Assembly (NCBI GenBank): GCA_963383645.1
Contig: OY726567.1
Location: forward strand, 71,632,947-71,696,946
Length of the DNA: 64,000 nucleotides
Direction: 5' to 3'
Source of the DNA: Muscardinus avellanarius
Taxonomy: Eukaryota > Chordata > Mammalia > Rodentia > Gliridae
This document shows, in pieces, positions 1 to 64,000 of this stretch. The position numbers and the translations under genes are program-made. The notes beneath the pieces are model-generated. The model worked only from the letters and a program-made list of their open reading frames with translations, had not been told where the DNA came from and searched no databases. Position 1 is the stretch's first letter. Each line of letters begins with the position of its first letter.

Positions 1-548
1 CTGCACTGAGCAATGGTGCACTCCAAGACCCACCCAAGGTACTGCTGGAGCACGCTCTTACCCCCATCTCCATTCAGTCCCCACATCCCCCAGCCACACT
101 GTCCCTGCGGACTCCAGAGACAATGGCCTTCTCCTCAGTACCCTCCTCCCCGGCATCCAAGACCCTGCAAGCCTCAGGTCTCATGCCCCTTCCATGAGCC
201 TGGCTAAGAGCTCCTGGTTCCCTGGGGCTGCCTCACATCTGCTCACTCCTCTACCTCCTGAGAGGAACCTGGGTGCAGGAGCCCCAAATTAGTCTCTCCT
301 GCCCAAGGACCATGTCCTGCTGTGCTGGCTCTCTCCTGGGGGCTGGGGGGGCAACGTATGTCTCCACGCCCCTACTCCTCCAGGAGACCCTCTCCTCTCC
401 AGCTCTGCCCCTACCCCCAGCCAGGTTTCTTTGGGCCATTCCTTATAGCCTTCCTGGCTCCAAGCCACCACTCTCCCATTTATTTTCCCACTGGTCATCT
501 TGCACGCCACCTCATATCCTGGAGTGTGTACCAAACCACACTTTTCCC
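1..548. other. Single-copy intronic sequence, GC-rich
   Basis: This pyrimidine-rich stretch has several short open frames on both strands that overlap one another. No splice-bounded exon or recognisable repeat was seen. Confidence 0.5.
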
Positions 549-717
549 CACCCCCAATACTGAGGATTAGGCCCATGACCACTGAGCTACACAACCAATC
601 CTTTTATACTTTGAGACAGAATCTCATTAAGTGTCCAAGCTGGCATCAAGCCTGTGATCCTCCTGCCTCAGACCCCCAAGTCGCTGGAATTACAGGTGTG
701 CATAATCACACTTGGCT
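549..717 (-). mobile_element. B1-dID SINE, diverged
   Basis: An ID-type tail (ACTGAGGATT, degenerate B box) leads into a B1 half with GATCCTCCTGCCTCAG and TGGAATTACAGGTGTG. Many mismatches mark an old copy. Confidence 0.75.
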
Positions 718-740
718 ATTGGCTGGTTGATTGATTGATT

Positions 741-817
741 TTGGTGGTACTGGGGACTGAGCCAGGGCCTTGGCCATGCTAGGCAAGCACTCTCTCCCTG
801 AGGTTCACCACCAGCCC
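741..817 (-). mobile_element. ID monomer SINE
   Basis: The reverse complement carries the tRNA-Ala-like body, including AGTGCTTGCCTAGCATGGCC and CAGTCCCCAGTACCACC. It keeps the longer ancestral anticodon-side segment that the dimer-type ID halves have lost. Confidence 0.75.
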
Positions 818-2142
818 GCCACCAAGCCACACTCTTCAATAGGGTACAGTTCTGTACAACTCCCTTGCTCAAACACTGGCTTCCTGCTACAGTGACAAGG
901 AAGCTGTCTAGGAGAGAGGCAGGCTCTGGGCAGGTGGAGTGCCACACCCTTGCCCAGTCTCCCCACAGCCACAAGGTCCTCCAAGACAGCCTGGTGCTGA
1001 GCACCGACAGCCAGGACAGCGGGAGAGAACCCCCGTCCAGTCTCAGGCAGGTGCCTCCAACGCCTCTAGGACGGCATGTGGGAACAGACTGCACTGGGTC
1101 CCTGCGTCCTCTGCGGGAGGAACAGGGGAGGGCCAGACGCAGAGAAGCCAGCCCAAGGAGGCCCAGCCAGGAAGACAGGACAGTCTGTCATGCCACTTGG
1201 ATCTCACTGGAGAGCTAGATTTGGAGTGCAATGGTCCACACAGACTGCAGACACAGCGTCCGGGGCTCACACGGGCATGATCATACCGCCTCCGGGGGCT
1301 TCAAGGAAGTCCAAGGACGGTGACAGCGGGGCTCCTGCAGGAGCATCCATGCCCCAGCTCCAGGGATGCTCCAGACCCAGGCTTCCAGGACAAAACTGGA
1401 TGGGACTGCCGTGAGGACCCTTCCAGCTCTGAGATGCCTGACAGACTCCTCCCCAGTAGCTGACCGACTCCCTGTCTCCACCGTGCTGAGAGGACCAGGC
1501 CACACAAGGCATCTGTACCTCCAACTGGAGCCTCACACCTACTCGCTGCCTGCCATGCCCAGACCCCTGCTGGCCCCGCCACACAGAGACAAGAGCAAGA
1601 GAAAGCTGTGGACCCACCCTACGCCATTCAGCCCAGAGCAGCTGAGGGCTCCCCTGCCTGGAGCCTCCCTGGAGGGGGATGGCACAATTTCACAGCTCCA
1701 TGCGGGCAGCTCATTAGCAGATGCATTGATCTTGCTTCTCAGGGTAAGCGTCTCTGAGCTCCATGTGGAGGGAGCAGGCACAGAATTAGGGCTGTCCTAG
1801 AACTTTTGCCGGAAACAGGCCATCAAGAGCCCAAGGACATCCGCCACCAGCACCAGAGCCACAGAAGCTGTGGCAGAAGCACGGCACACGGGCCATCTGC
1901 GGAAAGGACATCAGAGTGATACTTCCCCAAAACGCAAAGACCATCTCCACTTGCCCTCCTTGCTGCCTGCAGCCCATCCTTGGCTCACTCTGGACTGGCA
2001 CACAGCCTGGCACGGGTAAGAATGGCCTATGCGGATAGACAGATGTGTGTGGACAGACACCTGAGGGAGTGGCAGCCAAGTCACAGACACACAGATCAAG
2101 ATGGGGAAAGTCCAGGTATCCCCCGTCATTAAGAGTGCTGTG
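818..2142. other. Single-copy intronic sequence
   Basis: GC-rich DNA of about 1.3 kb. Overlapping open frames occur in several frames on both strands, as expected of stop-poor GC-rich sequence. I see no exon or repeat. Confidence 0.5.
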
Positions 2143-2313
2143 CTACCTGGGCATGGTGGCATATGACTTGGGAGGCTAAGACTGGAGGATCTCAGGTTCA
2201 AGGCCAACCTCAGCAGCTTAGCAAGACCTTTAGCAACTTAGCAAAACCTGTTCCAAAACGAAAAATAAAATAAGGCTCAGAGGCAGAACACCCCTGGGGT
2301 CAATCCCCAGTAA
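2143..2313 (+). mobile_element. B1-dID SINE, internally deleted
   Basis: It starts TGGGCATGGTGGCATATGAC, has lost part of the B1 A-box region, and ends TCAATCCCCAGTA before a short C/CA run. Confidence 0.8.
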
Positions 2314-2343
2314 GCCCCCCACCCCCCCACACACACATACACA

Positions 2344-2822
2344 TAAAGTGGTATGCTGCCAGTGAGACTAGAAGGAGAGGGACATGTGGCCCTTGGCTTA
2401 TGCTATCCTTCACATAAATGGTGGACTGACTTCCATAGGCTTGGTTTTAAGTTAAATAAATAAGAAAGAGAGAAGAGGTATACACACATTTAACTGCAAC
2501 TGGATGTTCTTGGTTGTTTCCCCCTCAACATGAGGGGTTGGTAAAGGGGACACATGTGTCTCTCCTAGCTCTGAGCCACACTCTTAGGTCAGAGTTGTAA
2601 TCCCCAAGTGGAGGCCTCCTGAGCCTGCCTCGTCAGTAAGAATGCAACCCAGCGAAGCCAGAACCATACAGCCTCTGCACACCCAGCAGGGCCGGCAGTG
2701 CACCACACTCACAGCACAGCGTGCACAGGTGCTGTGTTGAGCGAAAGCGCCACCCACTGGGGGCTTACCACTCACATGACTTGCTGCGTACTATGCCTCA
2801 AAATGGTTTAATTAATATTTTC
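2344..2822. other. Single-copy intronic sequence
   Basis: No exon, repeat or motif recognised between two SINEs. Confidence 0.45.
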
Positions 2823-3190
2823 CAGCCAGGTGCGGTGGTGCACACCTATAATCCCAGCTCTTGGAAGGTTGAGACAGGAGGACCGCAGACTAGAAGCCAG
2901 TCTCAGTTACTTAGTGAGACTCTCTCAGCAGCTTAGACTGTTTCAAAATAAAAAACAAAAAGGGCTGGGGGTGGAGCCGGGCGTGGTGGTGCACTCTTTT
3001 ATTCCCAGGGTTTGGGAGGCTGAGACAGGAGGATCGCACAGGTTCAAAGCCAGCCGCAGCTACTTAGTGAGGCTCTCAGCAACTTAGTGAGACCCTGTTT
3101 ACAAAAAAAGTATAAAATATGTTGGGGAGTGTAGTCTGAAGGTATAAAAGGCCCTGGGTTTCACCCCTAGTGCCACACACACAAAAAAAG
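2823..3190 (+). mobile_element. Nested pair of B1-dID SINEs
   Basis: An older B1 half (2823-2960) runs into GGGCTGGGGGTGGA and is broken by a second dimer from about 2976 (GCCGGGCGTGGTGG) to a CA/A tail. The second copy thus lies in the linker or ID part of the first. Confidence 0.75.
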
Positions 3191-5365
3191 TGGTGGAGAC
3201 TGAGTGCCAAGGATGGCTCCCAGTGCTGGAGGAGAGTGGCGCCTGTGTGCCGAGGGACGTCTGGGTGCCACCTGCACAGGAGAAGATGCAGACACTTGCT
3301 CAAAGCCAAACTCAAATGTTCTGACCCCAGAACTGGGACACTAAGGTGGGCGGACCCTGTCTGTGTCCACCCAGCACTCTGATCTCGGGGCCCACTGCCC
3401 AGTCACCCAGTTTTCTGGTGGGACTATCTTCCACTGACCCTGCAGGCCACAAGGCTAAGTGCACAAAAAGATGACACCTGTCCCCCTCCACTGAAACAAG
3501 TCCACAGGACAGCGAGAGAGCTCAGCTAGTCCGGTGGCCAAATGAAAGTCGACACACTAGAGCCCAGGATAGCCATACGGCGTCACGGGCGGACATAGAT
3601 GGGGCACAGAAGGCACAGGAGCCTGCTCCGAGGCCGGCTCAAGGGTGCCCGCACCCTCTGTGATATGTGAGGTGGCCGCTGTGGTGCTTCTCTCTCTGAC
3701 AAGCAGAGGTGGGCCACCTGGGCACCGGGTAGCCCTGGACACTCAGAAGCAGGGAGAAGGACAGCACCCAGGAGTCTGGCTCCTTCGAGGACACATGGGG
3801 GAGTGACTCCAAACCCCGGGAGGGGCAGAAGCCTCAGCAGAGTGACAACTCCACCGGAAGACTGATGGGGACTGGGGACGAGGAAGCTGGTCTTGAGGCA
3901 ATTAAGCGTACTTCGGAGTGGGCTTGGCAGACGGTGCCAGATCGATAGACTCCCTCCAGTGCGCGCCCCTGCAGGTAAGGAATCAATCAGGAGAAGGCCT
4001 CCCAACCTGTTCCCGCTGAGCAAAGAATCAAAGCTGTTTACCATCCAGGCCCAGAAATGAATAAATAAAGCCACCAATTAGTCAGCACCCTTTGTCTCTC
4101 TAGCAAGAGCTTTTAGTTACTTCAAAAAAGCCGGTGCCCTGCAAGGCCTTCCATTAAGGCACAAAGGCATGCTCCGGGCTCCGGAGGAGAAAGAGGCAGG
4201 GTGGGAGCAGAGAGACCCTGGGTATGGCCTGCAGCCGCAGCTGCTCTGGGCAGCCAGGTACAGATTCTCAGGAGCCAAGAAGAAGGTGCCGCAGAAACCC
4301 CCAGCTCTCACACGTCATTCTAAACCCCTGGCAATCTGACAGCCCGGCAGTTCCAGAAACCGGCTTTCTGCCCCTAAAAGCTCAGTATCCATCCAACTCA
4401 GAGCCTGTTCCTATGCTCAGCTTCTCATTCAGCCCCCACGCCTGTGATCTCCTCTAGCCCGCCCCTTGGCAAAGTAGGGAGCCAGCAATCAGGCAAAATA
4501 GCAGCACACCTGCCCTGCCAGGATGGTCCCTTGGGAGACCTGCACCAGTCCCTCTCACCCAAGAGGACACCAGAAAGCTGACACACGCCCTTACCTGGGA
4601 CTGAGGTCTCTACTGCAAGGATGCCAGTGGATGAGTCCAGAGCCACACAGGGGCTTACGATGACAAGACCCAATGCTGCAGAGCCAGACGTCATGGCGGG
4701 GTCTTGTCACCCCCAAATCCCAGCAGCAATGCAGCTGGGACAAAATCATAGGCAACACACACAGGGCAGGCTGCACGACACCAGTGCCAAGACCCCTCAG
4801 CTGATCCTGAGAAGGGAACCGCCGGGGCTGCTGATGGCCCCCACCTTTCCACACCCAGGGGCCAGGCTCCTAAGCCCTCTGGCTTCAGCAAAATAGACAC
4901 AAGGAGATGAGCAGGAATTATGGGTTCAGCCCCCAGTGAAGAACAGATGCCCCAGGCAGAAGCACCAACCACCACTGGGGACGGAGAGGGAAGATGATGG
5001 AGGGGACAGAGAGCACAGAGACTCAGGAGCAGAGCCACGGGGAAGGTCTGCAGCCTTGAGGGACACACAGGAAGGAGCTGCCCTAGGAACCAACCAGAAA
5101 CAGATGGCACCAGGGCATGGGGGCAGAATACAGAGGGCCTCCTGCCCCTGTTCTACTCAGGGCCTATCTGGCAGGGGACATCGGTTGGGGCAGCACCAAC
5201 ACCCACAGCAGCACCTGCCCCATCCCTCACTCAAGAAACCTCCATTCACTCGCTTTGGGCATGGGAGCCATGGCAGACACAAGAGTAAGGGCCAGCACCT
5301 CTGAATTTCTTTGGGACAATGCAGGAGGCACTTTACCAGAGGCACCTAAGGTAGAGGAGCACCGG
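3191..5365. other. Single-copy intronic sequence with a possible conserved core near 3880-4110
   Basis: 2.2 kb without recognised repeats. Positions 3880-4110 are relatively AT-rich with AATTAAG, AATCAATCAGG and CAATTAG motifs against a GC-rich background, which suggests a homeodomain-type regulatory element. No exon seen. Confidence 0.3.
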
Positions 5366-5788
5366 AGCCAGGCATGGTGGCACACACTTGTAATCCTAGT
5401 ACTTGGAAGGCTGAGACAGGAGGATTGCAGGTTCACAGCCAGCTTTAGCTATTTAGTGAAGCTATCTGCAACTTAGTGCGATCCTATTTCTAAATATATT
5501 TTTTTAAATCAGGCTGGGAGCCAGGTGTATGTAATTCCAGTATTTGGGAGGCTGAGACAAGAGGATCACAGGTTTGCAGCCAGCCTCAGCTACTTAGTGA
5601 GGCCCTCTGCAACTTAGTGAGACCCTGTTTCAAAATTAAGAATAAAAAGTAGGGCTTGGGAGGGGGGTGTGGCGCAGAGGTAGAATGCCCCTGGGTTCAA
5701 CCCCCAGTTCTGGGGGAAAATAAATCAGGCTGGGGATGTCGCTCAGAGGTAGAATGTCCCTGGGTTCAATCCCCAGTATCACAAAAAA
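5366..5788 (+). mobile_element. SINE sandwich: B1 half, full B1-dID, ID half
   Basis: A B1 half at 5366-5500 reaches its A/T-rich linker and GGCTGGGAG. A second dimer follows at about 5517-5722, and a separate ID half (GGCTGGGGATGTCGCTCAGA) at 5729-5788 completes the outer element. Confidence 0.75.
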
Positions 5789-7166
5789 GGAAGGGCACAA
5801 GGATGGTGCCTGGGAACCAGGGGGGCCCTGGGCTTGAGGAAAGAAACGCAGAGGAAGAGCACAGACCCAGACGGTGGGCAGGTGTCCTGAGAAGGAGCGA
5901 GGGCGCCCTCATGCAGCATGCGCTGAGGGCGAGTGGGGCCCGAGCAGGAGCAGATACCTGCACCTGCGAGGCCAGTCCCAGGTGCTTCCCATGAGCCGCG
6001 CAACCAGTTCAGCAAGCACACCACATGAACCAACAAGTCCAGTCCTCACAGGCCCCAGGCACGCATGAAACAGAGCAAGGGCCGGCCACAGCAAACACTC
6101 GCAGCCAGGGAAGGCCAGTCAAAGCAAAGACCCAACAGCAAACGGAGGCTGAGCAGGGGGCGAGCCACAGGGAGAAGGAAGACACAGGGCTGTGAGGAGT
6201 CACAAAGGGCCCACTGTAGTACAAGTCGCCTCCTAGTCGGCCGAGTGACCCTCGGTGCTCCCAGCAAATCCTGGACTCGAGGAGGGCAACTGCAGGGCAG
6301 ACGCCAACACCGCAGAGAGCTCCGGTTCCTGCAGAGACCAGTGGGGGAGATCAGGCACCCCCTGCCTGGCTGGCCCTGCCGGCAAGAGCCAAGCCCCGGC
6401 CACCCTGTGACAGTCCTTCATCCTATCCACTGGTACCATGTGACAGTTAACATTTCAGAAAACCAGGCAATTATGCCCTCCCCAGCCTGTGAAATGAGGC
6501 TCCACCTGTACTTTTAAGACAAGATTTTTGACATGGAGTTTCAAACACCCTCTGCATATGTATGAGTTCTCATCTGTCTGCATGAGCCCAGGGACAGGCC
6601 TGGCTCACTCGATTCCCACACCGCACAGAGCACCTATCTGTCAAGGCAAGGGCTCGAGATTGCTGAATGTTCCCAAACCGGGGACGATGATTAGCCGCTG
6701 GCCCTCTTTTTGGAAGGAAGAGGACGCACACTCAGGAGGAGTCCAGGGGCTAAGTAGCACTTCTCCAGAACTATCTCAAGACTGGACTGAGGCCGCTTAC
6801 ATCTCCAATAATGACCTCCCGGGGTCTTTGAAAAAGATGAAGACAGCAGGGAAAAAGACTCCTTGACATTTGTCCAGCTTTGCAGTCTCAGGCAAACAGG
6901 CTACCTGTAAAGCCAGCTCAAAGCATCTGCTTAAAAGCGAGCAGCTCCCAGCTTCGCGGAGAGCAGCCAATTAGAGCACGCTGCCGTCCTTTTGCCGCCT
7001 GACATTTACGGTGCCGTGGAGGAAAAAAGCAGGCGGTGGTCAGCAGGTCTTGGGACAAGGAAAGACTCATGTGTTGTTGTTGTTCATAAGTAAGCTGCCC
7101 CCGGGCAGCAGAGCCCTGGACGCAGGCCCAAAGACTGCTCTCGCTAACACTTTTTTATTTTGTTTT
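5789..7166. other. Single-copy intronic sequence
   Basis: GC-rich to about 6.5 kb and then more balanced. Chance open frames of up to 150 codons overlap on both strands. No exon, pseudogene or repeat recognised. Confidence 0.5.
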
Positions 7167-7355
7167 TTTGTACTGGGGATTAATCCAGAGGCGTTTCTAC
7201 TTCATCAGAGCTTCGCTCTCTGCCCTATTTTATTTATTTATTATTTTTAACAGGCTCTTCTTAAGTTATTGAGGGCCTTGAACCTACAGTCCTCAATCTT
7301 CTTGTCTTGGCCTTCTATGTACTGGGATCACAGATGAATGCCACCATGCCTGGCT
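7167..7355 (-). mobile_element. B1-dID SINE, diverged
   Basis: GTACTGGGGATTAATCCAGA opens the antisense ID half and the B1 half ends GCCACCATGCCTGGC. The linker is expanded into TTTATTTATTTATT. Confidence 0.75.
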
Positions 7356-7378
7356 CCTTTTATTTATTTATTTATTGA

Positions 7379-7573
7379 TTTGGTGGTACTGGGGTTCCTG
7401 GAAGCCCTTCTACCTCCGGGCTACACTCCCAGACCTATTTTTTTTTTTTACTTTTTTATTTGGAAACAGGCTCTCTTAAAGCCAGCACACGCGGCTGGCT
7501 TCGAACCTGCGCGATCCTCCTGTCTCCGCCTCCCAAGCGCAGGGATTACAAGCGTGTGCCACCACACCCGGCT
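7379..7573 (-). mobile_element. B1-dID SINE, young 'GGCTTAAGAGACC' subfamily
   Basis: The antisense copy carries all subfamily marks: CTTCTACCTCCGGGCTACAC, a GGTTCCTGGAAGCCC tail and the shortened B1/ID junction (GGCTCTCTTAAAGCCAGC). It is little diverged. Confidence 0.85.
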
Positions 7574-7600
7574 TCCTTTTTTAATTTTAAAACAGGTTCT

Positions 7601-7818
7601 CACCAGGGCATAGTGGCGCACGCTTGTAAACCCCGCGCTTGGGAGGCAGAGACAGGAGGATAGTGCAGGTTCAAAGCCAGCCACGCTGGCTTAAGAGACC
7701 CTGTTCCCAAATAAAAATATTAAAAAAAAAAAATAGGTCTGGGAGTGTAGCCCGGAAGTAGAAAGGCTTCCAGGAACCCCAGTACCACCAAAAAAAAACA
7801 AAAAAAACAAAAAAAAAA
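7601..7818 (+). mobile_element. B1-dID SINE, young 'GGCTTAAGAGACC' subfamily
   Basis: In opposite orientation to the copy just upstream. The B1 head (GGGCATAGTGGCGCACGCTT) is followed by GCTGGCTTAAGAGACCCTGT and the GAAAGGCTTCCAGGAACCCC end. It sits inside the linker of an older minus-strand dimer whose parts flank it (AACAGGTTCTCA on both sides). Confidence 0.85.
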
Positions 7819-7942
7819 ACAGGTTCTCAGTAAGTTGCTCAGAGTCTTGATAAATTGCTGAGCCTGGCCTTGAACCTGCGATTCTCCTGTCTTAGCCTCC
7901 CAAGAACTGAGATTACAAATGTGTACCACAGTGCCTGGCTCC
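7819..7942 (-). mobile_element. B1 half of the SINE interrupted by the preceding insertion
   Basis: It resumes at AACAGGTTCTCAGTAAGTTG and ends CCACAGTGCCTGGC. The repeated AACAGGTTCTCA on the far side of the inserted copy looks like its target-site duplication. Confidence 0.7.
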
Positions 7943-10900
7943 TTACCGGCCACTTCCAACCACAGCATGGCAAGGTCAGCACCACAGGGTCCTCACCACT
8001 AAGTTCCTGCAAAGACCTAGCAAGATGGCAGCAGAACTGGATGCTGGAAACGGGAACAGACACCTACAAGGGCTATGGTACAACCACATACTAGAAATGC
8101 CTACTAGAAGCCACCCAGGGGCTTCCAAGTCACCAATCAAAGTAGAAAACTCAACCTATAAGAGGATCAGGAAACAGGCAGCTTCAAATAAAAACACAGG
8201 TGCTACAGAGACCTGCCACGGTATGGCAGAGGTGGGTGCTTACCCCCGAGGGTGAGCTCCTGCTGAGCACCAGACCAAGGACCAAGGTCCATGACCACCA
8301 CAGCAAGACCTGCTTCCCTCTCAGTGGGGGAAGAACAGGGCGAGCAGAGCCCTGACCCATAAACCAGGCCCCGGACACAGAGGCGTGCACTGAGCAGCCC
8401 CAGAAACAGAACGTGCCTGGTGCCTCTGGGTGGTCCCTCCAGGGCTCTGCTGTGCCCGGCACACCTCAGCACCTGGCTCAGAAAACTCTCGGTGTGAGAG
8501 CCTTGGGAAGGCCCCCCAGCATGGCTGCTCTCCTCACCCCCAGGGCTGAGCATGCAGGTGGAACCCGCTCCTCCTGCGAGGAAGTGGTTTGGCCAACACT
8601 CGGGCAGTTTTTAGGCTGTCATCAGCCACATAGAGCCATGCACTTGGCAAGGCAGGCGTCCAGCAACCCACCGTCCCTGCCGTTGGCTGGGCTTCCTCAG
8701 AAACCAGACCTCAGAACAGATGAGCCAATTCACCCTGCCCAGCAAAGCAGCCGTGCACCCCTGAGGCACTTCCAACAGCAGTGAGTTAGAACTAAGGACC
8801 TGTCACAAGCAAGCTGGCGGCGTGAGGGACTGTGCTCGAGAGCCACGTAACGGGCACAACACACCAAGGGCCTGCCCAGGGAAGCAGGAGCATGCACACA
8901 GGGCGGGGACACCCAAGTGCTCCTGAAGAAGGGCCCCCGAATCCCCACCCAGACCAGCACAGGGAAATACACACGCCTGCAGCAGTTGCTCCTGCAGGGC
9001 CCAGGTCCTTTGCAGCTGAGGAAACACTAGGCTGGAATCACCTCCCCAGGCCTCCTGCAGCAAGAGACAGACAGGCCAGCAGTTCTGCAGCCTTCAGCAG
9101 AAGGGAGGAAAGGCGTCTGGGGTGGCTGCGGAAGGACACCTGAGCGTACAGCACCTGGGCAAGAAAAGGGGTGGTGGGGGCTGGAGGTGAGGCTGAGGCA
9201 GTCCTGATGCTTGTCAGAATCTAGGGGCCATCCTGAGAGCAACAGAGAGACAGCTCATAGAGGGCCTTCAGCCTCACTGGGAGGAAACAGCTGGACGGCC
9301 CCGGGCAGGGCTGAAACTAGGAGGATGGGCCAAGCTCCACTCGGTGCTGGTGGAGGAAGGAGACAGAAACCACCCTCAGGGTCTAGCTTAGGAAGGGAGA
9401 GGACAGCAGCACTGCTCTGTAGAGTTCACAGTCAGGGTCACAGTCCAGGAAAAAGAGCAAGTACAGCCTCCAACCATGACAAGAATCTGAGGCCCACAGT
9501 GGCCCTGGGTCTACACCCTCACTCCCACTGAACAGCACTTGCTCCAGGGAAGTGCCGGAGAGCCGGCTGATCACCAGGGGTTTCCGTGCTAAATTTTCAG
9601 AGCTGAGATCGGGCAAAAGGCCTCTGGAGACAATGAAGTCTGTGGGTGCTGGGTCCCCACATGTGCATGCTACAGGACAGTGGGAATAGACAACCCAGAA
9701 GCTGGTCCGAACTATTATCTGCCACATGGCCTTGGGCAAGAGACTCTGACTCACACCCGAGGGAAAAGACAGTGCTGACCTCTTAGAACCCCATGAGACC
9801 CAGAGGACCAAATGTGAGGTGCTGCTACAAAGCGGGCACCCAGCAAACCGAAGGCTTCCTAAATCATAGCCGTGGTTCAAAGCATGTACGGAGACTACTC
9901 CAGTTCATAATAAATTCACTCTATCTTGGGCCCGCTGAGTACTTCTCCAGCTGCGGAAGCCATTGCCCCAGATTATTTCCCAATCAATTTGGCTCTCGCA
10001 AAACTCGATAATTATTCCATTTCGCAGGGTTCTTTATAGTTCTCTGGTCTCCGACTAATTGTTTCACATTTCGGTCACTGAACTGCATTTGTCATCGGCT
10101 GCTCAATCACCTCGCATGGCACCAAATGGCTCTGTTTAAAACCTGGCAGCCATCCGTGGTGCGCAGCACTGGTCACTCGGCCAGGAGGCCATGCCATCAG
10201 GGGACCAGGCAGCCTGGCCTCGTCAAACAAGAAGCTCGTTAGCTGAGGAGCCCCAAAAACCACGAGACATGAAGACTGTCTTGAGAAGATGACCCTTCAG
10301 GAGAGCCCCGGACAGCCTGCTTCTACAACAGACACCTCTGGTGGGAACCATCTAATCAGGACTCCTTGGCAGACAGCACGTGGGCATGCCTCTCTTCAAA
10401 CATGTGCACAGGGACTAGTGAGAACCACCAATAACACACCATTAATTTCTGTCAAAGAGAGCTGAGGGTTTGGCCTGGCACCTTGGCCACTGCCGGGTCT
10501 CCAGCACAAAAACTGGGTCAGGTACAGCCAAGAGTCACCCAGCAGGATCAATGAAACCAATACTCTCTGCCAATGCCCGGCCCTCCCACCTCTGAAGGCC
10601 CTCTCTGTCTTGAGACTGGCAGCAGCTGGACTTGCCCTCTGGATTCCCTGCAGAACCCCCAGCTATACATGGCTTCCCAGGGCCCAGGAGCAGGAGACCC
10701 AGCCACGGAAGGCTGAATCTCTGCTCCAGCCTCCACTCTCCCACAAAATAGGGAGGTTTACAAAGGTTACAAAGTCTATAAAAAAGTCTACCAGGAGGGG
10801 AGATGGGCACTCCTAGCTTCCCAATAGAGGGCAGCGTGCTCAGAATGCCTGGATTATTAGGGAGCCAGCTGCCGAGCCCCATCATATGACCAGAGTGGAG

Positions 10901-12455
10901 CAGTTCATCAACCCTACCTAGGCAGGCTCCAGGGGAGGCTGTGATGGAAACAGAGATGAGGGGCCCTGCAAAAAGAGACTTGGATTTGTGGCTGGCAACT
11001 CTTGGACCTTTTCTCCAGGCCCAGAGCCAGTGGGCCCTCAGTGCAACAGCCACTGAGAGCCAGGTCGGGAACAGTGAGGTGACCGTGTTGGCAGGACTCT
11101 CCGAGACACTCAAGCCACGCTGCTGGAGACACCAGGCTGGGACAGCCAGGAGGTGGGGAAAGCAGGGGACACAGGACAAAGGCCTGGAAGCGGTGTTCAC
11201 CTGCCACTGGGGAAGGGCTGAGCAGATATCTGGCCCTGTGGAAAGCCTCTTGTAACAGGTAGGGAAAGAAAGGTTTATCTCTGCGGGACCATGTCATGCA
11301 GACGGGTCAAGCGCTGCTTCCAACGGCTCCTTGGGGCTCCCCGCTGATGCCCACTGCTGCCTGGCAACATCCCTTCTTTGTGCATTTGAATCTATCACCT
11401 GCTGGTGACAGGATTCTGAGGGGAACTGGCGACTCTCAAACAGAACCATGCACAAAACCTCCCAATGCTGGCCCTGGGCACTTCCTCCTAGGAAGGGAGG
11501 ACATGTGGTGATCCGTCCCTCCAGAGGCCACCATCTGAGGGAAGGTGGCAGGCCAACCGTCATCTCCTTGCCGAGAGGAAGACAAGCAAAACAGACATGT
11601 GGCTGGACCTGCTGGCTTCACGCCTCTGCCCGCAGATCAGAAAACAACTGTAGTTATATCTGCACACATGCGAGGCAGCCTGAGCAGCTCAATCCAAGGA
11701 GCACGGCTGACGGCCTCCCCCGGGGTCCTGTCTGGACACGAGGACGGTGCTCAGTGCCGCCACGACTGTCAGAGGGGCAGACAGGCAGGCAGAAGGCCGA
11801 TGGGCACAGAGGGACTCGGCGCCTGCAGGAACCCACTGCCAGGAGGGCCCTGATGAGTCTGGAAGGCTGTGCGTTTGGTGCCCGGCAGCAAGTGAAGGAA
11901 AGGCTTCCCGAGAGGAAGGGCGCGCCTCGGGATGGTCTTGTGGATAAGTACACGCCACCTGGCTACGGCCTGCCGGCCTCAGAAGCACCTTCTCTGTGTC
12001 AAGGGACAGGCCTCCCCACACGAGACCTCGAGAGGTCTGTATGTCTCCCTGCCAACTGCCGGCCTCCAACGCCAACTCAGTCCCCATCTGAGACACCAGC
12101 ATCGCGCCACGAGCCCAGCAGCAGGTGCCCTCCCCCCTACCAGTGCAGTGGACGCCTGAATGTATTTGCCCTAAGCTCCCCAGGGCTGACCATGGCCACA
12201 GCCTGCTGGAGGCCATGCAGCTAGCAGGGCCCAGTTGGCAGCTGGCATCATGGGTTCCCTGCGCTGTCTCCAAGCTCCCAGAGGATGCTACCACCTGCCT
12301 CTGCCTGCAGAGCCAGGGCTTTTCTAGAGAAGGACCTGAACAGACAGTAACGAAACCTGAGGCTCTTGTGCCGGGGACTGGAATGCCAAATGCAGCACGG
12401 AATCCAGGAGGTCAAATTCTCTCCCTGGAAACTAATTTTGTATGTGGTGGGGTGG
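7943..12455. other. Longest single-copy block of the window (4.5 kb)
   Basis: GC-rich intron holding chance ORFs, the longest being 258 codons on the plus strand at 11448-12224, with a 201-codon frame on the other strand in the same place. None shows a known domain or exon boundary. An AT-rich island at 9890-10140 with repeated TAATT/ATTA motifs is described separately. Confidence 0.5.
9890..10140. other. Candidate conserved non-coding element
   Basis: AT-rich island inside GC-rich single-copy sequence. It contains CCCAATCAATTTGGC, CGATAATTATTCC and GACTAATTGTTTCAC, with no repeat signature and no long open frame. Composition suggests constraint or homeobox-type binding sites; conservation itself cannot be seen from one genome. 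Confidence 0.25.
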
Positions 12456-12658
12456 GGGTGATACCTAAGGATGGAATCCGGGGACATTCCACCTCCGAGC
12501 TACATCCTCGGCCCTTTCATTTTTTGCTTTTTGAAACAGGGTCTCACTAGGTTGCTGAGAATCTCGCTACAGTGTTGAGACTATCCTCAAACCTATGATC
12601 CTTCTATCTCAGCCTCCCAAACCCTGGGATTATAAGCATATGCCACCAAGCCCAGTTT
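12456..12658 (-). mobile_element. B1-dID SINE
   Basis: GGTGATACCTAAGGATGGAA starts the antisense ID half, and CATATGCCACCAAGCCCAG ends the B1 half. Confidence 0.8.
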
Positions 12659-12751
12659 GGAAACTAATCTTTGAGGGTATCTTTAAATGAACATTAAGAT
12701 ATGTTATGCAGCAAATTATAAGAAAGTCACAAATTCTTAAGATAGATCATG

Positions 12752-12934
12752 AGCCGGGCATAATGACGCAAGCCTATAATCCCAGGACTTGGGAGGCTGA
12801 GACAGAGGATCACAGATTCAAAAACAGCCTCAGCAGCTTTTTAAGACTGTTTCAAAATTTACAAATAAAAGGGCTGGGGGTATGGGTTGGAGGTAGATGT
12901 CGCTGGGTTCAATTCCCAGTACCAAAAAAAAAAA
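12752..12934 (+). mobile_element. B1-dID SINE
   Basis: GCCGGGCATAATGACGCAAG head, TTCAATTCCCAGTACC B box/end and an A tail. It lacks part of the B1 3' region. Confidence 0.8.
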
Positions 12935-14335
12935 GTAGATCACAAACTGCTGCAAAGGGTCACCCCTGGGGCAGCTACCCTGGATTACAGTCCCACCCCC
13001 TCAGGTGACTGGCTGGGAGCAGCAAAGGAGTCCACTGAGAAGACCAAGCAGCTCTGACCTGTGCCGTGCATTTATCCCACCACTTACCGAGGCCACAGAG
13101 GGGCCTGACCAGTTCAACGGGGCATTAGTGGGTTCTCTCAGCCCAGAACTCCGTCCACCTCTGACAGCCTCTCTCTCCTAGAATTCTTCGGGGCCACTGG
13201 GAGAGCAAACTGAAGAGTGTGGGGCTAAGAAGTGACTCCAGAGGCAGAAGTGGGCCTCTGCCTTGCAATCCACGCACACCCGTGTTCCTGGTGTTTGCCC
13301 TCAACAGAGCCTTCGTGGGGCAAACAGCACATCAGCTCCTTTGGGTGCTGCTGGCCAGCCAGCCACTGCGGCACAGCAAGCAAGGGGCATCCCAGAACGC
13401 TCCCCAGGAACCCCAGCCTACATGCTTAGAGACGGACAGGACGAGAGTTCCAAGGTCTGGCAAGGCACAGGCCCCTCATTTCTCCAGCTTTTTATGAGAG
13501 GCTGTATTAAAGATGGTTTAAACACAATAAAATCTGTTCAATTTATGGCAAGGAAATATGGAAAGGCAGTAAAATTAGCAGAGCAGAGAAATGAGAGGAT
13601 ACCAAACATCCTTGGCTCTCCAACAGAAACAGACAAGGAGATTATTAAATGGAAGGAATTTAAACCCAATTTAAAATTCAAAGTATCATTTCTCCTTTCC
13701 CGCTGAGCGGGTCCCAGGAGACAGGCTCCCCGCCTGGGCATTGCCAGCGTCCTCCCTGAGGCCCCCAACTCGCTTCCCCCCATGTGCCCATCAGAGGCTG
13801 GTCTGGGCCTCCCTGCCTGCACCGCTGTGCTCACAGGCTGCCGTCCGGTGACTGCAGGCCACTCGGGTGCACCCTCCTGGGCCTGCCCACTTTCAGGTGG
13901 TCCCAGCTCCAGCTTCCTACCCTAGCTCCTCTGGTCCAGGTGGGACTGAAAATACGACAAAGGTGGTAGCTCCCCGCCCTGGTCTCTCCAGTCACAAAAT
14001 GGGGTCTGGGTCCCAGGTCTGACTCAGCATTTCTAAAGCGATGCCGAGGAAGGGACTGGCTGGTGCTGACTTAGCCAATGGGTCTCAGTACTGGAACCGA
14101 CTACACGCCTGACCAAGGTCCACGCAGCCCTTCCACCCCTCCACGCAGCCAGAGAAATTCCGAAGGGTCAGGAGACAGGACCACCTGTGGGCCACAGTCT
14201 CAAGAATCTGACCCCGGAGTTAACTCTTCCTCTAGCTTCATCTTACTTGGTAACTTGTTAACTTTGTTTTATCTTAACAATCATTATTGTCTGGAGCCAT
14301 TTTAGGTTTATAGAAAAACTGAATAGGAGCTAGAG
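12935..14335. other. Single-copy intronic sequence with an AT-rich island at 13495-13700
   Basis: Mostly GC-rich. The island at 13495-13700 is purine- and A-rich, contains a GGTTTAAACAC motif and lacks repeat features. It is a possible conserved non-coding element; a 147-codon frame through it (13263-13706) resembles no known protein. Confidence 0.3.
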
Positions 14336-14338
14336 TCA

Positions 14339-14425
<87 letters not shown>
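14336..14425. repeat. Compound microsatellite (GTCT)n(CT)n(CA)n
   Basis: About seven GTCT units grade into about eleven CT units and then about seventeen CA units, abutting the ID end of the next SINE. Confidence 0.95.
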
Positions 14426-14429
<4 letters not shown>

Positions 14430-14624
14430 CATACTAGGAATTGAACCCACGGGCATCCTACCTCTGAGCCACACCCCCAGTCCTTTTTATTTTGCATTCT
14501 GAAACAAGGTCAGGCTGAGTGGCTGAGGGTCTCCGTAAGTTGCTGAGACTGGCCTTGAACCTTCAATCCCTACTACTGCAGCCTCCCAAGTACTGAGATT
14601 ACAGGTATGCACCACTGTGCCAGC
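14426..14624 (-). mobile_element. B1-dID SINE
   Basis: Antisense ID (ACTAGGAATTGAACCCACGG) then B1 ending ATGCACCACTGTGCC. The CA tract upstream is in the place of its A tail. Confidence 0.8.
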
Positions 14625-14699
14625 GACAGAGTCCTCTTTGCCCCTCACCCCCAGTTCGCTTATCCCATTATGAAGGCCCTGCCTTGGTGCCAGCATGCT

Positions 14700-16262
14700 T
14701 TACAGTTATGAGACAACATGGGTAGCTGTTACTGAAGTCACATCCACAGCTAACATTGAGGTCCACATTCTAGAATGCGGTGTTACACATTTTAGGGGTT
14801 TGGCAAAGGTATAATGACACGTCCCACCATTAGAGTAACATACAGAGTAGTTTCACTGCCCTGAAATTCCTGTGTGCTCCACCCATTCACCCTTCCTTCC
14901 CCTTAAACCCTGACAACCAGTGATCCTTTACTGTCGCCATATTTTTGCCTTTTCAAGAATGTCTTATCGTTGGAATCGTATAGCATACAGCCTTTTCACA
15001 GCGTCGTCTTTACTTAGCAATAAACATTTAAAATTCCTCGTGTCTTTTCATGGCTCGATGGCTCGTTTCATTTTAGCGCTGGACGACGCTCCGCTGTCTG
15101 GGCGCGACACAGCTTACTTATCCATTCACCTACTGAAGGACATCTCGATTGCTTCCAGGTTCTGGCAGTTATGAATAAAACTGCTATAAACACTTGTGTG
15201 CAGGTTTCTGTGCGGACATAAGTTTTCAACTCATTTGGATAAATGCCATAGGGTGCAATTGCTGAATCAAACGGAGAAAGTATGTTTAGTTCTCTAAAAA
15301 ACTGCCAAACCGCCTTCCAAAGAGGCTGCGCCATTCTGCACTCCACCAGTGATGAATGAGAACTCCTCCTCATCCACACCCTCCCCAGCACTTGGCTCGG
15401 TCAGTGCTCCACATGCAGCCATTTTAACAGGTGCACGGCGCCATCTCCTTTTCATTTGTGATGCTCTTGGCGACATGTGACGCAGGGCAGATTTCAGCTA
15501 CTCACTGCCCATCTGAATATGTTCACTGATCAGCTGGATTTATGGTGGCATTGTAAGAGCCTTTTTTTTTTTTCATATTTTGGGTAACAGTCCTTTATGA
15601 GACAAGTTTCGGGGTAGGGGTTGTTTTATGTTTTATGGTATTAGGGATTGAACCCGGGGGCAGTCTATCCCCCCGAGCTTCACCTCCGGTCCTGTTTTAT
15701 TTGTTATTTGGAAACAGGGTCTCTCTAGGTTACTGAGAGCCTCACTAAGTTGCTGAGCCGACTTCAAAACTGTGATCCTCCTATCTCAGCCTCTCAAGCA
15801 CTAGGATTAGAGGCATGTGCCAGCACGCTCAGCATAAAGCTTTTTTCAGGGCAGGGTGGAGACTGAACCCAGGACCCAGCACATGCAAGGCAAGTGACAC
15901 ACCACCGCGCTATATTTCCCGCCATAGGTTTGTTTGCTTGGTATTGAATGGGATTAACCTCAGGGGCATTCTACCTCTGAGCTAAACCCCCAGCCCTATT
16001 TTAATTTTTTATTTTGAACCGGGGTCTGGCTAAAATTGCTGAAGCCAACTTCAAACCCTGCCATCCTCCAGATGAGACAAGTCTTTGTGAATATTTTCTC
16101 CCAGATTGTGACTTTTTACTATTTTCATTCTCTTGGCAGTGTCTTTGGCAGGGCAGAAATTTTTAAATTTAATGAAGTCCAATTTACCAATTATTTCTTT
16201 CAGGGATCAACCCTTTGGTATTATATATTAGAAGTCATCACCAACCTGAATATCAGTTGACT
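14700..16262 (-). mobile_element. Old L1 (L1M type) 3' region, split by SINEs
   Basis: Antisense to known L1 3' sequence. Recognisable blocks include CATACAGAGTAGTTTCACTG, TATCCATTCACCTACTGAAG, AAGTTTTCAACTCATTTGGA and, beyond the insertion, ATTTTCTCCCAGATTGTGAC and TTAATGAAGTCCAATTTACC. Diverged and full of stops. The 15608-16071 segment is an insertion between 11-bp duplicated L1 bases. Confidence 0.85.
15608..16071 (-). mobile_element. SINE cluster inserted in the L1, with target-site duplication
   Basis: Contains a full antisense B1-dID (15630-15832), a diverged ID-like piece (15847-15922) and another antisense ID-B1 fragment (15938-16070). ATGAGACAAGT occurs at 15597-15607 and again at 16072-16082, flanking the whole cluster, and L1 continuity is restored by removing it. 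Confidence 0.8.
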
Positions 16263-17308
16263 TTCTGTGTTCCGAGGCTGACAGGAACCAGCCCTGCTGT
16301 AAAATAAGAAGCTACCTATCTGGCATGTAGGGTTAGCGCAAGGACCCGTGACAGGCATGTGCAGGAACTGCTGGTACCAGGCGGGGTTCAATAAATCTGT
16401 GTTCCTACTCTCTCTTTGCAGCCTCATAATAGGATCTAGAGACCCCTAGAGGTGCGTGACACCAACGGGAACCTGCACTGTGGGTACTGATGCCGGCAAT
16501 ACACAAGCCCTCTGTGCTGAAGCACAGGCAGACCCTGGGCCAGGAGCCCAGCAGACCAGGGGCTGCCAGGCACTCCACAGAGGGAGGGGCTGGGCCCAGC
16601 TCTGCTAGTTTATCGCCTGAACTCCTGGGACCGAGACCACAGACTGGCTTAGTGCTTTGCCAAGCAATAAAGACGAACGTACTCAGACTGCCTGACACCA
16701 CCAGAGAATTGCCTTCCACGCCTGTACATCGAGAATCAATACATGTGTTTCCCTGGGCTTGTTCACAGAAGAGCCAGCAGCACTGAGCGTCATAGCTGAG
16801 AGGGAAGCTCTCTAGCAGGCTTATGAAGTTGGGAAGTTCCAGGGAACTTGACACAGGGTTCCTAAGAGGCCGCTGACCGGTTTCTGACCATGTCCTGGGC
16901 TCCACAGTGCGGCGCTAAAACCAGGTGGCCCGGGACACCCGCACCCTTGGCCTCCCGCGACTGCTCTGGCCCACGCCGCTGGGGTGCAGCTGCTTTCTCA
17001 AGGCTGGGCCTCCGGTGACCCTTCAAAATGAACAAAGAAGCCGAGCTCAGGCACCGGAAGAATCCAGACACCAACCAATATAGTTCTTCTGGACCTCCAA
17101 CAGCAAAAAGCAACATTCAGACGTTGATCGTTGTGGCTTTTTCCAAAATGTTAGGTCAAATCTACATTCTACTATCACCTTCAGGGGCTAAAAGACAGAA
17201 CTGATCCTAGAATCCTCTTCTCAGATACCAAGGCTCTCTGGAAGCTCTTATCTTTTCTATGTTTGCTTGCTGTTTTCTGGTTTTGTTTGTTCGTTTGTTT
17301 GGGGGTTT
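16263..17308. other. Single-copy intronic sequence
   Basis: No recognisable repeat or exon. A 166-codon minus-strand frame at 16405-16905 shows no domain. Confidence 0.45.
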
Positions 17309-17491
17309 GGGGTACTGGGAATTGGATCCAGAGACATTCTACCTCCAGCTACATTCCCAGACTTTTTTATTTTCAAACGGAGTCTCATTAAATTGCTGAG
17401 AGTCTTGCTAATGAGGCTGGCATTGAACCTGCAATCCTCCTGTCTTAGCCTCCCAAGTACTGGGATTACAAGAATGTGCCACCATGCCTGG
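17309..17491 (-). mobile_element. B1-dID SINE
   Basis: GGTACTGGGAATTGGATCC to GCCACCATGCCTGG. Clear A/T linker and both halves. Confidence 0.8.
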
Positions 17492-17524
17492 GGACTTTTA
17501 ATATAGTTAAAGTTCTCATTCTGC

Positions 17525-17690
17525 TGGATATGGTAATACACACCTGAGGTCAGAAGATCACAAGTTTGAGGCCAGTCTCAGCAATATGGTGAGACCCTGT
17601 TTCAAAATATAAGTAAAGTGGGCAGGGGAGTATAGCTCAGAGGCAGATTTCTGGGTTCAATATCCTGTATCCTCCCCCCCCCAAAAAAAA
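17525..17690 (+). mobile_element. B1-dID SINE lacking the central B1 segment
   Basis: The B1 head jumps from CACACCTGA to GGTCAGAAGATCACAAG, with loss of the TAATCCCAG portion. The ID half ends GGGTTCAATATCCTGTATCC. Confidence 0.7.
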
Positions 17691-17777
17691 ATCTCATTCT
17701 GTCTTTCATGGCTTCCAAGGTGTTGAGGGTTACTAAGAAAAGCCTCTCTGCGATAATAAAAAAAAAAAAATTGGCAT

Positions 17778-17951
17778 GCCAACTGCAGTGGCACAAACCT
17801 ATAAGCCCAGTGCCTGGGAGGCTGAATGAGGAGGAACACTGATCGAGGTCACTGCACGGTAACTTAGCAAGATCTTATTTCAAAATAAAAAGGGCAGAGG
17901 GTACAGCTGAGAGGTACAATGACACTTGGGTTCAATCACCAATACCACAAA
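17778..17951 (+). mobile_element. B1-dID SINE, old
   Basis: GCCAACTGCAGTGGCACAAA to GGTTCAATCACCAATACC. Heavily substituted. Confidence 0.7.
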
Positions 17952-20900
17952 AGTACTACTAGTAAAATAATAATTTGTGTTTAAAAACAAAACATAGAAC
18001 GAATATCAGGGAAGATCTATATTCTTAGTCTGATTCCATCGATGACCCAGGTAGAATCTCTTCCCTGCTCTGGACCTTGGTCCCCAGGGTTCTCTGAGGA
18101 CTTTCCCAGTTCCCTGCCCATTACTCGGACACTAAAGAGTTCTATACCTGCACCCCTGAACACACCTGCCACCAGCCAGGAGATCCTGGCTTGCTTCTGC
18201 AGGTTCAAGACCCTCACCTCCTGCTCTGAAGTTCTTAGTTGCTCCTCAGACCTGTGCTTGACCCACAAGACCCAAAGCCAGAAGCCGCCCACAGGTGCCC
18301 CTTCCTTGGCCAATACCCCAGAAGCAAGGCTGAGCCAGTGCCCAGATGTAAAGGGAGGGTAACACTAGCAGCTGCCAGGCTATGTCCCGACCAGTGACCT
18401 TCAGAAGGACCCTGCAGGGAAGGGTAGTAAGCGCCTCTCCCCTGTACAGAAGGGGGACCAAAGTGTGGCTGGCAGGTGACTGGTCCTTCAAAATCCCAGC
18501 TGGGGGCAGCAAGCCCAGGCGCACCTAAGGCCAGTGCAGGAACATTTAGCAATGAAGACACCTCTGGCAACAGCCATGAGGAGGAGGGAGACCTTAGGCT
18601 CCACCATTTTCAAATGATAAGGCTTATCTGTCTTGGACATTTCCTCCAAGAGAAGGAAAATGGGTGACATGGGTGACAGCCGCCCCCCCCCAAGGTTCCA
18701 GCATGGGCGAGGTCTACACAGAGAGAAAACCTGAGTCTCGATGAGGCCCAGAGCCTGGCTGCAGGCAGGAAACAGTGTGGCTAGCACCACCAGCCTATGC
18801 ATGCTGGGCAGGGCGGTGCAATGACCCAGGACACACTGGCTTCTGGGATGGTCTCCTATAGCAACTGCAGCTGAACTAACCACTCAGTAAGTGACTGCAC
18901 TGGGGGATGAATTTTTTTTTTTCCAGTGCTTGAATAAAAGGGGGAGTTTCACATTTTATCCACTTCCACGTCCCTTCACAATAAGAACTTATTTTAAAAG
19001 CCATGAATATGTAAATGCCATTTTAAATATGGAAATGCAAAACATGCAAAGCAACAGTCTGGGTGTGAAATATTAATGGCATCTCGCCTTGCTGGAGACA
19101 GAGGACAGGAGCTGGCTGAGGTGGCAGGTTCAGGAACTCTGGCTACTCTGATCCCAGGACGGCAGAGGGTGGATCCTGGGCAGTCACAGAAGAGCAGCAT
19201 CCCTGCCCTACAGAACATGCATGCCCACCCACCCGCCCACAGCATGCAGGCCCAACCTTGGCCCACAGCTGGCCTTCACCCCACCCCTAGAAGGGCGACT
19301 CATCCCAACAGCCCTTTCCCCCATCCCGCACGGCCCTGCAGGCAGGACATGCGTGCCAGGCCATCGTGACCATGAAACCTGGCAACATTTGCTCATGAGC
19401 CCACACCTTGTTCTAGAACCAAGGACAAGATCAACTCTCTCATAGGGGGGTCCCCGGCTTGATCTCGGGCCTAAAAGCAGAAAGCTGCAGGATGAAAAAT
19501 GAGGATGGCTTTACTAGGTCCCGGGGCCAAGCTGGGGGCAGCGTAAGAGTGGGCAGCACAAGTCAGGGAGGATTAAAAACAGACCCAGGGAGGCACTTGT
19601 GACAGATGCCCAATCACCTACAGGTCTTTCAGCTTCCCCCCCCCCTTCCTTCTTTCTCTCCCCTTAATTGACCACAAAATTTATGGGCTGGGTACCAACA
19701 CCCCTGCTGGGAGGCCATGCAAAGAGACTCTGCAAGGAGAGAACAGAAGTGGCTTCAAAATGCTGCAGGCACCATCTCACGTCCAAATCTGGGCACTGCA
19801 GGCCGGTGCCAGCGCCCTCCAGGCTGCTCCACAATGATGCCCGAGGAAGGCCTGCTTCTACCATGCTGCCAGGGATTAGGACAGTGCTGCGTGTTCACTT
19901 TTCCTGCTAAAAGCCCCAGGTAAGAAGAAAAAGGAGCCTCAAAGGACAAGCCGGCTTGAGCAGATACACCAGGATCCCCAGGGTGTGCCAGCACAGCATA
20001 GCTGGGCGACAGCCATGCCTAGGCCTCCAGGTGGTCACGTCCCACAGAAGGGCCTGCTCCACATGTCCCCTGAGTAATACAGCTTTGGCCACTCAGTGTA
20101 CTGAGGGGCCCTTACGAATGCATGTGGGTGCCAACTAGCAGGTGCAGTTCCTGGGCCACTGGACTCCCAGTACCTCAGCAGCAGCTCACAGGGTCTGTCC
20201 CACAGCAGAGGAAACCAATCCAAAGAAAGACGACTTCCCCAAAGACACACACTAATGAGGTAAGATGACAAGAGCTGCCTCCTAAGGAGGCTGGGCATAG
20301 TGCTGTAAGGCCACACTCTAACCCCACTGGCAGCCATTCAGAAGAAAGTGGCTGGGGGCCCAGGATCACAAGAGCTAACTCAAGAGCCACAGCTTCTAAA
20401 AAATGTTCCTTGAGCTCTCTGTAGCCAGAACAGAAGCACGCCTGTCCCACCGAACAGGCTTTACACTGCTGCAGCACGCAGTGCACACATGTGCCCATGT
20501 GTTTGTGCGCATACATACCCCAATCCTTCCCCTCAAACAGTTTATCTGCATCTCAGGCCTCCTCCCCGTGTGCCCGGCACATGGCCGCATTCAATCCAGG
20601 CAAACATATCAGTGACTGACACTCTGGAGCCATCGCCTCAAAGCCCTGACGGAGCAAGACACTGGCCCCTCCTCTGGGCACAGCCACACACCTGAGCAGA
20701 AGCAGCTCCTAGGTGCATCTGAGAAGTTGAACCCGTCACCGAGGCAGAGAGCGAAGCGGAAGAGCGTGATCTTTAGTGGGACACTGTGCTAAGAAGTCTA
20801 GGCAGGCAGGGGTGGCTGAGAGCTGACCAGTGCTGCCAGTAGAACAGAAGCCACGACAGGCAGTGGAACACGAGGCACCAACTCGCTGACCTCAGCTGCT

Positions 20901-20975
20901 ACTGCAACCTGACAGAGTAGACAGCCAACAGCTGAGGGGGAGGAGGAAGAGCAGTGGAAGAAGAAAGATGAAGAG
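17952..20975. other. Single-copy intronic sequence, 3 kb
   Basis: Balanced to GC-rich DNA with only chance open frames. At 18890-19080 an AT-rich stretch holds CATGAATATGTAAATGCC and GGAAATGCAAAACATGCAAA (POU-like sites) and may be a conserved non-coding element. Confidence 0.4.
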
Positions 20976-21194
20976 CCGGGCGTGGAGGCGCACGCTAGTA
21001 ATCCCAGCGCTTGGGAGGCTGAGACAGAGGGATGGCACAGGTTCGAAGCCGGCCTCAGCTACTTATGAGGCTCTCAGCAACTTAGTGAGACCCTGTTTCC
21101 AAATAAATTATAAAATAGGGCTGCAGTGTAGTGGCCCGGAGGTAGAAAGCCCCTGGGTTCCATCTCCAGTACCACAAAAAAAAAAAAAAAAAAG
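20976..21194 (+). mobile_element. B1-dID SINE
   Basis: GCCGGGCGTGGAGGCGCACG head, full central B1 with CTCAGCTACTTATGAGGC, and GGTTCCATCTCCAGTACC end with a long A tail. Well preserved. Confidence 0.85.
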
Positions 21195-21216
21195 AGATGA
21201 AAAGAGATGGATGATC

Positions 21217-21400
21217 CAGGCATGGTGGCGCATGCTTGTAATCCCAGCATTTGGGAGGCTGAGCTAGGATTGTGGTTCATGGACAGCCTCAGCTACTTAG
21301 TGAGGCCCTTTGCAACTCAGTGAGACCCTGTTTCAAAATAAAGAATAAAAAATAGGGCAGAGGGTATAGCCTGGAAGTAAAATACCCCTGCATTCCATCC

Positions 21401-21407
<7 letters not shown>
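21217..21407 (+). mobile_element. B1-dID SINE ending in a CA microsatellite
   Basis: GCATGGTGGCGCATGCTTG to CATCCCTAGTAACAC, then (CA)n at 21408-21442 in place of the usual tail. Confidence 0.85.

Positions 21408-21442
<35 letters not shown>
21408..21442. repeat. (CA)n microsatellite at a SINE tail
   Basis: About 17 perfect dinucleotides followed by an A run. Confidence 0.95.
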
Positions 21443-21447
<5 letters not shown>

Positions 21448-21489
21448 AAAAAAAACAGATCGATGATCCTACTTTAAAAAGACAAGCCA

Positions 21490-21701
21490 TTCCAGGCATG
21501 GTGGCGCACACTTGTAATCCCTGTGCTTGGGAGGCAGAGACAAGCGAATCGCACAGGTTCAAAGCCAGCCGCGCTGGCTTAAGAGACCCTGTTTCCAAAT
21601 AAAAATATAAAAACAGGTCTGGAAGTGTAGCCCGGAGGTAGAAGGGCTTCCAGGAACCGCAGTACCACCAAAAATAAATAAATAAATATAAATAAATAAA
21701 T
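21490..21701 (+). mobile_element. B1-dID SINE, young 'GGCTTAAGAGACC' subfamily
   Basis: Flanked by a 14-bp duplication with one mismatch (AAAAAGACAAGCCA at 21476-21489, AAAAAGACAAACCA at 21702-21715). The A tail has become AAAT repeats. Diagnostic GCTGGCTTAAGAGACC and GAAGGGCTTCCAGGAACC present. Confidence 0.9.
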
Positions 21702-21716
21702 AAAAAGACAAACCAG

Positions 21717-21945
21717 CAGCCAGACATTGTGGCACACACTTGTAATCCCAGCATTCCGGAGGCTGAGACCGAAGGATCACACAGTTCACGGATAGCCTCA
21801 GCTTCTTAGCAAGGCCCTTGGCAACTCAAGGAGACCCTGCTTCAAAAATAAAAAGACTAAAAAGTAGGGCTGGGGGGTATAGCTTAGAGATACAATGCCC
21901 CTAAATTCCATCCCCAGTATTCCAAAAAAATAAAAAATAAATTAA
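21717..21945 (+). mobile_element. B1-dID SINE
   Basis: CAGCCAGACATTGTGGCACA to CATCCCCAGTATTCC. Middle-aged copy in a run of five same-strand SINEs. Confidence 0.85.
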
Positions 21946-21952
21946 AAGTAGG

Positions 21953-22062
21953 GGCTGAGGGTGTAGCTCAGAAGTAGAATGCCCCCTGGGTTCCATCCCC
22001 AGTACAGCAAAAAAAAAAAAAAAAAAAAAAGTAAGTAAGTAAGTAAGTAAATAAATAAATGA
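21953..22062 (+). mobile_element. ID half SINE with A tail grading into GTAA and AAAT repeats
   Basis: GGGCTGAGGGTGTAGCTCAG to TTCCATCCCCAGTAC, then A20 and (GTAA)n/(AAAT)n. Either a solitary ID or the displaced half of the neighbour. Confidence 0.8.
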
Positions 22063-22075
22063 AAAGGTGAGCCCG

Positions 22076-22242
22076 GCTAGGCACAATGGCACATGCCTGT
22101 AATCCCAGTGACTCAGGCTGAGACAGGAGGATCACAAGTTTCAGCTCTGCCTGCGTAACTTAATAAGACTCTGTCTCAAAATACAAAAGAGGCTGAGGAT
22201 GTATCATGGTAGTAGAACCCCTTGGGTTCAATGCCCAAAACC

Positions 22243-22276
<34 letters not shown>
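22076..22276 (+). mobile_element. B1-dID SINE with 33-nt A tail
   Basis: GCACAATGGCACATGCCTGT to TTCAATGCCCAAAACCATT. The uninterrupted long A run suggests recent mobility or slippage. Confidence 0.8.
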
Positions 22277-22277
<1 letters not shown>

Positions 22278-23540
22278 CAGGCCTCATAGGAACCCACAGG
22301 GCCACCCCCACTCTCAGGAACCTAATTGGACGTCTTGAGGAGAGAAGACATTTGCTTACTCACTCGGCAAATACCTCTTGGGCATGGATTAGTCACCAGG
22401 CACACAGTGACCAAAGTCCACGCAAGCTCACTGAATCCACACTCTAACTGGGAGAAACGCGCAGTGAAAATAAAGTAAGTAGACAAATGGCTTGACAAGG
22501 GCGATGAAGAACAGCAGGTCAGGAGGAAGGGCACCTGGTGATGGCGACAGCCCCACAGGGGACGAAGGTCTCGAGCAAGCTGACGTCTGCACAGAGACCT
22601 GAAGAAGGCAAGCAAGGACAAAATCCCCACGTCAGGGACAGGCCTGGCACGTCCTAGAACAGGGTGACCCTCGCAGATCAGGATGGCAGAGGGATGAGCA
22701 GGAGAGGGGGAGGTCGCAGGGCTGGAATGCGTTAGAGGACAGGGTGGGGGAAGTGACTTGAGAGATTCCACCCCACCCCCAGCACAAACCGGCCAGGGCT
22801 GGCACGAGGAGGGCCCCTCTGCACAGCGTTCCCAAGTGACAGAGTCATCCAGCTTGACTGTGGATGTGATGGAGTCAAGGAAGGGGCAGAGTTCAAGTCC
22901 TGCACACCTCGCAGAACAAGTGACACGCGGCGAGTCACCCACTCGCTCCTCACTGAATACCATGGTGCGCCTCGACTACAAAGCTGCCAGAGCCACAGTG
23001 AATAGTCTGGTCCCCACTCCAAGAGAGACAGGTTAGACAAACATACAATGAAATCAAACTTAATTACATAATGTGAGTTCTAATGGGAAGCCTCATTTAG
23101 ACGGGGTCTGCAGAGGCCACCAAAGGAAGTGCAAATTAAGCCAAGAACTGAAGTGGGGAAAGTACTAATCAGGGGAGATGGTCAGGAAGGCAAGGGCTGG
23201 GGTGGGGCGGGGTGTCCAGAGACTGAGGAGGTGGCGCAGAGGGGGAGAAAGCAAGATGCCAGGAGTCAGCAGCAAGAGGAGGCAGTGTACACACCCTGGA
23301 GGGAGTCCACACACATCCCAGGACCACGAGTGCCATGGAGAGCTTGGTGTGGGGACGACAGGCTGCAGCTTGTGTTTTAAAGGTTCCACAAATGCTGCAT
23401 GAAAAGTGGGAAGGAGGGAGGGCAAGTGGAGAAAATAGTGACAAGGATTTCTGTCAACCAAAGGAAAGGCGGAGACGGAAGACTGGCATGTGTTCTCCAG
23501 GTAGAGCATACGCTTCCATCAAGACATGAGGTGGACTGTG
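22277..23540. other. Intronic sequence with an L2-like remnant
   Basis: 22352-22720 recalls the 3' portion of old L2-type elements (CACAGTGACCAAAGTCC... GAAGAACAGCAGGTC... GCACAGAGACCTGAAGAAGG). The rest, to the minisatellite, is single copy. Confidence 0.4.
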
Positions 23541-23564
23541 GGCCGGGGACCCATGGAGACCAGA

Positions 23565-23980
23565 CCATCGATGCAGACAGAGGGGACCACAGGCCCAGAG
23601 CCTGAAAGGATGAGTTGCCAGGGACCTCTGGGGGCCAGGCCATCAATGCAGAGGGGACTGTGGGTTCAGGCCATCAATGCAGAGGGGACCGTGGGTTCTG
23701 GACCATCAATGCAGACAGAGAACACCATGGGCCATCAGCCTAGGAGGAGAGGGTATAGGCAACCCATGGGACTGGGCCAGAAATGTACACAGAGAGGACC
23801 ACAGGCCCCAGGTCTAGAAGAACTGGGTTCCAGGGACTCATGAGGACTAGGCCATCAATATAGACAAAGGGGACCATGGGTTTCGCACTTGGAAGGAGGG
23901 GATACCAAAGACCTGTGGGGACCAGGCCATCGATGCAGACAGAGGGGACCATGTGCCCTGAGCCTGGAAGGACAGGGTGC
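23565..23980. repeat. Minisatellite, about 75-bp unit, with two shortened units
   Basis: The anchor CCATCGATGCAGACAG and variants start at about 23565, 23640, 23671, 23703, 23776, 23852 and 23927. Spacing is 75, 31, 32, 73, 76 and 75 bp, so five full-length intervals surround two contracted ones. 75 bp is 25 codons, which explains a chance 105-codon repetitive frame at 23526-23843. Confidence 0.85.
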
Positions 23981-24724
23981 TAGGGACCCGTGGGAACGGG
24001 GCTGCTACAAAGGCAATGGCATGGGACAGCATCTCTCTGAGGCAGGGGCTTTCAGTAAACAACTCCATCCATTCAACATCTGTCAAGCAGAGGCCAGGCC
24101 TATGTGGGGTATAAGAAATACAGAAAGCCCCATACTCCTGACCTCTGCACTGAAGCAACAAGAGGGGAGTGTGACCTCATGGGCTACCGTCAACACACTC
24201 CATAAGGAGGCTGGGCAATCGCCAGGACAGGGATGGGTATGAGTGCACTGAGCGAGGGGTTGAGAGGGAGCCGGGTCTGCTGGTTACTTCCTTCCCACGT
24301 CCTGGAGGCAGGGAGGGCATCCCAGGAAGGATGCTCCTTCCTGGGCCTCAACGCACTGGGACGCACAACCAGCACCCCCTGCGGGAGCTCGGCCTAGCCT
24401 CACGCCATCCAGGACTGGTGCTGAGCACTAGGTGAGCAGGCCCCACCATGTCCCTAAAACACTCTGGGGAAGGCAGCATGGAGGACACGTGAAGACAGCC
24501 CATCAGGCACGGCTGGCTCAAGGCCTGCTGCCAAAACCTATTCACATGGAGCAGCACCAAAAGACAAATGGACGTGCGAGGCCTCTGTCCACATCCCCAG
24601 CAACCCAAGGGGCTGGATCATGCTGAGACAGTAAGTGGCTAAGACGAGCATGAGAACTAGCAGGGCGCAGCTGTGGGAGGCGGTCCAGCCAGGGCAGGGC
24701 CAGATGCGCCATTGCTTAGTCTTT

Positions 24725-24726
<2 letters not shown>
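23981..24726. other. Single-copy intronic sequence
   Basis: 24050-24120 faintly resembles old MIR/L2 DNA. Otherwise nothing recognised. Confidence 0.4.
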
Positions 24727-24772
<46 letters not shown>

Positions 24773-24784
24773 ACACGCACACGC
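24727..24784. repeat. (GT)n microsatellite followed by short AC/GC-rich run
   Basis: About 22 perfect GT units then ACACACGCACACGC. It abuts an antisense SINE. Confidence 0.95.
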
Positions 24785-24964
24785 TCAAGACTAAACCCAG
24801 GAAGCTTTATCTCCAAGGTATGTCCCATGTCCTTTTCATTTTTTTAATTTTGAAACGGGTCTCCCTAAGTCACTGAGGGTATTGCAAGTTGCAACGGCTG
24901 GCCTCAAACTTGTAATCCTCTTGTCTCAGCCTCCCAAGTACTTGAATTACAGGTGTGCACCCTC
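24785..24964 (-). mobile_element. B1-dID SINE
   Basis: The ID half is degraded (AAACCCAGGAAGCTTTATCT); the B1 half is clear (TCTCAGCCTCCCAAGTACTT). The GT tract sits at its tail side. Confidence 0.75.
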
Positions 24965-25239
24965 CTTTGCTCTTGTTCACTATATCTCCCATAGCAAATC
25001 CTGTCATTTGCCCCTCTGACATGAACCCATCACCCACCCCTCACCACAGCCACTGACTACATACAAGACTTACCTTCTCCCCCATGGTGCCTACTAGGAA
25101 CTCCAAGAGCCACACCCTGAAAGCTCTCAGGAACCGTTCTTCCCAGTTCCTCAAACACTGAAGAGAAGGACAAGAGATGACTATGGTCACTAGCCAACTG
25201 CCAGCGTACTGTGTGGGCACCATCGGGATCCTTTAAAAG
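24965..25239. other. Single-copy intron around the candidate cassette exon
   Basis: Lacks repeats. Contains the possible exon at 25074-25157. Confidence 0.4.
25074..25157 (-). other. Candidate unannotated cassette exon (84 bp), possible poison exon
   Basis: On the minus strand a pyrimidine-rich tract ending CTTCTCTTCAG precedes 84 bp that end GAGAAG|GTAAGT, a near-perfect donor. Two of the three frames are open, but neither product resembles Mad1. If spliced after the MAD1L1 exon (phase 2), the frame entered would read Ser-Val-stop, so inclusion would truncate the protein and favour mRNA decay. Splice signals are seen directly; use of the exon is inference and it may be a chance pair of sites. 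Confidence 0.25.
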
Positions 25240-25415
25240 CGGTTCACTTCATCCTCATAGCCCCGTTGAAGCTGTCACTGCTATCCCCATCTGACAGGCG
25301 AGGCTCGGAAAAGCTAATTAAATTGTCCAAGGACAAAGCCTTATTGGATGGTGAAGCCAAGATTTGAACCCAGACAGCCTGTGTGCAGAGCCAGCAGGAG
25401 CTGGTGGACGTGGTC
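25240..25415 (-). mobile_element. MIR element
   Basis: Antisense MIR order is intact: CACTTCATCCTCATAGCCC, TATCCCCATCTGACAGGCGA, AGATTTGAACCCAGACAGCC. This is an ancient mammalian tRNA-derived SINE. Confidence 0.75.
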
Positions 25416-25658
25416 ACCAGCAGTGTGGGTACAGCACGACAGCCACTCGGATGCTTAGAGCACACATCCCAGCATCATGAATCTCCACCTGTCACTGGCC
25501 TTGCTGGCCTCTGGACGGCTCGAGAGCGCTGTAACTCATGCAGACACTGGCAGACAAAGGCGACAAGACCTCATTATACTCTAAGACAGTTTAAGAGGAC
25601 AGCCTAAGTGTCTTTGGACAAAGAGCAGCTGAAGAGCCACATTAAAAATTATGAGTAT

Positions 25659-25861
25659 AGCTGGACGGGGTGCTGCACACCTGTAATCCCAGTACTTGGG
25701 AAGCTGAAATAGGAGGATGGCAGGTTCAAAGCTAGCCTCAGCAACTGAGTGAGAATTGGTTTCAAAATTAACAAAAAAAAAAAAAAAATCAAACAGGGCT
25801 AGGGAAGTAGCTTGGAGGTAGAATGCCCCTGGGTTCAATCCTCAGTACCAAAAAAAAAAAA
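25659..25861 (+). mobile_element. B1-dID SINE
   Basis: GGACGGGGTGCTGCACACCT to GTTCAATCCTCAGTACC with A linker and A tail. Confidence 0.8.
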
Positions 25862-25876
25862 GAATTATGACCATGA

Positions 25877-26087
25877 AGTCAGGCAGAATGATGCAAGACC
25901 ATAATCCCTGAACTCAGGAAGTTCAGGCCTCCCACAGATTGCAAATTTAAGGCCAGTGCATGGTAATTTAGCAAGACCATGTTTCCAAATAAAATAAGCT
26001 AAACAGGTAGTTCAGAGGTGGAAACCCCATCCCCACCCCAGGTTTCAATCTCCAGTGCCATCAAAATAAAATAAAATAAAATAAAAA
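25877..26087 (+). mobile_element. B1-dID SINE, old variant
   Basis: Central part reads AAGGCCAGTGCATGGTAATT, a variant also seen at 49233 and 59557. The ID half is diverged (GTTTCAATCTCCAGTGCC) and the tail is (AAAAT)n. Confidence 0.75.
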
Positions 26088-26779
26088 CTATGACTGCAAT
26101 GTGGATCTTAAGTTACTCTTGGGCGTGGTGACAGAATCAAGCATGTGGTGGCCTCTGCAATGTGGACGGCAGTGATGACTCCTCTCCTGCTTCCTCTAGA
26201 GTCCCTTAGCTAAACAGTAACATCTCCTCCACATGGGGCAGGCCTGACAAAAGCCGCCCCAGAGGCAATAGCCCAGCCCAGCCCAAATCTGTGGACATCC
26301 AGGAACGATCAGGTACTTTGGCGCTTGTCATCCTATGTGGCAGGCAAAGGGCTCCTGTACCCAGAGGCAGCAAAACAAACTGCAGCCATGGGAGCAGGCC
26401 AGAGTGAGCACAGTTGTGGTTTGAGCAGGCAGCACTTGAAGAGTGAATGTCCAGAGAGCTCATTAGCCCCAAGGGCCTGGCCCGGCCAGCTGGAGAGGCT
26501 GCAGTAGGCGAGCGGGCAAGGACGACGTGAGCACGTCACCCGCGGCTTCTCTCCACTGGGCTCTACGGCTGGCTCTGCCTTCGGTCATCATCAGGAGAGT
26601 GACCGAGGCATCAGAGAAGCTGGACAGCACCGAATGCACAGGCAGGATTCATGACCCCAGGCCTCTGCTGAGGCAGAGAAACCAGAAAAAGGGGCCTGAA
26701 GAGCAGCTGTAGGTGCCGGCAGGGACCTGAGCTCCACCCTTGAGTGTAGCGCGTTAGATCCGGAGATAGACAGGCTGTG
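26088..26779. other. Single-copy intronic sequence
   Basis: No repeat or exon seen. Confidence 0.45.
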
Positions 26780-26970
26780 TCAAGTCCAGTCTGGGCTACT
26801 TCCTAACACGTCAATGCAGCACTCGAGTTCCTCTTCTGCAAAATGGAGTCTCAAGCATGCCCACCCAGGAGCTTCTATAAGGTTGAGTCAGAGGCTGCGC
26901 GGAAGCACTTGGCACGGGCAAGTGCCCATCGATACTGATTGCTCTCTAATCGCCCTCATTGTCATCGTGA
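26780..26970 (+). mobile_element. MIR element
   Basis: Sense MIR blocks CTGCAAAATGGAGTCTCAAG, ATAAGGTTGAGTCAGAGGC and GAAGCACTTGGCACGGGCA occur in the right order. Confidence 0.7.
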
Positions 26971-28023
26971 TTACAAATGGGGAAACGCAACCCTGGTCCC
27001 CGACAAGTCCTGAGAGGCCCGGCCCCCACCATCACTCTCCAAACCCGTATTTCCAGCAAAGCAGAGAACGCTCAAACAGCACGGTCCCTCAGACTCCCTG
27101 CACAAGCCTGCCAATCTTGGTTCTTAAACATTGCCCAGAACATGGGTAGGCAGCCTGTCACCCTTCAGGGTACATACCATGACAGCGTGGCCATAGACCA
27201 GGCCTTCTGCCCCTCCGGCAGAGCAAGGGCAATGGTCAGGGGTGTGCATGCAGTGGGATGCCCAGACACTAACAGGCCCCTGCAAGTGCAGAGGGGCTCC
27301 TCGAGAGAGAGAGAGAGAGCAGGGGACGCCTTGGCTTCGTCCATAAACAGAACAACCCGTCCTGTCCTCAGCCCCACAACCAGGAAGAATGTGATCAGAC
27401 TCAAAAAGCAAAACCATGGTGAGGACAGCAAACAGAGCCAGGCTCCCCGCACTGTAATCAGATTCCACCTGGAAGTGAAGAGGGTTTGGAGCAGGCCCAG
27501 ACACACATTTATATCCATGATGGATGGCGCCTCTTGAGCCATCCAAGGATGAGAAGATAAAGAAAAGCAGAGGGCCTGGCCTCACAGTGGGAACACCCCC
27601 TCACGGATGAATGCCAACAGGTGGCGCTCCCGCTTGAATGACTTCCTATTTGGCACATTATGAGCTGTCCTTTAAGCCCCGGACTGAGACTCCACCCTGA
27701 CCCCTGGCTGCACAGCCAACCAAAGGACCCTGCTTATCACACTGCCAGATGCCAACTGCACAATCCTTAAAACCGTCTAGAGAGACACATGCTCTCCCTC
27801 TAGAGATAAGGAAATTCACTTGAGTGAATCTACGAAAAGCTACCCGTTCCTTCCTGCCTGCTAAAAGTAGCATTTCCCTTCATCTCCCCACATGTGAAAG
27901 GGCCCAGGAGTTTCCTGACTCCAAAATGCCAGCCACGATCAGGAGGGACACAAGACCCACCAACAGGCTTCCAGCCTCCAGATTATGGGACCAAAACACT
28001 AAGAATGATCATTTCACAGTGGC
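26971..28023. other. Single-copy intronic sequence
   Basis: A 186-codon plus-strand frame (26977-27537) and a 153-codon minus frame overlap it; neither has domain features or splice bounds. A short (GA)n lies at 27303. Confidence 0.45.
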
Positions 28024-28335
28024 AACAGCTGTGATTCCAGCTTCTCAGGCGGCTGGGGCAGAAAGTTCAAGACCAGCCTGGACAATCTGTCAAGACCCTG
28101 TTCCAAAATAAAAATTTTAAAAGGGTCTCTGGGCAGGGTGCGGGGGTACGTGCTTATAATCCCAGTACTTGGGAGGCTGAAATAGGAGGATCACAGGTCC
28201 GCAGCCAGCCTCAGCAACCTGGAGAAACCCTCTGCAAATTAGCAAAACCCTGTTTCGAAATAAAAAATAAGCTAGGCATTGTGGTGCACACTTGTAATCC
28301 CAGTACTTTGGGAGGCTGAGACAGGAGGATTGCTT
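28024..28335 (+). mobile_element. Stack of three B1 halves
   Basis: B1 parts at 28024-28125, 28132-28268 and 28271-28335 follow one another head to tail, each broken at its A-rich linker by the next. The third is cut by an antisense SINE. Confidence 0.75.
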
Positions 28336-28561
28336 TTTGTTTTTTTTGCAGGGGGGGGGGAGTACTAGGGGTGGAACCCTAGGGGCTTTTCTACCTCCGG
28401 GCTATACTTTCAGACCTATTTTATATTTTATTTGGAAACAGGGTCTCACTAAGTTGCTGAGAGCCTCACCAAGTAGCTGAGGCTGGATTCAAACCTGTGC
28501 GATCCTCCTGTCTCAGCCTTCCGAGCACTGGGATTACAAACGTGTGCCACCACACCCAGCT
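28336..28561 (-). mobile_element. B1-dID SINE inserted in a B1 half
   Basis: The poly-G/T tail, AGTACTAGGGGTGGAACCCT and CTACCTCCGGGCTATACTTT lead to CCACCACACCCAGCT. The interrupted host resumes at AGGATTTCAGTTTCAAAG. Confidence 0.85.
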
Positions 28562-28718
28562 AGGATTTCAGTTTCAAAGTTTTCAAACTTAGTGAGGCCC
28601 TCTGTAACTTAGTGAAACCCTGTTTCTAAATAAGAAGTGAAATTGGGCTGAGGGTTTAGCTCAGAGGTAGAATGCCTCTGGGTTCAATACCCAGTGCCAC
28701 AAAAAAATAAAAAATAAA
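28562..28718 (+). mobile_element. Remainder of the interrupted B1-dID SINE
   Basis: Continues with ACTTAGTGAGGCCCTCTGTA and an ID half ending TTCAATACCCAGTGCC. Confidence 0.75.
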
Positions 28719-28721
28719 ATT

Positions 28722-28762
28722 GCACTAGAGATGTAGCTCAGAGTTAAAATGCCCCTGAGTTC
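28722..28762 (+). mobile_element. ID half split by an antisense SINE
   Basis: Runs from GATGTAGCTCAGAGTTAAAA to CCCTGAGTTC and resumes at 29025 with CCCTGAGTTCATTTCTCAGT. The 10-bp CCCTGAGTTC (28753-28762 and 29025-29034) is the target-site duplication. Confidence 0.85.
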
Positions 28763-28813
<51 letters not shown>

Positions 28814-28815
28814 TC
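28763..28815. repeat. (TTTC)n microsatellite
   Basis: About 13 units at the poly-T (antisense A-tail) end of the SINE that follows. Confidence 0.95.
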
Positions 28816-29024
28816 GTGGGTCTGGGGATGGAACCCAGGGGCATTCTACCTCCAAGCTATACCTTCAGCCCTATTTTTTATTCTTTATTTTGAAACTGGG
28901 TCTCACTAGGTTGCAAAGGGCCTAACTAAGTAGCTGAAGCTGTCCTTGAACCTTGATCCTCCGATCCTCTGATCTCAGCCTCCCGAATGCTGGGATTACA
29001 AGTGCGGGCCACCACACACGGCTT
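28816..29024 (-). mobile_element. B1-dID SINE inserted in an ID half
   Basis: GGTCTGGGGATGGAACCCAG to GCCACCACACACGGCTT. The (TTTC)n tail and flanking 10-bp duplication define the insertion precisely. Confidence 0.9.
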
Positions 29025-29067
29025 CCCTGAGTTCATTTCTCAGTACCAGAAAAAAATAAAAAAATAG

Positions 29068-29181
29068 AGCCGGGTGGCATGCTTGTAATCCCAGCACAGG
29101 GCTGGGGGTACAGCTTGGAGGTAGAATGCCCCTGGTTCCATCCCCAGTACCGCAAAAAAATAAAAAATTAAAATTAAAAAA
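29068..29181 (+). mobile_element. Truncated B1-dID SINE
   Basis: The B1 head (GCCGGGTGGCATGCTTGTAA) jumps straight to GGGCTGGGGGTACAGC, an internal deletion of most of B1. Confidence 0.8.
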
Positions 29182-29182
29182 A

Positions 29183-29283
29183 GGAGCTGTGGCTGCAGCT
29201 CAGTGACAGAGATCCTCCCTAGCATGTGTGAAGCCCTGGGTTCCATCCCCAACCTTGTTTAAAAAAAATTTAAAAAAATTTAA
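29183..29283 (+). mobile_element. Full-length ID SINE (tRNA-Ala-like)
   Basis: CTCAGTGACAGAGATCCTCC then TAGCATGTGTGAAGCCCTGG and GTTCCATCCCC, so both Pol III box regions are present. It retains the anticodon-arm segment missing from the dimer ID halves. A mobile copy, not a functional tRNA gene. Confidence 0.8.
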
Positions 29284-29296
29284 AAAGCGTGGGGGA

Positions 29297-29452
29297 AGCT
29301 GGGCATAGTGGTACACATCTGTAATCTCAAGCCTCAGCAACTTAGTGAGACCTTCAGCAAGACTTGCTTGAGAATAAGAAATAAAAAGGGCTGCAGGTAG
29401 AGTACTTGGAGGGGCTTGGAGGTAGAATGCCCCTTGGTTCAATCCCCCCCCC
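29297..29452 (+). mobile_element. B1-dID SINE, internally deleted
   Basis: GCTGGGCATAGTGGTACACA, lacks the middle of B1, and ends GGTTCAATCCCCCC before an A/C-rich tail. Confidence 0.75.
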
Positions 29453-30272
29453 AACCAAACAAAAACAAAAACAACAAAAGAAAGAGGCCGGTGGGGTTCA
29501 CAACCCACAGGCAGAGGCGGTGTTGCAGAGCGCCCCTTCCTGGGCCTCTCCAGGTGGACACTGGTCCTGCTGCCCCGGGTCAGAGCAGAAGCACCTGGCT
29601 GGCTGGCTGGCTGGCTGGCTGAAGGAGAATGCAGGCATGTTTCCTCCGCCTTAACAGTCCACTCCATTTCATAGAGTAAAACGGAGAGGATCACCCGGCA
29701 AAAGGTCCAAGCTTCAATTCCAAATCGCTTTTCATGCCCGCCTCATCTGACAGTGGCTTTGAAAGCAAAAGGCAATCTTTATCATTTGAGCTTTTTAAAG
29801 TAAATTGATGTGATTATGCCCAACATAACCAAATGTTCCTAAAAGCCAATTTTCAAAGTGACATCAGCTCCCCAAAAAGAAGCCCTTCCTTCTGGCTACT
29901 GATAAATTATTAAAACACTGTCTCCATAGGAGGACAGACCAAGGCTGGACACTGACAGCACACAGGCCGGCTCTGCGCTCTCCTCGCACATCCCCATCCA
30001 GTGGTCGGTTGCCAGGACGCCTGGGGCTCTTGCAGCAGTCACTAATGCACAGCTTTGCCTTGTGGCCCTGCTCACTGCAGAAGCCCAACCCCAGAGAGCA
30101 GGAGCACAAACTAGACAACCTGTGGCCCATTGCAGCAGCCCCGTCCTCTCTGCCAGGCTCTGGCCTGGGGCAGGCACAAGGGCACAGCTTTGACCAGTGA
30201 CGGGGATCTGCTGAGTGCAGTCCTGGAAAAGGCTTCCTTGTTCCAGGAAAGGTTCAAGAAAGAGATCTCTCG
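29453..30272. other. Single-copy intron with a candidate conserved element at 29690-29910
   Basis: A (GGCT)n tract of six units lies at 29598-29621. 29690-29910 is AT-rich and free of repeats (ATTTGAGCTTTTTAAAGTAA, ATTGATGTGATTATGCCC), unlike its GC-rich flanks. Confidence 0.35.
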
Positions 30273-30570
30273 GTTGGATGCAGTGGCACACACCTGTAAT
30301 CCCAGTACCAGGGAGGCTGAGACAGGTGGATTGCAGGTTCAAGACCAGCCTCAGCAACTTACCAAGGCCCCCTACAACTTAGCAAGACCCTGTTTCAAAA
30401 CAAAAAATAAAACAGGGCCGGGGGTGTAGCTAAGAGGTAGAATACACCTGGGTTCAATTTCCAGTAACACACACAAAAAAAAAATAAAAATAAATAAAAA
30501 TAAAATATAAATAAAAATCAAATAAGGCAGGGGGTATAACTCAGAGATGGAATGTCCCTGGATTCAATGG
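30273..30570 (+). mobile_element. B1-dID SINE plus adjacent ID fragment
   Basis: The dimer at 30273-30489 ends GTTCAATTTCCAGTAACAC. After an AAATA-type A-rich run, a second partial ID (GGGTATAACTCAGAGATGGA) follows at 30527-30570. Confidence 0.8.
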
Positions 30571-31959
30571 AAGAGGGAGACAAAGAGGGACGTGTCTCTG
30601 AACATGACACCCACACCTTACCCGGGCAGACACCTCAAAGTCACAGGAAACTGGCCTGAGCAGCCAGCCAAGGACGAGCGGACTCTAAAGAGAAGCGCAG
30701 GCGCATCTGGTCAGCACTAACACCTATGGGATCATCTGCATTACAGACCTTTTACCGTCCATAAGGACCTTTGCTAGCTCAGACCTTGCTCACAAGATGA
30801 CCAGGACAGGCACCTAGAGAGTTCAGGATAAGGAAAGGAAGGAACTCTCAGCCTCACTCACCAGCCTGGGGGTGGGGGGAAACCTGGAGACTAAGTCACA
30901 GAAACCCTCCACGGACAAGATGTGGGAGCTCCCAGGGTACGGAGCACATCAGGTGCTAGGAGGACGGCACACCTGGCGAAGGCAGGGCGGCTCAGCACAC
31001 TTGCCCATACCTTCCCCTGTGCGCCCTTCGAGGGCACCTGGCTATGACTGAGCTGGGTCCTCCAGGAGTCATGAGTAAGACCTTTCCTGAGATCTAGCAA
31101 GCCATCAGACCTGAAGAAGGGGTTGTGGGCCCCCTAAACTTGTAGTTGGACAGAGTGTGAGTGACCTGGGGACCTGACAATTCCAACTGGCATCTCAGTG
31201 GCTGCATCCTTATGGGATCGCACCCTGGAACGTGCTAACTCCAGGCAGTTGAGCTGAACTCTAAGACCCCAGCTGGTGCAAAGTGGGAGAAGGGTGTTGG
31301 AAATGACACCACACATTTAGCGTCAGGAAGAAAAACCTAACACCAGGCACTGGTGAAGTCCTGCGGTCACCCACCTCTAGACCTCCTGCTACACCACCAA
31401 AGAATCTGCTCGGTGCTCACGCCAGCTGGGTGAGATTTTTGTCACTTGCAGACAAAGGCATCAGATGGTTGAAATATTCGCTGAGTCTTCCCTGAGGGTT
31501 CAAGTCTACACACACACACACACACATGCACCCCAGAGGACTGGGTTTCTACACCAGGACAGGGTCATTCAGAATCCACACCCTGCTGGAAAGACGAGGA
31601 TGCTCTGGACCCAAGCAGGGACTCCAAGTCAGAAAGCCGACCACCAGGAACTCAGAGGCGACTCAGCACGCTGTCAGAATCTCTCAGTGCCCCAAGCTTC
31701 CTCTCTGCCACACAGTGTGCCCTCGCTCCACACCATCTCAGACCAGGCCAGATCCAACGATGAAGAGCAGCCGTCCCTGAGTGCCACAGCTGTGCGTGAT
31801 CTGAGTGTGCTCCCCAGGGCGGCAAGGGTACGAGAAGGTGGGCCCCGCGGGAGGTGCTCAGATCATCACGTGTGCGGCCTAGGAAGGGCCCGAGCGACGT
31901 CAGAATGCTTGGCCAGTTCTCACGAGGGCAGTCATGAGAGCAGCACACCCGATCCCTCT
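30571..31959. other. Single-copy intronic sequence downstream of the exon
   Basis: Only chance frames, including a 213-codon plus-strand one (31465-32106) that runs into the LTR remnant. A short (CA)n lies at 31510. Confidence 0.45.
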
Positions 31960-32115
31960 CTCTCCCTAATGCTCCCTTGCACGAATACACCTTGCCAGAG
32001 CCAAGCTGAGGTTGGCTTTATGCCCTTCCATCTCAAAACCTATGAGCTAAATAAACCTCTTTACTTTAAAAAGCACCCGAACTCGGGTACTTCACTACAG
32101 CAATGAAAAACAGAT
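31960..32115 (+). mobile_element. 3' part of an old MaLR-type LTR
   Basis: CCTATGAGCTAAATAAACCT, TTTACTTTAAAAAGCACCCG, CTCGGGTACTTCACTACAGC and AATGAAAAACAGATTCCAAG match the typical MST/MLT-like LTR 3' end, including its polyadenylation signal AATAAA. It ends about 80 bp from the MAD1L1 donor, on the opposite strand. Assigned from memory of the family. Confidence 0.65.
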
Positions 32116-32193
32116 TCCAAGTGAGCCCAGAGGGTCCCACTCTACCTCATCCTACCTGCCCAGATGAAATGCATCCCCACGGGCACCAGAGGC

Positions 32194-32199
32194 ACCTAC
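32194..32199 (-). promoter_or_regulatory. MAD1L1: Splice donor GTAGGT of the MAD1L1 exon
   Basis: On the minus strand CAG|GTAGGT follows the exon. It is a strong donor and sets the 3' exon edge. Confidence 0.9.
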
Positions 32200-32286
32200 C
32201 TGCTAGCGATGGTGCTGTTCTTCTCCTTCAGGGCAAGCTCTCGCTGCTGCAGCTCAACAACAAATCTGGAAAGGTCTTCTGGAGTC
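32200..32286 (-). CDS. MAD1L1: MAD1L1 internal coding exon (87 bp)
   Basis: The minus strand reads 1 + 28 codons + 2 nt. The 28 codons begin [20 protein letters not shown] and continue with a charged stretch ending in IAS. From memory, human Mad1 has the same block at about residues 329-358 of 718, differing only by conservative changes (E for D, and a T-I-A versus A-V-T stretch). The exon starts after a polypyrimidine tract and CTTAG, and ends at AGCAG|GTAGGT. Phase is 2 at both ends, so the first G completes a split Arg codon and the final AG starts the next codon (Ser in human). Mad1 is a long coiled-coil protein that holds Mad2 at unattached kinetochores and nuclear pores for spindle-checkpoint signalling. 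This segment lies in the coiled coil upstream of the Mad2-binding motif. No flanking exon was found, so the gene is only sampled here. Exon identity is confident; full gene structure is inferred. Confidence 0.95.
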
Positions 32287-32312
32287 CTAAGGGATAAAGA
32301 AGGCACGCTCAG
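32287..32312 (-). promoter_or_regulatory. MAD1L1: Splice acceptor and branch-point region of the MAD1L1 exon
   Basis: Read on the minus strand, this is CTGAGC followed by a pyrimidine-rich tract ending CCCTTAG directly before the exon. The branch adenosine is probably opposite position 32309, about 22 nt upstream of the AG, which is a normal spacing. Confidence 0.8.
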
Positions 32313-32844
32313 TTCCAGCTGTCCCCAGAGGTGGGCCTAATTCCCGGGAGTAGCCGCTGCTGACAACTCAGGGACTGGATGAGTTCAGTGTGAGGGCCCA
32401 CATGCCGGGCAGGGAGCCCTCGCCACCACCCACTCCAACCACAGCCCGTCGCTGGCCACGCAACATTGGTAGGCTACCTTCACAAGCCTTTACTTTACTG
32501 CCCCGTCCCAACAGAGACAACGCGTAACAGGGCCGCCCTGCCAAGGAAACAAGGTTCACAAAGCACTGCCCGGGGCCTGGCACAGAGACGGTGCTCAGCA
32601 GCCCTGCACGCAGGAGCACAGTGAAGAGTAGAAATGTGTATCCCCACACGTCATAGCTTCCTCAACTCTTCCCGATCATCTCAGTTAATGCACAGCACCC
32701 TTTTTTTTTTTTAAATGTTTTCATCTTTCAATGAGGAAAGAGAGACCCAAAGATGCTGCTGGCTATACAAAGTCTGCTCATCTCATGCGTGCAACTGAAC
32801 TCAATCCGTATGGTTTTTCTGTTTGTTTGTTTGGTTGGTTGGTA
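32313..32844. other. Intron just upstream of the exon
   Basis: GC-rich near the exon. A short MIR-like piece (AAAGCACTGCCCGGGGCCTG) lies near 32556-32600. No further exon. Confidence 0.4.
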
Positions 32845-33110
32845 TATGTGTGATACTAAGGGTTGAGCTCAGGAGGCACTCTACCACTGTGCGCCCTTTT
32901 TTATTGGGGGGGGGGGACTACGAATTGGACCCGGGAACATTTTACCTCGTAGCTATCCTCTCGGCCCTTTTTAGTTTTTATTTTGAGACAGGATCTCTCT
33001 AAGTAGCTGAAGGTCTCACTAAATTGCTACGGCTAGTCTCGAATCTGCAATCCTTCAGCCTCAGCCTCACCAGCACTGGGATTAAGGGTGTGCACCACCA
33101 TGCCTGGCTC
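32845..33110 (-). mobile_element. ID fragment plus B1-dID SINE, nested
   Basis: A degraded antisense ID (32845-32897) precedes a G-run and a fuller dimer ending CACCACCATGCCTGGC. Confidence 0.75.
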
Positions 33111-33119
33111 CTGGGGGCA

Positions 33120-33271
33120 TAGGGATAGGGGTGCTGGAGATTGAACCATGGGTGTTCTATCTCTGATCATTTTATGTTTTACTTTAAAACAGGGTCTCAC
33201 TAAGCCCTTGAGGCTGGCCTTGAATGTATAATCCTCCTGGCATTACAGGCATGCACCACCATGCCCGGCTT
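33120..33271 (-). mobile_element. B1-dID SINE with shortened B1
   Basis: GGTGCTGGAGATTGAACCAT to CACCACCATGCCCGGC. Part of B1 between CCTCCTG and GCATTACAGG is missing. Confidence 0.75.
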
Positions 33272-34565
33272 CTTGTGAACTTACAATGAGAATTCACTTA
33301 TTACACCTATAACTTTGAAGAAACACTACAAAAAATGAAGGAAAACCACACAGCCCAGCAAGGTAACAAGGTAAGACAAGCTACTGGAAGCGCTCAGCCT
33401 GAGGAGCAGGTAGCTGGTTCAAGAGCAAGCACCGACCACACACTGCCCAGCCCAGCACAAGCCCAGACAACTGCCGCAGGGCAAAGGGCACGTGGAAAAG
33501 GAGGATTCCGGGATGAAGCCCAGTCCTGCGGAAGACAGCGCAGAGCTCGGCCGCCTGTGCCGAGCTCCGCGTAAGCAGCAGAGCCCTCCCGAGCTGTGGG
33601 ATCAGGCAGGATTTCTTCAGGCACAGCCTCAGCCACGTCTCAAAGCAAAGACCAGAAGCCCGCATACCTCCAACTGGCAAGAAGAGTGTTTATTTTCCGG
33701 GAGCCTCCTGACCTCTGTGTGGTTAAAGCTACTCAGAGATGCTCACCCGGGGCGCTCCGGGGAGTAGCTAAGTGCTTGGAACTAGAAGGAATCACGCCAA
33801 GTGCCATTACAGCCCAAAAATAACACCGCCGGTCCATTCGGAAACTTGCACTTCGCAACTACAAAGTGGGAGGCATTCGGGGCCTCGGGAGCCTCCGACA
33901 CAGAGATGACAGGAGAGTGACAGCTCCAACTGCAGCCCAAGCTGTGACATCTGCTGCAGAAGCCCCGGCTTCAGCTGCACCGCCTTTCACATTCTAACTG
34001 GGGGCTTTCAGGGAAAAAGTCTTTTTTGTTCCATCCGCAGCTGAATTTTGACTCAAACTCAGCTGCGTGTAGAATAGCAGAGGGTTGTGGGGATCGAGCC
34101 CACCGATTTATTTCTGTGGCAAAGGCAGTTCCAGCCACAGCTATTTTGAGGCCCTAATAGCAGATGCCATCGCTCTCTGAAGCCCTAAGTGCCAGTTTCA
34201 CTGAGTCTGAAAGACACCAGATCCAGAGAATGCCAGTCTAAAATGAATGATACGGCAACAGCCACAAAACCAACCGACCATCGAGAAACCTGCAGCTTTT
34301 CTCCCAAGGTGCTATTTGTCCCAAAGAATAGGAACCTACAGCACCTATGACCGCCGTCCAACTCTGCAGGGCCTGGGCTTCGGCCAAGGCCCGACCTGAA
34401 AGAAGGGAACAGATCCCAAGTGGGATGGGTTTTCGTGAACAGTATTTCAAAATGGGAAAACATTACACAGCAAAAACGTATGCTAAAAGCCGAAAGAATG
34501 GCAAGTACTCATGGCTGCCAGTCCCTTCAGGCAGCCCAGACGTCAGACATCGTATGTGTGTGTGT
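33272..34565. other. Single-copy intron with a possible conserved element at 33990-34260
   Basis: GC-rich to 33.95 kb. Then about 270 bp with GCAGCTGAATTTTGACTCAA and ACAGCTATTTTGAGGCCC, lower GC and no repeat. No exon seen. Confidence 0.35.
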
Positions 34566-34632
34566 GGGGGGGGGGGGGGATTGAACTCAGGGGCATTCTA
34601 CCTCTGAGCTACATGCCCAGCCCAGCCCAGCC
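34566..34632 (-). mobile_element. ID head, first copy of a local duplication
   Basis: The ID segment ATTGAACTCAGGGGCATTCT to TACATGCCCAG (34580-34620) recurs almost exactly at 34757-34797. The preceding CGTCAGAC(A/G)TC plus GT run is also doubled (34541 and 34632). Confidence 0.8.
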
Positions 34633-34641
34633 GTCAGACGT

Positions 34642-34650
34642 CATGTGTGT

Positions 34651-34740
<90 letters not shown>
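34642..34740. repeat. Compound (GT)n(GA)n microsatellite
   Basis: About 22 GT units interrupted once by TATG, then about 26 GA units. Confidence 0.95.
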
Positions 34741-34745
<5 letters not shown>

Positions 34746-34925
34746 TATGAATGGGGATTGAACTCAGGGGCATTCTACCTCTGAGCTACACGCCCAGGCC
34801 TATTTTTTATTCTTTCTTTTGAAACAAGGTCTAAGTTGTAGAGGGCCTCACTAAGTAGCTGAGGCTGGCTGCAAACTGTGATCCTCCTGTCTCAGCCTCC
34901 CAAGTACCAGACTTTCCTTACTAAT
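34741..34925 (-). mobile_element. B1-dID SINE truncated in B1
   Basis: Antisense ID then B1 to CTCAGCCTCCCAAGTACC, where it stops short of the usual B1 5' end. Confidence 0.8.
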
Positions 34926-35353
34926 AACAAACTGCTTGGGAGTGGGGACGCAGGCTTCCCTGGACTGACAGCCACACAGTCTGGTGTGCAGTGCCCAGCA
35001 TGGGCAAGGCGAAGACAAACCAAACAGTCCGTGCTGCGCAGCAGCCTCGTGTCACCTGGCCAGAACGCTGGCAAGGCCACCTGCAGGGGCCTGAGGCCAT
35101 TGAGGAGGAAGTCGGAGACTCTGATCCCGAGGTCACAGCAACCAGGCTTCAGGGGCCTCACGGAGGCATCAGTCCATCTCACCAGGGGAGCTGGGGCTGC
35201 TCTTTGCCATCCCGGCCATTCCTGCGCCTTCCACAGCTGCCCATCCCCCATACTTCTCTCCAAACCCACCCACAGACCAGGCCTCAGCAGGGAATGACCT
35301 GGCAGGCCCTGGTCCCCAGGCCACCCTTCCCAGAGTCAAAAATGGAAACAAAG
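34926..35353. other. Single-copy intronic sequence
   Basis: GC-rich. Overlapping frames of 124-139 codons on both strands have no domain features. Confidence 0.45.
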
Positions 35354-35583
35354 AGCCGGGCATAAGTGGCTCACACCTGTAATTCCAGTACTTGGGAGGC
35401 TGAGACAAGAGGATCACAGGTTCAAGGCCAGACCTAGCAACTTTGTGAGACCCTGTTTCAAAATTAAAAATAAAAAGGGCTAGGGATGTAGCTTGTAGGG
35501 AGATGCCCTGGGTAAAATCCCCATTAACAAATAAATTAAATAAATAAATAAACAAACAAAGAAAGAAATAAACAAAACAAAAC
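35354..35583 (+). mobile_element. B1-dID SINE
   Basis: GCCGGGCATAAGTGGCTCAC to an eroded ID end (GGTAAAATCCCCATTAAC) with an (AAAT/AAAC)n tail. Confidence 0.8.
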
Positions 35584-35879
35584 TGGCCATCCTGTCACAG
35601 AGACCCCACGCCACCACTCCCTCCACACGGCTCTCCTGGGTGGCCGTATAGCAAGCTCCTCCGGGGTGGTTATCCTTGTGCTCCCTCAACTACGATGAAC
35701 CCTCCACCAGGGCAGGGGACGTTCTATACTCCAATCTGCCTTCTGGCTGGCATAATTACAGGCTTCCAAAAACACGTGCGGAACAAACAAACCTTTATGC
35801 CTCTCCAGAACCATACTAGCCAGCCGAGTTCTGCCAGTGTGAACTCAGACCACTGGACTGAAAGCTCAGCGTTGCAGGT
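35584..35879. other. Single-copy intronic sequence
   Basis: Nothing recognised. Confidence 0.4.
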
Positions 35880-36008
35880 TAAAGGAATTACAGTCTACCT
35901 GTACAACAGAATCTTGTGGAAGATCAGGAGAAAAGAACGGAGACGCTTTCTATATGAGGAGGAGGAGGAGGATCTCCAAAATGCACTGCTAAATAAAAAT
36001 ACAAGTAG

Positions 36009-36567
36009 CAACCAGGCGTCATGACGTATACCTCTAATCCTAGAGACGCTGGAGGCTGAGACCAGAGGATCAGAAATTGGCAGTCAGCCTGGGTAGTGAG
36101 ACTGTCTCAAAATGTAAAATTAAAAGGGCTGCGAGGATCACGGGTTCAAAGATAGACGCGGCAATGTAGCAAGATTCTTGGCAACCTGGGGAGACCCTGT
36201 TTCAAAAAACAAAAAGAGAGCTAGGGATGGTGGCTCACACTTGTAACCTCAGTATTTAGGCTGAGACAGGAGACTCACAGGTTCAAGGACAGCCTTAGCA
36301 AGTAATGAGACTCTCAGTAACCTAGAAAGACAAACAAACCAGAAAAAAATTAAAAAGGGCTGGGGGGGGGGGGCGAGTAGCTTGAAAGCAGAACGCCCCT
36401 AGGTTCAATCCCTAGTACCACATACTGTTAATTAATTAAATGGTCGGAGGGTATAACTCAGAGGTAGCATGCCTCTGAGTTCAATCCCCAGACCCCAAAA
36501 AAGGTGGGGCGCTAGGGATGGAGCCCAGTGATACAACACCTCTGGGTTCAATTCTCAATACCCACAT
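36009..36567 (+). mobile_element. Cluster of B1 and ID fragments
   Basis: B1 pieces at 36009-36222, a dimer at 36223-36430 with a G-run in its linker, and two ID halves at 36440-36502 and 36507-36567. All lie on the plus strand, consistent with serial insertion into A-rich tails and linkers. Confidence 0.75.
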
Positions 36568-36691
36568 GCACAATTTAAAAAAATACAATTAGCAGACAGT
36601 AACTATACTATGTTTTTTTCTTTTATACTATGTATGTATCTCATGCATGGCTGTATCAGCTTATGCAAGCCTTAAAAATGTCTAAAGAATA

Positions 36692-36897
36692 GCCAGGCGT
36701 GGTGGTGCACGCTTGTAATCCCCGCGCTTGGGAGGCAAAGACAGGAGGATCACGCAGGTTCGAAGCCAGCCGTGCGCGCTGGCTTAGGAGACCCTGTTTC
36801 CAAACAAAAATGTAAAAATAGGTCTGGGAGTGGAGCCCGGAGGTAGAAGGGCTTCCAGGAACCCCAGTACCACCAAAAAAAAAAAAAAAAAAAAAAA
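36692..36897 (+). mobile_element. B1-dID SINE, young 'GGCTTAAGAGACC' subfamily
   Basis: Nearly identical to the copy at 60995, with which it shares GCTGGCTTAGGAGACC and GAGACCCTGTTTCCAAA. Flanked by GTCTAAAG at 36680-36687 and 36898-36905. Confidence 0.9.
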
Positions 36898-37030
36898 GTC
36901 TAAAGGATAAAGAAGAAAGTAAGAAACAGTGGCTTCCTCAGGGACAGGAGGAGAACTGGCAGAGACTGACTTCTGATACTTTTAAATATTTTGTACCAAG
37001 GAAATACAATAGGTATTCAATAAATAATTT

Positions 37031-37481
37031 TTCACAGCTCAGCACTATAACCTTATACTGCAGAATGAGATATTGCATAAAAAATTTATAAAAAGAAAAA
37101 AAATTATTCCCATAATAAATTAATGCACAGAAATCTACAACCATTTATAACAAAATAATCATTCTTAAATGGTGTTCAGTTATGTACCTATAACAAAGGA
37201 AATAATCTGCATTATAAAAGAGGCAATAATGTATTAGTGAAAGGCTTCTACAGAAAATAATCAAGACTGGCAATAGATTCCAACATTGGTTAAAAGGGGC
37301 ATTGAATATTATGTATATCTTAAACATTTGAACTTAAAACATAAAAATGCATGATAATTCCTTAAGCTAGAAATTTCTTCTTCAATTATAGGTCTACTAA
37401 CAAGAGTTTCATCTGATAGTTTTAAACCATATCCAGAACACATAATTTGTGATTTTTTTTTAGCATTCGCACAGGCGAGCA
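37031..37481. other. AT-rich intronic sequence, unassigned
   Basis: About 70% A+T by eye. No SINE, LINE motif or exon recognised; may be part of an ancient repeat. Confidence 0.35.
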
Positions 37482-37488
37482 CACACAC

Positions 37489-37565
37489 ACATTCTCTCCC
37501 TCCCTCCCTCCCTCCCTCCACCCCCTCTCTCTCTGTCTCCCTCACTCACTCTCTTTCTCTCCCTT
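37489..37565. repeat. Pyrimidine-rich microsatellite (CCCT)n and CT mixtures
   Basis: Five CCCT units then mixed CT/CACT runs. The complementary strand is purine-rich. Confidence 0.85.
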
Positions 37566-37584
37566 TCCTTTCCTCTTTTTTTCC

Positions 37585-37772
37585 TTTTGGTATTGGGGAT
37601 TGGACCTAGGGGCTTCTACTTCTACTTCTGAGCTAAATCTCTAGCCTTTTCTTTTTTTTTTTTTATTTTGAAACAGAATCTCACTGCGTTGCTGAGGCTG
37701 GCCTCAGATCTGATTCTCCTGCCTCAGCTTCCCACACACTGGGATGATAGGAGCGGGCCACCGTGCCCAGCT
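37585..37772 (-). mobile_element. B1-dID SINE
   Basis: GGTATTGGGGATTGGACC to GCCACCGTGCCCAGCTT. Confidence 0.8.
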
Positions 37773-37988
37773 TAGCTTTGTTTCTTTAAAGTGGACACCT
37801 GCAATCTTCCCAGATTTTACAACGTTTCCTCTTAATCTTTCACAGTCATTTTGCCTGATTTAACAGTAATTTCTCAACAATTTTCCTTTGAGAGTTTCCA
37901 AAGCATTCGACTTTATCTTCAAAAGGCACTGCTTTCTTTACACATTTATTTTTCATCAACTTCCATAATACTTAAGTGTAAGATGAAT

Positions 37989-38096
37989 GGCCAGGCATAG
38001 TGGCACATGACTGTAATCACAGGACTTGGGAGGCTGAGACAGGAGAACTGCAGGTTTGTGGCCAGTCTTGGCAACTTAGCAAGACTGTTTCAAAAT

Positions 38097-38145
<49 letters not shown>

Positions 38146-38228
38146 AAGGCTGGGGGGTATAGCTCAGAAGTAGAGTGCCCCTGGGTTCCATTACCAGTAC
38201 CACAAAATAAACAAGTAAAATAAAATAA
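37989..38228 (+). mobile_element. B1-dID SINE with (AAAT)n linker expansion
   Basis: B1 from GGCCAGGCATAGTGGCACAT. The linker at 38100-38146 is about 12 AAAT units. ID resumes GGCTGGGGGGTATAGC. Confidence 0.85.
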
Positions 38229-38463
38229 AGTATATGATAACAACAGCACATGCCATAGCCTCAGCAGGCAAGCTCAGGAGTGACCAGGACCTCCTGGTAC
38301 CGGTACAGGAGCAAGCACCAAACTGTCCCACATGGATGCCAGTGCCGGGGTGGGGGACAGCATGGATCCAGGGAGACCACGCCTGGAAGAACCTGCTCGT
38401 GCTCTGAGCTTGAAGATGGGTCTGAGGATGACCTCCTATATTCTTGTGTCTGTGCGTGTGTGT
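38229..38463. other. Single-copy intronic sequence
   Basis: Nothing recognised. Confidence 0.4.
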
Positions 38464-38600
38464 GATATTGGGGATTGTTCTACCCTGAGCTGCAACCCCA
38501 GCCCTATTTTATTTTATATTTTTGAAACAGGGTTCTGTTTACTCTGCATTGGCCTGGAACCTGCAATCCTCCTGTCTCCGCTACCACGCCCGCCCAGCTC
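38464..38600 (-). mobile_element. Truncated B1-dID SINE
   Basis: ID half reduced (GATATTGGGGATTGTTCTAC); B1 keeps CTGCAATCCTCCTGTCTC and lacks its usual end. Confidence 0.7.
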
Positions 38601-38668
38601 ACTTGTAATTTTTTAGAAGTTCAAACTGTATCATACATGGAAAAACCTGTCTTTAAAGAACACGAGTA

Positions 38669-39103
38669 GCAGGGTGTAGTGGTGTACGCCTATGATCCCC
38701 AATATTTGGGAGGCTGAGACAGGAGGAGGATCGCCAGTTTGCAGACAGCCTCAGCAACTTGTGAGGCCTTCTGCAACTTACTGAGACCCTGTTTCAAAAT
38801 AAAGAATAAAATAGGGCTGGAGTAGCTTGGAGGTAAAATACCCCTGGGTTCAATCCCCAGTACTGAAAAAAAAAAATACACATGCTGCTGGAGCATGCTT
38901 GTCGTCCCAGTATGCGGAAAGCTAAGTCAGGAGGATCACAGTTTCAAGGCTAGTCTTAGCAACTTTGTGAGACCTTCAGCACTGCAGAGAGACCCTGTTT
39001 CAAAACTTAAAGATAAATAAATAAATTAAATAATGCTGGGAATGTGGCTTAAAGGTAAAATGCCTCTGGGTTCAATACCTGGTAATACAAAACAAAACAA
39101 AAC
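38669..39103 (+). mobile_element. Two B1-dID SINEs in tandem
   Basis: 38669-38876 ends TCAATCCCCAGTACTG plus A tail. 38880-39103 begins GCTGGAGCATGCTTGTCGTC, is more diverged and ends TTCAATACCTGGTAATAC. Confidence 0.8.
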
Positions 39104-40108
39104 ACTTCCCAATGGCCCACTACTCTATGAGATTCTCAGGAGCTGTCAGAATTTTCCAGAGCAAGACTGGGGAGGCGCTTGGCCAGGCCCTTCTGGAGCC
39201 GGGACCCGGCTCCCTTCACACGCGCACGCCGGGATGCTGTGAGTACGGGCAGCAGGCATTACAGAGAACAGGTGCGTGCAGAGGCCACACTCTCATTTTC
39301 TCAAAGCAGACCCTGCAAAGCAGCCGAAGTATAAAGGCCACAGAGTTAACATCTCAGATCCGAAGTCAGGCCGGTGCTCCGATTCCAGCTCCACCGGCCA
39401 TCGACTTCTTGACCCCAGATGTATCAGCAGACCTCTGCAAAGCCCAACCTCTCCTCAGGAAAGGGAAGTCAGGAGGGCGCGGCAAGCAAGGCCCAGCAAG
39501 CATCAGAAGGCTGCTGCGATCCGCTACGCCCTTGTGAACCGCAGGCGACACTCCAGGGACCAGCACGAAGAAGACCCCAGGCCCAGCCAGACGACAGAGC
39601 GCGACTCCTGGCCTCCAGCATGCATTCCCTGGAAGGAGGCCGACAGGGACTAGCATTCCACTCTGCACTCGGTGCCTGTGATATGAGCTGCCAAACAGAT
39701 ACACAACGTAGTAACAGAAAGAGCACTCCTGTGTCCCCTGGCCGGGCTCCAGAGGAGACAGACACAGCGATTCTGGACACCTTCAGGCACTGACCCAAAA
39801 AGTGCTGCTGATGGAAAGTGCAGAGAGGTCAGAGAACCAGGCTGGGTTGGCCAGGCTCCAATCAGATCCTGGCCCAGGCGCGGCTTCCTGATCTGTGAAA
39901 TAGGAATATCAGCGCCCAGCCTGACCACATGGAGGACACCCGGCCATGGCCGGGCCTTTGTGATGGCTCCTGGTATTGCTACCAGAGGTCTCCAGGGTAG
40001 GGCCAAACACTGGCTCCCACCCAAAACCCCGATGGGCCATTTGGGCCTGACAGAGGGCAGGCCTACTAATTCCTAGGTCACAAAAAAATGAAGGGAATAA
40101 GTCCTTTT
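39104..40108. other. Single-copy intron with a probable MIR at 39835-39945
   Basis: GC-rich. The MIR-like piece reads CAGATCCTGGCCCAGGCG and CCTGATCTGTGAAATAGGAA. Chance frames overlap in most phases. Confidence 0.4.
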
Positions 40109-40312
40109 TTGGGGTGGGGGGGCGGGCTGGAGATTGAATTCAGAAGTGTTCTACAACCAAGCTACGCGCCCAGCCCTTTGAATTTTATATTTTGAAGCAG
40201 GGTCTCACTAAGTTGTTGAGCGTCTCACTACATTAATGAGGCTGGCCTCAAGCCTACAACCCTCCTATCTCAGCCTCCCTGAGATTACAGGCATGTACCA
40301 CCACACTCAGCT
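40109..40312 (-). mobile_element. B1-dID SINE
   Basis: GGCTGGAGATTGAATTCAGA to CACCACACTCAGCT, with a GC-rich/G-run tail. Confidence 0.8.
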
Positions 40313-40771
40313 GAGGGTAAATCTATTAAACAACAAAACCAAAGTCTAAAACCACAAAGAGAAGCAGGAAAAGGTGGATGGGTTGTAGGGAAAACATACA
40401 GTTGATTCAAAAACAAATTAACTCTTTCTTGAAACGTACAGGGAAGGGAACACCTGACTCATGAACCCACTCCTGGAATCGGGTGTATGTGGCAATCTCC
40501 AGTCGCTCAACAGTAAAGACGAGGCCCAGGCCCTGCAGAGTCTGTGCCAACAGAACACGGAGCACCAGGACTCTGAAGATTGCTTCCTGTGGGTGCCCAC
40601 AGTCACTGTGACAAACTGAACAGGCACTCCCGGGCGAGCACAGCGACAACAAGCAAGCAGAGAGGGGACAGAGCAACGTGACTGGGGTACTCACTCCAGA
40701 CAGGCTGCTCAGAAACAGTCTCTGAAAAGGTGACACCAGGACACAGACCCAGAGACCGGGGGGGAGGGGGG
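40313..40771. other. Single-copy intron with an unexplained 109-codon minus-strand frame
   Basis: The frame at 40407-40736 is open across a possible short acceptor/donor arrangement (acceptor GGCACCCACAG near 40590), but its product was not recognised and the donor is weak. Not called as an exon. Confidence 0.3.
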
Positions 40772-40970
40772 GTATTTTTTTTGGGGGGTGGGGTACTGGG
40801 AATGGAACCCAGGGGCCTTCTACCTCCAGGCTACACTCTCAGACCTATTTTATATTTTATTTGGAAACAGGGTCTCTAAAGCCAGCTGAGGTTGGCTTCG
40901 AACCTGCGCAATCCTCCTGTCTCAGCCTCCCAACCGTGGGAATTACAAGCGTGTGCCACCACGCCCGGCC
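40772..40970 (-). mobile_element. B1-dID SINE, intermediate between subfamilies
   Basis: Has the young-type ID (CTACCTCCAGGCTACACTCT) and a shortened junction (GGTCTCTAAAGCCAGC), but a GAGGTTGGCTTCGAACC B1. Confidence 0.85.
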
Positions 40971-40981
40971 TGAATTTTTTA

Positions 40982-41402
40982 TTTTGACGGTACTGGGGAT
41001 TGAATCCAGGGGCATTCTACCACAAAGCAGAGACCCATAGCTTTTTTTTTTCCCCCTGCACTACTGAGGATGGAACCCAGAGGCATTCTACCTCCAAGCT
41101 ATACCCCAGCCCTATTTTTTATTCTTTATTTTGAAACAGGGTCTCACTAAGTTGCAGAGGTCTCACTAAGTAGCTGAGGTTGGCTGCAAACCATGATCCT
41201 CCAGGCTCAACCTCCCAAGTACTGGGATTACAAGCGTGAGCTACTACACCCAGCTTTGTATTATTATTATTATTATTATTAATATTATTATTATGTTTTG
41301 AAACCGGGTCTCTCTAGATTGCTGAAAGTCTTGCTATGTTGCCGAAGCTGTCCTCAAACCTGTGATCTTCCTATCTCAGCCTCCCAAGTACTAAGATTAC
41401 AC
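40982..41402 (-). mobile_element. B1-dID SINE interrupted by another B1-dID SINE
   Basis: Outer ID (40982-41030), inner full dimer (about 41041-41256), (ATT)n microsatellite (41257-41296), then outer B1 half (41297-41402). Confidence 0.75.
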
Positions 41403-41857
41403 CCAACCTCAAGTCAAGAATTTATAGACGTGCTAGGTCAAGTAACCCTGAGCCGTGGCTGCCGGGCAGCTGGGAGATTTCCACATGAAGAAACTTCCTG
41501 GAGCAATAACATGTGTTCCCTGGATGGTGGCCTGCATCACACTTGTCAAGATTCAAGATTCTCGGGACCACACGCCACACCTGCATGCCTTGCAGCTTGC
41601 AAACGCATAGGCACACACACTGACCCGGCTCTGGGAATACCTGCGCCATCAGCCTGAAGCCACAGCTGACAACAGAGGCTCAGGGAAGACATGCCCTGGA
41701 AAAGCCAGGCCAGTATGCTTGCCACCGCCACGCCCACTGGGCCTGTGGCCACCGGGATGCCACCTCTGCAGAGCTGGAGAACTGGGCACTGCAGAGCAGG
41801 AGGCAACAAGCGGTCAGCATAGGAGGGGGAAGAGCAAATTCTATACACATGTGGTTT
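41403..41857. other. Single-copy intronic sequence
   Basis: Nothing recognised. Confidence 0.4.
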
Positions 41858-41947
41858 CTTTCTCTTTCTCTCTCTCTCTAACCCCCCTTCTTTTTTTTTC
41901 TTTTTCTTTTTCTTTTCTTTTTTCTTTTTTCTTTTTTTTTTTTTTTT
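41858..41947. repeat. Polypyrimidine tract (TC-rich)
   Basis: TTTCTCTTTCTC grading to TTTTTC repeats and poly-T at the tail of the next antisense SINE. Confidence 0.85.
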
Positions 41948-42146
41948 GTATTACTGGGTGTGGAACCCAGAGGCTTTTCTACCTCCATGCTATACTTCCA
42001 GACCTATTTTCTATTTTATTTGGAGACAGGGTCTCACTAAGTTGCTGAGAGCCTCACTCAGTAGCTGAGGCTGGCTTTGAACCTGTAATATCCTCCTGTC
42101 TCAGCCTCCCAAGTGCTAGGATTACAAGCACTTGCCACCATGCCCG
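41948..42146 (-). mobile_element. B1-dID SINE
   Basis: GTATTACTGGGTGTGGAACC to CCACCATGCCCGGCC. Confidence 0.85.
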
Positions 42147-42161
42147 GCCCTTCTTCTTCTT

Positions 42162-42366
42162 CTTTTTTTTTTTTAATTAGTATTGAGGATTGATTTCAGG
42201 AGCATTCCACCTCCAAGCTAAACCCCAGTCCTTTTTATTTTGAAATAGGTCTTGCTATAAGTTACTGGAGGCCTCACTAAGTTGCTGAGGCTGGCCTTGA
42301 ACCTTAGATCCTCCTATCTCAGGCTCCCAAGTACTGGGACTACAGGTGCACACCACCACGCCCAGA
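42162..42366 (-). mobile_element. B1-dID SINE, older
   Basis: TAGTATTGAGGATTGATTTC to CACCACCACGCCCAGATC. It directly follows another antisense copy. Confidence 0.8.
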
Positions 42367-43279
42367 TCCCCGGGTGAGTTTCTCAATGAACCAGCGTGGT
42401 AGCCTCGGCATAATGTTACAACAGCGTGGGCTTTGGCTCTGCGGGGGTGGAACGGAGTGGGAGAACAGGATCTCTGTCCCGCGGCAAGCTCCCCAAAAGC
42501 GAACAACAAACTGAGCCAGGGCGCCGGAGGCAGAGGCCAGTCAGGTCACGTGGGGACCTCGGTGAGGAGTGGCAGGAGGAGGCAGCTGCAGCCTGTCGCT
42601 CACTAGATCGACTCTGCCAAGAACTGCTGCCCCACACCACCCAGGCTTCAAGACGTCCAGATCGGACTCTGCTGTCCAAAGCCGGCGGGTGCAGCTTAAC
42701 CGCTCCAGGGACACGAGCTATGTGGGTCCCCAGACACATGTAAATAAAATGAAGAAATTTCAAATTTACAGTTGCTGCCTTCGAATTCCTTCTCCCAGCT
42801 CAGGAAGGATTAAAAGGACTTCAAAGCAGCCCGGTCCCAATTAAGCCAGTGTGGCCACCGCAGGGATGCTGGAACATTCCTCTGATTACCAAGAGGCGCT
42901 CTTTGAACTGTGCGCGCTAAAAAAAGCTCTCAGAACCTCTCAAACAAATGCTGTAATTTATCTCCCGCTTCCCTCGCTCTTTGGAAAAGTTGATCCTCTG
43001 AATGCTTTAAACATTCAAAAAGCAGCTGGATAATGGCCCCAAGCAGAACTTCAGGGAGAAGCTTAGAACAGGAGTGGGGATGTGGGTCCAACTGCACACA
43101 GCAGGCCCAGCTTCCAGAAGGAGCACGGGCTGGCCGGAGTCCACGACGGCGCGCGTCACGCTGATGTGAGACCAGCGTGGCTGAGCTAGAAGAACGGTCT
43201 GAGCAGGACACGGATTCTCCCCTCCACTCAGCCGAGCGACTGTGGCGCTCAGGTGTTTTGTTTTGTTTTGTTTTGTTTC
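42367..43279. other. Single-copy intron; candidate conserved element at 42740-43050
   Basis: 42400-42720 is CpG-containing and GC-rich. 42740-43050 switches to moderate AT with TGTAATTTATCTCCCGC, CCCAATTAAGCC and TTTAAACATTC and no repeat, suggesting a regulatory element. Confidence 0.3.
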
Positions 43280-43488
43280 TCTCTTCTTGGTACTGGAAAT
43301 TGAATCCAGGGGCATTTTTACCTCCAAGATATAGCCCCCCAGACCTATTTTATTTTTGATTTGGAAACAGGGTCTCACTAAGTTGCAGAGTGCCTCGCTA
43401 CGTTGCCGAGGCTGGTTTTGAACCTGCGATCCTCCTGTCTCGGTCTCCCAAGTACTGGGATTACAGGCATGCACCACCGCGCCCGGCT
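43280..43488 (-). mobile_element. B1-dID SINE
   Basis: The (TTTTG)n tail precedes GGTACTGGAAATTGAATCCA and B1 ends CACCACCGCGCCCGGC. CpG-rich end, so relatively young. Confidence 0.85.
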
Positions 43489-43937
43489 GGTGACGCAGAT
43501 TTTACAGAGAAGAGACTCAGGAAAAAGCAACCAGCAGGTAGAAGCTGGCCCTGGAGAAAGAACACAGCCACCAACACCTGAACGCCATGCACTTAACAAA
43601 GCACCTGTCCAGAAACTACCAGCACTGCTGGACACGCCAGTCAACAGAAGCAGCGGAGCCCTCCCTCCTGCTCACAGGGCCAGGGTGCCTGGGAAAGGAC
43701 CCCCATGAGTCCTGAGTGAGAGGCCACCCACCATGGACAGAGGCACCCAAGGACCCGTACATGCTAGGTGGGACAAGACAGCCAGTGCAGTGGCATCTTG
43801 CTCTGGGCAAAAGACACGTGTTATTGGAAGTGGGCTTGGGAGTCGGTTGGGGAAACCAACCCAGACTGGCCACAGAAATGCCAGGTCACCATTCCCAACT
43901 GCCCCACTCCTGACCATAACTTTTCATGCCTATAATC
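43489..43937. other. Single-copy intronic sequence
   Basis: Nothing recognised. Confidence 0.4.
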
Positions 43938-44107
43938 CAGGCATGGTGGTGCACACCTGTAACCCCAGTACGTGGGAGGCTGAGACAGGAGGATTGCAGG
44001 ATTGAGGCCAGCTTCATCAACTTAGCAAGACCCTGTTCCAAAGTAAGTAATTAAAAGGGCTGGGGGTATAACTCAGAAATAGAATGCCCTGGGTTCAACC
44101 CTCAGTG
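43938..44107 (+). mobile_element. B1-dID SINE
   Basis: GGCATGGTGGTGCACACCTG to GGGTTCAACCCTCAGTG, then GGAA/GAAA-rich tail. Confidence 0.8.
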
Positions 44108-44339
44108 AAAGGAAGAAAGGAAGAATAAAAGAATGAAAGAAAACGCCCATAATAAAGGTAGCACTCCCTTGCCCACCTACCCTGCCTAGGTGGACATCCG
44201 GGGGAGAAGGAAGATCACGAAGAACAGTGAATTAAAAACCAGGTCAATCTGGCTTCTGGAGAAACAATCAAAGCAACACGCACACAAAGGACTTTGACGG
44301 ATACAGGATCTCAGATGGGGCCGTCACCGGAAGGATGCG

Positions 44340-44342
<3 letters not shown>

Positions 44343-44373
<31 letters not shown>
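44343..44373. repeat. (CT)n microsatellite at a SINE tail
   Basis: About 15 units followed by T6. Confidence 0.9.
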
Positions 44374-44380
<7 letters not shown>

Positions 44381-44580
44381 GTGGTACTGGGGATGGAACC
44401 CAGGGCTTTCTACTTCCGGGCTATACTCCCAGACCCATTTTCTATTTTATTTGGAAACAGGGTCTCACTGAGTTGCCGAGAGCCTCACTAAGTAGCTGAG
44501 GCTGGCTTCGAACCTGCGCGATCCTCCTGTCTCAGCCTCCCAAGCGCGGGGCTTACAAGCGTGCGCCACCACGCCCGGCT
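44374..44580 (-). mobile_element. B1-dID SINE, young
   Basis: Very well preserved, with many CpG sites retained (TTACAAGCGTGCGCCACCAC end). Confidence 0.9.
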
Positions 44581-44664
44581 AGGATGCTCTCTTTTGAACT
44601 TGCCCAGCAAGAAAGGGGGAGAAAAGGTCTCAGCACTTTGGACGAGAAGAGCCACATACATGCT

Positions 44665-44800
44665 GGCCTGGGCTGTGATCCCAGCCTGGTCCCCAGCTTG
44701 CTGTGTGGCCCTGGGCTACTTACTTAACCTTTCTGAACTGTGGTTTACCCATCCTTAAGTCAGAGGAATGAACGAGGAGGCCTCATCCTGATTTGTGGTT
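44665..44800 (+). mobile_element. MIR element
   Basis: CAGCTTGCTGTGTGGCCCTG, ACTTAACCTTTCTGAACTG and TTTACCCATCCTTAAG match the sense MIR core. Confidence 0.85.
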
Positions 44801-45135
44801 CTCTTTGCAAAATGAAAATCAGTTTAAGAATCTCTTCCCTCTGATTATGTGAATGATGTGAGAAGGCAAGCGCTGTGTGAAGATGTGAGGAAAGAGGCCA
44901 GGCAGATGCTGCAAAAAGGAAAGTCCCCAAGGTGGAGCGTAGGAGGCGGCCACCAGGAGGGCTGAGAGAGACAGCAACCGGGAGGAGGGCGAGGCAGACA
45001 GCGCGGGCCAGCAGACTCCAGTTTTATCCTAAGTGTGATGATAATAAGCCACCAGATGGATGTTGCAGGCAGGAGAAAGGCAGCTCGGATCTGTGGACAC
45101 GTTCTAGGACGTGTTTTCAAAGGAGATACGCACAG
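44801..45135. other. Single-copy intronic sequence
   Basis: Nothing recognised. Confidence 0.4.
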
Positions 45136-45340
45136 TCAGGCCTGGTGACGCACACCTGTAATCCAGTGCTTGGGAGGTGGAAACAGGAAGATCACAGCTT
45201 CAAAGCCAATCTCGGCAACTGAGCAAGGCCACATCAACAGAGTGAAACTTAAAGACGGGCTAGGGGTATAGTAAAGAAGGAGAAGGCCCCTGCCTTCAAT
45301 CCCCAGCATTACATAAACAAATAAATGAATAAATAAATAA
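45136..45340 (+). mobile_element. B1-dID SINE
   Basis: GGCCTGGTGACGCACACCTG to TTCAATCCCCAGCATTAC. Confidence 0.8.
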
Positions 45341-45341
45341 C

Positions 45342-45526
45342 CCGGGTGTGGTGGCGCACACTTGTAATCCCAACATGTGGGAGACTGAGACCAGAGGATC
45401 GTGGTTCACGGATGGCCTCAGCTACTTAGTGAGGCTCTATGCAACTCAGTGAGACCCGGTTTCAAAATAGGCAGGGGGTGTAGCTAGGAGATAGAATGCC
45501 CTGGGCTCCATCCCCAGTACCACAAA

Positions 45527-45573
<47 letters not shown>

Positions 45574-45655
45574 ATGTCCAGGGGTATAGCTCAGAGGTAG
45601 AATGACACTGGGTTCAATCCCCAATGCCACCCCAAAAAAAAGGAAAAAAAAAAAA
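45342..45655 (+). mobile_element. B1-dID SINE, (AAAT)n tail and an extra ID half
   Basis: A dimer (45342-45520), about 13 AAAT units, then an ID half from TCCAGGGGTATAGCTCAG to TTCAATCCCCAATGCC. Confidence 0.8.
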
Positions 45656-45809
45656 GAAGTTATATAAAGAATAGGATGGAAAAGAGCGCTAGGGAGAAGA
45701 CGACTCCAATACTTACTTGAGGAGAAACAGCAGCCATGACCCTCACTGAACATCCCCAGATCAGTGTGGCCGCCGTCCCCATTTCACAGATAAAAACGGC
45801 AGCAACAGG

Positions 45810-46255
45810 CTGGACACGATAGTATACGCCGGTAATCCCAGTACTTGAGAGGCTGAGACAGGAGGATCATAGGTTCGAGACCAGCCTCAGCAGTGCAGCA
45901 AGACTCTCAGCAACTTAGTGAGACCCTGTTTCAAAATGAAAAGGGAAGCCGGGCGCGGTGGCGCACGCTTGTAATCCCAGCATTCGGGAGGCTGAGGCAG
46001 GAGGATCGCGGTTCGCGGACGGCCTCAGCTACTTAGCGACGGCCTTTGTAACTCAGTGAGACCCTGTTTCAAAGTAAAGAATAAAAAATGGGGCTGGGGG
46101 TATAAGTTGGAGGTAGAATGTTCTGGGTTCCATTCCTAGTACAGCAAAAATAAATAAATAAATAAATAAACAAACAAACAAATAAATAGGGCTAGGGGTA
46201 TAGATAGCTCAAAGGTAGAATGCCCCTGGGATCAATTCCTAGGACCACCCCCACA
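45810..46255 (+). mobile_element. SINE sandwich: young B1-dID inside an older dimer
   Basis: Outer B1 (45810-45947, ending AAAATGAAAAGGGAA), inner CpG-rich dimer (GCCGGGCGCGGTGGCGCACG) to (AAAT)n/(AAAC)n, then outer ID (AGGGCTAGGGGTATAG to CCTAGGACC). Confidence 0.85.
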
Positions 46256-46508
46256 CAATGTAGTCTGAAAATTATTTTCCTACAAACTCTAGGACGCATT
46301 GCTGTAGTCTCCAATATTGATGCTCAGTAGGACGAAACCAACTAGTGCCCAATGGGTATGTGGTCCAGTCTTACCCTTCTGAAAAGGGACCAGATTGGGA
46401 CTCTGGCCATCAGCCACAGCTGCACACCAGTGTGCCTTGGTCAGGCCCTGTCACTGGACTCTGGACTCATCCACTGGACTGGGTGTGTTCAATCTAAAAC
46501 ATCCTTTT

Positions 46509-46516
<8 letters not shown>

Positions 46517-46539
<23 letters not shown>

Positions 46540-46759
46540 GGTGGTAATGGTGTTGCCAGGGGATTGAACCCAGGAGAATTCTACCTCCAAGTCACTTACA
46601 CTCCCACCCCTATTTTATTTTTTATTTGAGAATAGGGTCTTGCTAAGTTGCTACGAGTTTGGCTATACTGCAGAAGCTGGCCTTGAGCAACAGGTTCGAT
46701 CCTCCTGTCTCAGCCTCCCAAGCCCTGTGCTTACAGGTGTGTGCCACCACGCCCGGCCT
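46517..46759 (-). mobile_element. B1-dID SINE with 21-nt poly-T (antisense A tail)
   Basis: GGTGGTAATGG then GATTGAACCCAGGAGAATTC to GCCACCACGCCCGGCC. Confidence 0.85.
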
Positions 46760-47110
46760 GCGTCTCTGCAATGTCCTTCCTATCTCTCTGCTGTACTTTC
46801 TGAATATGGTCCGCAGGGACCGATCCTCAGATTTTGTTTTTCTCACTCAATCATCTTTTTGCTTTCTGGGAGATTACCTCAACTTTCCCAACCCTTGCAT
46901 TGATTTTTCTCCCATATCTACTCAGTGTTAATTTCCCAGAGCTCTCCTGGTTCACTGAATGTTCTTTCACAGAATTCTTTTCTTGTTAAAATACCTACTT
47001 TTATTTCTCAGGGGATGTTTATGAGAGGTTTTTTCCTTGAAGTTTTATCCTTGCATAATTTTAATTTCCTCTAAGTTCCTTTATCTCTGGTCTACATCTT
47101 TTACCTTAGC
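46760..47110 (-). mobile_element. Probable old L1 (L1M-type) fragment
   Basis: Antisense phrases such as AGATTACCTCAACTTTCCC, TTAATTTCCCAGAGCTCTCC, TTCACTGAATGTTCTTTC and TAATTTCCTCTAAGTTCC follow an order remembered from old L1 3' regions. Family assignment is tentative. Confidence 0.45.
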
Positions 47111-48011
47111 AGCTCCCCAGACCTGGAGTGAGTCTGCCTGAGTGGCTGGGACTAGTCAGCCTTGCGCTTCACCAAAGAAAGAGCTGAGAGGTCTCGGGGT
47201 TCGGCGCCCTCCTCCTCCTCTCTATGGCCAAGGTCTGCAGACCTGGATGATGATCTGCCTGCCAAGCTTCTGTGCCACATGGGTAATGGCAGTAAGGGTC
47301 ATGCACAAGCTCACCTTACCACTCGACCTCCGGTAAGGCAGGCCACCCTCAAAAGCACCGGCATGGGGCTGCGGCATCACCCGCTACCTTAGGTCTTCGC
47401 TGAGCCGAGCTGGGGAGGGCCCTGGGCACTCGCTGCCTGGCTTCCAAGCTAACCAAGTCTATTACAAATCACTGCCGCCAGTCTGCAGGTGTATGATGCC
47501 GCAGCTCCTACGCTATGTGAAAAATCAGCGGCATAAATCAAGCCGGCTCTTTGCTTTGGCCTCCCTCAGATGAGCGTTCAGTGTCCTCAAGGCAGAGAAG
47601 TCCATCAGCAACTCTTCAGTCTACGTTCTGCCTTCCAAAACACAGGCACAGCTGTATCTTCACTCTCTCCCTATTCACGTGAGTGTCTGACTTTCAAAAC
47701 AAACTCCTCCGTGCACGAAGACGGAAAGTAGATCTATATATCCGATGCACCATCTCTACCTGGTAAGCTTCAGCTTAACCTGGACCATTCTCCATGTCCC
47801 CAATCTGGTTTAAGAAAGAAATCGGGCAGCATGACTTAATGTTTCACTAGTAAGCCGTATTGCTGAGGCTTGAGTGATGATTGCCCCAGTAAAGGCTCAC
47901 ACTGCACTGGACAAAGCCTGGGTATTCCCACCACATGAGCTACGTCATCTTCCTCTAAAGCCAGCATCCCAAACACCCGCAACCACATCGTAAGTGCGCA
48001 AAAGAAGCCCA
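47111..48011. other. Single-copy intronic sequence
   Basis: About 0.9 kb, balanced composition. No repeat or exon recognised. Confidence 0.4.
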
Positions 48012-48380
48012 AAGCCACAGGCAGTCACACATGCCTATAATCACAGCACGCGGGAGGCTGAGGCAGGAGGATCACAGGTTCAAGGCCAGGGCACAATAAC
48101 TTAGCAAGAACCTGTTTCAAAATTTAAAATAAGCCAGGTGTGACGGCACATGCATGTAATATCAGTACTTGGGAGGCTGAGACAGGAGGATCACAGGTTT
48201 GCAGATCACCTCAGCTACTTTGTGAGGCCCTCAGCAACTTAGGCCTGGGATATAGGTCAGAGGTAGAATACCCCTATGTTCAATCCCCAGTACCACACCA
48301 AAAAAATTAAAAATAAAATAGGGCTGCAGGTGTAGCTCGGAGAGAGAATGCCCCTTGGGTTCAATCCCCAGTACTGCAAA
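48012..48380 (+). mobile_element. SINE sandwich: B1 half, full B1-dID, ID half
   Basis: B1 at 48012-48131 ending in AAAATTTAAAAT, inner dimer 48132-48308, and outer ID GGGCTGCAGGTGTAGCTCGG to TCAATCCCCAGTACTGC. Confidence 0.8.
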
Positions 48381-48454
48381 ATAATAATAATGTTGATGAT
48401 AAATAAACCCAAACAAGAAAATACAGATAAAAGTTAAAAACAAATGAAATAAAG

Positions 48455-48471
48455 TATAATTATATATAAAT

Positions 48472-48539
<68 letters not shown>
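48455..48539. repeat. (AT)n microsatellite
   Basis: About 28 perfect TA units after a short imperfect lead. It borders a SINE 5' end. Confidence 0.95.
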
Positions 48540-48540
<1 letters not shown>

Positions 48541-48752
48541 GGCCGGGCATGATGGTGCACGCTTGTAATCCCAGCATTTGGGAGGGTGACACAGGAGGAT
48601 CGCAGTTCATGAACAGCCACAGCTACTTAGTGAGGTCCTTTGCAACTCAGTGAGAGCTGGTTTCAAAATAAATAAATAATAATAATAATAGGGCTGGGTG
48701 CAGCTCAGAGGCAGAATGCCCCTGGGTTCCATCCTCAGTACCGCTAAAAATA
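48541..48752 (+). mobile_element. B1-dID SINE
   Basis: GGCCGGGCATGATGGTGCAC to TTCCATCCTCAGTACCGC with AAT-repeat linker. Confidence 0.85.
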
Positions 48753-48919
48753 TAATGGAAAGAATCAATAACGTCAAAACTTAATTTTTTGAAAAGTCTA
48801 ATAAGGCTGACAAATCTGGAGATGGTCAGATACAGAAGGTACAATGGCCGGGAGCAGGATGGAAAAGAGGGTAGTCATCGTAGACCCAATCCAGACAGAC
48901 ACCCTGTAAATGCAAAATG

Positions 48920-49128
48920 AAACCGGGAGTGGCAGCACAGGCTTATAATTCCAGCTCTTATAACTCTCAGCTTGAGAGGCTGACACATGGGAGAATCACA
49001 GGTTCAGGGCCATCTTCATCAATTTAGCAAGGCCCTCAGCAATGTAGCGCGACTTTGTTTCAAAAGAACAATAAAATGGAGCCGGGGTGAAGCTCAGAGG
49101 TAAAATGCCCAATCACCAGCACCACTCA
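48920..49128 (+). mobile_element. B1-dID SINE, old, with internal insertion
   Basis: AACCGGGAGTGGCAGCACAG. Extra bases occur after TAATTCCAGCTCTTATAA, and the ID end is eroded. Confidence 0.7.
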
Positions 49129-49232
49129 TACATACAAAATGAAACATGAAGAAAGGGAAGTCCAAGAACTGTTAAGACAGGTTAATTCTATCTAGAAGGA
49201 CTGGAGGATGGGTTAAGATGTTTTTACTTTCA

Positions 49233-49413
49233 CCTGGCACGGTGCACAAGTCTGTAATCCTAGTAATTGGGAGGCTGAGACTGGAAGTCAAGGTTCAAGG
49301 CCAGCATATGGTAATTTAGGGAGACTCTTTCAAAATATAAAATAAAAAAGACTGAGGGTGTAGCTCAGAGATAGAACACTCCTGGGTTCAATCCCCAGTA
49401 CTAAAAAAATAAA
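49233..49413 (+). mobile_element. B1-dID SINE, old variant
   Basis: Central GGCCAGCATATGGTAATTTA variant; ID ends TTCAATCCCCAGTACT. Confidence 0.75.
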
Positions 49414-49734
49414 AATGAGTAGTTACTTTCGGTATTATACCTTCCTCTAATGTTTGAAAAAAAAAAAATCCACCAGCACTATTGCATTTTAAAGTTAAGG
49501 ATGCCCTGCATGTCAGAATTATAGGCCATTGTTATTTTCTTCCTTTTAAGAAGTCTATTATCTTCTTTAAACTGTCTACATTTGAAATGGAAAAAAAAAA
49601 AGCATCTGTAAAACATATAATAGCCAAGTAGAGAATGCATTGCCAAGTTCACGAGCAAGAACCACTACCCTTCAACACCCTCCTGGGGGCAGGTGCTGGC
49701 CAGAGAGCACCACAAGAAAAAGAAAAAAAAAAGA
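49414..49734. other. AT-rich intronic sequence
   Basis: No confident repeat; may belong to the L1 that follows. Confidence 0.35.
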
Positions 49735-49905
49735 CAGAATGATGGAAAACAAATAAAGCTGTGTGTATTTGCAAATGGCACTATTGTTTACACAGAAAGA
49801 CCTAAGGTACCTAAAGATGAAGTTAAAAACAAATTGAGCAGTCATATGACACTAAGTCAATATACAAAAATACAACATTGTTTCTCATATTATACTAGAA
49901 GCAGA
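49735..49905 (+). mobile_element. Fragment of L1 ORF2 (reverse-transcriptase palm), decayed
   Basis: The translated frame reads CVFANGTIVYTERPK then LSQYTKIQHCFSYYTRS, in the position of the L1 F-A-D-D catalytic motif and the downstream QYTKI.. segment. The catalytic Asp-Asp is replaced by Asn-Gly, so the copy is dead. Only about 55 codons remain, with no adjoining ORF2. Confidence 0.7.
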
Positions 49906-49928
49906 TATCAGTAAAAGTGACATTTTTG

Positions 49929-50049
49929 TATATTTATTTATTTATTTATTTATTTTTATTGCAGGTCTAGGAATGGAACCCAGGGGCATTCTACCTCCAA
50001 GCTATACCCCCAGCCCTATTTTTTATTCTTTATTTTGAAACAGGTCTCT
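49929..50049 (-). mobile_element. Truncated B1-dID SINE (ID half and linker)
   Basis: (TTTA)n tail, TCTAGGAATGGAACCCAGGG, linker, then lost at AACAGGTCTCTC where a CA run begins. Confidence 0.8.
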
Positions 50050-50081
50050 CTCACACACATACACACACACACGCTAAAACC

Positions 50082-50381
50082 AGGCATGGGCACACCTCTG
50101 TAATCCCAGTTCAAAGAAAGCCTCAACAACTCTTTGAAACTTTCAGCAACCTAGGGAGATGCTGTTTCTAAAAATAAAAAATAAAAAAGGGGCTGGGGGT
50201 GTGGCGGGCGTGGTGGCGCACACTTGTAATCCCTGCGCTTGGGAGGCGGAGACAGGAGGATCGCGCAGGTTGGAAGCCAGCCGCGCTGGCTTAAGAGACC
50301 CTGTTTCCAAATTTAAAATATATATATATGTAATATATATATACATATATATATATTACTATATATATATTACATATATAT

Positions 50382-50428
<47 letters not shown>

Positions 50429-50548
50429 TGGAAGTGTAGCTCGGAGGTAGAAGGGTTTCCAAGAACCCCAGTACCACAAAAAAAAAATTGGGGGGGACTG
50501 GGGTTATAGCTTGGAGGTAGCTGTGTTCAGACTACAGTACCACAAAAA
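50082..50548 (+). mobile_element. SINE sandwich with a microsatellite-bearing young copy
   Basis: Outer B1 and ID start (50082-50203), young-subfamily SINE (50204-50480) whose linker has become (TA)n(TG)n at 50318-50430, then an outer ID remnant (GACTGGGGTTATAGCTTGG). Confidence 0.8.
50318..50430. repeat. Compound (TA)n/(TG)n microsatellite inside a SINE linker
   Basis: Several ATATAT blocks with TAC interruptions then about 18 TG units. It sits exactly between the B1 and ID halves. Confidence 0.95.
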
Positions 50549-51047
50549 TTAATTAATTAAAATTTTAAAAGTTGTGAGATCAGAAGAGATGGCAGCCTTC
50601 TCAAGGTTGGATGTGCATGGGCAAAATGGTATAAATACACATTCCAGAAACTGTGGACTCCAGCTGGAATCCTTGGAAGTCTGTGAACGCCTTCAAGTTC
50701 CATGATACACTTGAATCTCAGAGAAAGCACTGCGCAAAATCCTCAGCAAACAGCCTGGCCAAGGTTCTGTGTGTCCGGGACCTGCCCACACTTGCACAGT
50801 GACTCCGCTGGCAACACCGAGGTAGAGGTGACGCTTCAGTCATTAGCCCTTGTCTGCATCCAGCCGCTTCAGGCTGCCCCTCGGACTTGCCCAGGGCATT
50901 CTGGGAAAATAAAAAGGTCTGGAAGGTGTTCCAGACTTGCTGAATCTCTTTGTTGGATACGCTTTGGGATGTTCCTGGAATATTTTGTCTCAAGATTATG
51001 TGCTATATACCTCAAGGCTGTTTTATCTGTAAAAATTCTATTCACTG
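50549..51047. other. Single-copy intronic sequence
   Basis: No repeat identified with confidence; overlapping 129- and 91-codon frames have no recognisable product. Confidence 0.4.
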
Positions 51048-51238
51048 GGCGCGGTGGCGCACACTGGGAATCCCAGTACCTGAGAGCCTGAGAGAGAAGG
51101 ATCACAGGTCTCAGGCCAACCTCAGCAAATTAGCGAGACCTTGTTTCAAAATAAAAAAATAAATGGGGCTTTGGGGGAGGGGGTAGAGGTAGAACGTCCC
51201 TGGGTTAAATTCCCAGCACTCAAAAAAAAAAAAAAAAA
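51048..51238 (+). mobile_element. B1-dID SINE
   Basis: GGCGCGGTGGCGCACACTGG to GGTTAAATTCCCAGCACT and A tail. Preceded by CACTGG. Confidence 0.8.
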
Positions 51239-51454
51239 TTATGTTCATCTATTTTGAGGAATCCGATGTTAACACCTAGCAATTTCTTTGAAAAAGGCTT
51301 AATCTGTATCCTTACTGATATTATGTCTAATTCTTTAATTGCCTTTTTATCTTTGTTTTGGATGCCGCAGAAACAACCTAATTTCCTTGTCATTTGTATC
51401 ATCCTTGTGATAAAGCTACATGAGACATTTCACATTGGAAAATGATCAGCAATG
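51239..51454. other. AT-rich intronic sequence
   Basis: Unassigned. Confidence 0.35.
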
Positions 51455-51862
51455 AGGCCAGGAGTGGTGGTGCATGCCTGTAATTCCAGTACCTGGAAGG
51501 CTGAGACAGGAGAAATGCAGGTTTGAGGCCAACCTCCGCAACTTGGAAAGACCCTATTTCCAAATAAAAAATGAAATAGGGCTGTGGGTGTAGCTCAGAG
51601 GTAGAACACCCCTGGGTTCAATCTCAGAACCACAAAAACATCACCATTTCATTGGCAAGGAGGTGCATGCCTACAATCCCAGTACTTGGGAGGCTGAGAC
51701 CAGAAGATCACAGGTTCAAGGTTGGCCTCAGCAACACAGCAAGACCCCCCAGCAACTTCGTGAGATCCTATTTCAAACAATAAATAAAAGGGCTGGAGGT
51801 GTAGCTCAGAGGTAGAATGACCCTGGGTTCAATTCCCACTGCCATCAAAAAAAAAAAAAAAA
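51455..51862 (+). mobile_element. Two B1-dID SINEs in tandem
   Basis: 51455-51640 (GGCCAGGAGTGGTGGTGCAT to GGTTCAATCTCAGAACC) and 51652-51862 (GGCAAGGAGGTGCATGCC to TTCAATTCCCACTGCC). Confidence 0.8.
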
Positions 51863-52257
51863 GAATTAACTACACAGAACTGAGTGAACTAAAGAGGGAA
51901 ATTTTATTGAGGTCACTGGGGATGCTGGTTTTATATTCTATTTTCTAGACGCATAAAGAAGCAATTATGCTTTCTTCTGAAGCCTTTTAACCTACAAAAA
52001 TGTAGTGAGCTCACTTTGGTAAAAAATAAAATGAATGGTTTCTGACCCTGATAACATCCCAATATCCAGAAACCACTCTGAGTTCTGCTTACTTTTCATG
52101 GTGGTAGAATTACTTGTATAGCTGGAAGAAGGATCCCTCCTCCTTTCAACTGCATACAACTGGACAAATTACACACCCTCTGCTTCACCCCCACTGTCAT
52201 CTGAGGACAATGCTTATTCAATAAAACATGGCAAACTACTGTAAGGACCCAAGCACG
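51863..52257. other. Single-copy intronic sequence
   Basis: Nothing recognised. Confidence 0.4.
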
Positions 52258-52453
52258 AGCCTGGCGTGGTGGCAGGACTGTAATTCCACTACTTGGGAGG
52301 CTGAGACGGGAGGATGAGCATTTTGAGACCAGCCCCAGCAAGTTAGTAAGATTCTTTTCGGCCTAGCAAGACCCTATTCCGAACCAAAAAATAAGAAGAG
52401 CTGGAGGTGTAGTGCAGAGGTAGACTGCCTCTGGGTTCAATCCTTTGTACCAC
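52258..52453 (+). mobile_element. B1-dID SINE
   Basis: GCCTGGCGTGGTGGCAGGAC to GTTCAATCCTTTGTACCAC. Confidence 0.8.
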
Positions 52454-52470
52454 ATTAAAACACACACACT

Positions 52471-52667
52471 GCCGGGCGTGGTGGCGCACGCTTGTAATCC
52501 CCGCGCTTGGGAGGCGGAGACAGGAGGATCGCGCTGGTTCGGAACCAGCCTCGCTGGCTTAAGAGACCCTGTTTCCACATAAAGTTAAAAAAAAAATAGG
52601 TCTGGGAGTGTAGCCCGTGGGAGTGTAGCCTGGAGGTAGAAGGGCTTCCAGAAACCCCAGTACCACC

Positions 52668-52671
<4 letters not shown>
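52471..52671 (+). mobile_element. B1-dID SINE, young subfamily with small ID duplication
   Basis: Head GCCGGGCGTGGTGGCGCACG. GGGAGTGTAGCC is doubled near 52611-52631. The AAAACACACACACT before it and the (CA)n after it suggest a duplicated target that later expanded. Confidence 0.9.

Positions 52672-52711
<40 letters not shown>
52672..52711. repeat. (CA)n microsatellite seeded at a SINE 3' flank
   Basis: About 20 perfect units; the short CA run on the other side of the SINE (52461-52469) looks like the unexpanded partner. Confidence 0.95.
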
Positions 52712-52714
<3 letters not shown>

Positions 52715-52967
52715 CTGTATTTAGGAAGCCACTATCAACAATATCCTCCCAGGAAAAAGAGCCTAATACCTGGCTTCCAGGATTCCACCCTTATGGGTTG
52801 CTCCCTGGAAGGCCAGGAAACTTTTGGAATTTAGGGGACAGGAGGAAGAGGGTAATTCACCCAAATATGTAGGTGTGGCAGATGAACTGTGGTAGAAAGG
52901 CTGTTGGATTTGGGCCCCTAGCCTTGATAGTGCACACGACAGTGGCTTATTTATTAATTTGTTTTTC
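52712..52967. other. Single-copy intronic sequence
   Basis: Nothing recognised. Confidence 0.4.
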
Positions 52968-53387
52968 TTCTTGGTACCAGGGGACTAAACACAGAGGCAT
53001 TCTACGTCTGAGTTACACTCCCAGCCTTTTTTAAATTATTTATTTATTTTTGTTGTGGGTTTTTTTTTTTAAAGTACTGGGGGTGGAACCCAGGGGCATT
53101 CTATCTCCATGCTACACCCCCAGCCCTATTTTTTATTCTTTATTTTGAAACAGGGTCTCATTGAGTTGCAAAGGGCCTCACTAAGTAATATCTGAGACTG
53201 TCTTTCAACTGTGAACCTCCTGTCTCAGCCTCCTAAATGCTGGGATTACAAGCGTGCGCCACCACGCCTGGCTCTTATTTTGTATTGAAACAGGGTCTAG
53301 CTAAGGTGCTGATTCTGGCCTCAAACCTACAATCCTCCTATTTCGGCATTCCAAACACTAGTAACTACAGGCATGTGCCACTGTGCG
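52968..53387 (-). mobile_element. B1-dID SINE interrupted by another B1-dID SINE
   Basis: Outer ID 52968-53033, inner dimer about 53061-53275 ending CACCACGCCTGGCTCT, outer B1 53276-53387 ending GTGCCACTGTGCG. Confidence 0.8.
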
Positions 53388-53456
53388 TAAGTATAACAGT
53401 GGCTTTTAAAAGACCAATCTGAGATTCCTTACAAACATTTCTACAAGTCAGTTTTT

Positions 53457-53655
53457 GTTTTGTTTTGTTTTTTGGTGGTACTGGGGGTGGAACCCAGAGG
53501 CTTTCTACCTCTGGGCTATACTCCCAGACCTATTTCATACTTTATTTGAAAACAGGGTCTCACTAAGTTGCTGAGGCTGGCTTTGAACCTGTGAGATCCT
53601 CCTGTCTCAGCCTCCCAAACGCTGGGATTACAAGTGTGCGCCACCATACCCGGCA
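53457..53655 (-). mobile_element. B1-dID SINE with 15-bp target-site duplication
   Basis: TACAAGTCAGTTTTT lies at 53442-53456 and 53656-53670. The copy runs from the (TTTTG)n tail to GCCACCATACCCGGCA. Confidence 0.9.
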
Positions 53656-53786
53656 TACAAGTCAGTTTTTTAACTAATCATGAATACACTGCCCTAGTAT
53701 TTTTCAAAGGAAAATAAAAGGTCTATGTGGTTTGTTAGTACTTTTAATGAACCTACATAAATAATCAGGTCAAATCTATTGATAAG

Positions 53787-53978
53787 CCTGGTGCGGTGAC
53801 ACACACCTGTAATCCCAGTTTTTAGAAAGCTGAGTAAGGAGGAACATAGGTTCAAGGACAGCCTCAGCAACTTACTGAGGCCCTTGGCAACTTAGTTTCA
53901 AAATAAAAAACAGGGCTGGGGTTGTAGCTCATGGTAGAACATCCCGAGGATCAATCCACAGTACCACAAGGAAAAAAC
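53787..53978 (+). mobile_element. B1-dID SINE
   Basis: GCCTGGTGCGGTGACACACA to GATCAATCCACAGTACC. Confidence 0.8.
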
Positions 53979-54470
53979 ATCTATTGATAAAAAGCCTTAC
54001 TCTGTGGTCAAGAGTGATCTGTCCATGGGTTTGCTATAACCACAAGGAGGAAAGCAAAATAAAAATCTTACTTGGAGGAAAAAAGATGAACTGGTTATCT
54101 TATCTGGCTTGTATATGAAGCTTCCAACTTCCATCACCTGTATGCACTTTACAGCTTGGTAAGTTGAAGAGAATGGTAAATGATTTGTGTCCAAAAAAAA
54201 ACACACACAAACTCCATCCAGTAGAATGCAGATGCTTACAGGGCTGAGAACACTGACCAGTTTCCCCAGTCTGACATCCAGTCATAAATTTTGGTGCTAG
54301 GAATTCTCCTTTGGACCACTGGTAAGACTATGCTAGCTTCCTCATTCGTTAATAAGTAAAATACTTGACAACCTGCAAGCAAACAAAGATACCTAGAAGA
54401 CCTATATTTAAAATTACAAGACTGCTGAGAAACAAATAGAAAGATAAACCATGTTCCATACCTGGAAGAG
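53979..54470. other. AT-rich intronic sequence
   Basis: No exon or repeat recognised. Confidence 0.4.
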
Positions 54471-54594
54471 GCTGGGCGTGGTGGCACATGCTTGTAATCC
54501 CAGCATTCGGGAGGCTGAGGCCAGAGGAACCTGTGATCCTCCTATGTCAGCCTCCCAAGTCCTGGGATTACAGGCAGGTGCCACCATGCCTGGC
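54471..54594. mobile_element. Head-to-head B1 fold-back
   Basis: A sense B1 5' part (GCTGGGCGTGGTGGCACATG to GAGGCTGAGGCCAGAGG) is joined directly to an antisense B1 5' part (ACCTGTGATCCTCC to CACCATGCCTGGC). The RNA or single strand could form a hairpin of nearly 60 bp. No ID halves remain. Confidence 0.85.
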
Positions 54595-54596
54595 TC

Positions 54597-55210
54597 CCTT
54601 CACCCTTTTTTTATTTCTGTTCTATACCGAATAATCTCAAATGATCTTTGAGATTGCAGATTCCTTCCTCTGCTGCTCAAATATACTGCTGAGTTTATCT
54701 AGGGAATAGACAGTGAACTGCAGAAGTTTTACCTGATTCTTTTTTATAATTCTTTTATTGATATTTTCTATTGGCTGCTTTTCCCCTCTCCATATGAGTA
54801 GTATTATCTTGGTTCTTTGCAAGTCTCCATTTTTTTTTTTTTATGGTATTGGGTGGTGGAACCCAGAGGCTTTCTACCTCCAGGCTATACTTCCAGACCT
54901 ATTTTTATACTTTATTTGGAAACAGGGTCTCACTAAGTTGCTGAGAGCCTCACTAAGTAGCTGAGGCTGGCTTTGGACCTGTGAGATCCTCCTGTCTCAG
55001 CCTCCCAAGCGCGGGGATTACAAGCGTGTGCCACCCATGCCCGGCTCAAAATTTTTGTGTTTACTCTAGAAATCAGATTCTCTGCCCTCCTCTGAGCTTA
55101 TGGCTAGGACTTCTGGTTGTAGTCACTGTATAAGCCTTCTGATTGTTTTGAACTGACTCTGTAACATTAGTATCTTTGTCATGTGTGGCCACTGAAGTCT
55201 CTACTCAGTT
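54597..55210 (-). mobile_element. Old L1M-type 3' UTR fragment, interrupted by a SINE
   Basis: Phrases such as ATACTGCTGAGTTTATCTAG, TATAATTCTTTTATTGATAT and, after the SINE, AAATCAGATTCTCTGCCC with TATGGCTAGGACTTCTGG recall antisense old L1. Confidence 0.55.
54829..55046 (-). mobile_element. B1-dID SINE
   Basis: Poly-T, GTATTGGGTGGTGGAACCC to GTGCCACCCATGCCCGGC. Inserted in the L1 fragment. Confidence 0.85.
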
Positions 55211-55476
55211 TAGCTGTAAATATATATATATATATATAAATTACAGCCACAGTGAGATACCACTTCCTATCCACTGAGATCACTATAATCAAAAAGCAGA
55301 TAATAACAACTGTTGAAGAGAACATGGACAAACTGGAACCCTCCTGCACTCCTGGGAATATACAATGTTGCAGCCACTGTGGGAAAGTCAGGCAGTTCCT
55401 CAGAAAGTTAAATATACTTACCACATGGCCCAGCAATTTTACTCCTAGGGATATAATCAAGAAAACTGAAAACAAA

Positions 55477-55680
55477 ACTGGGCATGGTGGCACACGCCTG
55501 TAATCCCAGTACTTGGAAGGCTGAGCCAGGAGGACAGCGGGTTTGAGGACAGCCTCAACAAGTAGTGAGACGCTCCTCAATCTAGCAAGACCCTATTAAA
55601 AAAAAAAAAAATTTTTTTATTAAAAGAACTGGAGCTTTAGCATAGAAGTATTATGTCCCTGGGTTCAAAAAAAAAAAAAA
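55477..55680 (+). mobile_element. B1-dID SINE
   Basis: ACTGGGCATGGTGGCACACG. The linker is A/T-rich with a T-run, and the ID half ends GTCCCTGGGTTC then A14, so the last ID bases are missing. Confidence 0.8.
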
Positions 55681-55826
55681 ACTGGAAACACATGATCATA
55701 CAAAACTTATATACATGAATGTTCAGAGCAGCATTGGCCATAATAGCCAAAAGGTGAAACATCCATCGCATGGTCAATGGATAAACCCAACCTGGTATAT
55801 CTAAGGATGAGTATCCCTCAGCCATT

Positions 55827-56036
55827 CATTCATTCATTCATTCATTCATTTATTGGTGGTACTGGGGCTCCTGGAAACCCTTCTACCTCCGGGCTACACT
55901 CCCAGACCTATTTTTATACTTTTTTATGTGAAAACAGGGTCTCTTAAGCCAGCGCGGCTGGCTTCGAACCTGCGCGAGCCTCCTGTCTCCGCCTCCCAAG
56001 CACAGGATTTACAAGCATGCGCCACCACACCTGGCA
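55827..56036 (-). mobile_element. B1-dID SINE, young subfamily, with 12-bp target-site duplication
   Basis: CCCTCAGCCATT at 55815-55826 and 56037-56048 flanks it inside L1. The antisense tail has become about six CATT units (the tail grew from the target bases). Diagnostic GGTCTCTTAAGCCAGCGC present. Confidence 0.92.
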
Positions 56037-56080
56037 CCCTCAGCCATTTAAATAAAAAATTTTAAAAAAAGGCAGGCCTG

Positions 56081-56736
56081 CTCCGAGGCCGGGATCGGAG
56101 CCTGCCGAGGGGTTAGGCCAGTGCTGGGGCCAGCGAGGCAGGGATCGGAGCCTGCCGCGAGGCAAGGCCGGTGCTGGGGCCTCAGAGGCCGGGATCGGGG
56201 CCTGCCAAGGGGTTAGGCCAGTGCTGGGGCCAACGGCCAGCATCGGAGCCTTCCGTGAGGCAAGGCCGTTATTGAGGCCTCCAAGGCCAGGATCGGAGCC
56301 TGCCGAGGGGTTAGGCCGGTGCTGGGGCCAGTGAGGCTGGGATCGGAGCCTGCTGTGAGGAAGGCCAATGCTGGGGCCTCCGAGGCCGGGATCAGAGCCT
56401 GCTGAGGGGTTAGGCCGGTGCCGGGGCCACTGGCCGGCATCAGAGCCTTCCGTGCGGCAAGGCCACTACTGAGGCCTCCGAGGCCTGGATCAGAGCCTGC
56501 CGAGGGGTTAGGCCAATGCCAGGGCCATCGGCTAACATCGGAGCCTGCCGTGAGGCAAGGCCAGTGCTGGGGCCTCCGAGGCCGGGATCGGAGCCAGCTG
56601 AGGGGTTAGGCCAGTGTCAGGGCCAGCAAGGCCAGAACCGGGGCCTCCCATGAGGCAAGGCTGCTGCTTGAGCCAGCGAGGTCTGATCAGTCCACCGGGT
56701 AGCCAAGCCACAACTGGGGCCGTCAAGAGTGGGATC
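56081..56736. repeat. GC-rich VNTR: 98-bp dimers of related 49-bp units
   Basis: AGGGGTTAGGCC recurs with GGGG starting at 56109, 56209, 56307, 56406, 56504 and 56602 (spacing 98-100 bp). Between these lie related units with GAGGCAAGGCC in place of GAGGGGTTAGGCC, so A- and B-type half-units alternate. Each half contains GGGATCGGAGCCTGCC-like and GTGCTGGGGCC-like phrases. The last units are more diverged. Confidence 0.92.
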
Positions 56737-57101
56737 GGTATTTGCAACGCGGCATGCACAGAGAAATATCGCAGAAAATTAAACCCAGATGCTTCCCCTA
56801 ATCAGCAATAACTAGAAGGAAACGGGCAACAGGAAGTGGTCAAGCTATAGAAAGGGCCCTATAGTGAAGCAATTAAGGTGACCAATCAGAGGGTATGGAA
56901 TAGGGGAGGATGGAGCCTCTTTAAAAAGCAGGAGGTACATAAACAAATGTATCAAAGTTAATCACCAAACAAGCATGGGATCGAGGGAGGGGGAAGGAAT
57001 GGGATGGGGGCTGGATGAGGGCTAATTGGATGATGTGTGCTTGTATATCCTCAAGTCTTATATTCCAATGTGATGTATGATTACAATGCACCAATAAAAA
57101 T
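56081..57101 (+). mobile_element. Composite, ORF-less retroelement (VNTR + unique segment + A-rich 3' end)
   Basis: Three parts are visible. First, a GC-rich tandem array (56081-56736). Second, a unique segment (56737-56970) with GACCAATCAGAGG and CTTTAAAAAGCAGG. Third, a purine/G-rich run (GAGGGAGGGGGAAGGAATGG) and a tail with ATTACAATGCACCAATAAAA, i.e. a polyadenylation signal at 57093-57098. A 24-bp direct repeat ending GGCAGGCCTG lies at 56057-56080 and 57102-57125, within L1 sequence, the signature of target-primed insertion. No ORF of coding character exists. The G-rich run and tail resemble rodent L1 3' UTRs, so it may be an L1 with promoter monomers joined to its 3' UTR by deletion, or a non-autonomous SVA-like family. 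Boundaries are well supported; family identity is open. Confidence 0.7.
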
Positions 57102-57193
57102 AAATTTTAAAAAAAGGCAGGCCTGATCCACACTAGAGCATGGATGAGCCTAGAAATGTCATGCTGCATCAAAGGCGCCATACCTTGTAAGAC

Positions 57194-57194
<1 letters not shown>

Positions 57195-57240
<46 letters not shown>
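57195..57240. repeat. (CA)n microsatellite
   Basis: About 23 perfect units inside the L1 remnant. Confidence 0.95.
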
Positions 57241-57244
<4 letters not shown>

Positions 57245-57328
57245 CATCTGCAGCAAGCATCCACTGAGATGGAGGCCAGATGAGTGGTTGCCAGGGGCTG
57301 AAGGAAGGGAAGGGGCGTGGGGGGAGTG

Positions 57329-57335
57329 TGCGTGC

Positions 57336-57370
<35 letters not shown>
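57329..57370. repeat. (GT)n microsatellite with GC variants
   Basis: GTGCGTGCGTGC then about 15 GT units at the tail side of an antisense SINE. Confidence 0.95.
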
Positions 57371-57373
<3 letters not shown>

Positions 57374-57562
57374 GTGGACTGATCCCAGGAGTGTTCTACC
57401 TCCATGTTATACCCCAAACCTATTTTATTTGTTAATTCTGAAACAGGGTCTCACTAAGTTGCAGAGGGTCGCACTAAGTTGCTGAGACTGGCCTCCAACC
57501 TGCAATCCTGTCTCGGCCTCCCAAATCCTGGGATTATAAGCATGCACCACTACACCCAATTG
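57371..57562 (-). mobile_element. B1-dID SINE
   Basis: ACTGTGGACTGATCCCAGGA to GCACCACTACACCCAATTGG. Confidence 0.8.
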
Positions 57563-57587
57563 GGAATATCTTCTATATGTATGTGTT

Positions 57588-57939
57588 GTGTCATACTGGG
57601 GATTGAACCCAGGAAGCATTCTACCTCAAAGCTATACCCTCAATTTTTTTTTTAATGTGTCTAGTACTAGAAATTGAACCCAGGGGCATTCTACCTCCAA
57701 GCTTTACCCAAGCCCTATCTTTTTTTTTTTTTTTTTTTTTTGGTGGTACTGGGGGTGGAACCCAGAGGCTTTCTACCTGCAGGATATACTCCCAGTCTTA
57801 TTTTAAATTTTATTTGGAAACAGAGTCTCACTAAGTTGCTGAGAGCCTCACTAAATAGCTGAGGCTGGCTTCGAACCTATGCGATCCTCCTGTCTCAGCC
57901 TCCCAAGCGTGGGGATTAGAAGCTTGCACCACCACGCCT

Positions 57940-57943
<4 letters not shown>
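57588..57943 (-). mobile_element. Two ID halves followed by a full B1-dID SINE
   Basis: ID halves at 57588-57650 and 57654-57720, then poly-T21 and a complete antisense dimer ending CACCACGCCTGGC. Successive insertions have split the outer elements. Confidence 0.8.

Positions 57944-57987
<44 letters not shown>
57944..57987. repeat. (AT)n microsatellite
   Basis: About 22 perfect units at the 5' (B1) end of the preceding SINE, ending in poly-T. Confidence 0.95.
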
Positions 57988-57996
<9 letters not shown>

Positions 57997-58214
57997 TCTT
58001 TTTTTTTTTTAAATAGGGTCTTGCTCAGTTGCTGAGGCTAACCTCGAACCTGCAATCCTTCTGTCTCAGCCTCCCAAATACTGGGAAAACAGATTTTTAT
58101 ATTTGAAACAAAGCTTTATTAAGTTGCTGAGACTGGTCTCAAACCTGTGATCCTCCTGTATCAGCCTCTCAAGTACTGAAATTACAGCAGTGGCATGCCA
58201 CCACATCTGGCTGG
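57988..58214 (-). mobile_element. Two antisense B1 halves
   Basis: 57988-58093 (AATAGGGTCTTGCTCAGTTG to CAAATACTGGGAAAAC) and 58094-58214 (ending GCCACCACATCTGGCTGG). They are plausibly the B1 partners of the two displaced ID halves upstream. Confidence 0.75.
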
Positions 58215-58314
58215 CTGCTTCTTAATGAGTGATCATACACTTACTAAAAAACCCAGCTCAGAAGAAATAAAGACGCAGGTACATAAGAGACTCGATGTGA
58301 ATTTGTTTGTTTGG

Positions 58315-58520
58315 TTTTTTGTGGTACTGGGGATGGAACACAGGGGCAGTCTACCTCCAAGTTACACCCCCTCCCCTATTTTTTATTCTCTGTTTTGAAA
58401 CAGGGTCTCACTAAGTTGCAGAGGGCCTCACTAAGTAGCTGAGGCTGGCTGCGAACCTGCGATTCTCCTGTCTCAGCCTCCCAAATGCTGGGATTACAAG
58501 CGTGCGCCACTCTGCCCACC
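58315..58520 (-). mobile_element. B1-dID SINE
   Basis: GTGGTACTGGGGATGGAACA to GCGTGCGCCACTCTGCCC. GATGTGAAT flanks both sides (58293 and 58523). Confidence 0.85.
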
Positions 58521-58622
58521 TAGATGTGAATCAATAGCAGCAACTTTTGACATTCATAATAGCCAGGAAATGGAAACAATACAGAAGTCCACAAACAAGA
58601 AATGGGTAAACTGACATAAGGA
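58521..58622 (+). mobile_element. Short L1 3' fragment
   Basis: CATTCATAATAGCCAGGAAA and TGGAAACAATACAGAAGTCC match the old L1 ORF2/3' UTR junction area. Confidence 0.65.
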
Positions 58623-58800
58623 TTCCAGGTTCAAGGCCAGCTTCAACAACTCAGCAACTTAGTGAGACCCAGTTTTAAAATAAAATATGGAGGTGAGGGT
58701 AGGTAGCTCAGAGGTAGAATACTCCTGGTTTCAATCCCCAGTACCAAAAATAACAGGGCTTCAGGTGGGTTCAATCTCCAGTACATAAAAAAAAAAAAAA
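58623..58800 (+). mobile_element. B1-dID SINE lacking its B1 head
   Basis: Starts inside B1 (CCAGGTTCAAGGCCAGCTTC). ID followed by a partial second ID (AGGGCTTCAGGTGGGTTCAA). Confidence 0.75.
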
Positions 58801-58805
58801 ACGAA

Positions 58806-58979
58806 AGGCAAGGTTTGGTGGCGCATGCTTGCAATCACAGTACTTGGGAGGCTGAGACAGGAGGATTGCAGGTTCGTGGCCAGCCTCAGAAACTTAGGGT
58901 GACGCTGTTTCAAAATAAAAAATAAAAGGGGCTAGGGGCACAGCTCTGAGGTAGAATGCTCCTGGGTTCCATCCCAGTA
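58806..58979 (+). mobile_element. B1-dID SINE
   Basis: GGCAAGGTTTGGTGGCGCAT to GGGTTCCATCCCAGTACC, then a CA-rich tail. Confidence 0.85.
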
Positions 58980-59012
58980 CCACACACACATACACACACA
59001 CACAAAAAAAAG

Positions 59013-59435
59013 AACCACTGATATGCCCACAAAAGATGGCTGAATCTCAGAAGATGGGGGTAAGAGCAATGCCAGCAGGAAGAGGGGGACACAAGAGAGA
59101 CACCAGGTACAAGCTCTAATAACACCTCCAAGAGCTGGCGCTGGGCTGCGCGGCGCAGACCAGCCCCAGGCGAGAGGCGGTGGCTGTGAAAGGGTGACCG
59201 CAGTGCCATTCTGTTTATTTACAGTTCCAGACTGGAAAAAACTAATCCGTGGTAACAGAAATCAGAACAGCCTCTGTCTCCAGGGGACAGAGCAGCCTGG
59301 AAGGAACAGGAAGGACGCTGAGGTAAGGGAACGTTCTGTGACCTGCCTGAGGAGGCCTTCTCAAGGAGGCAGCACTTGCTGAATCAGAAACTTCCCAGCA
59401 CAGGATTATCATCTCCATTCAAAAATCTAGACAGA
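59013..59435. other. Single-copy intronic sequence
   Basis: GTGACCTGCCTGAGGAGGCC near 59340 faintly resembles an old L2 but is too short to call. Confidence 0.4.
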
Positions 59436-59735
59436 AAGCCAGGCACCGCAGCATGCCTGCACTTGGAGGCTGAGGCAGGAGGGTCGCCTTGGCCCAGGCG
59501 TTCTAGACCACACTGGACAACACAAGACCCTGTTCCAAAAATAAATAAATAACTATGGGCCAGGAGAGGTGGCGCGTGCCTGTAACCCGGGAGGATTGCA
59601 AATTGGAAGCCAGCATATGGTAACATGGCAAGACCCTGTTTCAAAGTAAAAAATATTTTTAAAAAAATAGCTGGGAGTGTCACTTGCAGATAAAATGGCC
59701 CCAGTTCCAACCCCAGCCCCAAAAATCAATAAAAT
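59436..59735 (+). mobile_element. Old B1 half broken by an old B1-dID variant
   Basis: First B1 59436-59552 (GCCAGGCACCGCAGCATGCC). The second copy carries the GCCAGCATATGGTAACATGG variant and a much-changed ID. Confidence 0.75.
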
Positions 59736-59764
59736 ACTTACATGTATATGTGTGTATATACTGT

Positions 59765-59767
<3 letters not shown>

Positions 59768-59808
<41 letters not shown>
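59768..59808. repeat. (CA)n microsatellite
   Basis: About 20 perfect units. Confidence 0.95.
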
Positions 59809-59810
<2 letters not shown>

Positions 59811-60140
59811 CATACATACACAACTCGACAAGAGCCCAAAACCCAACCAAAACTTACACAAGACAAAGGCTGGAAAACCACTTCACAGCAGCACAGCAGA
59901 AGACTGAAAAAGGTCAAATAAGCCCTTGAGGAGGAGTTCGGCAGCACCAGCGGCCATGGCAACCACTGGAGGAGGACCACAGAGCCACGGCCTCGCGGGG
60001 AAGGCTGAGGAAGGAAGGTATGGCCGCCCAGGGTGGGGAGAACCAGATTCACAGGTGCTAGTGGCAGAAGGACAGAGGAGCAGTCACTCCGGAAAAAGGT
60101 TCAGCGACTTTTTACAAAGTTAAAATGGTTTATATTTTAA
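59809..60140. other. Single-copy intronic sequence
   Basis: Nothing recognised. Confidence 0.4.
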
Positions 60141-60433
60141 CTTTGAGTACTTGAGAGGCTGAGACAGAAGGATCACAGGTTTGAAGCCAGCCTCAGAAAC
60201 CTAATGAGACTCTACCTCAAAATAAAAAGTAAAATCAAGCCAAGCATGGTGGCACACGCTTGGAATCCCAGCACTTGGGAGGCTGAGGCAGGAGGATCAT
60301 AGGTTTGAGGCTAGCCTTGGAAACTTGGTGAGACCCTGACTCAAAATAAAAAATAAATCCAGGCTGGAGGTACAACTCAGGGGTAGAATGCCCTTTGGTC
60401 AACCCCTAGAATGACCAAAAAAAAAAAAAAAGC
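60141..60433 (+). mobile_element. B1 fragment plus B1-dID SINE
   Basis: Headless B1 at 60141-60235 and a dimer at 60238-60433 (AAGCATGGTGGCACACGCTT) with an eroded ID end. Confidence 0.8.
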
Positions 60434-60770
60434 AAACAAAAATAGTTAAAATGCATTTACCACATAGTCCACAAATCCTGCTTCTATGTGTTTTTTTTTT
60501 TTCCAAGAGAAAGGAAGACAGAAAGGCATGAACACAAATGTTCATAGAAGCTTCAGCTGTAAAAGTGAAAAAAATGGATTTAAAAGTTATGGTATATCCA
60601 TTCACCATAAAAAAGAGAAACCATGGGAACAGGCAGCAACATGGCCGACAGTTGCTGAGAAAACACCACATAGGTGATAAAAATAGCCCAACCTGGGTGA
60701 CAACATGCTGTGTGGTCCCATTTCCGTGTCATCTAGACAGAACTACAACGAGGGACTGGCTGGGCAAAGG
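60434..60770 (+). mobile_element. Old L1 3' region fragment
   Basis: ACACAAATGTTCATAGAAGC, GTTATGGTATATCCATTCAC and ATGCTGTGTGGTCCCATTTC fall in sense L1 3' UTR order. Confidence 0.7.
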
Positions 60771-60867
60771 AGAACGGGGCCATCGGCTCCTCACGGCGCT
60801 ATGAAACCAAGGCAGGCAGTATACAGCCAGCGCCACCCTCTGACACCTGTGCTCGAGCTGGGCGTGG

Positions 60868-61232
60868 GGACGGGCACAGGCCTGCCAGCCCAGTACTTAG
60901 GACAGAGGACTGCAGGTTCCAGGCCAGCTTTAGTAACTTAGCAAGAGCCTCAGCAACTTAATAAGACCTTTTTTCAAAATAAAAATAAAACAGGGCCGGG
61001 CGTGGTGGCGCACACTCGGTAATCCCCGCGCTTGGGAGGCGGAGACAGGAGGATCGCGCAGGTTCGAAGCCAGCCGCGCGCGCTGGCTTAGGAGACCCTG
61101 TTTCCAAATAAAAATGTAAAAATAGGTCTGGGAGCGTAGCCCGGAGGTAGAAGGGCTTCCAGGAACCCCAGAACCACCAAAATAAAAATAAAAAATAAAA
61201 AAATAAAATAAAACAGGACGAAGGTATAGCTC
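60868..61232 (+). mobile_element. Older B1-dID SINE split by the young insertion
   Basis: The B1 half runs to TCAAAATAAAAATAAAACAGG (60974-60994, linker). A short ID stretch (ACGAAGGTATAGCTCAC) resumes after 61217. Confidence 0.8.
60995..61204 (+). mobile_element. B1-dID SINE, young subfamily, 13-bp target-site duplication
   Basis: AAAATAAAACAGG lies at 60982-60994 and 61205-61217. CpG-rich head GCCGGGCGTGGTGGCGCACA, CGCGCGCTGGCTTAGGAGAC, and end GAAGGGCTTCCAGGAACCCC. Confidence 0.93.
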
Positions 61233-61399
61233 ACTGTACACAACAGCATAGAGTGGTCTTATTTTTATTTAATAACACGAATGTTACCCACAAGCAGGTT
61301 GGAGGCAGCCTGTTCACTACAAGTCTATATTTGGGCCCAAAGAGACACAGCAGAGAGACAATCAGACATCTCCTTCCCCTCCTTAAAGACCAAAGCTCT

Positions 61400-61601
61400 G
61401 GCCAAGCATGGTGGCACACACACCTGCAATCCCAAGATTTGGGAGGCTGAAACAGGAGGATTGCAGGTTAGAGGCGAGCCTCAGCAAGATAGCAAGACCC
61501 TGTTTCAAAAAATAAAATAAAAAGGAATGGGGATGTAGCTTGGAGGTAGAATACCCTGGATTCAATCCCCAGTACAATTTAAAAAAAAAAAAAAAAAAAA
61601 A
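61400..61601 (+). mobile_element. B1-dID SINE
   Basis: GGCCAAGCATGGTGGCACAC to TTCAATCCCCAGTAC and A20 tail. Confidence 0.85.
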
Positions 61602-63034
61602 GCGCCACTCTGAATACAGAAACAGGAGGCAGGGACCGTGCGCTGCCTAAGCAGGCAGAGACGCAAAGAGAAAACAAGAAAAGCTGAGCCTCCTCAGGCT
61701 CTGAGTTGTCAGGAATCAAGTTTGAAAACAATGATTTTCAAGGAAGGGTGGGGAGAAGGGCGGCCTTCCTCCCAACCTCCCTCTTGCTCCCCAACTAACG
61801 TCATGCCCCAAGGAAGAGAGAGAAAAGGATGTCATTAATAAATTTATTTCAACTCTCTTTTCAATGGTGCTGAAAAGTATATGCAAATCCATCCGTAATT
61901 AGGTTTAAAAATTCCATTTCATGGGATAATCAGACTTCAAAAAACTCAATTTTAGTTTTAATCAGATTTTAACAAGGATATTAAGTCCATTTCGTTCAGA
62001 AGAGGGAAAAACTGTGAATTTAACACAAGATGTATTCGAGCTTAGCCCTGGGAGATAATTAAATAAAATTAATTTGGCAAGGGTTGTCAGTAAATGGAAA
62101 CGCTGCAAACAGTAGTTCGTGTTTTTGAAGGAAACAAAAGCGACTCTTACTGTACAAATAGACGTGACACTCGCCATTCTCCGAGGGCGATGTGCAACCT
62201 GTTCCCGGGGCAGGAGGACTGGGAAGGCTCCCCCGACCCTCGGCTGCAGAGCCCTGGGTGGCCTGGGGAAGAGACGTGGGAATTGGGGCTGCTCGCGCCC
62301 TCTGGGAGAGCCCAGGTGCACCACCCAGGCCTGAGCAGGCCTGCAGAGAGAAGGCCCACCCATAGGTGCAGGGATGCCCCTGCAGCTGGATGTGCACCCC
62401 AGGCACCCACCGCCCAACCCAGAGGGGTGGGACAGGAGCTCTGCAGCAGCTCCAAGAGCCCACCAGCTACTAGGAGAAATGATTCCCTCCCATAGGGCTT
62501 TCCTGGGCCTCGAGCCTGCAGGGTCCTCCCGCTCTCAGCACCCAGGGCCTGGCCCCACACCACAGTGCGATGCCAGCTGTTGGTACACAAACCACATATT
62601 CCTATTCTCTACTACAGCTCAAGCTGCACAGCTGCCATGTCACATTGTACGCTCTTAATAAACACTCATGGAACAGAACAGATATGGTTACCATACCTGT
62701 TCCTGGGAACTCAGCTACCAGACAGGAGACGAGACAGAAACGAGTGGTCCTCAAACCTGGAGCCAACTGCCAAGAACTTCAGCTCTCCGTGGCAGGGGGA
62801 CATCCTTCACATGACTCCAGGCCCCTGCGTGAGACCTCACTGGCCGCGCAAGACCAGTCAGAGCAGGTGCCAGGGCGCCAAGCCCACCACTGGGCCCACT
62901 GCCAGTGTCGCGATCAGCCAAGGACACCCTGCCAGCAGATTCTCCCGAGCCAAGAGAGGGAAAAAAGGAATCAGGATCCTGGGTATCAGGATCAGAACTC
63001 TGCAAGGGAAACAAAAGCTACCCAGAAAGAGGAG
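61602..63034. other. Single-copy intron; candidate conserved element at 61820-62180
   Basis: After 62.2 kb it becomes GC-rich with chance frames of up to 185 codons on both strands. No exon seen. Confidence 0.4.
61820..62180. other. Candidate conserved non-coding element (homeobox/POU-type sites)
   Basis: About 360 bp, AT-rich, repeat-free. Holds the octamer ATGCAAAT (61881-61888), CCGTAATTAGG, GATAATTAAATAAAATTAA, GGGATAATCAG and TTTTAATCAG. Sharp return to GC-rich DNA on the right. Confidence 0.3.
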
Positions 63035-63172
63035 AGGCTTGGGAGGCTGAGAGAGAAGGATCGTAGGTTTGAAGCCAGCCTCGGCAACCTATTGAGACCC
63101 TGTTTCCAAATAAAAAAAATAAAATAGAGCTGAGGAGTAGTCTACAGGTAGACACCCCTGGGACCCATCCTC

Positions 63173-63178
<6 letters not shown>
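63035..63178 (+). mobile_element. B1-dID SINE lacking its B1 head
   Basis: Starts at GCTTGGGAGGCTGAGAGAGA; the ID half ends CCCATCCTCAGTAACAC. Confidence 0.8.

Positions 63179-63222
<44 letters not shown>
63176..63222. repeat. (CA)n microsatellite at a SINE tail
   Basis: About 23 perfect units. Confidence 0.95.
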
Positions 63223-63226
<4 letters not shown>

Positions 63227-64000
63227 GGGGCAAGGACTGGTGGCCCTGTTCTGCATCACAGGGCTGAGTAACTGACAGAAAATGTATAATCCATACAGCC
63301 TTGAAATTTTACTACCTGGTCCTTAACAGAAAAAAAGAAATAGCCAGCCTCCATCTAAACCCATCCCATCCCATCACAGGTGGCCACTCTTTGGTCACAA
63401 AAATGCGAAAAGAAAATCGAGCCTACGAAACAGATGAAATAAGAAAGAGAATCAAGGCAATTTGCGGAAAACTCAGTAGCGACCCCTACTGGGATGTTTG
63501 TGACACTGCGGCTAAGCGGCAGTAAACAATAAAAAATGCACCAGCAACAGTAAGAAATGCCAGGAACAGCTATCAGTGTCTCTCTTCTCAACTCTAATTT
63601 CCTCATAAGTCGATAAAATAGAAGCTTTGATTCAAAGGAAACTACTCTAAAACCAACAAGCTACAACTTGTCTATTCTAAAAGATGGTAGATACCTGCAT
63701 TTTGTAATTGCAATCCCAATAAAAGGCAAAATACTCCCGAGACCCAAGTGCAATAAACTCTAGCAATACAGAAAAAGTAAAAACCAGAAAGGGCAAATGG
63801 GAATACAGAGAACTGCGTGTCTAAATGTCTTCCACACAGACTCATAAACAATTCCCATCAGTTCAGAGGCAGACAAACGGCGGTGCGCTGAAAAATTAAC
63901 TGAGGTGGAAGCCTGCCCCCCACCCCCCGCTGTGGGAGGGCTGTTTGGTTCCACGGAACTGAAGAGGAGTTTGCACGCAATAAAAAATTAATTGCTAATC
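63223..64000. other. Single-copy intronic sequence
   Basis: Moderately AT-rich. TACTACCTGGTCCTTAACAG near 63310 vaguely recalls an old DNA-transposon remnant but is too short to assign. No exon. Confidence 0.4.

What the first reader, a model, noticed from the sequence alone, without database searches (positions are those of the whole stretch)
56057..57125. SVA-like composite retroelement in a rodent intron
A 1.0-kb element has a GC-rich VNTR of about 49-bp units, a unique segment with CCAAT- and TATA-like motifs, a G/purine-rich run and an AATAAA-bearing A-rich end, flanked by a 24-bp direct repeat inside an old L1. No ORF is present. Primate SVA and LAVA (known families) have the same general design: GC-rich VNTR, retroviral or L1-derived 3' part, mobilised by L1. 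Here the 3' part resembles an L1 3' UTR, so this is either a new non-autonomous family or an L1 whose promoter monomers were joined to its 3' UTR.
Basis: partly seen in the sequence, partly recalled or inferred. Interest (0 to 1): 0.75.

Follow-up and report, generated by a model that had tools for sequence, protein, structure and literature searches.

The report
Rodent counterpart of primate SVA elements
This is one shortened copy of a jumping element found thousands of times in this rodent genome, built from GC-rich repeats fused to the tail end of a LINE-1 element, much like the SVA and LAVA elements described only from apes.

Summary
Window 56081-57108 is a retroposed insertion: a GC-rich array of alternating 48-50-bp units, an L1-derived 3' end and a duplicated target site. 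In its own genome (2.497 Gb) the array/L1 junction occurs 7,550 times (<=3 mismatches; control 0), so it is an amplified family, not a one-off deletion. The "unique segment" is the last codons of L1 ORF2 plus an L1 3'UTR; its CCAAT/TATA-like words are not a promoter. The window copy is 5'-truncated. Longer copies (12 of 28 fetched) add a ~570-bp block (u1) and a second GC-rich array of 78/95-bp units. Their start points tend to cluster in that unit, hinting at monomer promoters as in mouse L1. Target duplications of >=11 bp occur in 20 of 29 copies, against 34 of 812 mismatched flank pairs. One young L1 with open ORFs has none of these modules; a second L1 5'UTR type does not match them. Best reading: a non-autonomous, L1-mobilised VNTR composite that arose in rodents independently of hominoid SVA/LAVA. 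L1 mobilisation is inferred, not assayed. Repeat libraries (Dfam, Repbase) could not be checked.

The parts
56064..56080 (+). 5' target-site duplication (about 17 bp, AAAAAAAGGCAGGCCTG, after TTTT); the exact 24-bp match 56057-56080 includes 7 bp shared with the element's own 3' end
56081..56745 (+). VNTR: 12-13 units of 48-50 bp, two alternating classes (A, B), degenerate last units next to the L1 part; 5'-truncated in this copy
   Evidence: the 3'-most ~309 bp align at >=0.82 identity in 23 of 28 other copies, the other 5 at 0.52-0.77
56751..56801 (+). remnant of the last codons of L1 ORF2 (family majority reads ...REISQKIKTRCFP*; L103's L1 reads ...SEISQSQKIRNQMLSLICES*)
56802..57108 (+). 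L1 3' untranslated region with CCAAT- and TTTAAAAA-like words (56882, 56920), G-rich/G4-type run (56977-57003), AATAAA (57093-57098) and A/T-rich end
   Evidence: 72% alignment over 360 columns to the L1 3' end in L110 that continues from ORF2; G4 motif
57109..57125 (+). 3' target-site duplication
55640..57200 (+). flanks that look like the C-terminal part of an old L1 ORF2, the target (also hit by a SINE at 55827-56036)
   Evidence: weak: (three hits, all LINE-1 ORF2p, E 0.64-1.1), no L1 hit; SINE duplication CCCTCAGCCATT read

Best explanation
A non-autonomous, L1-dependent VNTR composite retrotransposon family. A complete element is: GC-rich array of 78/95-bp units, then a ~570-bp block (u1), then the 49-bp VNTR, then the last ORF2 codons and 3'UTR of an L1, then an A-tail. 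Proposed cycle: RNA polymerase II starts in a unit of the 5' array. The RNA is polyadenylated after the L1-derived AATAAA. L1 ORF2p takes it in trans by its A-tail, nicks TT|AAAA-type sites and copies it by target-primed reverse transcription, often stopping early (5' truncation, occasional 5' inversion). Shown: anatomy, copy number, constant junction, target duplications, A-rich tails, two inversions, absence of the modules from one young L1. Suggestive only: clustered start points. Inferred: promoter function, trans-mobilisation by L1, non-coding status.
For: 7,550 places with the VNTR/ORF2-end junction at <=3 mismatches, 0 in the reversed-pattern control; 1,162 places with the u1/VNTR junction. 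First-look candidates for the 365-bp tail 2,394; 40 scored, all 97-100% identical over at least 362 of 365 bases. 12 of 28 distinct copies carry the 5' array and u1; one more (L097) starts inside u1. TSD >=11 bp in 20 of 29 copies against 34 of 812 mismatched flank pairs (one of the 20, L112, is a GT repeat and doubtful). Inverted VNTR pieces in 2 of 29 within 1.6 kb upstream. Starts: 7 of 11 placed starts lie in a 10-nt stretch of the 94-nt unit (21 and 33 of 20,000 random sets do as well). The tail aligns through ORF2 end and 3'UTR to old L1 sequence. Young L1 L113, with open frames of 329 and 1279 codons, has no blastn hit (E<1e-3) with the window element.
Against: No TSD in 7 of 29 copies, and 2 more have only 8 bp. 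Two of the 11 starts were placed by eye in copies without a TSD; without them 5 of 9 cluster, which 721 of 20,000 random sets match, so the start-point signal is weak. The young L1's 3'UTR does not match the composite's, so the partner L1 is not identified. Copies fetched are the best matches to the window, hence biased to young ones. u1 and the 5' array could descend from an extinct L1 5'UTR: the old relative in L095 begins u1 with an AAGATGGC (YY1-like, recalled) word, as L1s here do.
Confidence: 0.8

Rival explanations
1. Internally deleted L1 family ('mini-L1'): the 5' arrays, u1 and VNTR are the 5'UTR of an extinct L1 lineage whose ORFs were lost, leaving 5'UTR joined to the end of ORF2 and the 3'UTR.
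For: The 3' part is L1. Tandem promoter monomers plus a tether are the mouse L1 design (PMC9022269, passages). The old relative's u1 repeats carry AGATGGC-like words. In L110 three old VNTR-like units lie about 200 bp upstream of a longer ORF2 piece plus 3'UTR, so an older form with more L1 sequence may have existed.
Against: Neither L1 5'UTR type seen here matches these modules: L113 (only 19-20-base A/T-run matches to u1 or flanks) and the L095 inner segment, whose hits in 20 long loci all lie outside the elements. In one search, 36 of 40 scored matches of that segment start at query base 17 or later, that is at or inside the L1 5' end; one of the other four is the query itself. But no L1 of the tail's own lineage with a complete 5' end was read.
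Confidence: 0.16
2. One-off chimera or spliced L1 (SpIRE-like) at this locus only.
For: Intra-L1 deletions by splicing are known (PMC5860796, passages).
Against: 7,550 places with the same junction and 28 fetched copies with the same VNTR-plus-tail anatomy.
Confidence: 0.01
3. Homologue of primate SVA/LAVA (shared origin).
For: Same general design: GC-rich VNTR with ordered units and an L1-derived 3' end as in LAVA (PMC4432496, abstract and opening part).
Against: No Rfam match, 7SL RNA included, at E<=0.1 in one long copy and no hexamer tandem array in another. The families are described as hominoid-specific. No SVA/LAVA sequence could be compared.
Confidence: 0.03

Closest known systems
LAVA (gibbon) VNTR composite retrotransposon
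   Same: GC-rich VNTR followed by a 3' part containing L1 sequence, target duplications, many copies (LAVA per PMC4432496, abstract and opening part)
   Different: No CT-hexamer/Alu-like 5' region found; the 5' part here is a 78/95-bp GC-rich array plus u1; the L1 part starts in the last ORF2 codons; a rodent, not a gibbon; L1 mobilisation shown for LAVA, only inferred here
SVA (great apes)
   Same: Composite, non-coding, central VNTR of 30-50-bp GC-rich units with ordered arrays; copy number of the same order (about 6,000 in human per PMC13174262, passage)
   Different: 3' part is L1, not HERV-K-derived SINE-R; no Alu-like domain detected
Mouse L1 5'UTR (monomers plus tether)
   Same: Tandem units at the 5' end, variable in number (PMC9022269, passages)
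   Different: No ORF1/ORF2 downstream; units of 78/95 bp; no match between the modules and L1 L113 of this genome
SpIRE (spliced integrated L1)
   Same: L1-derived insertion lacking internal sequence
   Different: SpIREs generally cannot retrotranspose again (PMC5860796, passage); this is an amplified family with modules not found in the L1s read here

Membership tests
VNTR composite retrotransposons (SVA/LAVA/PVA/FVA) | central GC-rich VNTR of 30-50-bp units with ordered repeat-unit arrays | tested here: met
   48-50-bp units, A/B order; 250-bp block in register across 20 copies: mean identity 0.872 at shift 0, 0.616 at 49, 0.746 at 98, 0.633 at 147, 0.733 at 196 bp
VNTR composite retrotransposons (SVA/LAVA/PVA/FVA) | shared 5' CT-hexamer plus Alu-like region | tested here: not met
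   No Rfam hit (E<=0.1) in long copy L104 5500-8001; no hexamer array in L099 4500-8001; one copy each
VNTR composite retrotransposons (SVA/LAVA/PVA/FVA) | VNTR homologous to SVA2-derived units | not testable with these tools
   No SVA/LAVA sequence was at hand
VNTR composite retrotransposons (SVA/LAVA/PVA/FVA) | mobilised by L1 in trans, TSD and A-tail | tested here: inconclusive
   TSD >=11 bp in 20 of 29 copies (control 34 of 812), A-rich tails, inversions in 2 of 29; mobilisation itself not assayed
L1 (autonomous) | ORF1 and ORF2 between 5'UTR and 3'UTR | tested here: not met
   Only the last ORF2 codons remain. ORF2 tblastn hits in the 20 long loci fall in flanks; one in L099 runs about 55 bp over the element's 5' edge on the other strand
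L1 (autonomous) | 5'UTR shared with this genome's L1s | tested here: inconclusive
   No hit of the window element to L113. u1, array unit and VNTR absent from 116 kb of flanks except the old composite in L095 and VNTR-like units in L110. L1s of the tail's own lineage with a 5' end were not read
SINE | small-RNA-derived pol III head | tested here: not met
   No Rfam match in L104 5500-8001 at E<=0.1

The most novel reading that the evidence does not exclude
[quoted passage not shown] It spread to thousands of copies although the one young L1 read from this genome carries a different 3'UTR. This would mean that an A-tail and a GC-rich array, not the L1 3'UTR sequence, suffice for hijacking L1, and that SVA-like composites are a recurrent solution rather than an ape peculiarity.
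Probability: 0.6. Interest if true: 0.8.

Novelty: new variant of a known kind. Interest (0 to 1): 0.7.

Why it matters
VNTR composites are described as specific to hominoid primates (PMC4432496, abstract and opening part; PMC7353768, abstract start in a listing). An independently built one with the same design in a rodent gives a natural replicate. Comparing what the two share (GC-rich ordered VNTR, A-tail, L1-type insertion) with what they do not (Alu-like head, retroviral tail) shows which features the L1 machinery rewards. It also puts CpG-rich arrays of variable length at thousands of sites in a second mammalian order.

Tried and rejected
Rejected: CCAAT/TATA as a promoter, or an LTR-derived (SINE-R-like) 3' part; nearly the whole segment aligns to an L1 3' end. 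Rejected: one-off deletion. Rejected: coding VNTR (no Pfam family above cut-off). Rejected: a strongly structured RNA; array and tail fold no better than shuffles, z 0.63 (20 shuffles) and 0.62 (100). Led nowhere: viral contigs (single 15-base matches in 38 and 26 stretches, taken as chance and not looked into; none), bacterial contigs, phages and plasmids, literal sequence search of papers, Pfam and PDB on u1 of one copy (one sub-threshold Pfam row, E 0.1). Not finished, unanswered: VNTR-only genome search, L1 3'UTR search, u1 genome search, VNTR-end count. Not resolved: in the old composite of L095 (minus strand) an L1 5'UTR plus ORF1 start sits in mid-3'UTR.

Full report
What was checked in the window. 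The element is real. TRF finds an array at 56081-56661 with periods 50, 98 and 295. Cutting it by hand gives 48-50-bp units of two alternating classes, degenerating towards ~56745. Alternation is significant (lag-2 identity 0.829 against lag-1 0.716 over the first 11 units, permutation p 0.002). A 24-bp exact repeat flanks the element, and its only two places in the window are these. No other place in the 64 kb matches the array or tail better than E 0.1. The element sits in what looks like the C-terminal part of an old L1 ORF2; database support is weak (three PDB hits, all LINE-1 ORF2p, E 0.64-1.1; no L1 hit).

Family status. After many unanswered attempts, the window's own genome (G000, 2.497 Gb, 104 contigs) was searched with 56737-57101: 2,394 first-look candidates, of which 40 were scored, all 97-100% identical over at least 362 of 365 bases. 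A 35-base pattern across the VNTR/L1 junction occurs 3,797 + 3,753 = 7,550 times with up to 3 mismatches, 0 times for the reversed control.

Anatomy of other copies. I fetched 20 copies with short flanks and 20 with about 8 kb; 12 are in both sets, so 28 different copies plus the window were used. All come from the 40 best matches, and 12 of the long ones were chosen because they had shown extra 5' sequence. In all 28 the tail is present from query base 1-3 on. Twelve of the 28 carry, upstream of the 49-bp VNTR, a ~570-bp block (u1) and up to five units of a GC-rich array with 78- and 95-bp periods; one more, L097, starts inside u1. VNTR length in the 12 runs from 854 to 2,494 bp, median 1,074. 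Nine of them, with target duplications of 13 bp or more, measure 1.86-3.54 kb. The u1/VNTR junction pattern occurs 1,162 times genome-wide, against 7,550 for the 3' junction; the patterns differ in length, so the ratio is only a hint that most copies are 5'-truncated. The 3'-most ~309 bp of the array align to the window copy at 0.82 or more in 23 of 28 copies and at 0.52-0.77 in 5. A 250-bp block gives mean identity 0.872 in register, 0.746 at a 98-bp shift and 0.616 at 49 bp over 20 copies.

The 3' part is L1. In L110 an ORF2 stretch runs straight into a sequence that aligns to tail positions 15-365 at 72%. L103's L1 aligns over 182-365 at 67% and L099's over 123-342 at 69%, both just after ORF2. 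L072 (the same place as L079) has a 77% neighbour without a detected ORF2. In the family majority the tail reads ...REISQKIKTRCFP*, and L103's L1 reads ...SEISQSQKIRNQMLSLICES*. So the VNTR is joined to the last codons of ORF2, and the CCAAT- and TATA-like words are 3'UTR sequence. The L110 piece starts near ORF2 codon 1142 (L113 numbering), and three VNTR-like units (73-77%) lie about 200 bp upstream of it. It may be an older composite with a longer L1 part, or a chance neighbour.

Signs of L1-type insertion. With a fixed rule, 20 of 29 copies have a duplication of 11 bp or more; pairing 5' and 3' flanks of different copies gives 34 of 812. One of the 20, L112, is a GT repeat and is doubtful; 2 have 8 bp and 7 none. 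Many duplications start with A after T, as expected of L1 endonuclease (sequences; judged by eye). Two of 29 copies have an inverted VNTR piece within 1.6 kb upstream. Because other copies end in AATAAAAATAAATT(TT)A(n), 7 of the window's 24 repeated bases match the element's own end, leaving a 17-bp duplication at TTTT|AAAAAAA.

Start point. Of 12 long copies, 11 starts could be placed in the 94-base array unit, two of them (L095, L102, without a TSD) by eye. Seven of 11 lie within a 10-base stretch; 21 and 33 of 20,000 random sets do as well. Without the by-eye starts it is 5 of 9, matched by 721 of 20,000. This hints that transcription starts inside array units, as in mouse L1 monomers (PMC9022269, passages seen). 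No promoter test exists.

Is it simply L1? A young L1 (L113; open frames of 329 and 1279 codons, stop to stop) shares no blastn hit at E<1e-3 with the window element and has a different 3'UTR; u1 matches it only in a T-run. A second L1 5'UTR type, found inside an old composite in L095, has 8,864 first-look candidates; of 40 scored, 36 matches start at query base 17 or later, at or inside the L1 5' end, three at 9-10, and one is the query itself. That segment hits none of the 20 long elements. u1, the array unit and the VNTR are absent from 116 kb of flanks, except for the old composite in L095 and the VNTR-like units in L110. The rival that these modules were once an L1 5'UTR stays open, because no L1 of the tail's own lineage with a 5' end was read.

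Age. Among 29 tails, divergence from their majority is 0.5-1.9%, the window copy 1.4% plus a 2-bp deletion; mean pairwise 2.1%. These are among the 40 best matches and therefore biased to young copies. An old composite in L095 (VNTR 74%, u1 72%, tail parts 80% and 86% to the window family) shows that the family is much older than this burst.

Comparison. VNTR composites (SVA, LAVA, PVA, FVA) are described as hominoid-specific and share a CT-hexamer/Alu-like head (PMC4432496, abstract and opening part). That head was not found in the copies tested, so this is not filed as a member, but it looks built and spread like LAVA. Dfam groups LINE-dependent non-SINE elements as a mixed class that includes SVA (PMC7805219, passage). 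Four paper searches showed no VNTR composite outside primates among the rows listed: 25 of 123, 15 of 16, 15 of 140, 29 of 29; titles and abstract starts only, open-licence papers only. Whether repeat libraries already hold this family is unknown.

Noticed in passing
L095:4900-1386 (minus strand): Old diverged composite: u1-like blocks in tandem (149-bp period), SINE, VNTR, tail first half, then an L1 5'UTR plus ORF1 start (~980 bp), then tail second half; chimera or nested insertion, only case seen.
   Followed up: partly
L095 about 5250-4890 and 4100-3765 (minus strand): Two similar segments (67% over 134 bp), both ending in an A-run, flank the old u1 array; origin unknown, could be LTR-like or a duplication.
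   Followed up: partly
L110:5308-6311: Three VNTR-like units (73-77%), about 200 bp of other sequence, then ORF2 from about codon 1142 on and the 3'UTR: perhaps an older composite with a longer L1 part.
   Followed up: partly
G000: PF02994 gives 38,950 first-look candidates; well over 100 of the 150 scored show an open frame of 329 codons, nearly all of these with the same score, so this genome seems to have had a recent L1 burst, unlike the ground squirrel, reported as quiescent for LINEs and/or SINEs (PMC5857283, passage).
   Followed up: no
L105 about 6330: A composite copy whose 5' flank ends ...CAATGCACCAAT, so it seems inserted in the 3' end of another L1-type tail.
   Followed up: no
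window 55815-56048: A B1-like SINE with its own 12-bp duplication CCCTCAGCCATT ends 32 bp upstream of the element in the same L1-like remnant.
   Followed up: partly
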